This document shows positions 1 to 64,000 of a DNA stretch of 64,000 nucleotides, piece by piece. The notes under the pieces were generated by a model that worked only from the letters and a program-made list of their open reading frames with translations, did no database searches and had not been told where the DNA came from. The stretch covers positions 496,001 through 560,000 of the forward strand of contig JACQYI010000009.1 in assembly GCA_016208305.1 (NCBI GenBank). The letters run 5' to 3'. The stretch comes from Oscillatoriophycideae cyanobacterium NC_groundwater_1537_Pr4_S-0.65um_50_18 (GTDB taxonomy: Bacteria; Cyanobacteriota; Cyanobacteriia; Elainellales; Elainellaceae). Position 1 is the stretch's first letter, and each line of letters begins with the position of its first letter. Made by a program: the position numbers and the translations under genes.

Positions 1-2
1 AG

Positions 3-518
3 GGGCTATCTGTCACCTTTGACCATATGCAGCGTCGTCCCATTACGGTGCAGTATCCCTATGAGAAGCTGATTCCTTCAGAGCGCTTCCGGGGACGAAT
101 TCACTTTGAGTTTGACAAGTGCATTTCCTGCGAAGTTTGCGTCCGGGTTTGCCCGATTAACCTGCCTGTGGTGGATTGGGAGTTTAATAAGGAGACTAAG
201 AAAAAGAAGCTGAATCACTACAGCATCGATTTTGGGGTGTGTATTTTTTGCGGCAACTGTGTCGAATACTGCCCCACGAACTGTCTGTCGATGACGGAAG
301 AGTATGAGCTGGCAACCTACGATCGCCATGAGCTGAACTACGACAACGTGGCGCTAGGCCGTCTACCCGTTAGCGTCACCCACTCTGATCCGATCGTCAC
401 GCCGCTGAAGGAGCTGGCTTACTTGCCGAAGGGTGTGCTTGATCCTCACAATTTGCCAGAGGGATCGCGCCGAGCGGGCAAGCTACCTGCCGAGATTTTG
501 GAAGAAACGTCGAAGTAG
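3..518 (+). CDS. ndhI: NDH-1 subunit NdhI (5' end outside window)
   Basis: Ferredoxin-like 2x[4Fe-4S] subunit of the thylakoid NDH-1 complex, which carries electrons from ferredoxin toward plastoquinone. Two CxxCxxCxxxCP clusters are visible ([12 protein letters not shown] and [12 protein letters not shown]). The reading frame is open to the left edge: the codons before the first internal ATG at 27 read GLSVTFDH, which is typical NdhI sequence, so the true start lies upstream and the gene is 5'-truncated by the window. It is followed by ndhG and ndhE in the usual cyanobacterial ndhAIGE order. The identity is very secure. Confidence 0.97.
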
Positions 519-602
519 GGTTCTGTAGCCGTTGAATGGGTTTAGCCCGTCCAACAGTTCTGAAATGAAAAGGGTTAAGCAAGAGTCGATGGAGAGTAGG
601 CT

Positions 603-1193
603 GTGAATCTAGCAGATGGGGTTCAACTGGTTTCGTTTGGTATCCTGGCGCTGATGATGATTGGGGCGGCGTTGGGTGTTGTGCTGCTGTCTAACATTGT
701 CTACTCAGCCTTTTTGCTGGGTCTGGTGTTTATCAGCATGTCGGGGCTATACATTCTGCTGAATGCCGGATTTGTGGCAGCAGCGCAAATCTTGATCTAT
801 GTGGGGGCGGTCAACGTCCTGATTTTGTTTGGCATCATGCTGGTGAACAAGCGGGAAGACTATGTGCCCGTTGCCAATGCCTGGATTGGGACAGTGGCCA
901 CAGCTAGCGTTTGTACAGGACTATTTGCCTTGCTCAGCACGATGGTGTTGGCAACGCCCTGGGCGATTTCTGATGTGGTGCCCACAGGCGATGGCGCAGT
1001 TGTGGCATTGGGCAAGCACTTCTTCACGGATTTCTTGCTGCCGTTTGAGCTAGCCTCTGTGCTGCTGCTCATGGCGTTAATTGGGGCGATCGTCCTGGCG
1101 CGGCGCGATTTCTTGCCCGATCAGCCTCAGCTTGATCAGCAACTCACCTTGCCTGAGCGCCCTCGGGAATTGGTTTCTGGTAGTCAAAAATAG
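603..1193 (+). CDS. ndhG: NDH-1 subunit NdhG (NuoJ-type)
   Basis: Integral membrane subunit of the proton-pumping arm of NDH-1. The 196-residue protein is strongly hydrophobic with about five membrane segments (roughly residues 10-30, 32-52, 58-80, 98-120 and 145-168), followed by a hydrophilic tail, as expected for NuoJ/NdhG. The start is GTG at 603, preceded by a purine-rich stretch (gagagtagg) that can serve as ribosome binding site. It lies 84 bp after ndhI and 8 bp before ndhE, so the three are one operon. Confidence 0.95.
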
Positions 1194-1201
1194 GCGTTTC
1201 T

Positions 1202-1507
1202 ATGCAACTCCAATACTTTTTAATTCTGGCAGCAGCGCTGTTTTGCATTGGTATTTATGGCTTGGTGACTAGCCGGAATGCAATCCGGGTGCTGATGTCG
1301 ATCGAGCTGTTGCTGAACTCGGTCAACCTAAATCTGATGGCTTTCTCGAACTACCTCGATCCAGAAGACATTAAGGGACAGGTGTTTGCGGTATTTGTGA
1401 TTTCGATCGCGGCGGCTGAAGCGGCAGTGGGTTTGGCGATCGTCCTTACCATTTACCGCAATCGCGACACGGTGGATATGGAGCAATTTAATTTGCTGAA
1501 GTGGTAG
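1202..1507 (+). CDS. ndhE: NDH-1 subunit NdhE (NuoK-type)
   Basis: Small membrane subunit of NDH-1, homologous to NuoK/ND4L. It has 101 residues, three predicted membrane helices, and the conserved acidic positions within helices 2 and 3 ([12 protein letters not shown] and [11 protein letters not shown]). Length and sequence are typical. It starts 8 bp after ndhG and is the last gene of the ndh operon here. The next gene (devA-like) is convergent, with a GC-rich palindrome in the gap. Confidence 0.96.
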
Positions 1508-1535
1508 TTTGCTGCACAAGCTATTCGCTAGGACA

Positions 1536-1567
1536 TTTGGGTGGGCGCGCGGAGCGCGCCTCCCAAA
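1536..1567. repeat. GC-rich palindrome between ndhE and the exporter operon
   Basis: Inverted repeat with core GCGCGC-gga-GCGCGC, extended by tttggg/cccaaa arms with a small bulge. It lies 28 bp after the ndhE stop codon and 44 bp before the convergent ATPase stop, so it could end transcription from both sides. The right flank (AAAATAAACTTCATAGC) resembles the right arm of the inverted repeat at 14865-14923, suggesting the same repeat family. Confidence 0.75.
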
Positions 1568-1610
1568 ATAAACTTCATAGCTGAACTCAGCCATGCCGAT
1601 TTTTGCAGAT

Positions 1611-2360
1611 CTAACTCACTTTGCCTGAAACATCGACTCCATCGCTGACGAGACGCCCGTCTTCCATGTAGACAATGCGATCGGCAATATCCAAAATTCG
1701 GTTGTCATGGGTCACGATCAAGATCGTGCAGTGCTGCTCTTTAGCCAGTTTTTGCATTAGCTCTACCACATCTCTTCCTGATTTCTTATCGAGTGCCGCA
1801 GTCGGTTCGTCTGCAAGGACGATTTTGGGTTGACTAATAAGGGCACGCGCGATCGCCACTCGCTGCTTTTGCCCACCCGACAAGTTTTCTGGATAGTAGT
1901 CTACCCGATCGCCCAAGCCCACCATTTCTAACATCTCTACCGCTAGCGCATCCAAATCTTGGTCAAGATATTGGTCATGCAGCTCTAGAGACATGCGCAC
2001 GTTGCCTTTTGCCGTCAAAAAGGTCATCAAGTTGTGTGCCTGAAAAATATAGCCAATTTGTTTGCGGAGCTGCGTTAGTTGATGCTTTTTGGCTCCGCAA
2101 ATTTCTTGTTGCAAAATCGTCAGACTGCCTTCGTGAGCCGATCGCAATCCTCCCATAAGGGTCAATAGCGTCGTTTTGCCGGAACCCGAAGGGCCAGTCA
2201 TGATCACAATTTCACCTGCATCAATCTCTAAATTGATATCAAATAGCGCCTGCTTCCGGAGATTGCCTTCCCCAAAATAGTGGTTCAAGTTCTTGGCAGA
2301 GATCACAGGAGTAGCCTGGGGCGTAAGCTGGGGCGTGGGGAGTAAAGCTGTCGAGGTCAT
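1611..2360 (-). CDS. devA: DevA-type ABC transporter ATPase
   Basis: ATP-binding subunit of a DevBCA/MacAB-type exporter. From the ATG at 2360 it has 249 residues with Walker A GPSGSGKT (about 56-63), signature LSGGQKQR, Walker B VLADEPTAALD, and an H-loop in VTHD. The N-terminal VISAKNLNHYFGEG segment is characteristic of DevA proteins. The frame stays open further upstream: an ATG at 2444 would overlap the permease gene by 11 bp and add a low-complexity segment rich in LTSV/LTLT. I prefer 2360 because family homology begins just after it. It is last in a leftward operon after the permease, membrane fusion protein and TetR genes. Substrate unknown; the Anabaena DevBCA proteins export heterocyst glycolipids, but many paralogues have other roles. 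Confidence 0.92.
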   Translation of the reverse strand: MTSTALLPTPQLTPQATPVISAKNLNHYFGEGNLRKQALFDINLEIDAGEIVIMTGPSGSGKTTLLTLMGGLRSAHEGSLTILQQEICGAKKHQLTQLRKQIGYIFQAHNLMTFLTAKGNVRMSLELHDQYLDQDLDALAVEMLEMVGLGDRVDYYPENLSGGQKQRVAIARALISQPKIVLADEPTAALDKKSGRDVVELMQKLAKEQHCTILIVTHDNRILDIADRIVYMEDGRLVSDGVDVSGKVS

Positions 2361-2433
2361 AGTTACAGTCAGGGTTAAGGTCAGAACAGAAGTCAGGGCT
2401 GGGATCAGGACAGAGGTCAGAACAAGCGCGTGA

Positions 2434-3597
2434 CTAAAACACATCTGCCGGATCGGCAGCCTGTAGCTTACGGATAGCGATCGCACCCGATACCGTACAC
2501 ATGACAATCGTGAGAATCAAAACATTGATAGCGCGATCGAGCTTCATAGCAATGGGCAGCATCGTCGCTGCATAGGTAATCTGATAAAGTCCGATACTTA
2601 ATAGAAAGCTAGGAAGGAAACCAAACAGCGACAGCAGCAGCGCTTCTTGCATCAGCATTAAGACTAAATAGCGATCGCTATAGCCCATAGCTTTTAACGT
2701 GGCAAACTCTGCCAGGTGATCAGATACATCCGAATAGAGGATTTGGTAGACAATCACAATGCCGACAATAAAGCCCATAATGACGCCAATGCCGAAGATA
2801 AAGCCGATACTGGTGCCATTGGCCCAGTATTCTTTTTCAACGGCTCCAAACTCTTCAGGGGTCAGCACGCGCACATCATTGGGCAAGCTCTGCTGCATCT
2901 GCGCTTTTAGCGCTGCAATATCGGTTCCAGGCTTGACGTGAATCAAACCTACCTCAATGTCTTCGGCTTTGTGATCTGGGAAAAGCTGAAGAAACGTAGA
3001 GTCGCTAGTAATGATATTGCCATCGGCAGCAAACGAAGAACCGATGGCAAACAGGCCGCCAACCCGCACTGTTTTTTTGCTCAACTGCACCTCGGCAGTT
3101 CCATTCTCGCTAAAGGTTTGAGCGATCGGCCCATATTCCGATCGGCTAGCGCTATCAAACAAAATAGTGTTGAGCTGCTTGAGCTGATCTACATTTTGCG
3201 CTAACTCAGGCAGCTTGAAAGAAGGGCTTTCTGGCTCAATACCCCACACTAAAATCGATCGATTTTTGAGAGTGTCAGGGTTACGCAACTCAGCCGTGCC
3301 GATATAGAGCGAACTAACGGACTCAACGCCGGGATAGCTCAGGGTTTGGTACAGCCGCTCGCGGGGCGAGGTATCCACCGAGATCAAAGTTTGAAACTGC
3401 GGGTTTGCCATGATCAAATCAGCATCCAGCGCATTGTAGGGCTTGATAGCAGCATCATAAAGCGCGCCCTCAAAGCCAAGCTGCACAAACATCAGCACAT
3501 CTGCAAAAGCAATTCCCGCGAGCGCCACAACGAACCGGGCTTTTTGCTTGGTCAGCAACCGCCAGGCAAGCGGCGTTTTTTTAAACAATTTGGACAT
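2434..3597 (-). CDS. devC: DevC-type ABC transporter permease
   Basis: Membrane component of the DevBCA-like exporter. The 387 residues show the FtsX/MacB-like plan: one N-terminal membrane helix (about 20-40), a large periplasmic domain, then three helices in the C-terminal third (about 270-295, 318-345 and 350-375). The ATG is at 3597, 18 bp downstream of the membrane fusion protein stop, which indicates translational coupling. The last codons overlap a possible upstream start of the ATPase gene. Family identity is secure; substrate is not predictable. Confidence 0.93.
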   Translation of the reverse strand: MSKLFKKTPLAWRLLTKQKARFVVALAGIAFADVLMFVQLGFEGALYDAAIKPYNALDADLIMANPQFQTLISVDTSPRERLYQTLSYPGVESVSSLYIGTAELRNPDTLKNRSILVWGIEPESPSFKLPELAQNVDQLKQLNTILFDSASRSEYGPIAQTFSENGTAEVQLSKKTVRVGGLFAIGSSFAADGNIITSDSTFLQLFPDHKAEDIEVGLIHVKPGTDIAALKAQMQQSLPNDVRVLTPEEFGAVEKEYWANGTSIGFIFGIGVIMGFIVGIVIVYQILYSDVSDHLAEFATLKAMGYSDRYLVLMLMQEALLLSLFGFLPSFLLSIGLYQITYAATMLPIAMKLDRAINVLILTIVMCTVSGAIAIRKLQAADPADVF

Positions 3598-3615
3598 ATG
3601 CTGCGATCGGTAAGG

Positions 3616-4800
3616 TTATTTCAGAGGGGCGTCAGTTTGAATTGCCGTCTGGACTTGGAGGTTGGTCAGTCCGGCCACTTTTTTGCCATCTTCTGGATGA
3701 AGGCGAATTTTGACTTCGACAATCCGGCGATCGAGGTTTTCACCGGGCTGGTCGCTGTAGACTTTTTGTTGGCTCACCTGCAACCCAATCTGCATCACCT
3801 CGCCGCGCAGATCTCCCGGAATAGCCTGTCCGGTCACAATAGCGGGCTGGCCTAACTTGACTTTGTCAATGTCGGTTTGATAAACCTCAGCCACGGCAAT
3901 CATGCGATCGGTCGCGGCCATATCGACCACCCCCTCGCTGCTCAGCTTTTCTCCAGCGCGGCTATGAATCTTGAGAATCTGCCCGGTTAGAGGGGCACGA
4001 ATCGAGGCTTGCTCTAGATCCGTCTGGGCTTTTTGCAGCGCGGCAATGGCGCTATCTACCTCGGTTTGGGCAGCTCGCACATCCACAGGGCGCACCTCGG
4101 CAATTTGATTGAGGGTAGCTTGGGCTTCGCGGATTTGCGCTTCAATCGATCCAGCCGATTTGCCCAAGGTGGCGCGAGCTTGTGCCAACTGAGCCTCAGC
4201 CGTTTCTAGCGGCAAACGCTTGCTGTCTAACGTCGAAGCAGAGATTGCCCCTTCCCCAAACAGCTCCTGATAGCGTCGCCACTCTGCCTGGGCATTTTGC
4301 ACTTCTGCCGCCCAGCGATCGATTTCGGCTTGTTGGGCTACCAGTTCGCCAGAGCGTTCGGCTTCCAGACGCGCAATCATGGCCTGCTGCGCCTGAATTT
4401 CTCCCGTCTTGGCTCCTGCCTCGACCTGAGCCAGCTTGGCCTGAGCCACGTTCACCTGTTCCTGTGCCTGACGGACGGCATCCTCTAGCCGCGCAGCAGA
4501 ATCCAGCACAGCAATGACTTGATTTGCCGTCACCCGATCGCCTTCTTTGACCAAAATCTGAGCAACCCGATCGCCATCTAGCGACATGGGAGCCGATACC
4601 TTGACGACTTCTCCTTCTGGCTCTAACCGACCAAGAGCCGTTACCTTAACGGGTTGCGGCGTGCTGACGACAGGCTGCGGCGCAGGCTTTTGCCCAAACT
4701 CTGCCAGGGTATAGAGAGCAGTGCCGCCCGTAACGGCTGTAGCGATCGCTATGAGACCAATAAACCAACGATTCTTAGGTTGAAAGAGTTGAGAAGTCAT
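3616..4800 (-). CDS. devB: HlyD/DevB-type membrane fusion protein
   Basis: Periplasmic adaptor linking the inner-membrane ABC pump to an outer-membrane TolC-like channel. The 394 residues contain one N-terminal membrane anchor (about 13-33), a lipoyl/barrel-sandwich half-motif around 65-100, a long Ala/Gln/Glu-rich coiled-coil hairpin (about 105-260), the second lipoyl half (IRAPLTGQILKI), then a beta-barrel region. The order TetR-devB-devC-devA on one strand with short gaps points to one drug- or lipid-export operon. Confidence 0.93.
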   Translation of the reverse strand: MTSQLFQPKNRWFIGLIAIATAVTGGTALYTLAEFGQKPAPQPVVSTPQPVKVTALGRLEPEGEVVKVSAPMSLDGDRVAQILVKEGDRVTANQVIAVLDSAARLEDAVRQAQEQVNVAQAKLAQVEAGAKTGEIQAQQAMIARLEAERSGELVAQQAEIDRWAAEVQNAQAEWRRYQELFGEGAISASTLDSKRLPLETAEAQLAQARATLGKSAGSIEAQIREAQATLNQIAEVRPVDVRAAQTEVDSAIAALQKAQTDLEQASIRAPLTGQILKIHSRAGEKLSSEGVVDMAATDRMIAVAEVYQTDIDKVKLGQPAIVTGQAIPGDLRGEVMQIGLQVSQQKVYSDQPGENLDRRIVEVKIRLHPEDGKKVAGLTNLQVQTAIQTDAPLK

Positions 4801-4875
4801 AGGGTGTAGTTGGCGGGAAACTAGCGTGTGGAGGATGGATGGGAGGGAGGGGGGAAACGGCTGTAACTCGCAGGG

Positions 4876-5457
4876 TTACTTTTGAGGGTTTGCTGGTTTG
4901 AGATAAGCCGTCAGCATTTGGGTCAAAATTTCGGTTTGTCGGGCGAAGTTGATAGGCTTGTGATCGTAGATCGGACTCCACATCAAGCCATCGATGTAGC
5001 TGAGGATGAAAATAATTAGCTCAGGATCGTTAATGTCTAGCAGCGCAGCGATCGTTTCCTGAATTCTTTGGCATACCCGCTGCAAAACATCGCTGAGCAC
5101 TTTGCCTTCACGCTGCTGCTCCTGATAAAAGTCAACAAAGAGGAGCGATCGCTTAAAGAAGTTATCCTGATCAGCCTGAAGGAATTCAAACAGGGCAGCA
5201 AGCTTCTCTTTGAGGCTAGGTAGCCGCTCTAGCTCTGCTGTGGCCAGCAAAATATCCTGTTGCGCCTGCTCTTCCATGAGCTGCTCAAACAGCGACTCTT
5301 TGCTGGGAAAGTAGTGGTAGAGCGTTCCGGTAGACACGCCTAGCCCTTGGGCAATTTGGCGCATGGTGATTGCGGCATAGCCTTTCTCGGCAAGCAAATC
5401 AAAGGATTTATGGAGTAGCTCCTTACGGTACAGGTCATGATCTACGATTTTGGGCAT
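4876..5457 (-). CDS. TetR/AcrR family transcriptional repressor
   Basis: 193-residue regulator with a classic N-terminal TetR helix-turn-helix (ITMRQIAQGLGVSTGTLYHYF, about residues 29-49) and an all-helical C-terminal ligand domain. It is the first gene of the leftward exporter operon, 75 bp before devB, so it probably represses itself and the pump. A palindrome centred on CGAACGTTCG lies 9-26 bp upstream of the start codon and is the likely operator. The inducing ligand cannot be read from the sequence. Confidence 0.92.
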   Translation of the reverse strand: MPKIVDHDLYRKELLHKSFDLLAEKGYAAITMRQIAQGLGVSTGTLYHYFPSKESLFEQLMEEQAQQDILLATAELERLPSLKEKLAALFEFLQADQDNFFKRSLLFVDFYQEQQREGKVLSDVLQRVCQRIQETIAALLDINDPELIIFILSYIDGLMWSPIYDHKPINFARQTEILTQMLTAYLKPANPQK

Positions 5458-5465
5458 GGCAATTA

Positions 5466-5483
5466 ATATCGAACGTTCGGTAT
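5466..5483. promoter_or_regulatory. Probable TetR operator
   Basis: Inverted repeat with perfect decamer CGAACGTTCG extended on both sides by ATA/TAT with one mismatch. It sits immediately upstream of the TetR start codon (5457), where binding would block the operon promoter or early transcription. A second ATATCGAAC half-site occurs at 5559-5567, about 90 bp further upstream. Position and symmetry fit TetR autorepression; binding is inferred. Confidence 0.65.
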
Positions 5484-5646
5484 ATATAAAACTGCTTTTA
5501 TTGCTGCTATCAGCATGACAGAGGCTTAAACCGGAGTCCTCACCCGATCGGGTTATTTATATCGAACAGGTGTTATAAAACCAGTATATATAACTTTACG
5601 CGATTGGCAAGAAGGTATTGTTTCCGCATGGGCAAAGACTTGAAAA

Positions 5647-5683
5647 ACTGTGTTGAGCGCGGTTCCGTCCTGCTCAACACAGT
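5647..5683 (-). terminator. Intrinsic terminator of the Excalibur protein gene
   Basis: Perfect 12-bp stem (ACTGTGTTGAGC paired with GCTCAACACAGT) around a 13-nt loop. Read on the minus strand it is followed by TTTTTC, a standard rho-independent terminator. It lies 41 bp beyond the stop of the leftward gene ending at 5724 and separates it from the TetR operon. Confidence 0.85.
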
Positions 5684-5723
5684 CTTGGTTTTAACTTTGT
5701 TGGTTTTAGTTTTGTCAGTCGCC

Positions 5724-6236
5724 TTACCTTAGCTGGTCGGCAAAATATTCATAGGCTGCCTGAGCTGAGGAGAAATTTCTTGTCGTCAACACAGTATCCG
5801 CTGCGCCACTTCGCCATGCTTTGATGTAATACACCACTCGATCGCCCGATGCAGCATAGGCCGAACGTACCGAAGATTGCCAGATCTCATAAAACCAGCC
5901 GTCACTGGTCGAACCACTGGCAGAGCGGTAGCCATCGGTTCGCAGAGTGGCCGATAGCTGATCGCAGGCTAGCCCATCCTGATTGGGATCTAGACGAGCC
6001 GCACTATCCGGATCACGCTCAAAAAAGGCTTGAGCCTCTTGCCTTGTGGAAAAAGCATCACAGGGCGATCGAGTTTCGATGGGAGAGGTGGGCTGAGTAT
6101 TGGAGGGCGTTGGGGTTGCAAACGGAGTCGGTGATTGGGCGTTTGAAGGCAGACAAACCCAGAAGGCAAGGCTGCTAAAACCAACTATTCCTACTGCTAC
6201 AAACCGGATAGATGAAACCTTGGGGGGCAGAATCAT
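5724..6236 (-). CDS. Secreted Excalibur-domain (calcium-binding-like) protein
   Basis: 170-residue protein with an N-terminal hydrophobic signal segment (about 10-34, SNAQ cleavage-like site), a Pro/Thr-rich linker, then an Excalibur-type motif: Cys59 and Cys91 flanking DPNQDGLAC (83-91), the DxDxDG-like calcium loop found in extracellular nucleases and surface proteins. The C-terminal 70 residues (tryptophan and tyrosine-rich) are not recognised. Probably exported and extracytoplasmic; the specific role is unknown. It has its own terminator, so it is likely monocistronic. Confidence 0.8.
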   Translation of the reverse strand: MILPPKVSSIRFVAVGIVGFSSLAFWVCLPSNAQSPTPFATPTPSNTQPTSPIETRSPCDAFSTRQEAQAFFERDPDSAARLDPNQDGLACDQLSATLRTDGYRSASGSTSDGWFYEIWQSSVRSAYAASGDRVVYYIKAWRSGAADTVLTTRNFSSAQAAYEYFADQLR

Positions 6237-6888
6237 CGGATAGTTCCTTGCATGAATGAATTGATATCAATCCTAATTCCTTTCTGATCTTCAGCAATTC
6301 CCAAGGATTTTACGCAGTTTTCTAGTCAAGATTAAGCTCAACTTTATCCATTTTGAAGGGAGGAAAGGTAGCAAAATCAGCCAAGCGTTCACCTTTGGCA
6401 AAAACCCTGCGGACTTGTCGCAGCCTATTTAAGGTAGAACCAGCATTGTGGCTGTTTGTTACAACCGTTGGCGTTGAGCCGACCCACAACGCCGTAAGAT
6501 CAGTGTTCCATCTGGCGTAGTGCTGTAGCGCAAAGGCAGTTATGGTGCTCAAAGCAAGACAGTTTGTTTGTCTGCCGGATGTTAACGGTGCCCCCTCTGC
6601 GTTTACGACAGAGAAACGTCCTTGAATTATTTGACTCAAGCTTGTCAAGCCAAGCGCCCAGAAGAGTCCCTCTTTCGCTGTTGCCCAGCAATTGTATAAT
6701 TGCTAATTTACACACTGCGGTTGCTTAAACCCTCTGCAAAGATACATTCCAACCCTTGCATTAAAACTCAATCTGTTAGATCTTTTAGAAGACAGAAAAG
6801 TTAATGCATATGCCAATGGATAATGTGCTGTAGCGTCTGCCGTAGTGCTCTACACAAAAAACACTAGAATCTTGTGCTGAAGATAAAT
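6237..6888. other. Gene-free stretch with only doubtful ORFs
   Basis: No family is recognisable on either strand. A 108-codon minus frame (6322-6648) and an overlapping 71-codon minus frame (6500-6715) exist, but their products show no domain, no signal peptide and no ribosome binding site that I can see, and the two overlap in different frames. The stretch could be a decayed gene, an RNA or simple spacer; I see no terminator-like hairpin or tRNA fold in it. Confidence 0.4.
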
Positions 6889-7041
6889 ATGCTGAAGCCA
6901 CCCTCTTCCCTGGCACTTAATCAGATTAAAGCCATGCTGCAAGAAATAAGCACCGCTCTTGAGGCAGAGCAATCGCAATAGTGTCAACAGTGGCTCGATC
7001 GCCATTTTCCAGAAGCACCGCCAAATCCACAAGAAATTTAA
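6889..7041 (+). pseudogene. Small ORF interrupted by an in-frame TAG (doubtful)
   Basis: An ATG at 6889 opens 30 codons giving a helical peptide (...QIKAMLQEISTALEAEQSQ), stops at TAG 6979-6981, and then continues in the same frame for 19 sense codons (CQQWLDRHFPEAPP...) to TAA at 7039. Both halves have protein-like composition, and the whole ends 11 bp before the phytochrome ATG. It could be a small gene with one nonsense mutation, a 30-residue peptide gene, or chance. No known family is recognised. Confidence 0.25.
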
Positions 7042-7052
7042 GCCTCTAAATA

Positions 7053-9350
7053 ATGTCTGATGAAACGCTGAATTTGACAGTCGATCTGACAAACTGCGAT
7101 CGCGAACCGATCCACATTCCAGGCTTGGTTCAACCTCATGGAGTGCTGCTCGTTTTGCACAGTTCCACTCTAGAAATTCTTCAGGTCAGCCGCAACACGC
7201 TGGAACTGCTCGATCGCACCGCCGAAGAATTGCTGGGTCAGCCGCTGGCAGGCTTATTGGGTGACGAGCAGGTGAAGCTGATTCAGCGATGTTTGGCAAA
7301 AGATTTTGAGAGCGTTAATCCGCTCAATTTATCGATCGAGCGGCAGCATCAATCCCTCGCGTTTGATGGCATTGTGCATCGCCTGGATGCCTTCATTCTG
7401 CTGGAATTAGAGCCGAATATCATCGAGAGTCACACCAACTTTTTTGACTTTTATCACCAAATGAAAGGCGCGATTACCCGCATTCAAAAAGCGCCAACGC
7501 TGCTGGAAATGTGTCAAGAGGTTGTCGAAGAAGTCCGGCAAATTACGGGCTTCGATCGCGTCATGGTCTATCAGTTTGATGCAGAAGGCTCAGGCAGCGT
7601 CATTGCAGAAGACACCATCCATGAAACGCCTTATTTGGGCTTACGCTATCCGTCTTCCGACATTCCCCAACAGGCTCGACACCTGTATACCCTCAATTGG
7701 CTGCGGCTGATCCCAGATGTCAGCTACCAACCTGTCGCGCTCGCTCCGGTCAACAATCCTGTCACTCAGCAACCGCTTGATCTGAGTTTGTCTGTGCTGC
7801 GCAGTGTGTCTCCCCTGCATCTGGAATATCTGCAAAATATGGGCGTGACTGCTTCCATGTCTATTTCGCTGATACAGGATCAAAAGCTATGGGGATTGAT
7901 TGCCTGCCATCATTCATCTCCCAAGTATATTTCTTACAATATCCGCACAGTTTGCGAGTTTATTGGGCAGGTGATGTCAATAGAACTGGCAAACAAAGCA
8001 GCCAGTGAAGACTCTGACTACAAAGTGCACATAAAAACCTTGCAAACCCAGTTTATTGAGGCGTTATCTCAGACGGAGCATTTTCTGAATGGCATAATGC
8101 AACTGGAAACTGAACTTTTGCAGTTGGTGAATGCAACCGGAGCCGTGCTCTGTAGCGGCAGTCAATGCATCTGCGTAGGTGAAACCCCTGCCGAAGCAGA
8201 CGTTCGTGCCTTGCTCGACTGGATGAAGCCTCACTTTGTTCAAAGCTTATTTGAAACGCGATCGCTCTCCAAAGCCTATCCTGCGGCAGAATCGTTTCAG
8301 GCGATCGCCAGTGGTGTGTTAGCGCTAGAAATTTCCAAAGTCCACCACAACTACATTCTCTGGTTTCGTCCGGAAGTCATTCAAACGGTCAACTGGGGCG
8401 GTAATCCCAACAAACCTGTAGAAGTTTTAGCAGACAACAGTTTGCGGATGTCGCCACGGCGATCGTTTGATTTGTGGCAGGAAACAGTGCGGGCTTCTGC
8501 GCTGCCCTGGAAGCCCTGCGAAATTGCAGCCGTAATTGAACTGCGAAGTTTGCTGGTGGGCGTGGTGTTGCGGCAGGCAGACGAATTGGCGCTGATGAAT
8601 TTTGAATTGCAGCGGAGCAATGAAGAACTCGATTCGTTTGCTTACATTGCCTCCCACGATTTAAAAGAACCGCTGCGGGGCATTCACAACTATGCCAACT
8701 TCTTGATGGAAGATTATGCAACGGAATTGGACAGCAATGGCGTTACAAAGCTGCAAACGATCGTGCGGCTGACGCAGCGCATGGAAGATCTGATCAATTC
8801 GCTGCTCTATTTTTCTCGGTTGGGACGCGCCGAATTAATGCGCCAAACGGTAAACCTCGACGAGTTAGTGCATCAAACAATCGCCACCCTGACGATCGCC
8901 CGACCGCAAGATGAAGTCGAGTTTCGCATTCCTCAACCCTTGCCTGAGATTGAGTGCGATCGCGCTCGCGTGAATGAACTGTTTACCAACTTGATCAGCA
9001 ACGCGATTAAGTACAACAACAAAGCAGAAAAATGGATTGAAATTGGCTACATCCCAGGAGAAGGAGCCGAGGAAATGGCAGGGTCAGGAAGATCCCCCAT
9101 TCTCACATTCCCCACCCTCACATTCTATGTACGCGACAACGGCATTGGCATTCCGCCAGAGCATCTCGACAAGATCTTCCAGATCTTTCGCCGCCTACAT
9201 GGACGAGACGACTTTGGCGGCGGTACAGGGGCAGGGCTAACGATCGCCCGCAAAATTGTAGAGCGACATGGCGGCAAAATTTGGGTAGAATCAGTTCCGG
9301 CTGAAGGCAGCACGTTTTACTTCACCCTGGCAGCAGAGACAGACGCATGA
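7053..9350 (+). CDS. Biliverdin-type phytochrome histidine kinase (CphB/BphP class)
   Basis: Red/far-red photoreceptor kinase of 765 residues: PAS (about 10-110), GAF (about 140-310), PHY (about 320-505), HisKA and HATPase_c. The N-terminal arm has Cys15 in NCDREPIHIPG, the biliverdin attachment site of bacteriophytochromes. The GAF site that is Cys in Cph1-type phytochromes is Leu255-His256 here, so it belongs to the CphB/BphP class. The pigment-contact motif DIP is at 203-205 and the PHY tongue PRRSF at 468-472. The phosphoacceptor is His535 (SHDLKEPL), with an N box NLISNAIKYN and G boxes DNGIGIP and GGGTGAGLTIA. The 3' end overlaps the next gene by 4 bp (ATGA), an Rcp-type response regulator, its expected partner. 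Confidence 0.95.
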   Translation: MSDETLNLTVDLTNCDREPIHIPGLVQPHGVLLVLHSSTLEILQVSRNTLELLDRTAEELLGQPLAGLLGDEQVKLIQRCLAKDFESVNPLNLSIERQHQSLAFDGIVHRLDAFILLELEPNIIESHTNFFDFYHQMKGAITRIQKAPTLLEMCQEVVEEVRQITGFDRVMVYQFDAEGSGSVIAEDTIHETPYLGLRYPSSDIPQQARHLYTLNWLRLIPDVSYQPVALAPVNNPVTQQPLDLSLSVLRSVSPLHLEYLQNMGVTASMSISLIQDQKLWGLIACHHSSPKYISYNIRTVCEFIGQVMSIELANKAASEDSDYKVHIKTLQTQFIEALSQTEHFLNGIMQLETELLQLVNATGAVLCSGSQCICVGETPAEADVRALLDWMKPHFVQSLFETRSLSKAYPAAESFQAIASGVLALEISKVHHNYILWFRPEVIQTVNWGGNPNKPVEVLADNSLRMSPRRSFDLWQETVRASALPWKPCEIAAVIELRSLLVGVVLRQADELALMNFELQRSNEELDSFAYIASHDLKEPLRGIHNYANFLMEDYATELDSNGVTKLQTIVRLTQRMEDLINSLLYFSRLGRAELMRQTVNLDELVHQTIATLTIARPQDEVEFRIPQPLPEIECDRARVNELFTNLISNAIKYNNKAEKWIEIGYIPGEGAEEMAGSGRSPILTFPTLTFYVRDNGIGIPPEHLDKIFQIFRRLHGRDDFGGGTGAGLTIARKIVERHGGKIWVESVPAEGSTFYFTLAAETDA

Positions 9351-9796
9351 CAGCCAAAACCGCCCCCCTGTTAATTGTGGAAGACAGCAACGAAGACTTT
9401 GAGGTGCTGCAGCGATTTTTGCACCAATCGCCCACTCCAATTTCCATTCAGCGCTGCATCAGCGGCGAACAGGCACTTGCGTTTCTAAGTTGCACTGGCG
9501 ACTATATAGGTCAGAGTGCCCCTCGCCCTAGTCTGATTGTGCTGGATCTGAATTTGCCAGGAACCGATGGACGAGAAGTGTTGCGCCAAATCAAACAAGA
9601 CGACAACCTGAAAAAAATTCCGGTTGTCGTGTTCACTACGTCTAACAATCCAAAAGATATTGCAGACTGCTATCGATATGGAGTGAACAGCTACATCATT
9701 AAGCCGATTAACTTTGCTCAACTTAAGCGAGATGTGCAAATGCTGGTTGATTACTGGTTTGAAGTAACTACGCTCCCCGATCGATTTGAAGATTAA
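9347..9796 (+). CDS. Phytochrome-partner response regulator (Rcp1-like)
   Basis: 149-residue single-domain CheY-like receiver with the slightly long Rcp form. Acidic pocket ED in LLIVEDSNED, phosphoacceptor Asp67 in VLDLNLPG, conserved Thr in FTTS, and Lys in IIKPIN. Members of the Rcp family take phosphate from cyanobacterial phytochromes. The ATGA overlap with the phytochrome gene supports stoichiometric co-translation and direct pairing. There is no output domain, so signalling continues through protein contacts or a phosphorelay. Confidence 0.94.
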   Translation: MTAKTAPLLIVEDSNEDFEVLQRFLHQSPTPISIQRCISGEQALAFLSCTGDYIGQSAPRPSLIVLDLNLPGTDGREVLRQIKQDDNLKKIPVVVFTTSNNPKDIADCYRYGVNSYIIKPINFAQLKRDVQMLVDYWFEVTTLPDRFED

Positions 9797-9799
9797 ATT

Positions 9800-12700
9800 A
9801 TGACTGTGATTTCGCGCACGATTCTCATTATCGATGACTCGCCGGAAGATCGAGAACTCTATCGGCGTTATTTACTGCGCGATCCCGACTATGACTACAC
9901 CATTCTGGAAGCATCGCTAGGGCAGCAAGGGCTAGAGTTCTGGCAGCACAGGCAGCCGGATGCTGTGCTGCTCGATTATCGCTTGCCCGACTTAGACGGA
10001 CTGGAGTTTCTGGCGCAACTGCACTCCCCAACCTCCTCATCCAGCCTACCCGTCATTGTTGTCACCGGGCAGGGAAATGAAGCGATCGCGGTACAGGCGA
10101 TCAAAGCAGGCGCGCAAGATTATCTGGTGAAAGGCGCGATCACGCCGGAATCACTGCACTTGGCCGTCAATGGCGCGATCGCCACCGTGCAGCTCCAGAC
10201 CCAACTGCAACAGCGGATCGATCGCGAACGATTAGTTTTACAAATTACGCAGAAGATCTGTCAATCTCTGGATCTAGAGGAAATTCTGCAAATGACTGTC
10301 GATGAGGTGCGGCAGTTTCTCCAGACCGATCGCGTGTTGATTTTTCAGCTACAACCCGATGGCAACGGCACTGTGGTTGCCGAATCTGTCGGAGCAGAGT
10401 GGCGATCGCTGTTGGACTTGTCCATACATGATCCCTGCCTGGCCGAAAACTACCTTCGCTTTAGCCGACCCGAATCGGTGACTCACGATGTCGCCTTTGC
10501 CGAGGAGTACGTCAAACGCTATCGCCAGGGAAATGTGACGGCAATCGAAGATATTCACGCCAGTAATATCGACCCATGCCATGTCGAACTGTTGGCTCAG
10601 TTTCAAGTGCAGGCAAACCTGGTAGTGCCGATTTTGCACGACAACCATTTTTGGGGCTTGCTGATTGCCCATCACTGTGCGGCACCGCGATCGTGGCAAA
10701 CCCTAGAAATTGACCTGCTCAAAGAATTGGCCATTCAGGTCAGCATTGCCCTGAGACAGGCAGAACTCTATCGTCAGGCACAAGATGAATTGGCGGAACG
10801 CACCCAGGTTGAAGCGGAACTGCGAGAGAGCGAAGAACGCCTGCGGTTGGCGCTGCAAGCCTCGCGGATGGGCACCTGGGACTGGAACATCCAGACTGGA
10901 GCAATTACCTGGTCTGATAACCTGGAAGCTCTGTTTGGGCTAGAACCCGGCGGATTTGACGGCTCCTTTGAGCTGTTTAGCTCCTTCTTGCACCCGGACG
11001 ATCGGGAGCGAGTGCTGGCTGCGATCGATCAAGCCATCACGACTGGAGCAGACTACAATCTTGAATTTCGGGCAGTGAATCCGCAGGGCGGGGTGCGCTG
11101 GGCCTTGACGCAGGGCAAGGTCTTTTATGATCCAAACGGGCAACCCGTGCGGATGGCAGGGATTGATCTTGATATCACCGAACGTAAACGAGACATGGAA
11201 GCGCTGCAAGAGAGTGAAGCCCGCTTCCGCCAGCTTGCCGAAAACATTAATGCGGTCTTCTGGCTCAAAGAGGTGCTTGCCAATCGAGTCTCCTACGTTA
11301 GCCCTGCCTATGAGCGCCTATGGGAGCTGAACCCACAAGCCCTGTATGCCGATCAACAAACCTGGGTCGATTATATTCATCCCGACGATCGCGAATGGGT
11401 TGGAAACGCGTTTGCAGCTAAGGCCGAGGCGGGGCAATTTGATGAAGAGTACCGAATTGTTTTAGCCGACGGTCGCATTTGCTGGGTGCATGATCGGTGT
11501 TTTCCCTTGCGAAATGAGGCCGGGAAGATTTATCGGTTTGCTGGGATTGCTGAAGACATTACCGATCGCAAACAGACCGAGCAAATTTTGCAAGAAAGTG
11601 AAACCCGCTTTCGCACCTCGGTTGAAAATATGCTGGACTGCTTTGGCATTTATTCAGCGGTGCGGAACCAACAGGGGCAAATTACCGATTTTCGGACGGA
11701 GTATGTCAACGATGCCGCCTGTTTCAGCAATCATCTAACGCGGGAACAGCAGCTAGGGCGGGGACTTTGTGAGCTCTTGCCGGGACATATTGAAAGTGGT
11801 TTATTTGATGAATATTGCCAGGTGGTAGAAACGGGACAGTCGCTCGTCAAAGACAGTCTGGTTTATGAAGATGAATACGGCCAACAGCGCTTAACTCGCG
11901 CCTTTGATATCCGCGTGGCTAAATTTGGCGACGGCTATGTCGCCACCTGGCGCGATATTACCGATCGCAAACAGACCGAAGCCGCCCTGCGCCAATCGGA
12001 GGAACGCTATCGGACGCTGTTTGAGTCAATGGAAGATGGGTTTTGCGTCATTGAAGTGATATTTGATGCGCAACAAACGCCGATCGATTATCGCTTTTTG
12101 GAAGCGAACCCGGCGTTTGAACACCAAGCGGGACTGACCCAGGCAGTCGGTCAAACAGCCCGTCAACTGCTGCCTAATATAGAAGCTCATTGGTTTGAAA
12201 TCTATGGCAACGTCGTGCTAACGGGCGAGTCCACTCGCTTTGAGAATAGCTCTGATGCCCTGAATCGTTGGTTCGACGTATATGCCTTTCGGGTTGGGCA
12301 GCCAGAAGAACGCAAAGTTGCCATCCTGTTCAAGGATATTAGCGCTCGCAAGCGGGCAGAACAAACCTTGCAGGAGAGTGAAGCCCGCTTGAGTTTGGCG
12401 CATAAGGCAACGCGCTCAGGTCTGTGGGATTGGGACATGATCCACAATAAGGCACAGGTATCGGAAGAGTACTGTCAACTGTTTGGGCTTGACCCAGCCA
12501 CCCAGGAAGTTAGCTATGACCAATGGATAAACTGGTTGCACCCGGACGATCGGGCTACTGTCACCGAAGTTGTGAGTCGTACCATTCAGCAGCGACAAGA
12601 CTACTATGAAGCAGATTACCGAATTCTGCATCCAGAGGGCGATCGCTGGATTGCCTCTAAGGGTCAAGTGTTTTACAACGCAGCAGGCGATGCAGTGCGA

Positions 12701-13921
12701 ATGCTGGGCAACGTGCAGGACATCACCGATCGCAAGCAGGCAGAAGCCGAACGTGAGCGATTGTTGCAACTAGAGCAAGCCGCCAGAGCTGAAGCCGAAC
12801 GCGCCAATCGCGTCAAAGATGAATTTCTGGCAGTTCTCTCGCATGAGTTGCGATCGCCCCTCAACCCGATCTTGGGATGGGCAAAACTGATGCAAAGCCG
12901 AAAATTTGATGCGGCTAGAACATCTGAAGCTTTGGCAACCATTGAACGCAATGCCAAATTGCAGTGTCAGCTGATTGATGACCTGCTAGATACAGCAACG
13001 ATCCTTCGCGGCAAGCTCAGTATGAATGTTGCTCCCGTCGATCTGGCGTTTGTGATTGAGTCAGCGATCGAGACCGTTAGAACCGCCGCCGTTGCCAAAT
13101 CAATTTTGCTTCATTCAGTGCTGCCTCAGATTGGAAAAGTGTTGGGCGATTCAAGGCGGCTCCAGCAAATTGTTTGGAATCTACTGTCTAACGCAATCAA
13201 ATTCACTCCGAGTCATAGACGGGTAGACATTCGGTTAGAGCGCAGCGACAACCAAGCACAAATAACAGTCAGCGATACGGGCAAAGGCATTAATCCCGAC
13301 TTCCTGCCGCATATCTTCGACTCCTTTCGCCAGGAAGATGCTTCAACAACGCGTAAGTATGGCGGCTTGGGGTTAGGGTTGGCGATCGTTTATCAGTTGG
13401 TTGAGGCACATGGTGGCACGATCGCTGCTGATAGCCAGGGTGAAGGGCAAGGCTCAACATTTATCGTTCGGCTGCCTTTGCTAGAGGCCGAGCCAGAAGC
13501 GAGCCAGTTAAATGAATCATCCGCATCAGAACCCGATCTAACGGGCATTCAGGTTCTCATTGTGGATGATGAATTGGATACGCGTGAACTGCTCACAGCC
13601 GTATTGACTCAATATGGCGCAGAGGTTTTGGCTGCTGCCTCGGCTGCTGAAGGGCTAACCTGCCTGGCGTCGTTTCACCCCAATGTGCTAATCAGTGACA
13701 TTGGTATGCCCGAAATGGACGGCTACACTTTTCTACAGCAGGTGCGCGCTCTACCCTTTGACCAAGGAGGGCAGGTGCCCGCGATCGCGTTGACTGCGTA
13801 TGCCAGAGAAGGTGATCGCCAGCGAATCATCGCTCATGGTTTTCAACAGCATATTACAAAGCCTTTTGACCTAGAACAGTTGGTTCGAGCGGTAATAGCA
13901 CTCACAAAAAACGAAAGTTAA
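9800..13921 (+). CDS. Hybrid sensor kinase REC-GAF(CBCR-like)-5xPAS-HisKA-HATPase-REC
   Basis: 1373-residue multi-sensor kinase 3 bp after the Rcp gene. Order: N-terminal receiver (Asp59 in LLDYRLPD), GAF (about 147-330), five PAS/PAC repeats (about 345-455, 470-590, 600-720, 730-850 and 860-985, most ending in DITDRK-type PAC tails), dimerisation/phosphoacceptor His1015 (SHELRSPLNP), HATPase (NLLSNAIKFT, GGLGLGLAIV) and C-terminal receiver (Asp1300 in ISDIGMPEMDG). The GAF carries Cys260-His261 (DPCHVELL), the canonical bilin-binding dyad of cyanobacteriochromes, and D211-P-C213-L214, close to the DXCF second-cysteine motif. It is therefore probably photosensory, although many related GAFs are not. 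Its kinase core is a close paralogue of the one ending at 23894. Confidence 0.93.
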   Translation: MTVISRTILIIDDSPEDRELYRRYLLRDPDYDYTILEASLGQQGLEFWQHRQPDAVLLDYRLPDLDGLEFLAQLHSPTSSSSLPVIVVTGQGNEAIAVQAIKAGAQDYLVKGAITPESLHLAVNGAIATVQLQTQLQQRIDRERLVLQITQKICQSLDLEEILQMTVDEVRQFLQTDRVLIFQLQPDGNGTVVAESVGAEWRSLLDLSIHDPCLAENYLRFSRPESVTHDVAFAEEYVKRYRQGNVTAIEDIHASNIDPCHVELLAQFQVQANLVVPILHDNHFWGLLIAHHCAAPRSWQTLEIDLLKELAIQVSIALRQAELYRQAQDELAERTQVEAELRESEERLRLALQASRMGTWDWNIQTGAITWSDNLEALFGLEPGGFDGSFELFSSFLHPDDRERVLAAIDQAITTGADYNLEFRAVNPQGGVRWALTQGKVFYDPNGQPVRMAGIDLDITERKRDMEALQESEARFRQLAENINAVFWLKEVLANRVSYVSPAYERLWELNPQALYADQQTWVDYIHPDDREWVGNAFAAKAEAGQFDEEYRIVLADGRICWVHDRCFPLRNEAGKIYRFAGIAEDITDRKQTEQILQESETRFRTSVENMLDCFGIYSAVRNQQGQITDFRTEYVNDAACFSNHLTREQQLGRGLCELLPGHIESGLFDEYCQVVETGQSLVKDSLVYEDEYGQQRLTRAFDIRVAKFGDGYVATWRDITDRKQTEAALRQSEERYRTLFESMEDGFCVIEVIFDAQQTPIDYRFLEANPAFEHQAGLTQAVGQTARQLLPNIEAHWFEIYGNVVLTGESTRFENSSDALNRWFDVYAFRVGQPEERKVAILFKDISARKRAEQTLQESEARLSLAHKATRSGLWDWDMIHNKAQVSEEYCQLFGLDPATQEVSYDQWINWLHPDDRATVTEVVSRTIQQRQDYYEADYRILHPEGDRWIASKGQVFYNAAGDAVRMLGNVQDITDRKQAEAERERLLQLEQAARAEAERANRVKDEFLAVLSHELRSPLNPILGWAKLMQSRKFDAARTSEALATIERNAKLQCQLIDDLLDTATILRGKLSMNVAPVDLAFVIESAIETVRTAAVAKSILLHSVLPQIGKVLGDSRRLQQIVWNLLSNAIKFTPSHRRVDIRLERSDNQAQITVSDTGKGINPDFLPHIFDSFRQEDASTTRKYGGLGLGLAIVYQLVEAHGGTIAADSQGEGQGSTFIVRLPLLEAEPEASQLNESSASEPDLTGIQVLIVDDELDTRELLTAVLTQYGAEVLAAASAAEGLTCLASFHPNVLISDIGMPEMDGYTFLQQVRALPFDQGGQVPAIALTAYAREGDRQRIIAHGFQQHITKPFDLEQLVRAVIALTKNES

Positions 13922-13937
13922 AGCCAAGAAACAATAG

Positions 13938-14528
13938 TTAGAGCTGCGTTGAACAACTGTCCACAGACTTCATCAGAAGCGCGATCGCCTCTACTCGCTG
14001 CCGATAGTCATCCTCTGTGAGCACAGGCTTTGCCATCTCTGGTGAAAGCCCAGCTTGTAGCTCAATCCAAGACTTGCAGCCGCCATACTCAGCGCGATAG
14101 GGAATAGGCTGAGGCTGAGGCAACCCATAAACCCGCAGCAGCAAGACCGAGAGGGGCGATCGCGCTTTCCACTTCAGCCGTTCCAACACAAAGGCTTCAT
14201 TCCAAATGTGGAAGGGTAACAGCGCGGCGATCGCTTCCGCTTCCTGCACCTCAAAGACATGGGTAATCTCTGCCCAAGCCTGGATCGGCACCGTTGCCGG
14301 ATGCCAACCCGACTCGACAGGCACAACCTGACGGGCATACTCTGGCTTCAGCAGGTGAGGTTTCTGATGCTCATAGGTGGGATAAAGCCAAACGTGAGAA
14401 TGGGCGATCGCAAAAGACTGCTCCCGAATGCCGCCCTTACGCAACAGCAAAATTGTGCTGCCCTGGGTCAAAGCATCAATGGCGATCGCCCATTCCTTTA
14501 GCGCTGCGGTGAGGGAAATTTCGGACAT
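13938..14528 (-). CDS. DUF1802 family protein
   Basis: 196-residue soluble protein matching the DUF1802 family, which is common in cyanobacteria. Recognisable segments are the N-terminal ALKEWAIAIDAL and RKGGIRE, the central WLYPTYEHQ, and WAEITHVFEV near the middle. No catalytic motif is evident and the function is unknown. It is convergent with the hybrid kinase gene (16 bp between stops) and has no operon partner. Confidence 0.85.
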   Translation of the reverse strand: MSEISLTAALKEWAIAIDALTQGSTILLLRKGGIREQSFAIAHSHVWLYPTYEHQKPHLLKPEYARQVVPVESGWHPATVPIQAWAEITHVFEVQEAEAIAALLPFHIWNEAFVLERLKWKARSPLSVLLLRVYGLPQPQPIPYRAEYGGCKSWIELQAGLSPEMAKPVLTEDDYRQRVEAIALLMKSVDSCSTQL

Positions 14529-14928
14529 GGGTGAGTTCTCCTAATGAGGGCGATCGGCTAAATCGATTCTAAATAAAAAGGCCGACCCATCTCGTGAGTC
14601 AGCCTCGGAGCGTATTGTTACTTCGTGTTCTCTCAATTAGCGCTGCTTGATGAATCAGCATTGCTGTCTCAGTCGGGAAAAAACCAATCTGCGCGTTCCC
14701 AATTCGGCAGGTGGGCTTGAGGATAGCTACAAAACTTTAATATCCTTTTCCGGATGACAGTATATCTCGCAGAAGGTAGCGTAGCATCCATTATAATTTT
14801 TTGTTATGAATCTTTACACCAACTTTGCAGTCAACCTATAGTTTGTTAGGTACTGCTTAACGCAGCTATGAAATTTATTTTGGAAAGCGCGCAGAGTCTT
14901 CCTCTCAAAATCAATTTCATAGCCAACC
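14529..14928. other. 400-bp spacer between DUF1802 gene and thrB
   Basis: No ORF with coding character. It holds an imperfect hairpin at about 14580-14604 (GGCCGACCC/GAGTCAGCC), which on the minus strand is followed by TTTTTATTT and could end leftward transcription from thrB, and the long inverted repeat at 14865-14923 described separately. The rest is AT-rich and probably contains the DUF1802 promoter. Confidence 0.5.
14865..14923. repeat. 59-bp imperfect inverted repeat after thrB
   Basis: Arms of about 23 bp, GCTATGAAATT.ATTTTG at the left and its reverse complement ending AATTTCATAGC at the right, with a few mismatches around a loop containing GCGCGC. It starts 6 bp beyond the thrB stop codon. 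The terminal AAAAT.AA.TTCATAGC motif is shared with the right flank of the palindrome at 1536-1567, so this looks like a second, diverged copy of a small mobile or regulatory repeat. Confidence 0.65.
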
Positions 14929-15867
14929 TTATGCCTTCACGACGGCTCCCGCTTCATCAATTTGCAAAATCCTGGTGTGAACGCTAACGCCCTCCGCGAT
15001 CCAGGCTTCCGCCATTGCCGTTTCTACCGCCACCATATGCTCAGGAGGAGCCAGCGCCAATAGCGTAGGGCCAGAGCCGCTAATCACCAGCCCATAGGCT
15101 CCTGTGTCTAGTGCCGCCTTCTGCACCTGATCAAAGCCCTTAATCAAAGTCTGACGATAGGGCTGATGAATGCGATCGTGTAGAGCCGTTCGTAGCCAGT
15201 CTGCCCGACCTGTCTGTACACCCCGTAGCAGCAAGCCCAAATGCGCTACGTTAAACACCGCATCAGCGCGGCTATATTCAGCAGGCAGCACTTGTCGCGC
15301 AGCAGTCGTAGATAGCTCAAAATTGGGGATGGCAATCACCGGAATTACTTCTTCATGCCAGGGAACATCGCAAATGGTCCAGGCGTGATCTGTGCCCGAT
15401 CGCGGATCGGATGCCGACAGCCGACAGCCGCCCATGAGTGCCGGAACCACATTATCGGGATGCCCTTCTAGCGCGATCGCCAGCGCCAAAATTTGCTCTG
15501 AAGACAGGGGCGATCCGGCCAGCGTATTTGCCCCCATTAGCCCCCCTACGATCGCCGTTGCCGAGCTGCCCAGCCCACGCGCCAGGGGAACTTGCAGCAT
15601 AATCTCTAGTCGCACGGCTGGAGGCTCTTGCTCTAGATGCTCGTATAGCTTGAGAAAAGACTGATAGGCCAAATTACTTTTGTTGGTGGCGACCCGCTCT
15701 GCCTCTAAGCCCATCGCCTCAATCACAAGCGATCGCGGCTGTTTGTCAGGCAAGAGCGAAAAAGCAAACTGGTTGTGCAAACTCAAGGCTGCCCCTAAGC
15801 AGTCAAACCCCGCACCCAAATTAGCGGTTGTGGCAGGAACAGTGACGGTAACGGTAGACGATCCCAT
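14929..15867 (-). CDS. thrB: Homoserine kinase
   Basis: GHMP-superfamily kinase that phosphorylates homoserine with ATP in threonine biosynthesis. It has 312 residues, an N-terminal VPATTANLGAGFDCLG substrate-binding segment, the GHMP ATP motif PLARGLGSSATAI, EGHPDNVVPALMGG, and a C-terminal GSGPTLLAL motif. Length and motif order are normal. Its neighbours are unrelated and it is probably transcribed alone. Confidence 0.96.
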   Translation of the reverse strand: MGSSTVTVTVPATTANLGAGFDCLGAALSLHNQFAFSLLPDKQPRSLVIEAMGLEAERVATNKSNLAYQSFLKLYEHLEQEPPAVRLEIMLQVPLARGLGSSATAIVGGLMGANTLAGSPLSSEQILALAIALEGHPDNVVPALMGGCRLSASDPRSGTDHAWTICDVPWHEEVIPVIAIPNFELSTTAARQVLPAEYSRADAVFNVAHLGLLLRGVQTGRADWLRTALHDRIHQPYRQTLIKGFDQVQKAALDTGAYGLVISGSGPTLLALAPPEHMVAVETAMAEAWIAEGVSVHTRILQIDEAGAVVKA

Positions 15868-15993
15868 AAAGGCTTGGTGAGAGGAAGGATGGTGCGATCG
15901 GGCGGCGTAGAGACGTTTGCTAGACCTTCGATTCAGGATGATGGAAGGCAGATGGAGGGCAGAGAATCAAGGGGAGGAAAAGTTGAAACTGAG

Positions 15994-16959
15994 TTAAAAC
16001 CGCATCCCTGAACCTGACAAATATTTTTTGAGAAACGGCAAAATACCAGCCGCTAGCTGCTCCGGATATTCTTCATGCAGCCCCAGAGAACCCGGCATGC
16101 GATAAACCTGCAAACCCACGCCAGAGAAATGTACCAGCATCTCCATTTCCTCTAGAGATTTGGGCGGCGTTTGTTCGCCAATCACCACCAAGACAGGCAC
16201 AGCCAGCGGCGGCTGGAAATAGTCAAAGAAATGCTTGCGGCGATGCACCGGATCGAGCGTTCCCGTCACAAAAGCCGCTGAAGCAAACCTGGCTCCTCGC
16301 TTCTGGGTGGTGCGCCATTTTTTCTCCATTAGCTCTGGCGTCAGGTGAGCGCGATCGCCCACCACATGCCGTCCGTACATCCAGCGCAAAATCGGTGGTA
16401 GGGTGTTGAGCCAGTAGAGAAACTGCCCCAAGAGCGGCAGCCGAATCAGAAAGCGCAAAATGCTGTACAACTTACGGCGATCGCCCATAGCGGTAGGCAA
16501 CGGCCCGCGCCAGGTCGGAGCCACTAGCACAACCCAAGAGACAGGTAGCACCACCCCCCGTTGCGCACCTGCCACCATCTGCATCGCATACCCTGCCGCA
16601 TGACCCGCAGCAATAATCACCACAGGCTCGGTAAACACCGCTCGAATGAAGTCTTTAAGGAAGCTGTGATAGAGAACAGGCCGATAGTCTAATGCAGGCC
16701 GAGCCGACTGCCCAAACCCGACCCAGTCTGGAATGACAACCTGATAGTGCTGGGCTAACTGTTCGGCTAATCCGTACATTTCACTGCGGCTAGACACGCT
16801 GCTCAGTGCGGGCAGTAGTAAAATTGGCTTGCCTGCTCCAAACGTCTCATAGACAACGGTGATGGGCTTTTTTTGCCAATTCCACTGAAATTCTTGAACC
16901 GTGCCAGTAGAAAAGCCGTCCGTGGAAATCATCTCAGCTTTGTCGGAGTAAGAGGTCAA
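15994..16959 (-). CDS. Alpha/beta-hydrolase fold protein lacking the nucleophile Ser
   Basis: 321-residue protein with the fold of alpha/beta hydrolases: ETFGAGKPILLLPALSS oxyanion region (about 38-54), VIPDWVGFGQS strand-loop, and a late LGLHEEYP segment bearing the probable catalytic His. The nucleophile elbow, normally GxSxG, reads G119-H-A-A-G123, with Ala121 in place of Ser. Catalysis by the standard mechanism is therefore not expected; it may be a binding or scaffold protein, or use another chemistry. The substrate is unknown. It is divergent from the GNAT gene. Confidence 0.82.
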   Translation of the reverse strand: MTSYSDKAEMISTDGFSTGTVQEFQWNWQKKPITVVYETFGAGKPILLLPALSSVSSRSEMYGLAEQLAQHYQVVIPDWVGFGQSARPALDYRPVLYHSFLKDFIRAVFTEPVVIIAAGHAAGYAMQMVAGAQRGVVLPVSWVVLVAPTWRGPLPTAMGDRRKLYSILRFLIRLPLLGQFLYWLNTLPPILRWMYGRHVVGDRAHLTPELMEKKWRTTQKRGARFASAAFVTGTLDPVHRRKHFFDYFQPPLAVPVLVVIGEQTPPKSLEEMEMLVHFSGVGLQVYRMPGSLGLHEEYPEQLAAGILPFLKKYLSGSGMRF

Positions 16960-17034
16960 ATTCTAATCATTACTAGCGTACATGGCTGTGATGCGTGAAA
17001 CCATATTCGATTGAAACCATTTTTCCGGGCAATC

Positions 17035-17625
17035 ATGAATATTTTTCTAGAAACAGAGCGCCTGATTTTGCGGCAGTTTACCCCAGCCGATGTGGAAAAT
17101 CTGGTGTCGCTCGACAGCGATCCTGAGGTGATGCGCTTCATTAATGGCGGCACGCCCACCCCAATCGAGGTGATTCAAAATCAGATGTTGCCTAGAATTC
17201 TCGGCTACTACGCCAAATATCCCCACTTTGGGCTTTGGGCAACCCATGAGAAGGCGAATCAGCAGTTTATCGGCTGGTTCCACCTGTTTCCAGCGATCGA
17301 AAGTCAGTTTGCGGTAGACCTCAATCTGGCCACGCCTGAAGAAATTGCCTTGGGCTATAGACTACGGCGATCGGTTTGGGGCAAAGGCTATGGCACTGAA
17401 GGCTCAAAGGCGCTCATCCACAAAGGCTTCTCAGCGCTTCAGGTACAGCAGATTTCGAGCTGGGCGTTGGCCGAAAACAAAGCCTCTATCCGGGTCATGC
17501 AGAAAGCCGGATTGCAGTTTGAACGCGCCTTCTCTTTTACAGAGGAGCAGTTGCCTCACCTCACGGACAAGCAGCGTCAGGCAGTGAAATATAGTGTGGT
17601 GAAATATAGCGGCGATCGCCCTTAA
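17035..17625 (+). CDS. GNAT family N-acetyltransferase (RimJ/RimL-like)
   Basis: 196 residues from the ATG at 17035, where family homology begins (NIFLETERLILRQFTPAD). An upstream in-frame ATG at 17011 would add 8 residues. It has the acetyl-CoA-binding features LGYRLRRSVWGKGYGTEGSKAL (motif A, Q/RxxGxG/A type) and a C-terminal NKASIRVMQKAGLQFE segment. The acceptor (amine, aminoglycoside or ribosomal protein) cannot be predicted. Confidence 0.88.
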   Translation: MNIFLETERLILRQFTPADVENLVSLDSDPEVMRFINGGTPTPIEVIQNQMLPRILGYYAKYPHFGLWATHEKANQQFIGWFHLFPAIESQFAVDLNLATPEEIALGYRLRRSVWGKGYGTEGSKALIHKGFSALQVQQISSWALAENKASIRVMQKAGLQFERAFSFTEEQLPHLTDKQRQAVKYSVVKYSGDRP

Positions 17626-17896
17626 ACCTCGCAATCTGTGAGAAATCGCACCCATAATTTAGGAGAAGAATCTCTAAAGAATCTATAAAGATCTGCATCA
17701 CTAGCTCCCATAATCTCAGTAGCTCAAAGGCATACAGGGAAAAATAGGCCACACAAATTGCGTGTATTTACGTATATTTTTGCGGCACCAAAAGTTTAGC
17801 GTAGGTTGGTCTAAAAATCTGCACAGAAGGTCTCATCCTTTTTTCAGGGTCTGTGCTATGCTCCGAGCGTGTGATGTGATGGAGTGTTAAGTCAAT

Positions 17897-19339
17897 ATGG
17901 TGTTATCTTCTGCCTCTTCAAGTCCGTCTTCGTCATCGTCATGGAATCCTCACAGTTGGGGAGCCGTGAATTTGCCCAAGTCCCGCTTATTTGGCACAGA
18001 TGGCATCCGGGGCAAAGTCGGAGATTTGCTGACGGCTCCACTGGCTATGCAGGTTGGCTTTTGGGCAGGACAAATTCTTCAAACAGATTACGATGCCGCT
18101 CTGGGCAAGGGCAAAATAATTATTGGTCAAGACTCTCGTAACTCCAGCGACATGCTGGCTATGGCGCTTTCTGCGGGATTGACTGCCGCTGGGCTAGAGG
18201 TGTGGAACGTCGGATTGTGCCCGACTCCCACCGTGGCCTATCTGGCGCATACCTCAGAGGCGATCGGCGGCGTGATGATTTCTGCCAGCCATAACCCCCC
18301 AGAAGACAACGGCATCAAATTTTTTGGCGCAAATGGCAGCAAGCTCTCCACAGAACTACAAAGCCGCATTGAGTTGGCGCTGCGGGGCGAAAGCGACTTT
18401 ATCCCCACCCTGCAATGGGGTCGCAGCTACCACCGTCCTGAATTAGTGAGCAGCTATTTAGAAGCCATTCAGCGGCCGCTGTTGCCTAACGTTCATTTCA
18501 ACGGCATGAAAGTTGTCTTGGATCTGGCCTGGGGTTCAGCCACTCAAGTTGCTCCGATCGCCTTTACCCAAATGGGAGCCGAGGTGATTTGTTTGCATAA
18601 CCGAGCGGATGGCGATCGCATCAACGTCAACTGCGGCTCCACGCATTTGGAGCCTTTAAAGGCGGCAGTGATTAACCACCGGGCAGACTTGGGCTTTGCC
18701 TTTGATGGCGATGCCGATCGCGTTTTGGCGATCGATTCTCAAGGCAGAGTGGTAGATGGCGACTATATCTTGTATCTCTGGGGTCAGGCGCTGCGCCAAG
18801 TTCATCAGCTTCCCGATAACCTGATCGTGTCTACCGTCATGGCAAACCTGGGCTTTGAGCGCGCCTGGCAGCAGCAGGGGGGCAGTCTGATTCGCACAGA
18901 TGTAGGCGATCAGTATGTCCATGCCGAAATGGTGAGACGCGGAGCCAAGCTGGGGGGTGAGCAGTCGGGTCATATTCTTTGCCCACACTATGGCGTATCG
19001 GGAGATGGATTGCTGACTGCGTTGCACATTGCCGCATTGGTGCAACAGGCAGGCATTTCTCTGGCGGAACTGGTGAGCCATAGCTTTCAAACCTATCCGC
19101 AAATTCTGCGCAACATTCGGGTAGAGGATCGCGAGCGTCGTCTCAATTGGCAGGAGAATGACCTGCTGCAACAGGCGATCGCCCAAGCCGAAATTGCAAT
19201 GGGCGATCAGGGCAGAGTCTTGGTGCGCGCTTCGGGTACTGAACCTGTAATTCGGGTCATGGTAGAGGCTGCTAGCGCAGAGCTAACCCAACATTGGACA
19301 GATAATCTGGTGCTGGCCGTCGAGCAGTACGCGCGATAG
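17897..19339 (+). CDS. glmM: Phosphoglucosamine mutase
   Basis: Converts glucosamine-6-phosphate to glucosamine-1-phosphate for peptidoglycan and UDP-GlcNAc synthesis. The 480 residues include [10 protein letters not shown] near the start, the active-site phosphoserine Ser131 in [12 protein letters not shown], the metal loop DGDADR and the C-terminal phosphate-binding [12 protein letters not shown]. There is an unusual Ser-rich N-terminal extension of about 25 residues before the family's usual start. No other start with clear ribosome binding site is visible. Confidence 0.95.
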
Positions 19340-19507
19340 GTGCCTTAAAGACTTATCGGGAAAGTAGCGATGTCACGCTACGGATTGCTCTGCCAGTTCT
19401 GCTCGTTGGCTGCCGTTCGCTTAGCATGTCTTAACTATTTTCCCGTTTGCGATTTATGAGCATCCTTCAAAAGTGAGAGGTGGAAACCTGACATCCTTTC
19501 TAGGATT

Positions 19508-19535
19508 GGCGAGTAGATATTGAAAAGCACTCGCC
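19508..19535 (+). promoter_or_regulatory. Hairpin just before the oxidoreductase start codon
   Basis: GGCGAGT at 19508-19514 pairs perfectly with ACTCGCC at 19529-19535 around a 14-nt loop, ending 9 bp before the ATG at 19545. It covers the position where a ribosome binding site would lie and could modulate translation. It is short enough that chance is possible. Confidence 0.35.
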
Positions 19536-19544
19536 AGGTAACCC

Positions 19545-20675
19545 ATGACAGCCCCTCACAATTCCTCCGCTAACCGAAAAATTCGTTACGCCATTGTTGG
19601 TTTGGGCTGGTTTTCTCAGATGGCCGCCATGCCTGCTTTTGAGAATGCCGAGAATTCTGAACTTGTGGCCCTGATCTCAGATGATCCAGAAAAGCGAGAA
19701 GCGCTGAGTAAACAATACAATCTTCAACATACCTACACCTACGATCAATACGAGGACTGCCTGAACAGCGGCGAAATCGATGCCGTATACATTGCGCTAC
19801 CGGATCATCTCCACCGAGACTATACCGTTAGAGCTGCCAATGCAGGTATTCATGTGTTGTGCGAGAAGCCAATGGCTGTCACAGCAGATGAATGTGAGGC
19901 GATGATTCAGGCGGCAAAAGCCAATGATGTGAAGCTGATGATTGCCTATCGTCTGCACTTAGAAGAAGCCAATTTGCAAGCCGTAGAAGTCGTGCAATCG
20001 GGCAAGCTGGGCGAACCGCGTATCTTCAATTCTGTGTTTACTCAACAGACCGTAGGCGGCAACATTCGCCTCGAAAAAGATAAGGGCGGTGGCACGCTGG
20101 ATGATATTGGCATCTACTGCATTAATGCAGCGCGTTATCTTTTTCAGGATGAGCCGATCGCAGTCTTTGCCACAAGCGCCAATAATGGCGAAGAACGCTT
20201 TAGTGAAGTGGATGAGATGACGAGTGCGATTCTGCGGTTTCCAGGCGATCGCCTAGCAACGTTCACCACAAGCTTTAATGGTGCAAAAGTCTCGACCTAC
20301 CAGGTGATAGGTACAAAAGGCGATTTGCGGGTGGATTTGGCCTACAGCACTCAAGGCGAAATTAAGCACACGGTGACGATTGAGGCTGACAAACAGGAGC
20401 GATCGTTTGAGTCGCACGATCAACTGGCTGCCGAATTTGTTTACTTTTCGGATTGCATCTTGCAGGATAAAGAGCCAGAGCCATCCGGTAAAGAAGGGCT
20501 GATTGATGTTCAAATTATTCAGGCGCTCTATCGCTCGATCGAGACAGGCGGCTTTGTCGAAATTGATACGCCCGATCGCCAGCAGCGTCCGACCGCCCAG
20601 CAAACGATTAATCGTAAGCCTTCCCAAAAGCATGTCGAATTGGTTAACGCGGCAGCCCCTTCAGGTGAGTCTTAG
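19545..20675 (+). CDS. Gfo/Idh/MocA family oxidoreductase
   Basis: 376-residue NAD(P)-dependent dehydrogenase. It has an N-terminal Rossmann fold (YAIVGLGWFSQ), ALPDHLH at the end of a strand, the conserved catalytic-site CEKPMA, and a C-terminal alpha/beta domain with GGGTLDDIGIYCIN. The family includes glucose-fructose oxidoreductase, inositol dehydrogenase and other sugar dehydrogenases; the exact substrate is not clear. It is followed by a strong hairpin at 20731-20780, so it is likely a single-gene unit. Confidence 0.9.
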   Translation: MTAPHNSSANRKIRYAIVGLGWFSQMAAMPAFENAENSELVALISDDPEKREALSKQYNLQHTYTYDQYEDCLNSGEIDAVYIALPDHLHRDYTVRAANAGIHVLCEKPMAVTADECEAMIQAAKANDVKLMIAYRLHLEEANLQAVEVVQSGKLGEPRIFNSVFTQQTVGGNIRLEKDKGGGTLDDIGIYCINAARYLFQDEPIAVFATSANNGEERFSEVDEMTSAILRFPGDRLATFTTSFNGAKVSTYQVIGTKGDLRVDLAYSTQGEIKHTVTIEADKQERSFESHDQLAAEFVYFSDCILQDKEPEPSGKEGLIDVQIIQALYRSIETGGFVEIDTPDRQQRPTAQQTINRKPSQKHVELVNAAAPSGES

Positions 20676-20730
20676 ACCTAGAGCAGTTGCTTAGCCTCCA
20701 CTGCTGAGCGTACCAAGAGGCTTTGGACAA

Positions 20731-20780
20731 AAATCGCCCTTGAAAGTCTTTCAGAACTAGAAGATTTTCAAGGGCGATTT
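20731..20780 (+). terminator. Terminator hairpin after the Gfo/Idh gene
   Basis: Perfect 15-bp stem (AAATCGCCCTTGAAA and its complement), extended by about five further inner pairs, 56 bp after the stop codon at 20675. Downstream sequence is AT-rich (agctattaatttatat) rather than a clean T-run, so it may be a terminator, an RNA-stabilising structure or both. Confidence 0.65.
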
Positions 20781-20790
20781 AGCTATTAAT

Positions 20791-21107
20791 TTATATTTCT
20801 TAAACATCTTCTTAGACACCTCTTCACCCTCAGGTAGATTACGGCTCTTGTCTCTCTCTGTATACTCCGTAGGGTTATAAGTAGTTGGTGGAACTGATTG
20901 TGGGATGGGTTGTCGATCGCGTAACCCATGTGGGCGTAGGGTTACCCTGCAGAAAGCAAGCTGCGTATCTCAATCCAACCTACATAGATTTTCTATCATA
21001 GGTTTTCTATGAAATGAGTTCCCGCTACTTACGTAAAAGCGTTCTAAGCTGCACATAGCAGCAAATCCAACAGGATGCCTACTTTCTAAACCTGGAGTCG
21101 ATTATGC
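20791..21107. other. Spacer upstream of the second sensory cluster
   Basis: No coding ORF. It contains a 7-bp inverted repeat ATGGGTT/AACCCAT near 20905-20930 around a HIP1-like core, and a short AGGGT-T-ACCCT palindrome just after it. It probably holds the promoter of the kinase cluster that begins at 21108, but I cannot place the -10/-35 boxes with confidence. Confidence 0.4.
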
Positions 21108-23894
21108 ATGACTAAGGCAAGCAAGGTAAAGACCGAGGCAGCCCATTGTCTTGCAGGGGGTGGAGAGATGGGAGCTTTAATGCGCAATTTCGATTGGTCA
21201 TTAACTCCCTTAGGCGTTGCCAATCAGTGGTCGGAAAGCTTGAAAATCTCGGTAAGCTTATGTTTGCAAGCGCGTTTTCCGATCGTCATCTACTGGGGAA
21301 AAGACTTAACGCTGCTCTATAACGATGCCTGGAAGCCTTTTTTGGGAGCGAAAAAACATCCCTACGCTTTGGGGCGACCCTGCCGAGAAATCTGGGCTGA
21401 GATTTGGGATGTGGTAGGGGGTCAGTTAGAACAAGTCATGGCCACAGGGCAAGCGATCGGGGGAGATGATCTTCAGCTCTTGATCGATCGCGATGACAAG
21501 CTAGAGGAAACCTACTTTACCTATTCCTACAGTCCCATTTTGGAAGCTGGAGAAGTTGGCGGTATCCTAAATGTCGTTACGGAAACGACGCACCGGGTCT
21601 TGAACGAGCGGCGCATGCAAACCCTGCATCGTTTAGCAAGTCAGGTCAGGCAGGTTAAGACGATCGATCAAGCGGCAGAATGCGTCATGCAAACGCTGGC
21701 TCAAAATACAGCAGATATTCCCTTTGCTTTGCTCTATTTGATCACGCCTGACGGCACACAGGCCAAGCTTTGCAAAAGCGCCCCGCTAGAGATCGACCTT
21801 TGCTCCTGCCGGACTGATTTAGCCCCAGTTGATTTAGCCACAATTGATTTAGCTCCCGGCGCAAGACAGACAGATTATGGGTCGTTGGCCTCACTGATTC
21901 AATCTAAACAGGCAGCCGTCCTGCAAGACTTAACTCAGCATTGGGAAACAGTGCCGTCAGGCCAATGGCCTATTCAGCCACAACAGGCATTGGTGTTGCC
22001 CCTACGAGGAGGACAAGAGTCGCTAGTTGGGTTTTTAGTATTTGGTATCAATCCTTATCGTCCGCTTGACCCTGACTATCGCACTTTCTTTGACATGATT
22101 GCCGAGGATGTCTCTACGGCGCTGAGTAACGCTGCCACGGCTGAAGACGATCGCCAACGAACTGCGGCGATCGCCCAAGTCGAGCGAACCTTGAAGCTGT
22201 CTCAGGTCATGTCTCAGGCTAAGCAACCGGGCTTACACTTTACCCCATCTGCCTGCACCCCATCTGTCCGTACCGAAGTTGAGGCTCTGGCGTTGGCATT
22301 GGTCTCTGAGCGCGATCGCTTGCGGCTAGAAGTTGCAGAGCGGGAACAAACCGAGGCCAAGCTTCAGCGCTACAAAGATCTGTTTGAGCATGCCGGACAG
22401 GGACTCGTCATCGGTCATGCAGACAACGAAACCCTGGGGTTAATGAACGCTGCCTTTGCCCGCATGCATGGCTATAGGATTGAAGAACTAGTCGGGCGAT
22501 CGATCTTGACTCTGTTTCCAAGCGACTGCCATGAGCAAATTCAAGCTGCCATTCGGCTGGCGAATGCGATGGGTCACTATGCCGTTGAGTCCAAGCATGT
22601 GCGGAAAGACGGCACAGTTTTCTCGGTCTGGATTGACATGACCGCTGTCAAAGATCCTCAGGGACAAGTGCGCTATCGGATTGTCAGCGTTCAGGATATT
22701 ACGGCGCTTAAACAAGCAGAAGTAGAACGAGAGAAGCTTTTGACGCTAGAGCAGACAGCCCGCCAAGCTGCCGAAACCGCCAATCAAATCAGAGATCAAT
22801 TCCTCGCAGTGCTTTCTCATGAGCTAAGAACGCCGCTCAACCCAATTCTAGGCTGGGCAAAGCTGCTAAAAAGCGGATTGCTGGATGCCACAAAAACCCA
22901 AATTGCCTTAGCCACGATCGAACGGAATGCCCAAATACAGGCTCAGTTAATCGAAGATTTGCTGGATATTGCCCGCATTCTTGAGGGTAAATTGGCGCTC
23001 GCCATCGACTCAGTTGATCTGAGATTTGTCGTCTCTGCGGCACAAGAAACCGTTCGCTTAGCAGCAGATGCGAAACACATTGAGCTAAGGACGATATTAG
23101 AACCTAACGTTAGCGTTCTAGGCGATGTCACGCGGCTCCAGCAGGTCGTCTGGAATCTGCTCTCGAATGCGGTTAAGTTTACGCCTCAGGGGGGGCAGGT
23201 AGAAGTCCGAGTGGCTCAAGTTCAGGATCAGGCACAGATCCAAGTGCGAGATACGGGTAAAGGTATCTGCCCTGAATTTTTGCCCTATGTGTTCGATCGC
23301 TTTCGTCAAGCAGATGGTGCAACCACTCGCCAGTTTGGTGGGTTAGGGCTAGGGTTGGCGATCGTGCGTCAAATCGTAGAGCTGCATGGGGGTACGGTCA
23401 GCGCCGATAGCCTGGGTGAAGGACAGGGATCGACCTTCACGGTCACATTGCCAGCCACAGCCAGCCAAGCCAGTTTGTCTGCTGCCGCGATCGCATCTTC
23501 AGATCTAAGAGGAGTCACGGCTTTAGTCGTAGATGATGAGGCAGATTCCCGCGAGCTTGTGGTCTGCGTATTGCAACAATCGGGAGCCACCACCCTAAGC
23601 GCCTGCTCAGCCAGCGAAGCGCTACAGACGCTGAGGCAGCAAAAGCCAGATCTCTTGATTAGCGATATTGGTATGCCTGAAACAGATGGCTACATGCTGA
23701 TCCGCCAAGTGCGATCGCTGCCCCCTGAGCAGGGTGGGCAAATTCCGGCGATTGCCGTTACGGCCTATGCCACGGATACCGACCGACAACTTATTCTTCA
23801 GGCAGGTTTTCAGCGCCATGTCACAAAGCCCATTGACCCCATCCCTTTCACGGCAATCGTGGCTAGTCTCGTTAAATTAACTCAGTTTAATTAA
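21108..23894 (+). CDS. Hybrid histidine kinase PAS-GAF-PAS-HisKA-HATPase-REC
   Basis: 928-residue sensor kinase. The N-terminal PAS-like domain (about 20-165; DWSLTPLG, IYWGKDLTLLYNDAW) is of a type frequent in cyanobacterial kinases. It is followed by a GAF (about 170-345) without the CH bilin dyad, a coiled linker, a PAS/PAC (about 420-545), the phosphoacceptor His571 (SHELRTPLNP), an ATPase domain (NLLSNAVKFT, GGLGLGLAIV) and a C-terminal receiver (SDIGMPETDG). The kinase core closely resembles that of the 1373-residue kinase, indicating duplication. A short DNA repeat (GATTTAGC-type, three copies near 21825-21870) expands a GAF loop. It lies 70 bp before the Cph2-type kinase gene. Confidence 0.93.
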   Translation: MTKASKVKTEAAHCLAGGGEMGALMRNFDWSLTPLGVANQWSESLKISVSLCLQARFPIVIYWGKDLTLLYNDAWKPFLGAKKHPYALGRPCREIWAEIWDVVGGQLEQVMATGQAIGGDDLQLLIDRDDKLEETYFTYSYSPILEAGEVGGILNVVTETTHRVLNERRMQTLHRLASQVRQVKTIDQAAECVMQTLAQNTADIPFALLYLITPDGTQAKLCKSAPLEIDLCSCRTDLAPVDLATIDLAPGARQTDYGSLASLIQSKQAAVLQDLTQHWETVPSGQWPIQPQQALVLPLRGGQESLVGFLVFGINPYRPLDPDYRTFFDMIAEDVSTALSNAATAEDDRQRTAAIAQVERTLKLSQVMSQAKQPGLHFTPSACTPSVRTEVEALALALVSERDRLRLEVAEREQTEAKLQRYKDLFEHAGQGLVIGHADNETLGLMNAAFARMHGYRIEELVGRSILTLFPSDCHEQIQAAIRLANAMGHYAVESKHVRKDGTVFSVWIDMTAVKDPQGQVRYRIVSVQDITALKQAEVEREKLLTLEQTARQAAETANQIRDQFLAVLSHELRTPLNPILGWAKLLKSGLLDATKTQIALATIERNAQIQAQLIEDLLDIARILEGKLALAIDSVDLRFVVSAAQETVRLAADAKHIELRTILEPNVSVLGDVTRLQQVVWNLLSNAVKFTPQGGQVEVRVAQVQDQAQIQVRDTGKGICPEFLPYVFDRFRQADGATTRQFGGLGLGLAIVRQIVELHGGTVSADSLGEGQGSTFTVTLPATASQASLSAAAIASSDLRGVTALVVDDEADSRELVVCVLQQSGATTLSACSASEALQTLRQQKPDLLISDIGMPETDGYMLIRQVRSLPPEQGGQIPAIAVTAYATDTDRQLILQAGFQRHVTKPIDPIPFTAIVASLVKLTQFN

Positions 23895-23964
23895 CCCAGT
23901 TAAACTAACTCAATTCATTAAAAGCGCTGCATCAAAGCTTATTTGTCCCCTCTAGATTTGAGTC

Positions 23965-26055
23965 ATGTTTAACGACAAATCCCTATCCGATCGCAAGGCT
24001 GCCCTCCTGGCTCGTATGACCAATCACATCCGGCAGTCGCTAGATCTTCAGGAAATTCTAGACGCAACCGTAAACGAACTCCGAGCCTTCTTGCAGACCG
24101 ATCGCACCAAAGTCTATCGCTTTGACCCAGACGGGCATGGGCAGGTGGTTGCAGAATCGAGCGCTAAAGATCGTTTGCCCTCGTTGCTGGGGCTACATTA
24201 CCCTGCTGAAGATATTCCGCTCCAAGCCAGAGCGCTCTTTGTCAAAGCGCGAACTCGGTCGATCGTTAATGTGAGTCAGCAGCAGATTATTCTCAACTCG
24301 CTGTCCACGCCTCCCCCAACCCTCGACGCTTTGACAGTAGAGGAAGTGCTGCAACAGCCGATCGAAGAGATTATCAGCCGTCCGGTTGACCCTTGTCATG
24401 TGGAATACCTAACGCAAATGGGGGTACAGTCGTCGCTAGTGGTGCCCATTTTGCATCAGCAAGAACTCTGGGGGCTGCTCATCTCCCATCATGCTGAACC
24501 CAGAGAGATTGACACAGAGGATCTAAAGGTTGTCCAAGTCTTGGCAGATCAGGTTTCTCTGGCGATCGCCCATTCAGCGTTACTGAGTCAGGCACAGGAG
24601 CGATCGCAGCGGGAAACCATTATTAATCAGATGACGGCGCTGCTCCACATGCCTCGGCGCCCCGAAGAAATCTTGACGACCGTTTTAGAACAGGCAATCA
24701 AGGCCACAAGCAGTTCTGGAGGCAGGCTGTACCTCACCTCAACCGATGGCACAATGCCCACCTATCTCTATACCTATGGTAAGCAGCCATACCAATCTGA
24801 GCTAAAACCCTCACTGCTAGAAAATCACCCGGTTTGGCAAGCAACCCAGAAAGCCTCAACGGCTCAGCCCGATGCTCCCACTCCCCCCAAGGCTGAAGCA
24901 ACTTCAGATAATCCGGCCTTGCGCGTCGTGGTTGATCTGGAGCAAGAGCCAAGGCTGCACAAGCTGATTGAGCAATTTACTTCAATTCGCGGTCTGATGA
25001 TTCAACCCCTCTGCTATGGGGATCAGTTTTTAGGATATTTGACCTTCTTTCGCGATCAGATTGACACAGAAAGTCTGTGGGCAGGTTATGAAGCAACGGA
25101 CGAACGCCAACAGCGCCCCCGCGAATCAATGGGAAAATGGCAGGCACTCAAGCGCAACCAGGCGCAGCCCTGGAGCCTAGAAGAAGTTGAACTGATTCAG
25201 GCGCTTAATGTTCATCTCTCTTTGGCGATCGTGCAGGATCGGCTCTACCAAAGAGAGCAGCAGCAGCGTTTGATTTTAGAGATGCACAATCAAACGCTTT
25301 CTCAAGCACGCGCCACGGCTGAAGAAGTGGGTCGGCTGAAGAGTAATTTTCTCACTTCTACCAATCATGAATTGCGAACGCCTCTGGCTTCTACGTTGAA
25401 CTACCTGAAACTGCTAAAAGATAGGCTGTATGAAAATGAAGAAGAACTGCGCGAATACATTGAAGGCGCTTATCAAGCCACAGAATCGCTCGTTACCATC
25501 ATCAACAATGTGCTAGATATCGCCAAGATTGAAGAAGGTCAAATGAACGTAGAGCAGGAGATAGTCCTGCTGCCACGGCTCCTGCAAGAGCAGTGTTTCT
25601 TCGCCAATGCGCAAAGCCGTCTTGAAGGAATTTCGCTGGTGCTGCACTGCGAAGTAAACCAGGTTTTTGCCGACGCAGCTAAAATGCGTCAGGTAATGAA
25701 CAACTTGCTGGATAACGCCTTCAAATTTACGCATCAGGGGCAGGTGACGGTGAGGGCGATCGCAGATAGTACAGGCACAAAGGCAGAGATCTCCGTCAGC
25801 GATACGGGTATCGGCGTCGCGGCAGACAGCATAGAGCGATTGTTTGATCCGTTCGTGCAAGCCGATGGGTCAATTCAACGAAATTATGGCGGCACGGGCT
25901 TAGGGCTAAACATTTGTAAAAGGTTAGTAGAACTGATGGGAGGACAAATTTGGCTAGCAAGCCTTGGGCTTGACCAAGGAACGACCGTCACCTTTACGCT
26001 GCCGCTGAGCCAGCCAGACACAAGCCCATTAGACGGCTCGCTAGATGGGGATTAA
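23965..26055 (+). CDS. Knotless (Cph2-type) phytochrome histidine kinase
   Basis: 696-residue photoreceptor kinase lacking the N-terminal PAS/knot. GAF1 (about 15-210) carries the pigment-contact motif D83-I-P and the bilin-attachment Cys144-His145 in DPCHVEYL. The second GAF (about 225-410) contains a phytochrome-like tongue: LWAG, then PRESMGKW at 385-392 and PWSLEE, matching the PRxSF..W pattern of PHY domains with Met for Phe. Then come a coiled linker, His468 (NHELRTPL), ATPase boxes (NLLDNAFKFT, DTGIGV) and GGTGLGLNI. GAF-GAF(PHY-like)-kinase is the group II phytochrome plan. No receiver is fused, but two receiver genes follow after 5 and 407 bp, suggesting an operon. Confidence 0.92.
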   Translation: MFNDKSLSDRKAALLARMTNHIRQSLDLQEILDATVNELRAFLQTDRTKVYRFDPDGHGQVVAESSAKDRLPSLLGLHYPAEDIPLQARALFVKARTRSIVNVSQQQIILNSLSTPPPTLDALTVEEVLQQPIEEIISRPVDPCHVEYLTQMGVQSSLVVPILHQQELWGLLISHHAEPREIDTEDLKVVQVLADQVSLAIAHSALLSQAQERSQRETIINQMTALLHMPRRPEEILTTVLEQAIKATSSSGGRLYLTSTDGTMPTYLYTYGKQPYQSELKPSLLENHPVWQATQKASTAQPDAPTPPKAEATSDNPALRVVVDLEQEPRLHKLIEQFTSIRGLMIQPLCYGDQFLGYLTFFRDQIDTESLWAGYEATDERQQRPRESMGKWQALKRNQAQPWSLEEVELIQALNVHLSLAIVQDRLYQREQQQRLILEMHNQTLSQARATAEEVGRLKSNFLTSTNHELRTPLASTLNYLKLLKDRLYENEEELREYIEGAYQATESLVTIINNVLDIAKIEEGQMNVEQEIVLLPRLLQEQCFFANAQSRLEGISLVLHCEVNQVFADAAKMRQVMNNLLDNAFKFTHQGQVTVRAIADSTGTKAEISVSDTGIGVAADSIERLFDPFVQADGSIQRNYGGTGLGLNICKRLVELMGGQIWLASLGLDQGTTVTFTLPLSQPDTSPLDGSLDGD

Positions 26056-26060
26056 CGACC

Positions 26061-26453
26061 TTGAATATTCTGCTGGTAGAAGATGATTACCATCTGGCGC
26101 GGGGAACAGCAAAACTCATTGAACGACTCGGAGGACATCAGGTATTTATCACCACAGAGCCAGAAGAAATCTTTCATCAATGTGAGAGTGGAGCTGTGGA
26201 ACTCGTGCTCATGGACATTAACTTACCAGGTGTGAAATGGCAGGGACAGAAAGTAGATGGTACTAGCCTCTCGCGTCAGCTCAAAGATCGCTGGCATCAC
26301 ATTCCTATTATTGTAATTACGGCTTACACCATGCCCATCGAGCAACACACGTTGCTACAGCAATCTCAAGCCGACTGTTGCTATACCAAACCCATTACAG
26401 ACTATCCAGCGCTACTTGAAATGATCACTCAACTCAGTCAAAGGAGAAGCTGA
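26061..26453 (+). CDS. Single-domain response regulator (first of a pair)
   Basis: 130-residue CheY-like receiver starting at a TTG codon 5 bp after the phytochrome stop, the only in-frame start that preserves the first beta strand (NILLVEDD). Acidic pocket E7-D8-D9, phosphoacceptor Asp52 in LMDINLPG, Thr in ITAYT, Lys in YTKPI. An insertion after the phosphosite (KWQGQKVDGTSLS) is longer than usual. No output domain. Tight spacing suggests translational coupling to the kinase. Confidence 0.92.
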   Translation: MNILLVEDDYHLARGTAKLIERLGGHQVFITTEPEEIFHQCESGAVELVLMDINLPGVKWQGQKVDGTSLSRQLKDRWHHIPIIVITAYTMPIEQHTLLQQSQADCCYTKPITDYPALLEMITQLSQRRS

Positions 26454-26457
26454 GTCT

Positions 26458-26850
26458 ATGTATAAACTTGCAATACTAGATGATGACCCCAACTGGTGCC
26501 TGATTGCTCAACGTTTTTTACAGAAAAACTATGAAGTCGTAGTCTATAAATCAGTCTCTAGTTTTTTGTATGCTTTTGACGAACTTAGCCAGTACCATCT
26601 TTTGCTAATTGACTTTGTAATCCCAAGTGCCCGACATGAGATTAATGTTGATGGCATTGAAATCATTTCTCGTCTTAAGCGTCTGCCCCAGCCTCCCAGC
26701 GTTATCCTCGTCACGGCTTACATGAGTAGATATGACTTAGAGGTCAATGGCAAAAAGATGTGCCCACAGGCAGATGGTTTTTTTGCTAAAGATGCAGGGC
26801 TTGAGCTACTCAATCAACAAATTAGCCAATTGCTCAGAGACGCTCAGTAA
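26458..26850 (+). CDS. Single-domain response regulator (second of a pair)
   Basis: 130-residue receiver 4 bp after the previous gene. Acidic pocket D8-D9-D10 in AILDDDP, phosphoacceptor Asp52 in LLIDFVIPSA, Thr in LVTAYM, and Lys in FFAKDAG. The loop after the phosphosite again has an insertion (HEINVDG), so the two receivers are diverged tandem paralogues. It lacks an output domain. Probably the terminal gene of the operon; composition downstream becomes AT-rich. Confidence 0.9.
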   Translation: MYKLAILDDDPNWCLIAQRFLQKNYEVVVYKSVSSFLYAFDELSQYHLLLIDFVIPSARHEINVDGIEIISRLKRLPQPPSVILVTAYMSRYDLEVNGKKMCPQADGFFAKDAGLELLNQQISQLLRDAQ

Positions 26851-27602
26851 AGAAGTCATGAGAGAAGCCATTGCCTAAAATTTAGCGCTGCTGTTTTTTG
26901 AGATAGGCTCACCAACTATCCTCTTGGCAACTACTATCCAGTTTTTTTTAAAACCGATGCAGAAATCTGCATTGTGCTCAGTTTTAATCAATCTTTCGAT
27001 AGCTAATATCTAGATTATCGTTCTCCTAAAGCCAGATACGAGACTCAAATCAGTTTCGTAGAATGGCTCACATGAGATTAGATTCTGAATAGCGCTGAGA
27101 AAGGTAATGAGCTTGTTACATAGGTGACACCTATGAAATTTGTGTAGGTAAAGCTGATGTAATAAGACTCATGATTTGAATATCCTCAAGTTGCTCTTAC
27201 CTTATGCTTAGCAAAATGAACCTAGCTCAAGCTAAGTCTTCAGTCTTTCAGAAGCTCTATCTCAGAACTATCTCTGCTTAGTAGCTGTACTAAGTCACAA
27301 CTTGGTGTTTCACCATCCTGACGGAATCTCAGTAAGGCGAAGTAAGCGATCGAATTAAATTTATAGGTACTGGAGTTTATGAGTGTTTATGAGTATAGAG
27401 GCGATCGCTTTACTTCTGTCGCAAGAGATCACTCCATAGCTCGGAAGTTTCTCAGGATTGGGAGATTTATAGGGTTATTCAAGTAACCATTGCTACGTTT
27501 CAAATATTCTCTCAAGCAGGTTCATCTGATCTCAAGAGAGTGCCACTTGGGTCAAGGTCACGCAGGTTCACAATTCAACACCGTTTTAGGAGATACTAGG
27601 CT
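26851..27602. other. 750-bp AT-rich gene-free region
   Basis: I see no ORF with coding character on either strand, no tRNA and no clear intrinsic terminator. It contains a perfect 17-bp palindrome at 27119-27135 (listed separately). The segment upstream of 27603 must include the dehydrogenase promoter; aggagatactagg just before the ATG is a reasonable ribosome binding site. Confidence 0.5.
27119..27135. promoter_or_regulatory. Perfect 17-bp palindrome, operator-like
   Basis: CATAGGTG-A-CACCTATG: 8-bp arms around a single base, typical of a dimeric repressor site. It lies in the gene-free region about 470 bp upstream of the dehydrogenase and 270 bp downstream of the receiver pair. The regulator and the regulated gene are unknown. 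Confidence 0.45.
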
Positions 27603-28769
27603 ATGAAAGCAGTCTGCTGGCAAGGCACAAAGAAGATCGGAGTCGAAACCGTTCCTGACCCGACAATTATTAATCCCCGTGATGCGATCGTCAAAATTAC
27701 ATCAACCGCTATTTGTGGCTCTGATCTGCATTTGTACAACGGTTTCAATCCTACGATGAAGCAGGGCGATATCCTGGGTCATGAGTTTATGGGAGAGATT
27801 GTTGAGCTAGGCAGCGCAGTCAGGAACAAAAAAATAGGCGATCGCGTTGTCGTACCATTCACTATTTCTTGCGGTAGCTGTTTCTTTTGCAATCGAGATT
27901 TATGGTCTCTTTGCGATAACTCTAATCCCAACGCCTGGATGGTAGAAAAGGTAATGGGTCATTCTCCTTCAGGTCTGTTTGGCTACTCTCATTTGACGGG
28001 TGGCTATGCAGGTGGCCAAGCCGAATATGCTCGTGTGCCTTTTGCGGATGTGGGTTTGTTCAAAATTCCTGATGAACTCACCGACGAGCAAGTTCTGTTT
28101 CTCACCGATATTTTCCCAACGGGATATATGGCTGCGGAGAACTGTGACATTCAGCCAGGAGATACGGTAGCCATTTGGGGATGCGGCCCTGTCGGACAGT
28201 TCGCTATTAGAAGTGCTTTCTTGTTGGGAGCCGATCGAGTGATTGCGATCGATCGCGTTCCCGAACGCTTGCAGATGGCACAGCAGGGTGGGGCAGAAAT
28301 CTTGAACTTTGAAGAAGTTGAGGTAGGAGAAGCCCTCAAAGAAATGACGGGAGGACGTGGCCCTGACTCAGTCATGGATGCGGTAGGTATGGAAGCGCAT
28401 GGCATGGGTTTAGAAGGCTTTTACGATAAGGCGATGCAGGCCGTGCGAATGGAAACCGATCGCCCCAATGTGTTGCGTCAGGCGATCGTTGCCTGTCGTA
28501 AAGGGGGTACCGTGTCGGTGCCTGGAGTCTACACGGGTTTTGTAGACAAAATCCCGATGGGCGCGTTCATGAACAAAGGTCTAACTATGAAAACGGGGCA
28601 GACCCATGTTCATCGGTATTTGCAACCCCTAACGGAGCGGATTCAAAAAGGTGAGATCGATCCCTCATTCTTGATTACTCATACCCTCCCGATTGATCAA
28701 GCGCCCCATGCTTACGACATTTTTAGGAATAAGCAAGATAGCTGCATCAAAGTTGTTCTCAAACCTTGA
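27603..28769 (+). CDS. Zinc-dependent medium-chain dehydrogenase (formaldehyde-dehydrogenase-like)
   Basis: 388-residue medium-chain dehydrogenase/reductase. Catalytic zinc ligands are seen in [12 protein letters not shown] and GHEFMGE, structural zinc cysteines in [15 protein letters not shown], and the NAD-binding Rossmann motif in [13 protein letters not shown]. The long zinc-lobe insertion ([12 protein letters not shown]...[16 protein letters not shown]) places it with FDH-like threonine/alcohol dehydrogenases that are common in cyanobacteria. The real substrate is uncertain. It stands alone between a gene-free region and a palindrome array. Confidence 0.9.
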
Positions 28770-28869
28770 TGGTTTGTAGCTTGCCTTTGCGACAAGTAGG
28801 ACAGGCAGCTAGGACAGGTTTGGCAAGCTCTATTAACACTCAGTAGATTGCTCAGCCTTCCTATTTTTT

Positions 28870-28920
28870 CTAAAAGCTGGATTTCAAAAGCGCTTTACGC
28901 TTTTGAAATCCAGCTTTTAG
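28870..28920. repeat. Perfect 23-bp-arm palindrome after the dehydrogenase gene
   Basis: Left arm 28870-28892 is the exact reverse complement of the right arm 28898-28920, with loop CTTTA. It contains CTGGATTTCAAAAGCG in the left arm. It is the first of four palindromes packed into 190 bp. No T-run follows directly, since the next palindrome abuts it, so simple termination does not explain the array. Confidence 0.85.
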
Positions 28921-28950
28921 GGTTTCGTGGCGCGCGCCACAAAACCCTAA
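28917..28950. repeat. 34-bp palindrome with CGCGCG centre
   Basis: Second element of the array. TTAGGGTTTCGTGGCG pairs with CGCCACAAAACCCTAA with one mismatch, centred on a GCGC run. Its first four bases overlap the end of the preceding palindrome. Confidence 0.8.
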
Positions 28951-28983
28951 TTTGTAATCTATTCCAGCAATTGCTTAAGCTAC

Positions 28984-29032
28984 AGATTTTTTGTTGTGTG
29001 CCGCGCTCCGCGCGGCACACAACAAAAAATCT
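28984..29032. repeat. Perfect 22-bp-arm palindrome with CTCCG loop
   Basis: Left arm 28984-29005 is the exact reverse complement of 29011-29032, and the outer base pair of the loop can also form. The centre GCGC-TCC-GCGC is the same type as the palindrome at 1536-1567. Perfect pairing over 22 bp implies recent origin or selection on structure. Confidence 0.85.
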
Positions 29033-29043
29033 AAACATATTCA

Positions 29044-29056
29044 AGCGCGAAGCGCT
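29044..29056. repeat. Short AGCGC-gaa-GCGCT palindrome
   Basis: Fourth element of the array, with the minimal core AGCGC-GAA-GCGCT and no extended arms. The core matches that of the 46945-46983 palindrome. It ends 20 bp before the MFS stop codon. Confidence 0.6.
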
Positions 29057-29076
29057 GTAATACTGAAATTGCCTAG

Positions 29077-30264
29077 CTAGGGTTCTGCGGTAGATTCTGC
29101 GATCGTTATTCTCACTAATCCCCGATGTAGCACTAGCATCAGAAGGGCGAACGGTAGCATCACCATTGGAATAGTGCCCAAGCCAAATCTGTCACCGATC
29201 CAGCCAATAGCTGTCGGAATACTGACCGCCCCAATGCTGCCTAAACTGGTCACAAATCCGATCGCTGCGGGGACGATCGCTGCCGGAACTCGATGAGGCA
29301 TCAGCCAAATAGTGGTAGGAAAAATCGCTGCTAGAGCAAATCCCATCAGAGGCAAGCTCCAAAGCTGATGGGGGAAAAGCCACCAGACTAATAAACCTAC
29401 TGTCAACAACAGTAGCGAGTAATCAATCAAGCGAACGGCTCCGATCGATTTCATAACTTGCCCCATACTCAACCGCCCGATCGTCAGTCCTAACCAGTAG
29501 GCCGTGACGCTGTAGCCTGCTACTGAGATGGGGGTGCCTCGCGCAATCGTTTGTACCGCATAAGCCCAACTTCCCAAAGCAGCCTCTGTGCCGACATACA
29601 CCAGCAGCAGCAGACCTGCGATCAAGACTGTGGGCGTTTTCAAAGCTAGCCCTAGATTTGCACCTGCACTCTGTTCCGATGCAGAGGGGGGTGACGGCAT
29701 TAACGGCTGACGCTGTGAAATCACCCAAATCATGCCCACAACCAACAGCATTACAATTGCAGCAAAGACACCATAGGCCGATCGCCAGTTAATGCCTGAG
29801 GCAAGCAAGGTTGTCGCGATCGCGGGTCCTAACAGCGCCCCAATACCATAGAAAGCGTGGAGCAACCCCATGAGGTTAGCCCGTCGATCGTGCGCAATAA
29901 AGGTATTGATGCCTGCATCGATTAGCCCAATGCCTAAACCCAACAGGGTGCCTGTGGCAACCATAACAAACCAATGCGTCGTTGAGGCGTAGATATAGAG
30001 CGCACTGGTGACGCTGACAGCGGCCAGCAAAACCATCTGAGCCAATCCAATGCGATGACTCAACAGGCTACTCGTCAGGGCTGCGACGAAATAACCGCTA
30101 ATTTGGCTGAAAAATAGAGCCGTTACCGTTGCCGGAGTTAGCTCGTAGGTGGCAATGATAGAAGGCAACAATACGCCTAACCCGCCCTCCGCAATGCCGA
30201 TGGCAATAAAGGCATAAAATGCCAATGCGATGCCCATCCAGGCCGGAGGAGATTTATCCGTCAT
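29077..30264 (-). CDS. Major facilitator superfamily transporter
   Basis: 395-residue membrane protein with about 12 hydrophobic helices in two halves. MFS features are GIGLIDAGINTFIAHDRRANLMGLLHAFYGIGALLGPAIATTLL in the first half, and GLTIGRLSMG at the start of the second. It resembles sugar-porter and FucP/YfkF-like exporters, but substrate is unknown. Its ATG overlaps the stop of the upstream HAD phosphatase by 4 bp, and both are divergent from a ROK regulator across an operator-like palindrome. This context suggests carbohydrate uptake or efflux. Confidence 0.87.
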   Translation of the reverse strand: MTDKSPPAWMGIALAFYAFIAIGIAEGGLGVLLPSIIATYELTPATVTALFFSQISGYFVAALTSSLLSHRIGLAQMVLLAAVSVTSALYIYASTTHWFVMVATGTLLGLGIGLIDAGINTFIAHDRRANLMGLLHAFYGIGALLGPAIATTLLASGINWRSAYGVFAAIVMLLVVGMIWVISQRQPLMPSPPSASEQSAGANLGLALKTPTVLIAGLLLLVYVGTEAALGSWAYAVQTIARGTPISVAGYSVTAYWLGLTIGRLSMGQVMKSIGAVRLIDYSLLLLTVGLLVWWLFPHQLWSLPLMGFALAAIFPTTIWLMPHRVPAAIVPAAIGFVTSLGSIGAVSIPTAIGWIGDRFGLGTIPMVMLPFALLMLVLHRGLVRITIAESTAEP

Positions 30265-30926
30265 AGCGTTCTCTCAAGAATTCGCACATCTATCCACTGC
30301 ATGCCCGCCCGCCGAGCGGCCTCTAGCCCCAAATCGCTGTCTTCGTACACAATACAGTCCTGGGGTGCAACGCCCATTCGCTCTGCCGCCAGCAAAAACA
30401 TCTGAGGTGCAGGCTTACCCGACTCAACATCGTTAAGCGTCACAATGGTGTTAAAGAGTGAGCGGAGTTGAATGGTCTCAAGGGTCGATTCCACTACCGA
30501 TCGTTGCCCATTAGAAGCGACTGCCATCGGCACCTTGCCGTAGTTCATCCGCGCGATCGCAGCTACAGCAGGCACCTCTCGCACCTGATGGATCAACCGG
30601 GAGAAATGCTCCTGTCGTTCGGCATCTAGCTGGTGTTGATCAATTGTGTAGCCAAAGGTTTGATTAAACTCTTGAATAAACTCTAAGGCCGTTAAGCCTG
30701 TGCGCTTGTGAAACCAGTCTTCTACCAGCGCAGCCCCGTACTGACTCAAAGCGGCCTGCCATGCCCGAAAATGCACAGGCAGGGTGTCAGCTAGCGTCCC
30801 GTCACAGTCAAAAATCAACCCTGCGTAGGGTGACTGCGGTGCAATGCGTTGATCGATCGCAAGGGGCAAGTTCAGCTGAGGCAGTTCCAGATTAACAACG
30901 CCTAAATCGACAGATTGGGTAGACAT
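30261..30926 (-). CDS. HAD-superfamily sugar phosphatase/phosphoglucomutase-like protein
   Basis: 221 residues from the ATG at 30926 (the frame extends 14 codons further to 30968, into the operator, which I reject). HAD motif I FDCDGTLADT with the two catalytic aspartates, cap domain, motif II ASNG, Lys in GKPAP and motif III EDSDLGLEAA. Subfamily IA, close to beta-phosphoglucomutases and fructose-1-phosphatase-like YqaB proteins. It overlaps the MFS gene by 4 bp, so the pair is one operon that probably handles a sugar. Confidence 0.87.
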   Translation of the reverse strand: MSTQSVDLGVVNLELPQLNLPLAIDQRIAPQSPYAGLIFDCDGTLADTLPVHFRAWQAALSQYGAALVEDWFHKRTGLTALEFIQEFNQTFGYTIDQHQLDAERQEHFSRLIHQVREVPAVAAIARMNYGKVPMAVASNGQRSVVESTLETIQLRSLFNTIVTLNDVESGKPAPQMFLLAAERMGVAPQDCIVYEDSDLGLEAARRAGMQWIDVRILERTL

Positions 30927-30978
30927 ATATATTCGTGATCTATTTTGATCGACTTTATTTAATCTCATTGATTCTATG

Positions 30979-31007
30979 TTAATTTGTTTGTTGGATAAAC
31001 AAATTAA
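30979..31007. promoter_or_regulatory. XylR/NagC-like operator between divergent genes
   Basis: Perfect inverted repeat with 11-bp arms, TTAATTTGTTT and AAACAAATTAA, spaced by 7 bp. It sits in the short space between the ROK gene (start 31025) and the HAD-MFS operon (start 30926). ROK repressors such as Bacillus XylR bind closely similar TTTGTTT-n-AAACAAA sites. Strong candidate for autoregulation and control of the divergent operon. Confidence 0.8.
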
Positions 31008-31024
31008 TTTATCAGAAATTTCTC

Positions 31025-32230
31025 ATGTCTGCTAACTTTGAGCCGACTCTGGCGACAAATCCCGCTTTGCTAAAGCAGATCAACACCGCTCGGCTACTGG
31101 AATTGCTGCGATGTCATGCCCCGATCGCCCGTGCTGAGTTAGCCCGCCTAACGGGATTGACGCGCTCCACCGTGACCGTGATTACCGCTGAACTAATGGC
31201 TCAAGGACTCGTGCGAGAAAGTGGCGAAGTCTCGACTCCGCGAGGGGGCGGGCGGCCAGGAGTGGGGCTAATGCTCAATCCAGAGGGGGCTTTCTTTATG
31301 GGAGCAGCGATCGAAGTGGAGCACCTGACGGTCGTAAAGCTAAATCTAGCGGCGCAAGTGGTTGCCCGAATTCAGCAGCCGCTAGTTGATACTGCACCTG
31401 AGCGAGTATTGCGACAATTGGTAGAGATGATTAAGCAAGTTCGCCAAGCCCAGCCAAAGGACGAATCTCGTCTACGCGGGGTGGGGCTGTCCATTCAAGG
31501 CGTGCTGAACTTAGAGGGCATCGTGATTCGTGCTCCCTTCCTCGATTGGTCTGGTTTAGATCTCCGTCGCTATCTCCAGCCGCATCTCGATTTGCCCTTA
31601 TTTGTAGATAACGATGCCAACGCTGCTGCGTTAGCCGAGGTGTATTTAGGTAGCGCCATGCAAAGTTCTAGCCTGTTCTACATTCTGATCAACAAAGGGG
31701 TAGGCAGTGGCATTATCATCAACAACCGGGTGTTTCGGGGTGCCTCCGGTACGGCAGGAGAAATCAGCGTTCTGATGAGCGATCCGCCTGGAGAAGATCA
31801 CGTTGCTGAATGTGGACATCGGGTCGGCAAAGAAGACTTGTTGGATCGCTATCGACAACAGGGAGGCAAAGCCAATAACCTGTGTGAGTTGGTGAAGCAA
31901 CTCGATCGGGGAGAGGCGATCGCCCATGCTGTCGTGCAAGACTGGGCTGAGATTTTGGGACGCGGGTTAGTGAGTGTCGTGAGTCTACTCAATCCGGAAC
32001 AAGTGGTGATAGGAGGGCCAGTCACCGTCTTATTTCCCTATGTTAAAGACTCGTTAATCAGTAGACTACGAAACGGGATGCCGCGCCAAGGCGATCAAGG
32101 CTTCTTTAGCCATCCCAAAGCCCAGCTGAAAGTGTCGTCGTTTGGCGCAGATGCCTCGGCGGTGGGGGGTGCGGTGCTGGCTTACCAATCCCTGTTTCGA
32201 GTCCCCGATCTGGTGTTATTACCTGGCTAG
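31025..32230 (+). CDS. ROK family transcriptional regulator (XylR/NagC-like)
   Basis: 401 residues: N-terminal winged helix-turn-helix (LLRCHAPIARAELARLTGLTRSTVTVITAELMAQGL, about 28-65) fused to a ROK sugar-kinase-like domain with VDNDANAAALAEVYLG and GVGSGIIINNRVFRG. The zinc-binding CxCGxxGCxE motif of typical ROK proteins is missing (AECGHRVGKED), and the N-terminal DxGxT phosphate loop is absent, so it should be a sugar-sensing repressor, not a kinase. It is divergent from HAD-MFS across the TTTGTTT palindrome. Confidence 0.9.
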   Translation: MSANFEPTLATNPALLKQINTARLLELLRCHAPIARAELARLTGLTRSTVTVITAELMAQGLVRESGEVSTPRGGGRPGVGLMLNPEGAFFMGAAIEVEHLTVVKLNLAAQVVARIQQPLVDTAPERVLRQLVEMIKQVRQAQPKDESRLRGVGLSIQGVLNLEGIVIRAPFLDWSGLDLRRYLQPHLDLPLFVDNDANAAALAEVYLGSAMQSSSLFYILINKGVGSGIIINNRVFRGASGTAGEISVLMSDPPGEDHVAECGHRVGKEDLLDRYRQQGGKANNLCELVKQLDRGEAIAHAVVQDWAEILGRGLVSVVSLLNPEQVVIGGPVTVLFPYVKDSLISRLRNGMPRQGDQGFFSHPKAQLKVSSFGADASAVGGAVLAYQSLFRVPDLVLLPG

Positions 32231-32366
32231 TCGCCTAACCATGATTAACTGACGTGTTGGGGGGGGTGAATGAATAGATGGGAAACTCTCATCCATCCTT
32301 CTACCCATCCACCAACTATGACTTGACTGACCGCTAGCTATCTGGAAGAAGAGGCTGGAGCAAGAT

Positions 32367-32885
32367 ATGAAATATGGCTACATTGAGCGTGAACGTCGCT
32401 TTTTAATCAAAAATCTACCGCTCGAACTCCGGTTAGATGGTGAGTATCGTTGCATTAGCGATCGCTATTTTCCAAAAACTCACCTGCGCCTACGCAGGAT
32501 CACCACACCCGAAGGACAGCTCATTCAGCAAAAGTTTGCTCGCAAGCAGTTAATGAGTGATTCCAGTCATGCGTCCATCACCAACCTTTATTTAGATCCC
32601 AATGAGTATCAACTGTTGTCTTCCTTGGGTGGATTAGAGATTCACAAGCGGCGGTATCGCTATGCCTACGGTGAATATATGTTTGGAATTGATGTATTTG
32701 AAGGACAGCTATCAGGACTCGTGTTAGGTGAGGTGGAATTTCCCACAGATGAGGCAATGGAGCTATTTCGATCGCCTGATTTTTGTACCGTTGAAGTCAC
32801 GGACGAGCCATTTTTTAGAGGCGGCCATCTCGCGACGGTGCAGGCTGATGTTTTGCATCGAGAACTTAGAGCGATTTTTGAATGA
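32367..32885 (+). CDS. CYTH domain protein
   Basis: 172-residue protein of the CYTH (adenylate cyclase/thiamine triphosphatase) superfamily, whose members bind organic or inorganic triphosphates in a beta tunnel with metal ions. The N-terminal signature is I-E7-R-E9-R-R, an ExExK variant with Arg at the last position. Basic and acidic tunnel residues follow in LRLRRI, QQKFARKQ, EIHKRRYRY and LGEVEFPT. Known small CYTH proteins are triphosphatases; the physiological substrate is not clear. Confidence 0.88.
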   Translation: MKYGYIERERRFLIKNLPLELRLDGEYRCISDRYFPKTHLRLRRITTPEGQLIQQKFARKQLMSDSSHASITNLYLDPNEYQLLSSLGGLEIHKRRYRYAYGEYMFGIDVFEGQLSGLVLGEVEFPTDEAMELFRSPDFCTVEVTDEPFFRGGHLATVQADVLHRELRAIFE

Positions 32886-32936
32886 GTTGTGGGAGGGTGT
32901 GTGGGAGGGTGTGTGGGAGGGTGTGTGAGAGGGTGG
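32886..32936 (+). repeat. 12-bp tandem repeat (GTGTGGGAGGGT), 3-4 copies
   Basis: Starting just after the CYTH stop codon, the unit GTGTGGGAGGGT recurs three times, followed by a diverged fourth (GTGTGAGAGGGTGG). It is purine-rich and strand-asymmetric. A simple-sequence expansion; no coding role. Confidence 0.8.
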
Positions 32937-33322
32937 TTGCAATGGAGGCTGGTACAGGCAAAATATTTGAAGCGGCAGCCAAACTCCTATTTGCGATCGG
33001 TTTTTGCAATCTGTAGTATGATGTAGTATGATGAGAGAATCATTCTGACTTAACCTCTTCAACTCAGTAACCTCTTCAACCAGCAAACGATGAAGTAGCT
33101 TCTTACTCTCAAATTCAGCGATCGCGCCTAGGCAACCCTATAGGCAACTCTGTAGGTTTATGCCGCAAGCTCATGCCGCAGTTACAGCCAGATCCGCATT
33201 GAAATTTGCAGAAACCCTTCGCGCTCTGACGCTTAATCTTTCTCAAGATCGATCTTTCCCGAATTTACGGTGCTGCTTCATCAGCACCTTGATTTTGCAA
33301 TTTATTCGCAAGGAGGTGGCGG
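32937..33322. other. Long leader/spacer upstream of the ABC-F gene
   Basis: No recognisable gene. It holds small direct repeats (TAGTATGATG twice near 33015, and AACCTCTTCAAC-type twice near 33053-33080) and ends in a strong ribosome binding site (AAGGAGGTGG) 5-14 bp before the ATG. Long leaders upstream of ABC-F resistance genes sometimes contain attenuators, but I cannot identify a convincing leader peptide or paired terminator hairpin here. Confidence 0.45.
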
Positions 33323-34933
33323 ATGTCAAACTATCGACAGCCCTACTTGATTGCTGAAAACTTACGGTACGAAGTGGATTCCACCCGAACACTATTTCAG
33401 GGAATTCATTTGAGTCTTTCAGCAGATGACCATATCGCCTTGGTTGGTTCCAATGGAGTCGGCAAATCGACGCTCCTCAAGATTCTGGCAGGCCACATAC
33501 AGCCGACTCAAGGCTCGGTGACCCGCAGTGGCTCAACCTATTACCTGCCGCAAATTAGCACTATTCGAGACTCGCTTGAGTCAGCGTCTGTCCTGGAGTT
33601 TCTCAACGCCATCTCTAACGAGTGGTGGGAAATTGAGCAGTTGCTCAAAACTACGTTTGACACAACTCTGGACTTAATGCTACCGATGCAAAGTCTCAGT
33701 GGCGGAGAACTGACAAAGTTATTTCTCGCCATTGGCTTGGCGCGATCGCCCGATCTGCTGCTTCTAGATGAGCCAACCAATCATCTAGATTATCTGGCTC
33801 TAGAGGAATTGCGTCAGTTTCTTTGCCAGTTTCAGGGGGCATTTGTGATTGTCTCGCACAAGCCTTTTTTTCTCGATCAAGTTGCCCAAACCACCTGGGA
33901 GCTGACCTCAGCAGGGTTGCAGCTTTATGGCGGCAATTTTTCGCACTACCGAGAACAAAAGCAATTAGAGCAGGCAGCTCAGGCACGATCGCATGAGGCA
34001 GCCCGTAAAGAACTGAAACGCACCAAGGCCGCCGCTTTACAAGAACTGGAACGAGCGGCGCAGTCTCGGCGTAACGGTCGCCAGAAGGCACTCAATGGAG
34101 ATATGCCTCGCATTGTCGCAGGAGGTTTAAAACGACAGGCTGAAGCAACGGCAGGAACGCTTAAAGTAAAATATGATAAGGCGATCGCAACCGCTACTCA
34201 AAAAGTGGCAGAGACAAAATTGAGAACGCACAAGGCCACAAGTATTCAACTTGAGGAGAACAGCCAAAAGCACAGAAATCTTCTAGAAGTTAACCAGGCG
34301 AGTCTTTGGGTTCAGGATCGACTTTTACTAAAAGATATTCAGCTGCATGTATCCAGTGGCGATCGCATTGCCATCGCGGGTCTCAACGGTTCGGGGAAGT
34401 CCTGTTTAGTCAAAGCCATTTTAGGAATTGACTCAGCATCAGCGCTTGTGCAAGGCGAGGTGCAAAAAGCCAACATGCATGCCCTGTATCTTGACCAGAG
34501 CTATGCGTTTGTCGATCGCGCCCAAACGGTGCTGGAAAACATGCATCGCGTTAATCCAACTCTCACCTATCAGCTATTGCGGCAACAGCTAGGACATTTC
34601 TTGTTTTTTAACGACGATGTCTACAAATCAGCAGCAGTCTTGAGCGGTGGAGAGTTGGCGAGGCTAGCGATCGCCCTGATTACAATTTCAGAACTAGATT
34701 TACTCATTCTAGATGAGCCAACAAACAACCTGGATATTGCCACTGTTGATCAAATGGTTACCGCATTAAATGACTATCAGGGGGCACTCTGGGTGATTTC
34801 TCATGACCTAGATTTCCTGAGCCGCATTACCATTACGCGATCATTTCATCTCAAGCACCAAACCTTACAGCAAACCATTTATCTCCCTAGCGAGCGATCG
34901 CACTACTACGATGAGTTATTGAACCTTGCTTAA
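33323..34933 (+). CDS. ABC-F family ATPase (translation/antibiotic-resistance type)
   Basis: 536-residue soluble protein with two ABC cassettes and no membrane domain. Walker A sites are GSNGVGKST and GLNGSGKSC, signatures LSGGELTK and LSGGELAR, and Walker B LLLLDEPTNHLDYL and LLILDEPTNNLDI. The cassettes are joined by a basic coiled linker (about 215-315) of the kind that reaches the ribosomal exit-tRNA or drug sites. ABC-F proteins act on ribosomes, either in translation rescue or in protection from antibiotics. Which applies is not decided by sequence. A very strong ribosome binding site precedes the start. Confidence 0.92.
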   Translation: MSNYRQPYLIAENLRYEVDSTRTLFQGIHLSLSADDHIALVGSNGVGKSTLLKILAGHIQPTQGSVTRSGSTYYLPQISTIRDSLESASVLEFLNAISNEWWEIEQLLKTTFDTTLDLMLPMQSLSGGELTKLFLAIGLARSPDLLLLDEPTNHLDYLALEELRQFLCQFQGAFVIVSHKPFFLDQVAQTTWELTSAGLQLYGGNFSHYREQKQLEQAAQARSHEAARKELKRTKAAALQELERAAQSRRNGRQKALNGDMPRIVAGGLKRQAEATAGTLKVKYDKAIATATQKVAETKLRTHKATSIQLEENSQKHRNLLEVNQASLWVQDRLLLKDIQLHVSSGDRIAIAGLNGSGKSCLVKAILGIDSASALVQGEVQKANMHALYLDQSYAFVDRAQTVLENMHRVNPTLTYQLLRQQLGHFLFFNDDVYKSAAVLSGGELARLAIALITISELDLLILDEPTNNLDIATVDQMVTALNDYQGALWVISHDLDFLSRITITRSFHLKHQTLQQTIYLPSERSHYYDELLNLA

Positions 34934-35173
34934 GCGGGGATGAATTTTGTTCACTGGTCTACTGGCCCACTAGCCTACTGCCCACAGATCGGCGTTACGC
35001 GATAGAGGCACGATCGATCTCGACGGGCGATCGCGAGATGATTCTGCTGGCTGGTAAATTTCCATAGTCAACAAACCCAAGGAAATTCTTTACAAAGTCA
35101 AACAGGATACTTATGATCAGCCTACATATTTTTCTTGGCATACAGCGTTCACAAATTATTCCGGAGGTAAGCC

Positions 35174-35590
35174 ATGACTCTCGCGATTCAGCACATTAAT
35201 CCAGTCGGATTAGGCGATCCCTCTCACTATGGCTATACCCAGATTACGGTTGTCCCTGCCCATACCAAGCTGGTGTATATCGCAGGACAACTGGGAGAAA
35301 ATGAAAGCGGCGATTCAGTCTCGGCTGATTTCGCAGCCCAGCTAAAACAATCTTTTGCTAACCTCCGTACCGCTTTGACAGCAGTTGGGGCAACACCAGA
35401 ACAGGTTGTAAAAATTACGGTACTCTCAGTTGATCATAATGCTGAGAAACAACGCTTAATTTCAGCCGAACGGAATGCAATGTGGCCAGGAGATCGCAAG
35501 CCTGCCAGTACGCTGATTCCTGTGCCCCGACTAGCCGTGGAAGGAATGCTATTTGAGATTGATGCTGTCGCTGTAATATTGGATTCCTAG
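35174..35590 (+). CDS. Rid family (YjgF/UK114) protein without the catalytic Arg
   Basis: 138-residue protein with the Rid fold. Core segments are VYIAGQLG, LKQSFANLRTAL and VVKITVLSVD. In RidA enzymes the imine deaminase Arg lies in a PARS/xVEVA segment near the C-terminus; here the equivalent stretch reads KPASTLIPVPRLAVEGMLFEIDA, with Ala in that place. It is thus probably not a standard RidA deaminase. A strong ribosome binding site (GGAGG) lies 7 bp upstream of the ATG. Confidence 0.87.
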   Translation: MTLAIQHINPVGLGDPSHYGYTQITVVPAHTKLVYIAGQLGENESGDSVSADFAAQLKQSFANLRTALTAVGATPEQVVKITVLSVDHNAEKQRLISAERNAMWPGDRKPASTLIPVPRLAVEGMLFEIDAVAVILDS

Positions 35591-35722
35591 AGCAATTTTT
35601 AGGCATAGGCTTCTAGAGATAAACCCCCTAGAATTGGGAATTTGGAGGCTAGAAATTGACTCAATCCTCACTCGATTACATCAGAAATGTTTGATTAAAT
35701 TTACAATTTTTTAAAGACATAA

Positions 35723-35785
35723 AGAATCGCTCAACATTGCGCTATTTCCTAGTGAATCAGGAATAAGACAACATTGAGCGATTCT
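35723..35785. terminator. Bidirectional hairpin between Rid gene and lrtA
   Basis: Outer 12-bp perfect stem AGAATCGCTCAA/TTGAGCGATTCT encloses a second inverted repeat (TATTTCCT/AGGAATA). It lies between convergent genes ending at 35590 and 35814 and is followed by T-containing tracts on the minus strand, so it probably terminates lrtA and may also stop the Rid transcript. Confidence 0.75.
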
Positions 35786-35813
35786 ATCCTTAAGAGCATT
35801 AAATGCCCTCAAA

Positions 35814-36458
35814 TTAACCCTTGCGGTTCAGCGCTTCAGTTGGTTTGCGGTGAGCAATTTCGGCAAACTTACCATTGTTGTGGCCATTGCCATTGCGAGG
35901 CTGAATTACGCCATACCCTCCGTGGTTACGTTCATAGATCACGTTGATTTCGCCTGTTTCTAAGTTGCGAAACATGTAGAAATCATGATCGACTAACTCT
36001 AACTGTTCTTGGGCTTCTTCTAGCGTCATCGGCGGCATTGCAAAGTACTTTGTGCGTACAACAGTGCCGAGATCAGGAGCGCGATCGTCGTTAAGCAGTG
36101 TTGACGCCACAGGCTGCGGTTCAAGCACCTCCGTCGTTTTGACGGGGGCATGGATCTGTGCCTGACGCTTTTCTTTATACTTGCGAAGCTGGCGGGCAAT
36201 TTTGTTAGCAACCAGATCAATACTGGCATAGAGGCTTTCGCTACTTTCTTCCGCCCGAACTACAGTGCCGTTGGCATAAATAGTGACTTCAGCAATCTGA
36301 TTGGGATTAATGCGGGGGTTGCGAGCGACAGAAAGGTGGACATCAACTTCAGTTGTTAGGTGTTGAAAATGAGTGACCGCCTTTTCAATTTTCTGATGAA
36401 CATACTCACGAATGGCCTCAGTAATCTCGATGTTTTTGCCCTGGATAACAAGCTTCAT
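35814..36458 (-). CDS. lrtA: Long-form ribosome hibernation factor (light-repressed LrtA)
   Basis: 214-residue long HPF. The N-terminal HPF/RaiA beta-alpha-beta domain ([19 protein letters not shown]..., about 1-100) binds the 30S decoding region. A linker is followed by the C-terminal dimerisation domain ([23 protein letters not shown]...HDFYMFRN, about 140-200) that joins two ribosomes in 100S particles. In cyanobacteria the orthologue is the light-repressed transcript LrtA. A clear ribosome binding site (GGAGAG) precedes the ATG. Confidence 0.94.
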
Positions 36459-36645
36459 ATTAAGCTCTCTCCTATCAAGTTGGCTCTTCTATTACCCTAG
36501 CACTTTGTATTGTGGGCGACAGGTGGGTTTATAATCATTTGCATGGGTTGATAATTCTTGATAAGAACACTGTTGAAAAACCTCAAACTTACGTCGAATT
36601 ACGCTTGATTTAATCCCCCTATTTCAAGGTACTATCATAGGCTGT

Positions 36646-37317
36646 GTGCTGTTATCCTCCTTGCCCTCTCAAGTCTGTCAGGTTTACCCAGGAGGGCTAG
36701 TACCCTACGAAACAGCTCTCACCTGGCAGCGATCGCTCCTCACTGCGCGTAAGCAGAACCCCACTCTTCCTGATGTGCTACTGCTGTTAGAGCATCCTGC
36801 GGTCTATACCTTGGGGCAAGGCGCAACTTTAGAGTTTCTCAAGTTTGATCCGGCTGATTCACCGCACTTGCTTTACCGGGTCGAACGCGGTGGCGAAGTG
36901 ACCTACCATTGCCCAGGTCAGCTCGTAGGCTATCCCATTCTGAACTTGCAGCGTCACCGACAGGACTTGCACTGGTATTTGCGGCAGCTTGAAGAAGTTT
37001 TAATCCAAGTTTTGGCGCTCTATAACCTTAAGGGCGATCGGGTTCCTGGCTTCACAGGCGTTTGGGTAGAAGGGCGCAAGGTTGCGGCGATCGGCATTAA
37101 AGTCAGCCGCTGGATCACGATGCATGGCTTTGCCTTGAATGTGTGCCCCGACTTGTCAGGGTTTCAAAAAATTATTCCCTGCGGCATTGAAGACAAACCG
37201 GTCGGCAGCTTAGCCGAGTTCATCCCTGAAATTAACCTCCACCAGGTGCAGCAGCAGGTTGCTACGACTTTTGCAGAGGTTTTTCACTTACAGCTTCAGA
37301 AGGTAGACTGCATCTAG
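36646..37317 (+). CDS. lipB: Octanoyl-[acyl-carrier-protein] transferase
   Basis: Transfers octanoate from ACP to lipoyl domains, first step of lipoate synthesis. 223 residues starting at GTG 36646. Signature motifs are [42 protein letters not shown] (catalytic Lys in GIK) and [12 protein letters not shown] with the catalytic Cys. Divergent from lrtA. Confidence 0.95.
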
Positions 37318-37644
37318 CAAAGGCGCGCAATTTTGTATAAGATTATGCCTCGCTCCATAGCGTAAGACCGAGCTAACTGCCAGATCTTTGCTGTAGGTTG
37401 AGTTGAACAACGTGAAACCGAAGTTTGGTTCAGTCAATCGGGCATCACACTCTGGAGAAGATTGCAGCGGCGCGAAGATCGCCAAAATTTCCCGTTGAAC
37501 CAAGTTGCAGGATATGAATCTGAAGACTATCAGCTAAATTCTTTATTGGGTTCCGTGAAATTACTTGAAAATAGCTGTAACATTTTAGGAAGCCTTTGGC
37601 TCGGCCTCTGTTAGGGTGTTCTCCGGTTGGAGTTTTTTAGGTTC
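37318..37644. other. 327-bp spacer after lipB
   Basis: No coding ORF and no strong hairpin seen. AT-rich sequence before 37645 (gttagggtgttctccggttggag) may carry the promoter and ribosome binding site of the small gene that follows. Confidence 0.4.
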
Positions 37645-37935
37645 ATGTTTACAACGTCTCATACTGGAACGTCTCACACTGAAGAGCTACATACCGCTCA
37701 GTCTCCTGCTCGTGACTCAGCCCATGCTTTGTTGAATGCTGCAAAATTTGAAATTTATAGCCCCTTAGATGCAGCAATCCCATTGCGACAGCGCGATGAG
37801 CAGGTATTGACAGAATTGTTCCGGCTAGAGGAGATTGAAGCGATCGAGGAAGATATCGCCTGCAACCTGCTCTGCCGCTGTCCAGAGCCTTGCTGGGAAG
37901 ATGATCCGTTTGAGTTCTTGAAGGAATACCTTTAG
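37645..37935 (+). CDS. Small acidic protein with a Cys cluster, unknown function
   Basis: 96 residues from the ATG at 37645; a TTG six codons upstream is less likely. The N-terminal third is Thr/His/Ser-rich, followed by a hydrophobic-acidic helical stretch (EQVLTELFRLEEIEAIEED, about 52-70) and a C-terminal Cys cluster: Cys73, Cys77, Cys79 and Cys83 (CX3CXCX3C), then an acidic aromatic tail (WEDDPFEFLKEYL). The cluster suggests metal or redox chemistry, but I recognise no family. Probably a lineage-specific cyanobacterial protein. Confidence 0.6.
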   Translation: MFTTSHTGTSHTEELHTAQSPARDSAHALLNAAKFEIYSPLDAAIPLRQRDEQVLTELFRLEEIEAIEEDIACNLLCRCPEPCWEDDPFEFLKEYL

Positions 37936-38238
37936 CCAGTTTCCCAAAGCCTAAATTTTTCAAAACTTAATTTTTTCAAAGTTTGGATCTTTCAAACCAG
38001 GTGGGAGATAAGGCTCTTATCTGCTTTACTCTATGCTTCGCTTTTTTTAGGCTCTGCTTTGTCTATGCATAGCTTATAGCCCTAATCCTCTAAGACTGTT
38101 TTGACGGGTGTGGAGTGTATCCTCAAAACTATCCCCGCCTTAACGTGAATTAAACTAGCACCTTTACACACTGACACAAAAGCCCCATAGGATTATGGGG
38201 CTTTCGCTTAAAACTTGGGCTAAGACTGAGCAAAAAAC
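37936..38238. other. 303-bp spacer between two small genes
   Basis: AT-rich, with TTTTTCAAA-type short repeats near 37966-37996 and the terminator at 38179-38204. No additional gene seen. Confidence 0.45.
38179..38204 (-). terminator. Intrinsic terminator of the DUF6679-like gene
   Basis: Perfect 11-bp stem AAAGCCCCATA/TATGGGGCTTT with loop GGAT. On the minus strand it is followed by TTTGTGT, and lies 35 bp beyond the stop at 38239. The symmetric A/T ends may also stop rightward transcription from the small Cys-cluster gene. Confidence 0.82.
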
Positions 38239-38550
38239 TTAATCTGGATTGGACTCAGGATAGTGATTGCGGATGCGCTCTGCTTCTGGGCAGTCTTCTG
38301 AAACCAGGGGTTCGACATCGCCCCGAGAGACAGCCGCCAGTTTTTGCATCACTGAACCAATGCTTTCCAAACGAATCATTTCCTCCCAAGAGCAAACCTC
38401 GTCATCTTCATCTGTTTCGTAACGCACGGTCACCAGATCACCTTCAATGTCAAGGATGCGCGCGCGCTCGATCCAGCGTTGCTGATCCCGCAGAAAGATC
38501 CAAACCTCTCTACCATCACAACACAGTTGATAGATCTTGCGGTGTAGCAT
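38239..38550 (-). CDS. Conserved cyanobacterial protein (DUF6679-like)
   Basis: 103 residues from the ATG at 38550 (MLHRKIYQLCCDGREVWIFL); an in-frame start 8 codons upstream is possible. Composition is a compact beta-rich domain with DQQRWIERARILDIEGDLVTVRYE, then an acidic stretch and a helical segment ending in PLVSEDCPEAERI. I recognise it as a small conserved cyanobacterial family of unknown function, probably DUF6679. The WIERARILDIEGDLVTVRY core resembles an SH3-like or KOW-type barrel, which is only an inference. Confidence 0.75.
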   Translation of the reverse strand: MLHRKIYQLCCDGREVWIFLRDQQRWIERARILDIEGDLVTVRYETDEDDEVCSWEEMIRLESIGSVMQKLAAVSRGDVEPLVSEDCPEAERIRNHYPESNPD

Positions 38551-39244
38551 GTATCGCTTCTCCTGAGCAAACAATGAGCAAATAGTCGATCGAACCTCAG
38601 CCGACTCCGAAACCTTAGCCTATTTATGGATTTAGCATCCTAGGCGCTCTAAGGGATGCGCGAGGTTGCGTAGCTTCCCTGAAACTAGAGGCTAACGCAA
38701 ATTCAGCAGAAAACCCCTCGGATCTCTCAATACTTATGGCATGGATACTCATAAAGCAAGTTCCATGCGCTGAAATCTTGGATTGGGTAGAATGCATCGG
38801 CGCTGGACTATGGCGCACTGAGGTGTGGCGAAAGATGCAGGGCTGTAGCGGAAGATTTTGAAACACCTTCTGATTTTGCGAGCAGCCAATAGGTTCATGA
38901 TGGTTGAGCAATTTAGAAATGACTGAAAATGCCACTCAAGATGAAAACAGCCCGATCATAGTATCTAACCTGGCTAACGCAATTAAACCTTGAGTTGGCT
39001 CTGTTGTGAATAGGGGTTCTGCCCTAAAACCTTAAAGAGTGAGTGAAGATAAGACACTCGCGAAATAAATATGGACTCCATTCAGCGCAACTCGCATATC
39101 CTCCAGATGAATCCGGGCTGCCTTTGCAATTCAGCTTTTGCAATTCAAAAGTACTGAAATTCATATATCATTCTAGCGAGATTGTGGAAACTTTGGGAAT
39201 CTATCCAAATTTATCGAGATTTTAGCGACTTTACGGGAGTTTTA
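38551..39244. other. About 690-bp gene-free region
   Basis: No supported gene. A 103-codon minus frame (38624-38935) has low-quality composition and no family match, and I do not call it. There are several short AT-rich blocks upstream of 39245 that probably include the creatininase promoter. No strong hairpin or RNA gene recognised. Confidence 0.4.
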
Positions 39245-39991
39245 ATGCTGCTACACCTGAGTACTTGGCCAGAAGTTGAAGATTATCTCAGCCGATCGCC
39301 AGGAGTGATCATTCCCATTGGCTCAACAGAGCAGCATGGCCCTACAGGACTCATTGGCACAGATGCCATTTGCGCTGAAGCGATCGCCCAAGGCGTCGGT
39401 GAGGCGACTCAGGCGTTAGTCACTCCTACCCTCAATGTGGGCATGGCGCTGCACCATACGGCCTTTCCAGGCAGTATCAGCCTTCGCCCTAGCACGTTGA
39501 TCCTGGTGATTCGAGATTTTGTCACGAGCTTGGTGAAGGCCGGATTTACAAAATTTTTCTTCGTCAACGGCCACGGGGGCAACATTGCCACGCTGAAAGC
39601 CGCTTTTTCAGAAGCTTACCTAGACTTGGCTAATTTAAACTTGCCTCAGGCCGATCGCGTTCAGTGTCGCTTGGCCAATTGGTTTACCTGCGGCTCGGTC
39701 TATGAGCTAGCCAAGAGTCTGTATGGCGATCAGGAAGGGTCTCACGCCACCCCCAGCGAAGTCGCCTTGACGCAATATCTCTACCCGGAAGCAATTAAAC
39801 ATGCGCATCTCAGCCTCCAAGTCGCCTCAGGGCATCCCATTTATGGAGCGATCGATTTTCGTCGGCGCTACCCCGATGGGCGCATGGGTTCCAATCCAGC
39901 TCTCGCCACACCCGAACATGGCAAGCAGTTCTATGACCTTGCCGTCAAAGAATTGAGCGCTGGCTATCTCAAGTTTCTGAGCGAAGACTAA
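39245..39991 (+). CDS. Creatininase family amidohydrolase
   Basis: 248 residues from the ATG at 39245, where homology begins (LSTWPEVEDYLSRSPGVIIPIGSTEQHGP); an upstream ATG at 39182 adds 21 residues of unrelated sequence. Metal-ligand motifs are E/H in GSTEQHGP, D in GTDA, H in ALHHTAFPG and NGHGGN, followed by GSHATPSEVALT. The family includes creatininases, MftE-type and FAPy-deformylase-like enzymes; the cyanobacterial substrate is unknown. Confidence 0.9.
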   Translation: MLLHLSTWPEVEDYLSRSPGVIIPIGSTEQHGPTGLIGTDAICAEAIAQGVGEATQALVTPTLNVGMALHHTAFPGSISLRPSTLILVIRDFVTSLVKAGFTKFFFVNGHGGNIATLKAAFSEAYLDLANLNLPQADRVQCRLANWFTCGSVYELAKSLYGDQEGSHATPSEVALTQYLYPEAIKHAHLSLQVASGHPIYGAIDFRRRYPDGRMGSNPALATPEHGKQFYDLAVKELSAGYLKFLSED

Positions 39992-40019
39992 TTCAAGACT
40001 GCACTCAGACAGGGCTAAT

Positions 40020-40730
40020 TCAGGAAGCCTCAGAAGAACTAGGCGGAGTCGCAAGGGCGTCTTTAGCTTTGGCGCGCTCTTCCTTTTTCTTGCGATCGGC
40101 CTTCAAGATGTCGTCCAAGACAATCCGAGCTTGGGTGATTTTCTCTAGATTGCCACGATATAGCTCTAAGTCTTTTTGGGCTTTGTCTGGAGACAGCTTC
40201 AGGGCTTCGCTCAAGGTTTGCAACGCCTCGTTACGCCGCTTTTCGTCTTTGACCAAGTCGGCATCAATCGTTTCTAGCAGGGTATATAGCCCGATCGCAG
40301 AGAGACGGCTGTACTTATATTTGGGATTTTCTGCAATGGAGCGAAGCGTGCCCATGAGATGGCTCCCTTCCCCCTCGCTGAGTTGGCGGACTTTGGCCAA
40401 GAAATCTCCAGAGGTAAATGCTGCTGCCTCAGACTTGAGCTGCTCTGCATCTTGGCGATATTGATGCGGTTCTGCCTGTAAAGATTGGCACAGGGCACTG
40501 AAGATAGAAGTTAAGTCTTCTTCAGGTCTATAGCCCTGCATAAAGCGATCGAATGCCGTGACTACACCCAAAGCATAGATGGGGTCATAGCTAAAGTCCG
40601 CGTTGACGGAAAGCAGATGCATCTCTACCATCAGTTCATCAACCACCCGCCGATAGATGGAGTTAATGGGGCGAGTATGCAGGTTGTAGAAAGATCTTTT
40701 GGTGTCGGAAACGGTGCGGACAGTACTCAC
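40020..40730 (-). CDS. psb29: Photosystem II biogenesis protein Psb29/Thf1
   Basis: 236 residues from a GTG at 40730. The family starts with M-x-x-(V/I)-RTVSDTKR, exactly aligned with the GTG codon, whereas the upstream in-frame ATG at 40892 would add 54 unrelated residues and overlap the divergent dnaX start. Diagnostic core: FYNLHTRPINSIYRRVVDELMVEMHLLSVN, followed by YDPIYALGVVTAFDRFM. The C-terminal third is a charged coiled coil. Psb29/Thf1 supports photosystem II repair and FtsH stability at thylakoids. Convergent with the creatininase gene. Confidence 0.94.
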   Translation of the reverse strand: MSTVRTVSDTKRSFYNLHTRPINSIYRRVVDELMVEMHLLSVNADFSYDPIYALGVVTAFDRFMQGYRPEEDLTSIFSALCQSLQAEPHQYRQDAEQLKSEAAAFTSGDFLAKVRQLSEGEGSHLMGTLRSIAENPKYKYSRLSAIGLYTLLETIDADLVKDEKRRNEALQTLSEALKLSPDKAQKDLELYRGNLEKITQARIVLDDILKADRKKKEERAKAKDALATPPSSSEAS

Positions 40731-40890
40731 TGGAAATTCTGAAGATAAGGCGTTTCTATTATATCCCACATGGGAGACGGCATTAGGGATCAAGACTCGG
40801 ATAAATGCGTGCTGAGTTTTGAATTTTGAGGTGATACTAGCTAATGCCAGGACTTGATCGCTTGGCGCTACATCACCCTTGAACTCCGTC

Positions 40891-42921
40891 ATGGCCTACG
40901 AACCGCTGCACCACAAGTATCGTCCGCAAACCTTTGCCGAATTGGTGGGGCAAGAGGCGATCGCCTCCACGTTGACCAACGCCCTACGGCAGCAAAAAAT
41001 TGCGCCTGCGTACCTGTTTACCGGAGCCAGGGGCACAGGCAAAACCTCTAGCGCCCGAATTTTGGCAAAGTCGCTCAATTGCCTTAGCAGCCCTGTGCCA
41101 ACCGAGAAGCCCTGCGGGGTGTGCGAGGTGTGTCGGGCAATCGCCAACGGCTCGGCTTTGGATGTCGTCGAGATCGATGCTGCCAGCAATACAGGCGTGG
41201 ATAATATTCGGGAGCTGATTGAGCGATCGCAGTTTGCCCCCGTACAGGCGCGTTTCAAGGTTTATGTGGTTGATGAGTGCCACATGCTCAGCACTGCCGC
41301 CTTCAACGCCTTGCTCAAGACCCTAGAGGAACCGCCCGATCGCGTCGTGTTTGTCTTGGCGACCACCGATCCCCAAAAGGTTTTGCCTACCATCATTTCA
41401 CGCTGTCAGCGGTTCGACTTTCGCCGCATTCCCCTAGAGGCAATGGTGGAACATCTCAGCCAAATTGCGGCTCAAGAAGCGATCGCCATTACGCCTACAG
41501 CCCTTCAGCTAGTCGGGCAGATCTCGCAGGGGGGCTTGCGCGATGCCGAGAGTTTGCTAGATCAGCTGAGCTTGTTAGAGGGTGAAGTAACGAGCGATCG
41601 CGTCTGGGATTTAGTAGGGGCTGTTCCAGAGCGAGATTTGCTGGCGCTGGCGCTGGCGATCGCCCAAGACGACTCCACAGCCGTCATCGATCAGGCGCGT
41701 CATTTGATGGATAGAGGGCGCGAACCGCTGACGGTTCTGCAAAACCTTGCCAGCTTTTATCGCGATTTGCTGATTGCCAAAGCCACGCCCGATCGCCTTG
41801 ATCTAGTGGCCATTACGCCGCCGACTTGGGCAGAGCTATGTCAGTTTGTGTCCGAGCTAGACATTTACACCATTTTGCTAGGGCAGCAGCGCTTACGGGA
41901 GAGCGAAGCTCAAGTGAAAAACACAACGCAGCCTCGTCTGTGGCTTGAAGTGACGTTAATGGGGCTGTTGCCTTCAGCGTTGTCTCAGAGCGCTTTGCCT
42001 AGTCAGATACCTGTAGGGCGCGTGAATGGATCGAGTGTGGCACCTCTGCCTAAAGTGGCCTCTTCGGTGCCGAGAGTGCCGCCTGCCGTACCGCCCGCCA
42101 AGCCGATCGCTGCTTCAGAGCCACCGCCACAAAATGGCAAAGCTCCACAGGTGAACCCTGTGCCGGATGAGCTGACCCTGCCTGCTCCAGCAGAGCCGCT
42201 GCTTGCCCCGATTCCAGAGCCGATCGCCCGATCTGCCCCCAAACCTGAGGAAACTCCAGCGATCGATCTGATTCAGGTCTGGGAAAGATTGATTGCCAAT
42301 CTACAACCTCCAGGCACGCAAATGCTGCTGCGTCAGCAGGGGCAGCTCATTGCATTTGATGGACGACAGGCTAAAGTGGGCTTTAAATCTCAGCAGCTAT
42401 TTAAGATGGCGATCGATCGGGTGCCCAACATGGAGGCTGCTTTTGAAAAGATCTATGGCCATAAGGTCAGAGTCGTTCCAGAAGTCGTAGCGGCGGGTGC
42501 AGCGCAGCCTATGGCGCGATCGCCCCAATCCATCTCTCAACTCCCGCCCCAATCTGAGCCTCAGCTTAAGGCTAGAGAGCCGCATGTGAGAGAGTCCTCG
42601 CCGGATTTTAAGGCCGCTCCACTGCCCGTTTCCTCAACTGAAGATGCAGGGCGATCGACTGCTTCCCAAGCGCTAACGTCAGTCGCTCATGAGGCGGCAC
42701 AAAGCGCTCCTCCGCTACCCGCAGGCTGGCAACAAGAAGACGAAGTTAACAGAGCCGCTAAAAGCGTTGCGCAAATGTTTAACGGGCAAATTGTGGATTT
42801 AGAAGAGAGTTTGCAGCCTGTCGCTGAGACTGCATCTCCCCCGCTGGCCTTAGAGGTGATTGAGCCAGAGGGAGATACTGATGCAGATGAGGCAGACGAT
42901 GACGATGATGTGCCTTTTTAG
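40891..42921 (+). CDS. dnaX: DNA polymerase III subunits gamma/tau
   Basis: Clamp-loader ATPase of 676 residues from the ATG at 40891. YRPQTFAELVGQEAI, Walker A GARGTGKTS (about 45-53), zinc-ribbon cysteines in CLSSPVPTEKPCGVCEVC, Walker B VDECHML, the SRC sensor in IISRCQRF, and the usual three-domain gamma core. The C-terminal half is Pro/Ala/Glu-rich with a tau-like domain (around 460-530), then an acidic end (DADEADDDDD). Some cyanobacterial dnaX genes carry or are split by an intein; none is present here. No convincing programmed frameshift slippery site is seen. The stop is 2 bp from the convergent ArsA-like gene. Confidence 0.95.
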   Translation: MAYEPLHHKYRPQTFAELVGQEAIASTLTNALRQQKIAPAYLFTGARGTGKTSSARILAKSLNCLSSPVPTEKPCGVCEVCRAIANGSALDVVEIDAASNTGVDNIRELIERSQFAPVQARFKVYVVDECHMLSTAAFNALLKTLEEPPDRVVFVLATTDPQKVLPTIISRCQRFDFRRIPLEAMVEHLSQIAAQEAIAITPTALQLVGQISQGGLRDAESLLDQLSLLEGEVTSDRVWDLVGAVPERDLLALALAIAQDDSTAVIDQARHLMDRGREPLTVLQNLASFYRDLLIAKATPDRLDLVAITPPTWAELCQFVSELDIYTILLGQQRLRESEAQVKNTTQPRLWLEVTLMGLLPSALSQSALPSQIPVGRVNGSSVAPLPKVASSVPRVPPAVPPAKPIAASEPPPQNGKAPQVNPVPDELTLPAPAEPLLAPIPEPIARSAPKPEETPAIDLIQVWERLIANLQPPGTQMLLRQQGQLIAFDGRQAKVGFKSQQLFKMAIDRVPNMEAAFEKIYGHKVRVVPEVVAAGAAQPMARSPQSISQLPPQSEPQLKAREPHVRESSPDFKAAPLPVSSTEDAGRSTASQALTSVAHEAAQSAPPLPAGWQQEDEVNRAAKSVAQMFNGQIVDLEESLQPVAETASPPLALEVIEPEGDTDADEADDDDDVPF

Positions 42922-42923
42922 GC

Positions 42924-44105
42924 TTACCCGCCCGTGGCAAAGCGGATTTTGAGGTAGTCTTCCTCCATTTTTGCGCCTGACGGTTGCAGAGCGGCTAGGG
43001 CTTGAGGGAGGACGAGGTTACGACGGTGGTTGCCAATCCGAATATTTAGCTCGTCTCCGGTTTTGCTGAGTTCTACTTTATCTTTGGCGATGCCGGGGAG
43101 GTAAACCTCAAGGCTATAGGCATTCTGCTGTTGCACGACGCGCAGGGTTGTCTCCTTGTAGTAGACCTGTGCGGGGTCTTCATCGGCATAGAGGGTTTCT
43201 TTGAGGCGATCGAGTGCTGCTAGACCGCACATTTCCTCTGAGTAAAGAGGAACTTCTTTAACGGGCAAAGGATGGAAATTATCGTGAATTTCTTGGCGGT
43301 ACTGCTGTTGATTTTCTTTCCAACGTCGGAAAAAGGGATCGGTGACTTCATCGGGAATGATGCGGTTGGCGATTACCATGTCTGTTGCCACGTTGTAGAG
43401 GCTGAGGTAGGCATGGGCACGCAGCGATTCTTTAATCACCATTTTTTCGGGGTTGGTCACTAGCCGCACGGAGGTTTGGGTGTTGTCCGTCAGGACTTTT
43501 TCTAGCGCTTCGATTTGCTCGTAAAACTCATAGGGCGCATCCATTACCTCTTTGTTGGGAAGAGAGAATCCGGCGATCGGTCGAAATAATGGCTCTACTA
43601 AAGGTCTGAGGGCTGCTGATACGGCTTGTAAAGGCTTATAAAAGCGGCGCATATACCACCCTGCAACTTCGGGTAGGCTGAGCAACCGTAGGGCGGTTCC
43701 AGTTGGGGCAGAGTCGATAATTAGCACGTCGTATTCGCCTTCGTCGTAGTGGCGTTTCATGCGAACGAGGCTAAAGATTTCGTCCATGCCGGGAAGAATG
43801 GCTAACTCTTCGGCTTCTACGCCTTCTAAGCCGCGGGCTTGCAAAACTTGGGTAATGTAGCGTTTTACGGCTCCCCAGTTGCCTTCTAGCTCCATTAGCG
43901 CATCTAGTTCGGCACCCCAAAGGTTGGGACGTACTTGGCGTGGCGCATGTTCTAGCTCTATGTCAAAGCTGTCGGCGAGTGAGTGGGCTGGGTCGGTACT
44001 CAAAACTAGGGTTCTGTAACCCAGTTCGGCACATCGCAGTCCTGTCGCAGCGGCTACGGAGGTTTTGCCGACTCCGCCTTTGCCAGTCATCAAGATTACG
44101 CGCAT
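42924..44105 (-). CDS. ArsA/Get3-like ATPase with a C-terminal small-heat-shock-like domain
   Basis: 393-residue SIMIBI ATPase. Deviant Walker [10 protein letters not shown] (8-16), switch [27 protein letters not shown] switch II, and the A-loop in VTNPEKMVI. It has one ATPase domain only, as in Get3/TRC40. The C-terminal 80 residues (about 312-393, [44 protein letters not shown]) form an alpha-crystallin-like beta sandwich that eukaryotic Get3 lacks, as known for ArsA-like proteins of cyanobacteria and plastids. Possible tail-anchored protein or thylakoid assembly role; arsenite export is unlikely because no ArsB neighbour is seen. Confidence 0.9.
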
Positions 44106-44216
44106 GGATGGTCAGACCCTATCTGAGAGAAGTTTATATTCTGTTACTTATCTACTGTATCGGGTTTTTTGGGGTTAAGTTTCGTAACTTGTATGGGCGA
44201 TCGCTCCTATCTGATC

Positions 44217-44264
44217 TTGGGGGCAACCCCCAAACCCCCGAATTTAGGGGACGGCTGCGTCCCC
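44217..44264. repeat. Two adjacent GC-rich hairpins upstream of the ArsA-like gene
   Basis: TTGGGGG/CCCCCAA with 3-nt loop (44217-44233), then GGGGACG/CGTCCCC with 4-nt loop (44247-44264). They lie in the 255-bp gap between cobD stop (44361) and the ArsA-like start (44105) on the same strand, so they may end cobD transcripts. The G/C-run style (cccccaaacccccg) is common in cyanobacterial intergenic repeats. Confidence 0.7.
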
Positions 44265-44360
44265 CGTAGCTTGTTCTCCGAAGAAGTACCCCCTCCAGAA
44301 AGGGTTAAGGGTGGGTGACGGGGGCCGCTTTGCATGGATGGGGTGAAAGGATTTTTGATT

Positions 44361-45347
44361 TTAAGAACCTTGGGTATGGAGAATTTGCAGGGTGGCGATC
44401 GCGATTCCTAACCAAATCAGGATGTTTCGTCGGGTGAGTTGGGTAGCTTGGGCGATGACTGCGGCTGTAATGGGGCGGGTTGGGTTGCCTAGGAGGGGTT
44501 TGTGTTTTGTGATGCCTTTGTATTGGTTGGTGCCGCCGACTTGTACACCTAAGACTGCGGCATAGGCGCATTCGCTCCATCCGGCATTGGGGCTGGGGTC
44601 TTGGGGGGCATCGCGCTGGCAGAGTTGCCAAACTTGGCGGGGTCGGCGGGAGAGTAAGGCTAGGGTCAATACGGTGAGGCGGCAGGGAAGCCAGGTGAGG
44701 CCGTCTTCGAGGCGGGCGCTAAACCAGCCGATGTGGGTGTAGGGTGCTTCTCGATAGCCCACCATCGAATCTAGGGTGCTGGCTGCTTTGTAGGCGAGGG
44801 CGAGAGGTACGCTGCCAATGGGCAAAAATGCGCCCAAGATGCCGTAAAACAAGGGAGCCATGCTGCCGTCTGTGGCGTTTTCGGTTACGGTTTCTAGCAC
44901 GGCTCTGAGAATTTCGGCTTCGGATAACGTTGCGGTGTCGCGTCCGACATAGCGGCTAAGCTGGCTTCGGGCTGCTTCTAAGTCGCCGCTCAAGAGGGGC
45001 TGAAGCACTTGCTCGGCAGCGGCTCTGAGGCTGCGTCCGGCAAGGCAGCTTGCCAGCAGAATGCTTTCTGTTGCCAGCCCTAAGACGGGGTGAATTAGAT
45101 GGGCGGCGTATAAGATGAGCCAGCCTACGCTGCCGCTGCCCAGAATCAGGGCGATCGCCAGTCCGACTCCGGCGATTCTCAAGGCTTGAGGCGTGGCGAA
45201 ATGCTTGAAGCAATGCTGGGTATAGTGCTGGATAAACCAGCCCATGACCTGGACTGGGTGCAGCCAGCTCCAAGGATCTCCGATCAGATAGTCCAAAAGA
45301 GCGGCGATCGCCAGCACCGGAATTCTGGGATGTATTTCATAATTCAT
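44361..45347 (-). CDS. cobD: Adenosylcobinamide-phosphate synthase
   Basis: CobD/CbiB family membrane enzyme that joins adenosylcobyric acid to aminopropanol phosphate in cobalamin/pseudocobalamin synthesis. 328 residues from the ATG at 45347; the frame is open to 45464 but homology starts at ALLDYLIGDPWSWLHPVQVMGWFI. Membrane helices are spread through the protein; the motifs RDTATLSEAEILRAVLETVTENATDGSMAPLFYG and AYKAASTLDSMVGY are diagnostic. Also called cbiB. Confidence 0.93.
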   Translation of the reverse strand: MNYEIHPRIPVLAIAALLDYLIGDPWSWLHPVQVMGWFIQHYTQHCFKHFATPQALRIAGVGLAIALILGSGSVGWLILYAAHLIHPVLGLATESILLASCLAGRSLRAAAEQVLQPLLSGDLEAARSQLSRYVGRDTATLSEAEILRAVLETVTENATDGSMAPLFYGILGAFLPIGSVPLALAYKAASTLDSMVGYREAPYTHIGWFSARLEDGLTWLPCRLTVLTLALLSRRPRQVWQLCQRDAPQDPSPNAGWSECAYAAVLGVQVGGTNQYKGITKHKPLLGNPTRPITAAVIAQATQLTRRNILIWLGIAIATLQILHTQGS

Positions 45348-45513
45348 TTGCACAATTGTCAGCATAAGAACATCGGCATAAAGAAAACCTTTCGGTAAGC
45401 TTGCCTTTCCCCAAAAGTTGACTACTCTGTAGTGAAGTGTGGCTCGTAAGCCCCAAACGATCACCGAGATTCCACAGCGTTGTCCAGAGTAAGCGGAGAA
45501 TCAGCAGAGTCCT

Positions 45514-46926
45514 ATGGCACAAAGTTTTGGTTTAATTGGTCTGGCAGTGATGGGAGAAAACCTGGCGCTCAATGTTGAGCGCAATGGCTTCCCGATCGCA
45601 GTGTATAACCGTTCTCGTGACAAAACCGATGCCTTCATGGCAAATCGAGCCGGGGGCAAAAATGTTAAGCCTACCTACACCCTCGAAGAATTTGTGGCGG
45701 CACTCGATCGCCCTCGCAAGATTTTGATCATGGTGAAGGCGGGTGCTCCTGTTGATGCTGTGATGAATCAATTGAAGCCTCTGTTGCAAGAAGGCGACAT
45801 GATCATTGATGGCGGCAACTCGCTCTATAGCGATACTGAGCGTCGGGTTAAGGAGATGGAGGCCACGGGGCTTAGCTTCATTGGCATGGGCGTGAGCGGC
45901 GGCGAAGAAGGCGCGCTAAATGGCCCTAGCCTAATGCCCGGTGGCACCGAGGCAGCCTACAAAGAGATTGAGCCGATCGTCACCAAAATTGCCGCCCAGG
46001 TGGATGATGGCCCTTGTGTGACCTACATCGGTCAGGGCGGTGCCGGTCACTATGTCAAAATGGTGCATAACGGCATTGAGTATGGCGACATGCAGCTCAT
46101 TGCCGAAGCCTACGATTTGCTCAAGAGTGCGATCGGTCTTAGCCATACCCAGCTTCATGAAGTGTTTGCCGAGTGGAACACGACCGATGAGCTAGATTCG
46201 TTCTTGATTGAAATTACCGCCAATATCTTTACCAAGATTGACGATGAAACGGGCCTGCCCCTGGTAGATCTGATTTTGGATGCTGCCGGACAAAAAGGCA
46301 CCGGGCGCTGGACGGTAGAAACGGCCTTGGAGCTGGGAGTCAGCATTCCCACCATCATTGCTGCGGTCAATGCCCGCATTATCTCTTCCATCAAAGAAGA
46401 GCGGGTGGCAGCTTCTAAGGAATTAACCGGGCCTACGGGTAAATATGAGGGCGATGCAGCGGCCTTTATTACCAAGGTGCGCGATGCCCTTTACTGCTCC
46501 AAAATCTGCTCTTACGCGCAGGGGATGGCGCTCTTGGCGAAGGCTTCCCAGGAGTATGGCTATAACCTCAATTTGGGGGAATGTGCCCGCATCTGGAAGG
46601 GGGGCTGCATTATTCGCGCCCGCTTCCTCAACAAGATCAAGCATGCTTTTGACGAAAACCCTCAGTTGCCTAACCTGCTGCTGGCTCCTGAGTTTAAGCA
46701 GACAATTCTCGATCGCCAAGAAGCCTGGAGAGAGGTGCTGATGACGGCTGCTAAGCTGGGCATTCCCGTACCTGCTTTCAGCGCTTCGCTCGACTACTTC
46801 GATAGCTACCGCCGCGATCGCCTGCCTCAAAATCTGACCCAGGCTCAGCGCGACTACTTTGGTGCCCATACCTATGAGCGCACCGACAAGCCCAGAGGCG
46901 AGTTTTCTCACGCAGACTGGTTCTAA
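45514..46926 (+). CDS. gnd: 6-phosphogluconate dehydrogenase, decarboxylating
   Basis: NADP-dependent oxidative pentose-phosphate enzyme producing ribulose-5-phosphate. 470 residues, N-terminal [12 protein letters not shown], substrate motif VSGGEEGA, the catalytic Lys in [19 protein letters not shown], and a C-terminal [16 protein letters not shown]. Length is standard. Divergent from cobD. Confidence 0.97.
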
Positions 46927-46944
46927 TATCAGCTTCGGCCATTC

Positions 46945-46983
46945 ATAGTTTTGGTGTGGCGCGAAGCGCCACACCAAAACTAT
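46945..46983. repeat. Perfect 18-bp-arm palindrome after gnd
   Basis: Left arm 46945-46962 (ATAGTTTTGGTGTGGCGC) exactly complements 46966-46983 around the loop GAA, 18 bp after the gnd stop. The core GGCGC-GAA-GCGCC belongs to the same class as the palindromes at 1536, 28984 and 29044. It may terminate or stabilise the gnd transcript, although no T-run follows. Confidence 0.85.
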
Positions 46984-47034
46984 ATAATTGGGCTTTCAAA
47001 GCTGAAAAATTAGAACTTTGCAGGCCGCTCGAAT

Positions 47035-47535
47035 ATGAATCCTATGATGCAGTCTTCTCCAAAATCTTTACACCGTTTTCTTTGGGCGACTGGCATGAGT
47101 GGCTGCTGCATGACAAGTCTCGTGATTCCTGCGATCGCTACCCTCTCCCCTACATCCTGGCCTGAGGCAAAACCAACTTCTGAAATAGCCCAGGTGCTGC
47201 CCGATCCTCAGGCAATTTTGAGCCTGACCCGGTTCAGGGCAACCGTAAATATTACCAACCAAGCCGATCGCCCCATTGTCTATGCAGTGGTCGGAGAAAC
47301 GGAGCCGCGATCGCTCGACAAAGGGGCATCCGTGACGCTGCGCAATTTGCCTGTTCCGACGAGTCTACTGCTCAGAGCAAACGATGATGCCACCCAAGAG
47401 CGGCTGTTTTTTAGCATTAATGTGGCAGCAGACGAGACAGCCGGAGTGTTGAATGTCACAGTTGCCGACGAGAACCCCAACGATGGCAATACTTCGGTCT
47501 ACATTGATACGAACGGCAAGGTTTACGTAGACTGA
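47035..47535 (+). CDS. Probable exported protein of unknown function
   Basis: 166 residues with an N-terminal basic then hydrophobic segment (FLWATGMSGCCMTSLVIPAIA, about 15-35) that may be a signal peptide or, at MSGC, a lipobox-like site. The mature part is a small domain with a repeating beta pattern (TVNITNQADRPIVYAVVGETEPRSLDKGASVTLRNLPVPTSLLLRA) and a Tyr-containing acidic tail. No known family is recognised. The start could also be the ATG at 47044. Its stop is 8 bp from the convergent NarL-like gene. Confidence 0.6.
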   Translation: MNPMMQSSPKSLHRFLWATGMSGCCMTSLVIPAIATLSPTSWPEAKPTSEIAQVLPDPQAILSLTRFRATVNITNQADRPIVYAVVGETEPRSLDKGASVTLRNLPVPTSLLLRANDDATQERLFFSINVAADETAGVLNVTVADENPNDGNTSVYIDTNGKVYVD

Positions 47536-47542
47536 GCGGAGG

Positions 47543-48223
47543 CTAGCTTTCTCCCCCTGCTTCGAGTTGGGCTAGAAAAGGTTGAGCCACGACTGCGGCC
47601 TGAATGCGATCGCGTAAATTGAGTCGCGTCAGAATATGAGAGATATGATTTCTCACCGTTCCTTCCGTGAGAAACAGGGTTTCGGCAATCTCGCGATTAC
47701 TAGCGCCATTGGCCAACATTCTCAGCACTTGCTTTTCACGGGGGCTAAGCTGCGTGAATCCGGGGGGTAGCTGAGTCGATTGCGGCTGAGTTGCTGCCGG
47801 GTTAGCCATCATCTTTTCCAAAATGCCGGGACTAAATTGGGTATATCCGCGATGAATGGAGCGAATCACCTCTGCCAACTCTTCTGAAGGAATATCTTTG
47901 AGCAAATAGCCTTTTGCCCCAACCTGTAGCGCCTCAGCAACATATTTCGCATCGTCGAAGGTGGTAAAAACGAGAACTTTAATATCGGGGAAAGCCTGAC
48001 AGATGATTTGGGTTGCGGTAACGCCATCCATGATGGGCATACGGATATCCATCAAAATCACATCTGGCAGCAAATCCTGGTCATTGAGAGAATGAACGCG
48101 TTCTACAGCCTGTTGTCCGTTGCCTGCTTCTCCAACTACCTGCAAATCAGGCTTGAGTTCTAGCAATGTTTTTAAGCCCTCTCGGACAACTTCTTGATCT
48201 TCGACCAGGAGTAACCGAATCAT
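47543..48223 (-). CDS. NarL/LuxR-family response regulator
   Basis: 226 residues from the ATG at 48223 (MIRLLLVEDQ). Receiver with Asp59 in LMDIRMP, linker, and GerE-type HTH (LSPREKQVLRMLANGASNREIAETLFLTEGTVRNHISHI, about 155-195). The frame extends upstream another 41 codons through a tandem repeat (48255-48330) encoding SPARSH units, but the family starts at the chosen ATG. Downstream of and co-oriented with the histidine kinase, the obvious partner. Target genes are unknown. Confidence 0.92.
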   Translation of the reverse strand: MIRLLLVEDQEVVREGLKTLLELKPDLQVVGEAGNGQQAVERVHSLNDQDLLPDVILMDIRMPIMDGVTATQIICQAFPDIKVLVFTTFDDAKYVAEALQVGAKGYLLKDIPSEELAEVIRSIHRGYTQFSPGILEKMMANPAATQPQSTQLPPGFTQLSPREKQVLRMLANGASNREIAETLFLTEGTVRNHISHILTRLNLRDRIQAAVVAQPFLAQLEAGGES

Positions 48224-48254
48224 ATGTGGCAGTCCTAGATAGTGGGTTTTGGGA

Positions 48255-48330
48255 GGGTGAGAGCGGGCGGGAGAGTGAGAGCGGGCAGGAGAGTGAGAGC
48301 GGGCAGGAGAGTGAGAGCGGGCAGGAGAGT
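48255..48330. repeat. 18-bp tandem repeat between kinase and regulator genes
   Basis: Unit GAGAGTGAGAGCGGGCAG, three exact copies preceded by a diverged one and followed by GAGAGT plus a T-run. It lies 32-107 bp upstream of the regulator ATG. The unit is a multiple of three and, on the coding strand of the regulator, would read as Ser-Pro-Ala-Arg-Ser-His repeats if an upstream start were used. Confidence 0.85.
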
Positions 48331-48449
48331 TTTTCTTAACGCTCACAAACAGGCGAGATGGCTATATTTTAGGAACTTATGCGATCGCCAAACGGTTATA
48401 TTGCCACCCCGAAAGATTGCTAGAGTGAACATTGCCAACAGAGCTAATT

Positions 48450-49310
48450 TTAGGCAATGCTTCTAGCGGCTATCGGCAGCGATGCGGTGATGCAACAGCC
48501 TGCCCCAGGGCTGCTCATAATGTTCATCTCTCCGCCTAAAGCAGTGATGCGCTCTTGCATCCCTTGAAGACCAAAGCCAGAGCGATTGGCACTGACCAGA
48601 AAGCCCTTACCGTTGTCCTTTAGGGTCAGCCGCAGCTCGGCAGAGGTCGATTCGATTTGAATGGTGACAACCGTTGCGATCGCATGTTTGCAAATATTGG
48701 TTAGCCCTTCTTGCACAATCCGATACAGCACAACGCTAGTGCGGTGAGAAAGCGGCGTAGCCAGATGAATCTGACAGGTTGGTTGAAAACCCATCGTGGT
48801 GTGAAAATTCTGCGCCAGTAGAGCGATCGCATCGGGAAGCGATCGTCCCTCTAAAGGGTCAAACCGCAAGCCCGCAACAGATTGGCGTGTGGCTTCTAGA
48901 GCATCTGAACCAAGCTGCTTTGCCTTGGTTAGAAAAACATAGGCTCGGTCTGGATCATCCTTCCACAGGGCTAACGCTGTCTCCATTTGCACATTTAAGC
49001 CGACTAGCAGGTGCCCCAAAGAATCATGAATATCGCGGGCAATCCGATTTCGCTCTTCTAAGGTTGCCAATTCTTCGATTCGCAGGCTGAGCTTACGCTC
49101 TTGCTCTAGGGCAAGACGCAATTCTTGTTTAGCTGCCTCTAGCTCGGCTTCAATTAAGGTGCCATGCTCAGTTGTGTTTTCGAGCAAGATTTCCAAGTCG
49201 TTTCTTTCCTCTTGGAGCTGCTGAATTTGCTGCATCAAGTCAGCAACTTGAGGAGAGGGGGACAGCCCCATCGGCGTAGATCGGTCAGGGAGAAACTGCG
49301 CTTCTGTCAT
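48450..49310 (-). CDS. NarX-like soluble sensor histidine kinase
   Basis: 286 residues: N-terminal coiled coil (about 25-85, QQIQQLQEERNDLE...), HisKA_3 phosphoacceptor His95 in ARDIHDSLGH, and an HATPase_c domain with N-box GLTNICKHA and G-box LKDNGKGF and GFGLQGM. No membrane segment or input domain is visible, so the signal is probably sensed through partner proteins or the coiled coil. Co-oriented with the NarL-like regulator, with a 226-bp gap containing the tandem repeat. Confidence 0.9.
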   Translation of the reverse strand: MTEAQFLPDRSTPMGLSPSPQVADLMQQIQQLQEERNDLEILLENTTEHGTLIEAELEAAKQELRLALEQERKLSLRIEELATLEERNRIARDIHDSLGHLLVGLNVQMETALALWKDDPDRAYVFLTKAKQLGSDALEATRQSVAGLRFDPLEGRSLPDAIALLAQNFHTTMGFQPTCQIHLATPLSHRTSVVLYRIVQEGLTNICKHAIATVVTIQIESTSAELRLTLKDNGKGFLVSANRSGFGLQGMQERITALGGEMNIMSSPGAGCCITASLPIAARSIA

Positions 49311-49384
49311 CGCTTCTGTAATCGCTAGGCGACTTATTTTTTGGCGGTACTATAACCCTAGCGCGGATTAGGGACGTTTCGGCT

Positions 49385-49414
49385 ACAGTTACAGCAATCA
49401 CAGTTACAGCAATT
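49385..49414. repeat. 15-bp direct repeat upstream of the kinase gene
   Basis: ACAGTTACAGCAAT(C/T) occurs twice back to back. It lies between the divergent NarX-like kinase and glycosyltransferase genes, where a regulator could bind repeated half-sites, but a random duplication is equally likely. Confidence 0.55.
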
Positions 49415-49579
49415 TTCAATTGCGTAAGCCACAGCTATTGTTTTGAGCTATTTTTTAGAAGTCCTGCTCTGCACAGAAGTTAAAAAAATAGCCTATTCTC
49501 CATCCGTCATAGTTTGATGTGATCTCAACATTTTCTCTCAACGACTCAATACTGCCCCATAAATTTCAGCCCCAACCTA

Positions 49580-50797
49580 ATGTTTTCAAGCAGTAATCAT
49601 TTGACCTTTTCGATCGTTTTACTGATCTCTATTTTCACGCTTGTGGGGTATTTAGTCAGTGTCTATCAAGCCACTTATCAGTTATCCCGCATTGACCTGT
49701 CGCAAATCCCTGAAGAAAAGACTCTTTCTAAATCTCAATTCCCTAGCGTTTCTGTCATCATCCCTGCCTTTAATGAGGAAGAAAACATTGAAGACTGCGT
49801 GAAATCGGTTTTAATCAACAGCCGACTGTCTGCGGATTTGCTGGAAGTTTGGGTCGTAGACGATCAATCAACCGATCGCACTTTAGAGATTCTCCAAACC
49901 ATACAGATGCAGTGGTCAGAACCTCGACTGAAAATTCTCTCAGGTCAGCCACGTCCTGAAGACCCGCTATGGAATGGCAAAAACTGGGCTTGTCATCAAG
50001 GAGCCGAACAGGCAACGGGTGAATATTTACTATTTATTGATGCAGATGTTCGGCTGAAATCCAAAGCGATTTCTGCCGTGATTTTTGCTGCGATCGATAA
50101 CCAGCTTGATTTCTTGACTTGTATTCCCTCCGTGGTCTGTGGCTCCTTAATTGAGTGGTTGGTTCAGCCTTTAATGTTTATCAATGTGCTAGTTGCTTTT
50201 AACTCTCAATCTGTTAAAAATCCAGGCACAAAAACCACCTATGCTTTAGGCCCCTTCCTATTGTTTCAAGCCGAAGCCTATCATGCGCTAGGAGGGCATA
50301 GATCCGTTGCCAATCAGGTAGCTGAAGATGTGGCCTTTGCCCGAAAAGCAAAGCTGAAGGGGTTCAAAATCCAGCATTTTTTAGGGAAAAATCTAGCGAG
50401 CTTGCGCATGTATCGCAATTTGTATGCCTTATGGGAAGGCTGGACAAAAGTTTTGTATGCGGGGGCAGAACGAAGTATCCCGCTGATGCTGCTGTTAGCG
50501 ATGGTAATGCTGCTGATCTACACCATTCCCTGGATCGGACTGGTGATTGCGATCGCGCAGGTGCTGAAGACGCCGACGCTGTTTCATTTCATGGAGGCAG
50601 GATTAGCAACTTTTGCGGTTCTGTTGCAGTACTTAATCAGGCGGCGAGGTTCGCAATCGCTGGCAACTTCAACAAAATACTGGTGGCTCCAGGGTGCTGG
50701 CGGACTGCTGATTGCGGTGATGGCGATCGTTTCTATCATCAAAACCGAAACGGGCTGGGGCTGGACTTGGCGAGGGCGAAAGCTGTTTCGTGAATAG
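49580..50797 (+). CDS. Membrane-associated family 2 glycosyltransferase
   Basis: 405 residues. N-terminal membrane helix (about 8-28), GT-A domain with VSVIIPAFNEEENI (about 55-70), DDQSTDRT, the metal-binding DADVR, and AEDVAFARKAKLKG, a QxxRW-like acceptor region being absent; then a C-terminal helix bundle (about 300-395). The arrangement resembles carotenoid- or hopanoid-associated GT2 enzymes (CruC/HpnB-like) more than cellulose synthase. Acceptor is not predictable. Upstream AT-rich spacer. Confidence 0.87.
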   Translation: MFSSSNHLTFSIVLLISIFTLVGYLVSVYQATYQLSRIDLSQIPEEKTLSKSQFPSVSVIIPAFNEEENIEDCVKSVLINSRLSADLLEVWVVDDQSTDRTLEILQTIQMQWSEPRLKILSGQPRPEDPLWNGKNWACHQGAEQATGEYLLFIDADVRLKSKAISAVIFAAIDNQLDFLTCIPSVVCGSLIEWLVQPLMFINVLVAFNSQSVKNPGTKTTYALGPFLLFQAEAYHALGGHRSVANQVAEDVAFARKAKLKGFKIQHFLGKNLASLRMYRNLYALWEGWTKVLYAGAERSIPLMLLLAMVMLLIYTIPWIGLVIAIAQVLKTPTLFHFMEAGLATFAVLLQYLIRRRGSQSLATSTKYWWLQGAGGLLIAVMAIVSIIKTETGWGWTWRGRKLFRE

Positions 50798-50894
50798 AAG
50801 ATGGAGGGTGTGGGGGTGTGGGGTGAAAAATTGTACAAGACGGATGGCTGATAGTTTTTTATTTTGAAAGCAGCACCGTTTTTTTGAGAGTGTT

Positions 50895-51608
50895 ATGGAT
50901 GCCGTGAATCCAATTTTTAAGAGTTCTCCGCGATCGGAAGTTCTGGCAGGAGCCAAAGCCATTTTTCCATTGGTGGTAGGGGCAATTCCGTTTGGCATTA
51001 TTTTTGGCACATTGGCGGCAGGCAGTGGCCTATCTTTTGCAGGCGCGCTTGCCATGTCGGCCTTTGTATTTGCAGGTTCGTCTCAGTTTATTGCGATCGG
51101 TCTGATTGCCTCTGGGACGGCTGTACCGATGATTATCTTGACGACAGTTGTGGTGAATCTGCGACATCTTCTCTATGCGATGAGTTTAGTACCGCATTTG
51201 CAAAAGCTGTCACACTTCTGGAAGCTACTGCTGGGTTTTTGGCTCACAGATGAGGCGTTCGCTGTGGCGATCGTGCGATATGACCAGCAAGATACCTCTC
51301 CTTATAAACATTGGTATCACCTGGGATCATCGCTATTTATGTATGCAAACTGGATGCTTTGTACCTTCATCGGTCTTACGGTGGGTCAGAGGATACCCAA
51401 TGCAGCCAGTTGGGGCTTAGATTTTGCCATGTCTGTCACGTTCATTGGCATGGTGATTCCCTATATCAAAAACTATGCAACGGTCATAACGATCGGTGTA
51501 TCTGGGTTGACGGCTCTTTTGGCGCATGGCTTGCCCCATCAGTTGGGCTTGATGGTGGCGGCAGTCGCAGGGATTGCGGCAGGAATCATCGCACAGCAAA
51601 CTCAATAG
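50895..51608 (+). CDS. azlC: AzlC family branched-chain amino acid export permease
   Basis: 237-residue membrane protein with about 6-7 helices. Family motifs are [13 protein letters not shown] near the start, [17 protein letters not shown] (about 52-68) and [13 protein letters not shown]. It forms an exporter with AzlD, whose gene starts 17 bp downstream. The Bacillus AzlCD pair exports branched-chain amino acids and analogues such as 4-azaleucine. Confidence 0.92.
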
Positions 51609-51625
51609 CGAGAGCATCTAAACCT

Positions 51626-51955
51626 ATGAATGAATTTATGTTAATTGGCGGCATGGCGATCGTTACGTTTCTGATTCGCTATCCTGTGCTGGCTATGAGT
51701 GGCCGGATCAAGCTATCTCCTCAGTTTTTGCAGGTGTTGGCCTATGTGCCGCCTGCGGTGCTGACGGCGATCGTTGTGCCTGCGGTGCTGATGCCAGAAG
51801 GCAGCCTCTCGTTAGATCACACCAATGCCCGTTTGATTGGAGCGATCGCCGCTGTCCTGGTCGGCTTCTGGCGCAAAGATTTGCTGCTGACTATCGGCGT
51901 TGGCATGGCTGTATTTTTAGCATGGCAGGGGCTGCTAACGCTGGTGGCAGGTTAA
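51626..51955 (+). CDS. azlD: AzlD family small membrane subunit
   Basis: 109-residue hydrophobic protein from the ATG at 51626 (MNEFMLIGGMAIVTFLIRYPVLAM); longer frames extend back inside azlC and are rejected. Three to four helices and the conserved FLIRYPVL and LAYVPPAVLTAIVVP motifs. Partner of AzlC. Its stop codon overlaps the stop of the convergent phosphatase-like gene within GTTAAC. Confidence 0.92.
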   Translation: MNEFMLIGGMAIVTFLIRYPVLAMSGRIKLSPQFLQVLAYVPPAVLTAIVVPAVLMPEGSLSLDHTNARLIGAIAAVLVGFWRKDLLLTIGVGMAVFLAWQGLLTLVAG

Positions 51956-52425
51956 CCTTGGCCGGAGGGCAAATAATGCTGCATCGCCTGATCAATGAAT
52001 TTCTGCCAGGTTTCGTTGGGCGTCCAAATTTTGTCCATCTCTGCTTTTGCAGCTATGGCATCCACCTGCTGCTGCGTGACGCGATAGAGATAGGTAAAAG
52101 CAGACACGCGCATATTCATCGCGCAGTGAACAAATACTTTCCGCTCTGTGTTCTCCTTCAAGGTTTGAAAGAAGCGATCGAGATCTTCTAGCGTTGGGTT
52201 CTCCCATATCACGGGAATATGCACATATTCCAAACCTGCTGACTCTACGATCGCTTGCTCATGGGCGATCGCGTTGGTGGAATTAGGCAGCGCTAAGTTA
52301 ATCACGACCTGATATCCTGCCGCTTTAATTTCGGCAAACTGAGCTTCGGTGGGCTGTCCTGCGGTGGCAAGATGTTCTGTAATCGGAACAAAGTTGTAGA
52401 TCGGCTCAAGGGAGTGGGAAGACAT
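51952..52425 (-). CDS. Tyrosine-phosphatase-like protein with a CX4R loop
   Basis: 157 residues of the cyanobacterial/DUF442-like dual-specificity phosphatase group. YNFVPITEHLATAGQPTEAQF, a central VINLALPNS, and the P-loop VHCAMNMRVSAF: Cys101 and Arg106 are separated by four residues instead of the five of canonical HCX5R phosphatases. The loop would be one residue short, so activity is uncertain; the same pattern appears to be typical of this family. The last 4 bp overlap azlD, convergently. Confidence 0.82.
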   Translation of the reverse strand: MSSHSLEPIYNFVPITEHLATAGQPTEAQFAEIKAAGYQVVINLALPNSTNAIAHEQAIVESAGLEYVHIPVIWENPTLEDLDRFFQTLKENTERKVFVHCAMNMRVSAFTYLYRVTQQQVDAIAAKAEMDKIWTPNETWQKFIDQAMQHYLPSGQG

Positions 52426-52743
52426 ACTATTTCACAAAGGGGGGACAGAACCTACGGTGATGAAATTCTAGGCGATCGCCCTATTTGATTGAAAGGTACA
52501 GTTTCGCCCATCTCAAGGGGTAGCAGCGGTTGAGTCGGGGCAGGTTTGTTCAATAGGGTATTGGTGAAATCTATTTCTGTGTCAAATTCTGTGTCAAAAC
52601 TCGCCTCTACAGGTTCTGCGGAGGTGATAGGCTTTTCCAAAGCCAAAGGCAGCATCAAACAATTCGCTTTTCAGGTATTCTGTCTTTTCAGGTATCCTGT
52701 TGAAGACCCAACCCATACGCTTGATCATGCACCCGTCACCCCC
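52426..52743. repeat. Spacer with two kinds of short tandem repeats
   Basis: Before the methyltransferase start there are TTCTGTGTCAAA twice in tandem (52575-52598) and CTTTTCAGGTAT(T/C)CTGT twice in tandem (52667-52700). A TTG-initiated frame from 52546 crosses them but lacks family homology. Region probably holds the promoters of both divergent genes. Confidence 0.6.
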
Positions 52744-54186
52744 ATGAAATTTTGCAAACTCGCAGATATTACAGACTGGCAAGCGCCAAACTTTCCTACC
52801 ACCCAAGCCCTACTGCATGAACCCTACAGAAACCGTAAAACCTGGGAATACATTCAGGTTTATAACGGCTTACAGGCACTAGGACTTCTCAACGGCAAGA
52901 CTCATGCTCTGGGGCTAGGCGTAGGTGCCGAATCTTTGATATACGCCTTTACCAACGTTTGCGAACAGGTTGTTGCGACCGATCTCTACAACTCCCAAAA
53001 CTGGGAAACCGCCGCAATGCCAACCGCAGAAGTCTATCAAAAAAATCTATTTCCCTATCAGCCCGATCGCCTCTCTGTGCAGCATATGGACATGACACAG
53101 ATCGAGTTTCCAGATGAAAGCTTCGACTTTATCTGGAGCTGCTGCTCGATCGAACATGTCAACAGCTTTAGCGAACTGCACAAGGTCTATCAAGAAATCC
53201 ATCGCGTTCTCAAGCCCAACGGCATTGCTGCGCTCACCACGGAATACAATCCCTGCGACCAACACAGCTACGAACCCAACATGCTGTTTACCGATCGCTA
53301 CTGGATTGAGCAGTGGTTCACAGCAGAACAGCCTTTAGTCACAGGTTTCGAGCTACTCGATCCGCCTAGCCTGACGCTAGCCGATGCTCCAGAAAACCAG
53401 CCCCGCCCTAAACAAAACCCTGAAACGGCAATTCCCATCTACAGCAAAGACATCGTTATTAATAGCATTTCCTTCTTTTTGCGTAAATCAGCCGCTTTTT
53501 CGCAGACCTATAGCGATCGCTGGCTACCCGACCCCTTGCGGCGCTACCTCACCGCCTGCGAACTCCACCGACAAGCAGATTTCGCCGCAGCAGAAGCCCT
53601 GTTTCAACCGCTTGTAGAAGATGAAGCGATCGATGCTCGCACTCGCCTGAGTGCCCTGCGCTATCTGCTGGTGACGCTCAAAGCTCAGAACAAGCTAGAG
53701 CCGTTGCGCCATTACGGGCAACAGTTTTTTTACCTCTGCTCAACCTCAGAAAATAGTGACCACCTGCTGCCCATTGCCCATCAGCTCAAGAAAGCCGGAC
53801 TGTGGCAAGAGGCGCAGTCTGTGTACGATCGGGTGACGCAGTTGCGCGGCGCTTCGGCTAATCAGGTGGTTCGCAGCTTCATCGGACAAGCCGAATGCTG
53901 TGCTCAAAGCAACGACTATGCGGCAGCACTCGCCTTGACTGAAAAAGCCGAGCTTGCTCTTTCCCCCATTTGCCAAGATGAACAGCCCAAAGTCTGCTTC
54001 CATCGCGGCTTTTATCAAGAAAAGCTAGCCAACTTTGAAGCCGCCATTGCCGCCTACAAACAGGCATTGGCGATCGCCACACTCAGCCAGTCTCCTAAGT
54101 TTCAGCAAAACTGCCAGCTCCGACTCGACAAATGCCTCAAGGCGATCGCCTCCCGCACCCCGTCCTCTGCAACGGCCACCTTTTAG
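52744..54186 (+). CDS. SAM-dependent methyltransferase with C-terminal TPR repeats
   Basis: 480 residues from the ATG at 52744. N-terminal class I methyltransferase: SAM loop ALGLGVGAESLIYAF (about 57-71), acidic ATDLYN, VQHMDMTQIEFPDESFDFIWSCCSIEHV (about 118-145) and LKPNGIAALTTEYNP. From about residue 270 it changes to alpha-helical repeats of TPR type (ACELHRQADFAAAEALFQP...; CFHRGFYQEKLANFEAAIAAYKQAL). Methyltransferase-TPR fusions often modify surface polysaccharides. The acceptor is unknown. Confidence 0.87.
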   Translation: MKFCKLADITDWQAPNFPTTQALLHEPYRNRKTWEYIQVYNGLQALGLLNGKTHALGLGVGAESLIYAFTNVCEQVVATDLYNSQNWETAAMPTAEVYQKNLFPYQPDRLSVQHMDMTQIEFPDESFDFIWSCCSIEHVNSFSELHKVYQEIHRVLKPNGIAALTTEYNPCDQHSYEPNMLFTDRYWIEQWFTAEQPLVTGFELLDPPSLTLADAPENQPRPKQNPETAIPIYSKDIVINSISFFLRKSAAFSQTYSDRWLPDPLRRYLTACELHRQADFAAAEALFQPLVEDEAIDARTRLSALRYLLVTLKAQNKLEPLRHYGQQFFYLCSTSENSDHLLPIAHQLKKAGLWQEAQSVYDRVTQLRGASANQVVRSFIGQAECCAQSNDYAAALALTEKAELALSPICQDEQPKVCFHRGFYQEKLANFEAAIAAYKQALAIATLSQSPKFQQNCQLRLDKCLKAIASRTPSSATATF

Positions 54187-54338
54187 TAATGGCGGATGAT
54201 GCTTTGAGATCTGCTCTTCTCCATACGCGATCGCGTTGTCATCACAGAGGGCGATCGCAACCACTGCCAGAGAGAGCGGAGAATTGCCCCATCGTTCACA
54301 AAAGCATCATGCGATCGCCTTCCTGCTCAGTTTTTTTT

Positions 54339-55112
54339 CTAAAGGCACCCACTAGGCGGCAGAGCTGAGCCTGCATTAATCCGATTCAACCCAGTCAGAT
54401 CCAGAAGCGCGCTCTCATAGCGAACCACCTGGGAACCAATTTTGCGCCCTCGTCGGACGGATAAAGCTCTACTGGGACCGAAACCCGCAAAAGATTCTCC
54501 TGCACTCTGCACAGAAGCACCCTGAAGGGTTTGGACTGCAAAACCACTAATAGTGTTGCCGCGAACCTGTCCCTGGACACAAATCGCTTCTCCATCCACA
54601 TAAGAAAAACGTCCAGACACGTTATTTCCCTGCTTGCGGAAGAGGAACATGATGCCGCCATTGGCTAAAAGGGTTTCATCGGAAACAATGCTCTGGTTGA
54701 TAGTCCCATTCCAATAGCGATAATTGCCGTCAGCTAGAGCTTGAATGGTTGTTGTCAGTGCATTGACTGGCGCTAAAACCTCTGCCCGGCTAATTAGCGT
54801 CACCGTCTCACTTTGTCCGCAATCGGGATTTCCCTGGCAGGCTTCTGCTTGGATCTGGCCCGATTCGTAGGTGAGACGTACCCGTTTGCCCACTAGCTGT
54901 TGTTCACAAATCTCGAAGCGGGCAAATTCGGTTGAGGTTTGGCCACTATCGTCTGTCAGCTCTACATAACAGGCCCGGTCACCAGCAGTGAGGCTTTGAA
55001 TCGTGGCGATAGGGGGTTGGCTAGCGGTGGCGATAGAATCAAATGCTCTAACCAGCAGGATACTGGCAACGACGGTTGCAGAAACCCACTGACGTTTTGA
55101 AAATAATTTCAT
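54339..55112 (-). CDS. Secreted protein, unknown function
   Basis: 257 residues from the ATG at 55112 (MKLFSKRQWVSATVVASILLVRAF...), a typical signal peptide (hydrophobic about 11-22, ATA/SQ-like cleavage). The upstream in-frame ATG at 55211 adds 33 residues that would hide the signal and is rejected. The mature part has two halves: a small beta domain with CYVELTDDSGQTSTEFARFEICEQ and two paired Cys (CQGNPDC), then a domain with GTINQSIVSDETLLANGGIMFLFRKQGNNVSGRFSY. Probably periplasmic. I recognise no family with confidence. Confidence 0.65.
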   Translation of the reverse strand: MKLFSKRQWVSATVVASILLVRAFDSIATASQPPIATIQSLTAGDRACYVELTDDSGQTSTEFARFEICEQQLVGKRVRLTYESGQIQAEACQGNPDCGQSETVTLISRAEVLAPVNALTTTIQALADGNYRYWNGTINQSIVSDETLLANGGIMFLFRKQGNNVSGRFSYVDGEAICVQGQVRGNTISGFAVQTLQGASVQSAGESFAGFGPSRALSVRRGRKIGSQVVRYESALLDLTGLNRINAGSALPPSGCL

Positions 55113-55291
55113 GGTGAAAATTCTAGTAATTGTTAAATTGTCGGTCGAATTAGCGAGAGCGGCTGTCGATGCCTCAACCTTTGAGAAAGATACATCTAGG
55201 CGTATGAGCAAGGCGATATCTCAATGCGGAAGTTGGCAATCACCAATATGAAACTTAATGGGCAGAGATGGGAGAGGAGCATCGCGCTAAT

Positions 55292-56956
55292 TTAGGACTT
55301 ATCCGATCGCCGTCTTTCCGATCGCAGGATCGTCACAACCAGCCATAGCCCTAACAGACTCGCCACAGCAAAGAAAACATTGCCGATAAGCTGAAGCTGT
55401 GGCGTTTGTTGCCCTGTAGAAATGATGGCAGCTCCAATAATCAGCGCTCCCACCACTGTACTCGATGATCGTCGGTTGGCCGCCTGATCGATCGATCGCC
55501 GCATAGCATTGAGGTCTTGCAGCGTAATATTCAGCCGCAGGGTTTCAGACGTTAGCCGATTTAGCAAAAAACCGACTTGGCGGGGCGAGTCCAGAGATAG
55601 CTGCTTAAACTCCAAAGCCGTTCGCAAAACCGATCGCATCGGTTCATCGCCCACGAGCTGCCGCTGAAATAAATCGGTCATCAAGGGGCGAATTTCATCC
55701 ACAATATTGACCGATGCATCAAAGCCTCGACCTGTGCCCTCTAGATTGGCGATCGATTTAGTCAATAGTCCAATGTTGCTAGGCAACCGCAAATTGTTGA
55801 GGCGGGCAGCTTCCAAAATTTTGCCAAACATTTCGCCAATGTTGATTTTGGCTAAGCTGAGGTTGTAGTACTGACGCAAGAGGCGATCGTATTCGGCCTG
55901 TAGCCGCATCAGGTTAATGGGCTGGCTCATATCCATCGGTTCTGCCAACTGCAAGGTCAGTTGAGCGCAGCGATTGGAGTCGGCATCGATAATCGCCAGC
56001 ACCAGCTCTACCATAATCGATTGGGTTCGGCGATCGAGGGTGCCCATCATGCCGCAGTCCAAAATGCCTACCCGCCCGTCATGTAGATAAAACAAGTTGC
56101 CGGGATGCGGATCAGCATGAAAGAAGCCATCGAGCAGGTACTGCTGAAGAAAAGCTCTAAACAGCAGCGTGGTAAAGGCATGGCGCTCAGCATCCACATC
56201 GCCCCCATAATGCTCTCCGGTCAGCTGGGCACGGAGAATGGGCACCCCATCTAGCCACTGCAAAATTAAGATTTTTTTGCTGGAGTAATAGACTTCGGGC
56301 ACCACCACCTGGCTCGGATTAAACCAGCGACTGTTGGCTAGGGTGGTGCGCAGCCGATCGGTGTACTCAGCTTCTAGGGTAAAGTCCAGTTCGCTCAGCA
56401 GCGAGGCGCTAAACTCTTCGGCCAAAGCCACCACGTTATAGCGTTTGCCAAACTGGGTCGGAGACAGCAAGGCGGCAATTTGCTTAAACACGGCAATATC
56501 GCGCGCCACAATCGTTTCAATGCCGGGACGCTGAATCTTGACGGCAGCTCTCTGGCCATTTTTCAACACGGCCTCATGGGTCTGAGCAATAGAACCTGCG
56601 GCGATCGCCTCCTGGTTGATGCTTTCAAACATCTCTTCTAAAGGTTGAGGCACCGATTGACGGAGCTGAATCTCCAGGTCTGACCAGAGGACAGGCGGCA
56701 CATTGGTTTGCAGATTGCTCAGCGCTTCGACATAAGACGCAGGCAGCAAGTCAGGACGGGTACTCATGAGCTGGCCTAGCTTGACATAGGCAGGGCCTAA
56801 ATCCACTAAGATATTGCGAAGCACTTCTGGAGCGGGCACTTCTGGCTCATCACCTTTGCCGATCGTCAAGAGCTGACGCATATAATCCCAGCCATGCCGA
56901 ATCAACACTTCAATAATTTCGCGTTGACGGACGACGGGGGTTAGGAGAGGGGTCAT
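55292..56956 (-). CDS. AarF/ABC1/UbiB family atypical kinase
   Basis: 554 residues. Family motifs: KxGQ in YVKLGQLMSTRPDLLP (about 56-72), QTHEAVLKNGQRAAVKIQRPGI, HADPHPGNLFYLHDGRVGILDCGMMG (catalytic loop and DFG-like), and two C-terminal membrane helices (about 505-545). UbiB-type proteins support ubiquinone or, in cyanobacteria and plastids, prenylquinone metabolism and ABC1K-like plastoglobule functions. Precise substrate is unknown. Confidence 0.92.
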   Translation of the reverse strand: MTPLLTPVVRQREIIEVLIRHGWDYMRQLLTIGKGDEPEVPAPEVLRNILVDLGPAYVKLGQLMSTRPDLLPASYVEALSNLQTNVPPVLWSDLEIQLRQSVPQPLEEMFESINQEAIAAGSIAQTHEAVLKNGQRAAVKIQRPGIETIVARDIAVFKQIAALLSPTQFGKRYNVVALAEEFSASLLSELDFTLEAEYTDRLRTTLANSRWFNPSQVVVPEVYYSSKKILILQWLDGVPILRAQLTGEHYGGDVDAERHAFTTLLFRAFLQQYLLDGFFHADPHPGNLFYLHDGRVGILDCGMMGTLDRRTQSIMVELVLAIIDADSNRCAQLTLQLAEPMDMSQPINLMRLQAEYDRLLRQYYNLSLAKINIGEMFGKILEAARLNNLRLPSNIGLLTKSIANLEGTGRGFDASVNIVDEIRPLMTDLFQRQLVGDEPMRSVLRTALEFKQLSLDSPRQVGFLLNRLTSETLRLNITLQDLNAMRRSIDQAANRRSSSTVVGALIIGAAIISTGQQTPQLQLIGNVFFAVASLLGLWLVVTILRSERRRSDKS

Positions 56957-57001
56957 AAATCAAGTTGAGAGGGGTGCTACTTTGATCCTACAAACAAAAA
57001 A

Positions 57002-57029
57002 TCAGTGGTGCCGTTTAGAACACCACTGA
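57002..57029 (-). terminator. Intrinsic terminator downstream of the LPG-RP repeat gene
   Basis: 9-bp stem TCAGTGGTG/CACCACTGA around a 10-nt loop, followed on the minus strand by ATTTTTTGTTTG. It lies 200 bp beyond the stop of the repeat-protein gene and 45 bp upstream of the UbiB-family start, so it separates the two. Confidence 0.8.
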
Positions 57030-57231
57030 GTCTATCCACTTCAACCCTTCATCCCCAAATTTTGGGTATTGTTTAACCCGGCCACAAAATCCATGTTGAA
57101 AGGGACACAGAGCGCATCTCTCAACATCAATTTCATCGATAAAATCGGCAACACCAGCTTTTGGATGTCATCAACAAAGTCATCACCCAAGTTAGGACAA
57201 CTCGATGACCAACCAATTCTTATCGCGATCG

Positions 57232-57813
57232 CTAGTCCAAAAAGCCCATCAGCGGTTCGCCGTCGCCAATTGAGTTAGAGGCGATCGGGCGGCCACCGGG
57301 CAAACCTGAGCTTTCCATCAACTGAGGATCGCTAATCATTACGGGACGACCACCCGGCAGTGTCAAATCTTCGCGAACGGCAAGTTCGCTGGCAAAGATG
57401 GGACGATGACCCGGCAGTGCATAGCTGGCAATGTGCAAATGGCTTGCGGTAATGGGGCGATTGTTGAAATACATCGCATACACCTCTAACCCATCAGAAG
57501 GCATGGGATTGAACCCTGCAAGCTCAATCTCCCCTTCTTTGGTATCGGGCTGCACTGTTATTCCAGACTCGCCATGCCCATTCGTCTTGGCTTCACGCTT
57601 CTCAGAAAGCTCCAGCTTTCCTGCTTTTGGCTGTGCCGCTTCGCCGCTGGCGCTCTGATCTTGTACCACCATCTCTTCCTCCTGTTCAACTGCGTTATCT
57701 AGCGACCCGAGGCGAACCGATAGGCTTTGCTCTAGGTGCGTTGCCTGCTTTTCTAAAGGGCGCACTGCGTACCTTTCAAAAAACTGAACAATGCGGCTAA
57801 AACACTCCTTCAA
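57232..57813 (-). CDS. Protein with four LPGxRPI repeats, unknown function
   Basis: 193 residues. N-terminal helix (SRIVQFFERYAVRPL), a Glu/Gln-rich middle, then repeats spaced 18-19 residues apart: the RP pairs are at 119-120, 137-138, 156-157 and 175-176, each in a context like LPGxRPI.xSxL. It has no signal peptide or membrane helix. The repeat is a short module that I do not recognise by name; it could bind a repeated partner or nucleic acid. The stop codon overlaps nothing and its own terminator follows. Confidence 0.65.
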   Translation of the reverse strand: MKECFSRIVQFFERYAVRPLEKQATHLEQSLSVRLGSLDNAVEQEEEMVVQDQSASGEAAQPKAGKLELSEKREAKTNGHGESGITVQPDTKEGEIELAGFNPMPSDGLEVYAMYFNNRPITASHLHIASYALPGHRPIFASELAVREDLTLPGGRPVMISDPQLMESSGLPGGRPIASNSIGDGEPLMGFLD

Positions 57814-58173
57814 TTCCCACCCTATTCAGCCCATACTTTTACAACTTTTGTCAGGCCTAATTTTTAATCTTAATGAAGTTAAGTTTCAGATTTTCCCTGA
57901 ATATTAGAGTCGTCACCTGGCAGTATTATATGCGGAAACGTGGCTATCTCATCTGGCAGCTAACCCGCCAAATGATAGGTATCTTTTAAGAATTGCATTA
58001 GCTTTGCTGAGGGGAAGCTAAGGATCGTAGAAAATGACGCTGGAAGATTTTCTTGAAGAAGCAGGCCGCTTTTTTCAAGAAAATCTTGCGACCTTAGCTT
58101 GCCCTCTGATCGGGAAAGGATCTTGTTGTGAAAGCATGCCCCCCACAACAAAAAACCTGTCTAGCTAAGACTT
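57814..58173. other. 360-bp spacer with a long A/T hairpin
   Basis: No supported gene. It contains a hairpin at 58044-58087 with a 13-bp perfect stem (AAGATTTTCTTGA and complement), extended inward by further A-T pairs to AAGAA/TTTTTT. It is between the psb32 stop (58174) and the repeat-protein start. No T-run follows on the minus strand, so I do not call it a terminator. Confidence 0.5.
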
Positions 58174-58902
58174 TTAACCCTGAGAAACCTGGTAGAAATA
58201 GTAAGTTGCCATCGGAATAATGGTTGCCAGCGCCAACAAAACCACGACCACAATAGTAGCGCTGCGATCGTCCGTCTCTTCAGCCTTGGCGAAGGTGCCT
58301 TCTACATTAATCGTGTCTTCTACAATCGGTGGCCCTGGGTCAGGCTGACCTGCCAAGACAAGCCCAAGGCGATCGCTAGCATCCAAAAAGGCTTGATTGT
58401 ATTTATTCCCATCTCGCAGCGGCACCATCATGGTTTCCTGAACAATGCTGCTGGCAGTTTCGTCGGGCAAGAGCGACTTGACGGCTTCACCTGTGCGAAT
58501 TGCGGTTGTGTTGGTGACGTTATCGAGGACGATCAGCACCTGATTTTCCTGTGCTTTCGAGGTGGGATACCATTTCTTAAAGAGTGCCTCGGTAAAGGTC
58601 TCGATCGTTTCTCCGTAGTCTAAACGGTGGATGGTCGCCAGCCTAACTTCATTGCCAGTCGTGGCGGCTATTTCTGCTAATTCACCATTAAGTTCGTTTT
58701 GAGTCAAGCGACTCATGACCCCAGCCTGATCCACGATCCAGGTGCCTGCTCCCAGGTTGGGCATGCTGTAGACCCCGGTAGCATAGGCAGGTAGGCTGCC
58801 CATCCCCCAAAGCTGAATTACCAAAGCCCATGCCACCACGGGCAACATTAGAGACCGGAACCAACCGACAACTTGACCGAGGGGCTGTATCATCCTACCC
58901 AT
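58174..58902 (-). CDS. psb32: TPM-domain thylakoid protein (Psb32-like)
   Basis: 242 residues: signal/transit region (hydrophobic about 18-38), the TPM domain (about 50-185; WIVDQAGVMSRLTQNELNGELAEIAATTGNEVRLATI, VLDNVTNTTAIRTGEAVKSLLPDE) and a C-terminal membrane helix (about 215-236). It matches cyanobacterial Psb32 (TPM family), a thylakoid-membrane protein implicated in photosystem II protection and repair. The TPM domain lies in the lumen or periplasm. Together with Psb29 this is the second PSII-maintenance gene in the window. Confidence 0.87.
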   Translation of the reverse strand: MGRMIQPLGQVVGWFRSLMLPVVAWALVIQLWGMGSLPAYATGVYSMPNLGAGTWIVDQAGVMSRLTQNELNGELAEIAATTGNEVRLATIHRLDYGETIETFTEALFKKWYPTSKAQENQVLIVLDNVTNTTAIRTGEAVKSLLPDETASSIVQETMMVPLRDGNKYNQAFLDASDRLGLVLAGQPDPGPPIVEDTINVEGTFAKAEETDDRSATIVVVVLLALATIIPMATYYFYQVSQG

Positions 58903-59015
58903 TCCTTAATGCTTCTTTTCAAAATATTACAGGTGAATGGAAGAGGATGAGAAGCGATCGTTTATTTTTGTTGCAATCTTTGGCATGTTGCAATTTTTGG
59001 CATTCAGACAAAAAA

Positions 59016-59037
59016 AGGCGCGACAGTCGCCGCGCCT
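59016..59037 (-). terminator. Intrinsic terminator of ppc
   Basis: AGGCGCG/CGCGCCT stem with an 8-nt loop. On the minus strand it is followed by a seven-T run (TTTTTTTGTC), 44 bp after the ppc stop (59081). A textbook terminator. Confidence 0.88.
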
Positions 59038-59080
59038 ACCCTTCAGGATGTCACCTCAAGCTTTGCCAGGGTTAACTGCA

Positions 59081-62000
59081 TTAACCCGTGTTGCGCATTC
59101 CGGCTGCAATACCGTTGATCGTTAGCAACGCACCACGCAGTAGCTCACCTCGGCTGTAGCGCGATCGAATTGCGCCAGAAGTAGCGCTGTTCTTGTGCTG
59201 CCGCAGCCGCTTAATCAGCGAAACCTGGAGGAAGCCCAGCGGCACAATGGTGCTATTGCGCAACTGAACCGATCGCTGCAAGTCGGGGTCGCCATCCAGC
59301 AGCCGCTTATGCCCAGCAATCTTCAGCACTAGATCACGGGTGAGGTTATATTCGGCAACGATTTGCTCAAATACGCCCTCTAACCGCTGCCGATCGCCGG
59401 ACTGAGCCAGTTCGCTGACATAGTGATGCGCCATGTTCAAATCAACTTTAGAAAGGGTCATTTCGCATTTGGAAATCACCATTCTAAAGAAAGGCCACTT
59501 GTAGTAGAAGTAGCGCAACAGCTTCAAGTTTTCTTGGGGGGCCTCTTCTAAAAAGCTCTGAATTGCCGTACCTACGCCATACCAAGAAGGCAGCAGCACG
59601 CGGGTCTGTGTCCAGCTAAACACCCAAGGAATAGCGCGCAGGCTCGTGATGTCTTTTTTAGCGCCGCTGCGACGTGCCGGACGAGAGCTAATCTGAAGCT
59701 GGCTGATTTCTTCGATAGGGGTGACTTGCAGGAAGAAATCAAGAAAGTCAGGCTGCTCGTAGATCAGGTTGCGGTAATGTGCCCGCGATCGCGCCGCCAA
59801 CTCCTCCATAATCTCGTGCCAGGGCTGGATATCATCAAAGCCGCTGCGTAAGAGACTAGCTTGCAATACAGCTGTGGTAACGGTTTCCAGATTATAGAGC
59901 GCCAGCTCTGGCAGATTGTACTTAGAGGCCAGCACTTCGCCTTGCTCAGTAATTTTGATGCGTCCATCAATGCTGCGTCCGGGCTGCGCCAAGATGGCCG
60001 CGTAAGCAGGGCCGCCGCCCCGTCCGACTGAGCCACCCCGCCCATGGAAGATGCGTAGAGCCACGCCATACTGTTCGGCGATCGCCTGGAGTGCCTGCTG
60101 GGCTTTGTGAATCTCCCAGTTGCTGCTGAGAAACCCTGAGTCTTTGTTGCTATCAGAGTAGCCCAGCATGATTTCTTGCAGAGGCTGGATCGGCTCATCA
60201 GACGGCGGCTCTTCCCCAAGACCCTGTGCCAGCAGCTTGCGGTACAGAGGCAGCTCAAACAGTTCGCGCATGACGGCTGGAGCACGCTGCAAGTCCTCAA
60301 CGGTCTCAAACAAAGGCACAACCTTGATGGTGCCGACGCCCGTGAGGGGATCGTATAGCCCTGCTTCTTTTGCCAGCAGCAGCACCTCCAGCAAGTCGCT
60401 GGCGTAGTTGCTCATGCTGATAATGTAGGTGTGGCAAATGCCCTGCCCAAACTCTTGCTGTAGCCGCCGCAGCATGCGGAAGGTTTCGATCGCCTCGTTG
60501 GTGCGCTCTGAGAAAGGCAGCTCATTGGAAATCAACGGACGGCGAGTTTGGAGTTCTGTCGAGAGCCAGAGCGATCGCTGCTCTTCTGACAGATTGTTAT
60601 AAGGGCAGTGCATCACCTGCATATACTCAATCACTTCGTTCAAAGTGTCTGAGTGGCGGGTGCTTTCTTGCCGAATGTCGAGGTGCGCCAGATTGAAGCC
60701 ATAGATTTCCACCTGGCAGATCAGGTTCTCTAGCTCTTTGCAGCTTAGCCCCGTTTCCTGCAAGTTGTTCTGAATGAGCTTTAGCTCGACCAGCATCTCA
60801 TCGCCGGAGCGATAGACCAGATTGGCATCGGCTTCGGGTAAGTTGCCCTGGGCGTAGTCACCCTCATAGAGCTGCATACTGCGATCGAGGGTATTTTCTA
60901 GCCGCTTTTGGATGTAGGCCAGCTTGAGGCGGTACGGCTCCTGACGGTAGCGAATTGCCAGCAGATCATAAACCTCAGGCAGCTGCGCCTGATCTTGCTC
61001 TAGAGACTCCAACAGTCCTGGCAGTACATCGCTCCAGTGTAGAGATAGGCTCAAGAGCGTAGTTAGGTGCTTGACAGAGTGGATATACTTGCGCAGCACC
61101 AGGTTTCTCTGATAGCACGCTGTTTTCCAGGTAATTTCAGGCGTGACAGAAGGGTTGCCATCGCGATCGGAACCGACCCAAGAGCCAAACCGACAAAAAT
61201 TATGCTTGGGCGGACGCAACAGCGGATAGGTGCTCTTCAACGCGCGGCAGAAGCGATGGTAGAGGTGAGGAATGACATCAAACAGCACTTCTTGAAAGTA
61301 ATGCAGCGTGAAATCTACCTCATCTAAAACCGTAGGTTTGAACTGGTGCAGCTCGTCCGTTCGCCACCAGAGGCGAATCTCTTCCATGAGCTGATCCTTC
61401 AACTCTTCGGCTTCCCAAGAAGAACTCAGGCCCATCGGCTGCAAGCCTTCTTCCACTTGATCAATCTGACGCAAAATTTTGGCAATGCGGCGCTGCTTGT
61501 CTCGAATGGTGTGTCGCACAATTTCAGTCGGGTGTGCGGTGAAGACCATCTGCACATCCAGATTGTCGATCAGATGCTGAATCTGACGCGGAGGAACATT
61601 CAACTGTCGCAGCTTGGGGAAAAGCGTTTGTAGCGTGTTGGCTTCGGGATTGCCCGGCGGATCTTGCAAACTCTTCTTCAACATCTCGGCCTGAGGCGAA
61701 CCTTCGGGTTCGTCGCTGTCGAGGGAGTAGACAGCCGCAGAATCAAACACGGAAGAGTTGACGGCTTCTGGAGAAGATTGCTGCTCATAGGCGGCGCGAT
61801 ACTGCTGCTGCTGTCCGCGCTGCTCGTAATGTTGTTCAACGATGTTGATCAGCTGAAAGTAAAGCGCAAAGGCTCGTGCCGCTCGAATTGCCTCATTGAG
61901 ATCAAGTCCTTCGACAACCTTTAGCGCTTCCAGTTCAGTCGTTTCAGGCACCTGCCCTTCTGGAGTGTAGATGGAGCGCAACTGACCCAGCAAATCGACC

Positions 62001-62173
62001 AACTGCTGACCGCACTCTTGTTGGAGCACTAGCTCCCATAAATCCTCTACAATTCTGAGGCGATGACGCAAAAACAGATCGGAGGTGAAGACTGGCGCTG
62101 CGTCTTGATTTTTCTCCTCTGTTGCCGTGCCGGAACGGGAAGCGTCGTCTGAGGATTGAAGGATTGAACTCAT
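59081..62173 (-). CDS. ppc: Phosphoenolpyruvate carboxylase
   Basis: Fixes bicarbonate onto PEP to give oxaloacetate, replenishing the cyanobacterial C4 pool. 1030 residues from the ATG at 62173; the frame begins a few codons earlier at a TTG. Signature motifs are the catalytic-site [16 protein letters not shown]-binding [10 protein letters not shown], the glycine-rich [14 protein letters not shown], and the C-terminal GMRNTG. Typical length of cyanobacterial PEPC, with a divergent serine/glutamine-rich N-terminus and insert at about 130-180. It has its own terminator. Confidence 0.97.
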
Positions 62174-62513
62174 AGTCTGCCCTGGCAAGATTATTTTGAC
62201 AATTCTATGGCTTTTGCTCGGTCGAAACTATATTGCTACAGCTTCCCTAAGCGCTTTCTCAAGCTTTCTTGAGAAGCATCTGCCTCACAAATATATATGA
62301 CGAAGGTCGCAAGTTATGACTTTAGATAACGGTATCTTTAATTCTTTCGGCTCTAATCCCTAAATCTGGCTTTTACACTCAAAAATTGGTTAAAAATCGG
62401 TGGCGTGAAACCAGCCAATTTCAAGAGTTTCAGATGTTAGACTGTTTTGTTCTGTATTAATTATCACTAATTCATCGGGCGATCGGAAAGACCACCTCCT
62501 CCTATGAAACCAT
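62174..62513. other. 340-bp divergent promoter region
   Basis: Gap between the divergent ppc and recombinase-like genes. AT-rich and free of ORFs with coding character. No clear operator or hairpin is visible. It must carry the promoters of both genes. Confidence 0.45.
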
Positions 62514-63953
62514 ATGGAACCTGAGAGAGTTCTGGCTTATTCCTACAGTGAGCCACTGCTGGAATCTTTACCCAATGGGGGTGCTTGGGGGCGATCGGTC
62601 GATCAGGTCTATCAGGATTTTGGGGATCGCTTGCAGCTTCAGCAATTGCTGCAAGACTGTCGCAGCCATCCCGGAACCTACGTACTGGTGCGCCAGTTGG
62701 CAGATCTGGGCAACTCGGTGGCAGAGGTGCGCGATCGCCTCTCTGAGATGGAAGCGCTGGAGGTTCATCTCATCGTACTTGAAGAGAGTATTTCATCTAA
62801 AGGGAAAAACTTTGAAGAGAACGGCTCTGAAAATGTGCTGCGCCGATCGGACTTGCTGACGCTGCTTCAGATGATGCAAAACACGCAGGTGATGCAAGCT
62901 AGCCAGCTCAGCCGTATTTTGCGCCGAGGCCATGCCCGCAACCGCATTAAGGCATTGCCGCCGCCGGGAAAGGCTCCCTATGGCTATCGCCGGGGGAAAG
63001 ACCGTTATGTGCTCGATCGCAGTACGGCTCCTATTGTTAAAGATTTTTTTGAGCAGTTTTTGCTATACGGCTCCTTACGGGGTAGCGTTCGCTATCTGCA
63101 AAAGAAGTACAGCAAAAAGATCTCGGTTTCTACGGGCAAGCGCTGGTTGGCGAGTGCTGTTTACCGAGGCGATTTGGCCTATCACAATGGCGAGGTCATC
63201 TCCAATACCCATACGCCGATTCTCTCGCGGGACGAGGCAGCTCAGATCGATCGCCTTATGCGCCGCAACCGCCGCATGCCGCCTCGCTCTGCTAGTGCGC
63301 CTCGATCGCTCTCAGGTTTGGTAGTGTGTGGCAATTGCCAGTCGCCTATGACGGTGAGCCGCGTGACGTCTCCACGCCAAAAGCAAGAATATCTGTATCT
63401 GCGTCCTACGGCCTGTTTGGGGTTGCAAGGCTGTAGCAAAATGACGGGTTTGCCGACTCCGATCGCTCCAGATCCCATTGAGCCAGATCCCATTGCGCCG
63501 AATCTAATCGAATCAAACAAGTGCAAAGCGATCGCCTATGCCAAAGTTCTCGATTGTACGATTCAGCAAATCTGTCATGACCTGCCCCTTGCCGTCGCCG
63601 GAATGCCTGTGCCAGACATGGAGGGGATCAAGCAGGAAATTGCTGCTAAACTTGCCGCTAAGCAGGCTATTCTGGCCCAGTTGCCTGACCTAACGGCAAG
63701 TGGCGTTTTGGATAGCGAAACTGCCGATCTGCGTGCCTACCGACTGCGTACTGAAATGGCAGCGCTGCAAGCTCAGCTCGCACAGTTGCCTCCGGTCAGC
63801 CTTAAGGCGATCGCTCAGGCGGTTTCTATTCCTCAGTTTTGGCTGGATCTATCTGAGCCGGAGCGACGATTTTACTTCCGAGAATTTATTCGCCAAATTC
63901 AAATTCTGCGGCAAGGGTCAGCTTGGCAGGTCAAACTGATGTTTATTTTTTAG
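62514..63953 (+). CDS. Serine-recombinase-like protein with degenerate catalytic domain
   Basis: 479 residues resembling the XisF-type large serine recombinases of cyanobacteria. After the N-terminal resolvase-like domain (about 1-95) come the Recombinase domain (KALPPPGKAPYGYRRGKDRYVLD, about 145-230), a zinc ribbon (CGNCQSPMTVSR ... CLGLQGC, about 270-310) and a C-terminal helical coiled coil. In active enzymes the N-terminus has YxRVSS and a Arg-rich motif (RxDRLxR). Here these positions read AYSYSEP and VRQLADLGNS (59-68), so key arginines are missing and the catalytic Ser is uncertain. Probably inactive as a recombinase, or repurposed to DNA binding. A short PIAPDPIEPDP repeat lies after the zinc ribbon. 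Confidence 0.82.
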   Translation: MEPERVLAYSYSEPLLESLPNGGAWGRSVDQVYQDFGDRLQLQQLLQDCRSHPGTYVLVRQLADLGNSVAEVRDRLSEMEALEVHLIVLEESISSKGKNFEENGSENVLRRSDLLTLLQMMQNTQVMQASQLSRILRRGHARNRIKALPPPGKAPYGYRRGKDRYVLDRSTAPIVKDFFEQFLLYGSLRGSVRYLQKKYSKKISVSTGKRWLASAVYRGDLAYHNGEVISNTHTPILSRDEAAQIDRLMRRNRRMPPRSASAPRSLSGLVVCGNCQSPMTVSRVTSPRQKQEYLYLRPTACLGLQGCSKMTGLPTPIAPDPIEPDPIAPNLIESNKCKAIAYAKVLDCTIQQICHDLPLAVAGMPVPDMEGIKQEIAAKLAAKQAILAQLPDLTASGVLDSETADLRAYRLRTEMAALQAQLAQLPPVSLKAIAQAVSIPQFWLDLSEPERRFYFREFIRQIQILRQGSAWQVKLMFIF

Positions 63954-64000
63954 GCGTTTCTGATTTCTGGGATGAATTTTTGTTGGAGAGGGGCGCTCCG

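Follow-up and report, generated by a model that had tools for sequence, protein, structure and literature searches.

A tandem-duplicated DXCF segment with complementary motif losses in the cyanobacteriochrome GAF of a hybrid kinase

The DXCF motif of cyanobacteriochromes (CBCRs) joins two jobs in four residues, reversible bonding of a Cys to the pigment and packing of a Phe close by. In this work we focused on a window of 64,000 nucleotides from an Oscillatoriophycideae cyanobacterium, in which the GAF domain of a hybrid kinase carries D211-P-C213-L214. A sequence-only reading had described this domain as DXCF-like with a single Phe-to-Leu change. The locus raises the question of whether the motif has merely lost its Phe, and of how such a sensor could work.

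The kinase and its operon

Translation of 9800..13921 on the + strand gave the 1373-residue kinase previously claimed, with D211, C213, C260 and H261 at the expected positions and the layout receiver, CBCR GAF, five PAS, HisKA, HATPase_c and receiver. Pfam detected two receiver stretches, one GAF (residues 158-318), HisKA and HATPase_c, so that the receivers proposed for both ends are present. The N-terminal receiver (Response_reg) covers residues 8-123 (9821..10168, +); the C-terminal one, the second Response_reg stretch, has approximate limits at 13550..13903 (+), with DDELDT at 1256 and SDIGMPEM at 1299. The GAF, searched as a construct of residues 137-337 (10208..10810, +) and identified by Pfam and by sequence and fold matches, contains C260-H261, the canonical bilin-binding Cys-His (10577..10582, +). 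Five D-[IVL]-[ST]-x-R-K caps set the borders of five PAS segments (10811..12742, +), at 10811-11194, 11195-11578, 11579-11977, 11978-12358 and 12359-12742. Each was tested singly; segments 1, 2, 4 and 5 exceeded the Pfam cut-off and the third narrowly missed it (PAS_4, 22.2 vs 23.1 bits), in agreement with the five PAS domains proposed earlier. HisKA (1006-1068, SHELR from 1014) and HATPase_c (1116-1227) were assigned by Pfam and motifs and together span 12815..13480 (+).

Upstream lie a phytochrome kinase of 765 aa (7053..9350, +; PAS_2, GAF, PHY, HisKA and HATPase_c by Pfam) and, between it and the hybrid kinase, a single-receiver response regulator (9347..9796, +; Pfam). These two genes overlap by 4 bases and the kinase starts at 9800; the kinase, said before to adjoin a phytochrome operon, is placed as its third gene. 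The closest known counterpart of the phytochrome and regulator is a CphB-type pair. In CphB-type phytochromes the GAF Cys is absent and an N-terminal Cys is present, and the partner phytochrome has both features, with SPLHLEYL replacing SPCHxEYL and NCDREPIHIPG at its N-terminus. Leu or Ile occupies the GAF-Cys site in 11/11 phytochromes read at loci with the insert described below, and an NCDREP-type N-terminal motif was found in 9 of them. FiDCB (PDB 9jry) shares the N-terminal NCDREP with the partner phytochrome but has SPCHIEYL where the latter has SPLHLEYL. What distinguishes the present operon from a CphB-type pair is the added third gene, the split-motif kinase.

A duplicated DXCF segment with complementary losses

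C213 (10436..10438, +) lies 47 residues before C260. In the available text of PMC6955287 the Cys pair of TePixJ, C494/C522, is 28 residues apart, as in ordinary DXCF CBCRs. At 28 residues before C260 the kinase GAF has D-V-A-F in place of D-x-C-F, with A232 in the Cys register and C213 19 residues further upstream. The 19 extra residues are a tandem duplicate of the DXCF segment. Copy 1, H210-T228 (10427..10483, +), with D211-P-C213-L214, has retained the Cys and lost the Phe; copy 2, H229-T247 (10484..10540, +), with D230-V-A232-F233 in the canonical 28-residue register, has retained the Phe and lost the Cys. The GAF therefore still has a Phe, F233, since copy 2 keeps D-V-A-F. Of the earlier description, the CBCR GAF with D-P-C-L stands, whereas the single Phe-to-Leu change does not, given the spacing of 47 instead of 28 and the D-V-A-F copy. 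That reading had overlooked both the second half-motif and the 19-residue duplication.

MAFFT placed the alignment gap after D-P-C, but it can fall on either side of the Cys, and because of this ambiguity the duplication was tested separately, on 34 of 39 insert-bearing GAFs (those with spacing 47) and 17 unduplicated ones. The top self-similarity offset in the 34 was +19, which stayed first when the four motif columns were removed (0.93, next 0.31); the second-best offset, +47 (0.69), reflects the canonical D-P-C-H site and no repeat. In searches with a DXCF profile the two copies ranked first and second in 34/34 sequences. Identity between the copies was 5.85/19, compared with 1.04 by permutation (control on every fourth insert-bearing GAF), and 0/20,000 permutations reached as high a value; at the DNA level identity peaked at 57 bases. 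Copy 2 is closer than copy 1 to unduplicated GAFs (10.5 vs 7.3 of 19 identities; the sister comparison used five unduplicated sequences). Chance insertion of unrelated sequence was considered and ruled out, on the strength of the offset of 19 residues, the permutations and the DNA identity.

The same arrangement recurs in 39 distinct insert-bearing GAFs, which are included in an alignment of 76 of 120 distinct GAF stretches. Copy 1 reads D in 39/39 and P, C and L in 38/39 each, and copy 2 reads D in 35/39, A in 30/39 and F in 32/39; residue 214 is never Phe and residue 232 never Cys, both Cys codons are in use at position 213, and C260-H261 is invariant. As the contig scan used the patterns [YH]DPCLA[EKQ]N and FWGLLIAH, the conservation of copy 1 is partly built in, and the count was therefore repeated on 13 profile-found sequences with the motif. 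Copy 1 D, P, C and L each occur in 13/13 and copy 2 D, A and F in 12, 11 and 11, although five of the 13, all DPCL, had built the profile and only eight are new to it. A fourteenth insert-bearing sequence from the profile search, L085, has neither the copy 1 motif nor C260-H261, and was left out of the alignment, the clade tree and the count of 39.

In the clade tree the insert-bearing GAFs form one clade (support 99/96), with the unduplicated DPCF GAFs L077 and L118 as nearest relatives (81/83), one of which stands in the same gene order. A quick tree of 74 sequences, including 15 of the 39, groups the kinase GAF with CBCR GAFs and apart from a knotless-type outgroup sequence, and both trees place its descent inside a DPCF-bearing CBCR group. 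The predicted structure has both copies helical, whereas an unduplicated relative has one helix; pLDDT falls below 50 at GAF residues 80-100 of the model. VIA-align, with trimming of low-confidence stretches, matched 4glq over its full 149 residues to residues 19-186 of the model, a number on which no conclusion is based. The GAF thus belongs to a distinct clade with a tandem-duplicated 19-residue DXCF segment, in which the losses of the two copies are complementary: Asp and Cys remain in copy 1, Asp and Phe in copy 2. Such a duplication was not reported in the titles and abstract openings of the open-access CBCR literature surveyed.

Possible working of the sensor

The invariant C260-H261, fold matches to solved CBCR GAFs and a place in the DPCF-type group make a bilin-binding CBCR GAF, as suggested earlier, well supported at the sequence level. 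The best match by sequence and fold is the GAF of a dual sensor histidine kinase (PDB 6oap, 6oaq, 6ob8; 6oaq Z 25.3, rmsd 1.6 over 171), which differs in carrying D-Q-Y-F, in lacking both a second Cys and the insert, and in standing on another branch of the quick tree. DXCF CBCRs (TePixJ GAF; PDB 4glq, 4fof, 3vv4, 6p58) share the fold (4glq Z 21.6, rmsd 2.1 over 149), the canonical Cys-His, an Asp-Xaa-Cys following the same strand and the DPCF-type descent, but the present motif has been duplicated and split, with C213 at 47 and not 28 residues from the canonical Cys and with Ala in the DXCF Cys register.

The insert-Cys CBCRs NpF2164g3, NpR1597g2, Mbr3854g4 and Mbl3738g2 make their second bond, according to the available text of PMC5240096, through a Cys that precedes, by 16 or 28 residues, a DXCF register without Cys. 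The kinase GAF is alike in that its inserted C213 precedes such a register, here by 19 residues. In the same text their Cys is followed by CXXR/K and their register reads DTYL, whereas here C213-L-A-E and D-V-A-F are found. They are grouped there with AnPixJg2 (PMC5240096); the present clade, whose insert duplicates the DXCF segment, is separate from the AnPixJg2 branch of the quick tree, from which the insert-Cys sequences themselves are absent. The Leu found at the DXCF Phe position in the insert-Cys proteins (PMC5240096, available text), unlike here, was counted against the mechanism proposed next.

Most likely C213 still provides a second, photolabile bond to the bilin; the geometry would resemble that of the insert-Cys CBCRs but have arisen separately. 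The bilin would be anchored on C260, and C213, carried by a short helix with a flexible loop after it, would add to bilin C10 to give a blue- or violet-absorbing state, while F233 on the second helix would go on packing as the DXCF Phe does. Light would form or break the C213 bond, and the PAS domains would relay the change to the kinase and its receivers, acting beside the co-encoded phytochrome and regulator. The working would resemble that of insert-Cys CBCRs, but in another lineage and with an insertion that derives from the DXCF segment. A photocycle with two thioethers is plausible, and light may gate the kinase. As a whole, we give this explanation (split DXCF motif, C213 as C10 ligand, F233 packing and light-controlled kinase) an even chance of being right. 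The pocket register given by spacing from C260 is A232, a point against C213 as the ligand; Phe at position 213 in L109, together with L085 and the stretch of low pLDDT in the model, was counted against the split-motif reading.

Rather less probable, though a serious contender, is a sensor in which C260 alone holds the bilin and switching needs no second thioether. Copy 2 (D230, A232, F233) would then line the pocket, while the helix of copy 1 would be looped out and C213 would serve a structural or redox role. Copy 2 holds the canonical register, is the more like unduplicated GAFs and ranks first in the DXCF profile in 33/34 sequences; moreover, AM1_6305g1 forms phycoviolobilin without its second Cys (available text of PMC11284453). 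Against this, copy 1 D-P-C-L is better conserved than copy 2 D-x-A-F, both in the 39 GAFs, where the scan pattern favours copy 1, and in the 13 profile-found sequences. It is improbable that the duplication damaged the pocket and left a structural or dimerising relic no longer sensing light: the insert has drifted in L082, L034, L109 and L116, and L085 would fit such a loss, but C260-H261 is invariant in the 39 and the frames are open in many genera. An ordinary DXCF sensor with one colour-tuning Phe-to-Leu change, the literal earlier reading, is more improbable still. Leu is tolerated at the motif position, as unduplicated D-P-C-L GAFs occur (L036, L055), but as anatomy this reading is contradicted by the spacing and the second copy.

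Implications for dual-Cys light sensors

A clade in which the two jobs of the DXCF motif lie 19 residues apart is a natural test of the share of each in colour, and it offers a traceable route to a new second-Cys position, by duplication and then complementary loss. If C213 works, a single operon would couple a probable short-wavelength CBCR kinase with a phytochrome of biliverdin type. The small sensor lineage with a split motif suggests that two-bond light sensors may arise in a new way. At somewhat less than even probability, the division of DXCF into a C10-reactive Cys on a mobile helix-loop and a Phe clamp would be a further dual-Cys architecture and may illustrate the general origin of insert-Cys sensors, by duplication of a DXCF segment whose Cys is then kept in the insertion.

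Position and duplication of the DXCF segment

The open frame at 9800-13921 (+) encodes a hybrid kinase of 1373 residues, arranged as receiver, GAF, five PAS segments, HisKA, HATPase_c and receiver. The sequence-only reading had recognized what its residues indicate to be a real GAF sensor, and had correctly placed D211, C213, C260 and H261 in the translated kinase. It took D211-P-C213-L214 for a DXCF motif with a Phe-to-Leu point change; the motif is instead split and duplicated, with 47 residues between C213 and C260 rather than 28. According to PMC6955287, the TePixJ pair is C494 (second) and C522 (canonical), 28 apart, and the TePixJ sequence is consistent with this spacing. The residue 28 positions before C260 is A232, inside D230-V-A232-F233. 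When the best GAF of each fetched locus was taken and the 66 distinct ones were sorted by motif spacing, 39 carried extra residues together with the first motif or its remnants, in 17 a D-x-C stood 28 residues ahead of the canonical Cys, and 10 showed none at that place, including L085, a locus with an insert but no motif.

Of the 39 insert rows, 34 had an insert of exactly 19 residues. In these 34, the D-x-C region was compared with the remainder of the same domain at every offset, and +19 scored highest (1.39; others mean -1.08, sd 0.45), followed by +47 (0.69), which corresponds to the canonical D-P-C-H. With the four motif columns removed +19 still led (0.93 vs 0.31 for the next). A profile of the DXCF segment built from the 17 unduplicated rows ranked copy 2 (H229-T247) first and copy 1 (H210-T228) second in 33 of the 34 rows, the order being reversed in the other. 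The copies shared on average 5.85 of 19 residues (permuted 1.04; none of 20,000 permutations as high), and copy 2 was closer to five unduplicated relatives (10.5/19) than copy 1 (7.3/19). At 57 bases the in-frame DNA identity reached its peak, 0.488, against a mean of 0.261 (sd 0.05). In the window the copies stand in tandem, HDPCLAENYLRFSRPESVT then HDVAFAEEYVKRYRQGNVT, and the corresponding single segment of the unduplicated relative L118 is YDPCFAESYVDRYREGTVT. By these comparisons, the extra length is a duplicated motif segment.

The AlphaFold2 model of the window GAF (76 rows, mean pLDDT 82.5, pTM 0.80) matched the solved cyanobacteriochrome GAFs 6oaq (Z 25.3, rmsd 1.6 over 171) and 4glq (Z 21.6, rmsd 2.1 over 149). 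In model numbering, it places a strand at 72-74, helices at 76-83 (copy 1) and 98-106 (copy 2) and a strand at 111-113, with pLDDT <50 across residues 80-100. The L118 model (41 rows, pLDDT 90.4) has a single helix, 76-87, between the same strands, so that both copies are predicted to be helical at the site of one helix.

Origin and conservation of the split motif

When the insert columns were excluded from tree building, all 39 insert rows fell on one side of a branch (99/96; present in 200 of 200 bootstrap trees counted), and their closest relatives were L077 and L118 (81/83), each with a single DPCF. A second tree, made by a quick method with seven PDB GAFs and 15 of the 39 insert rows, kept these rows together (94) within a mostly DPCF-type group (91), separate from TePixJ and from the AnPixJg2/NpR6012g4/Slr1393g3 branch.

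Across the 39 rows C260 and H261 were invariant. Residue 213 was Cys in 38 (TGC in 30, TGT in 8) and Phe in one; at residue 214, 38 rows have Leu and a single one has Gln. Residue 232 was never Cys (Ala 30, Thr 6, Glu 2, Asn 1), and residue 233 was Phe in 32 (Leu 4, Cys 2, Ser 1). Because one of the two scan patterns contained D-P-C-L-A, we recounted on 13 motif-bearing rows from a profile search of 388 genomes (10 of which supplied them; 5 of the 13 had built the profile): D-P-C-L and Cys-His were found in 13/13, Ala232 and Phe233 each in 11/13. The sampled rows establish the anatomy, its conservation and, among themselves, a single origin.

The fourteenth insert-bearing row from the profile search, L085 (L085:1501-2136), is a third paralogue in the genome of L032 and L082; since it lacks both the copy 1 motif and C260-H261, it probably binds no bilin at the usual place. 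Drift of the insert was seen in L109 (D-P-F-L), L116 (D-P-C-Q), L114 (shortened insert), L034 (longer insert) and L082 (eroded copy 2). In the source genome 76 stretches match the kinase GAF, some being halves of one domain. One of these, the paralogue L002 (G000:C84:49720-50319), shares 79% identity and is a second split-motif GAF; it lies on a different contig, with a further cyanobacteriochrome-like GAF nearby.

Putative chromophore contacts

The bilin would most likely be attached at C260, with C213 as second, reversible C10 ligand, since a Cys in a duplicated segment would otherwise hardly be worth keeping in 38 of 39 rows. F233 would be a packing residue retained from the motif; PMC5240096 lists the DXCF Phe among the residues of the trapped-twist geometry. 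According to the same paper, C10 is within reach of a Cys that lies 16 or 28 residues before a Cys-less DXCF register in insert-Cys sensors; in the kinase GAF this distance is 19. The chief alternative is a single-Cys sensor with its pocket lined by copy 2; the GAF model does not discriminate between the copies at the pocket. PMC11284453 cites AM1_6305g1 as forming phycoviolobilin without its second Cys, so a working photosensor would still be possible without the second bond. The GAF is, as judged from its residues, a variant within a known kind of sensor, its motif split by duplication, and photosensing is predicted.

The phytochrome operon

The phytochrome gene (7053-9350) shares its last 4 bases with a response regulator gene, and a gap of 3 bases separates that gene from the kinase, which was therefore assigned to an operon as its third member. 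Among 34 insert loci from the pattern scan of genome contigs, both phytochrome and regulator lay upstream in 13 (12 of 28 where upstream DNA was at least 3 kb), and in 9 of those 13 no more than 76 bases separate the regulator from the kinase frame; in L119 an additional kinase gene is interposed. The remaining loci lack these genes or are interrupted by a contig end, the operon thus being common, not general. L118 has the phytochrome-regulator-kinase order too, so the operon may be older than the duplication. In Phormidesmis priestleyi ULC007 (L090:2863-5140) the phytochrome is read as two overlapping frames, by frameshift or sequencing error.

A second light-sensor cluster lies at 23965-26850, where a 696-residue kinase with RPVDPCHVEYL in its GAF and a weak PHY match, which looks like a knotless phytochrome, is followed by single-receiver genes (26061-26453 and 26458-26850). 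Directly ahead of it, 21108-23894 encodes a further hybrid kinase (GAF, PAS, HisKA, HATPase_c, receiver).

In the operon phytochrome the GAF cysteine is absent (SPLHLEYL, in contrast to SPCHIEYL in FiDCB) and the N-terminal, biliverdin-type one is retained (NCDREPIHIPG). All 11 insert-locus phytochromes read have Leu or Ile at the GAF site, and L118 has Val; the N-terminal motif was recovered in 9 of these 11 as well as in L118. This combination is that of biliverdin-binding CphB-type phytochromes, and the operon therefore probably pairs a red/far-red sensor with a sensor of shorter wavelengths.
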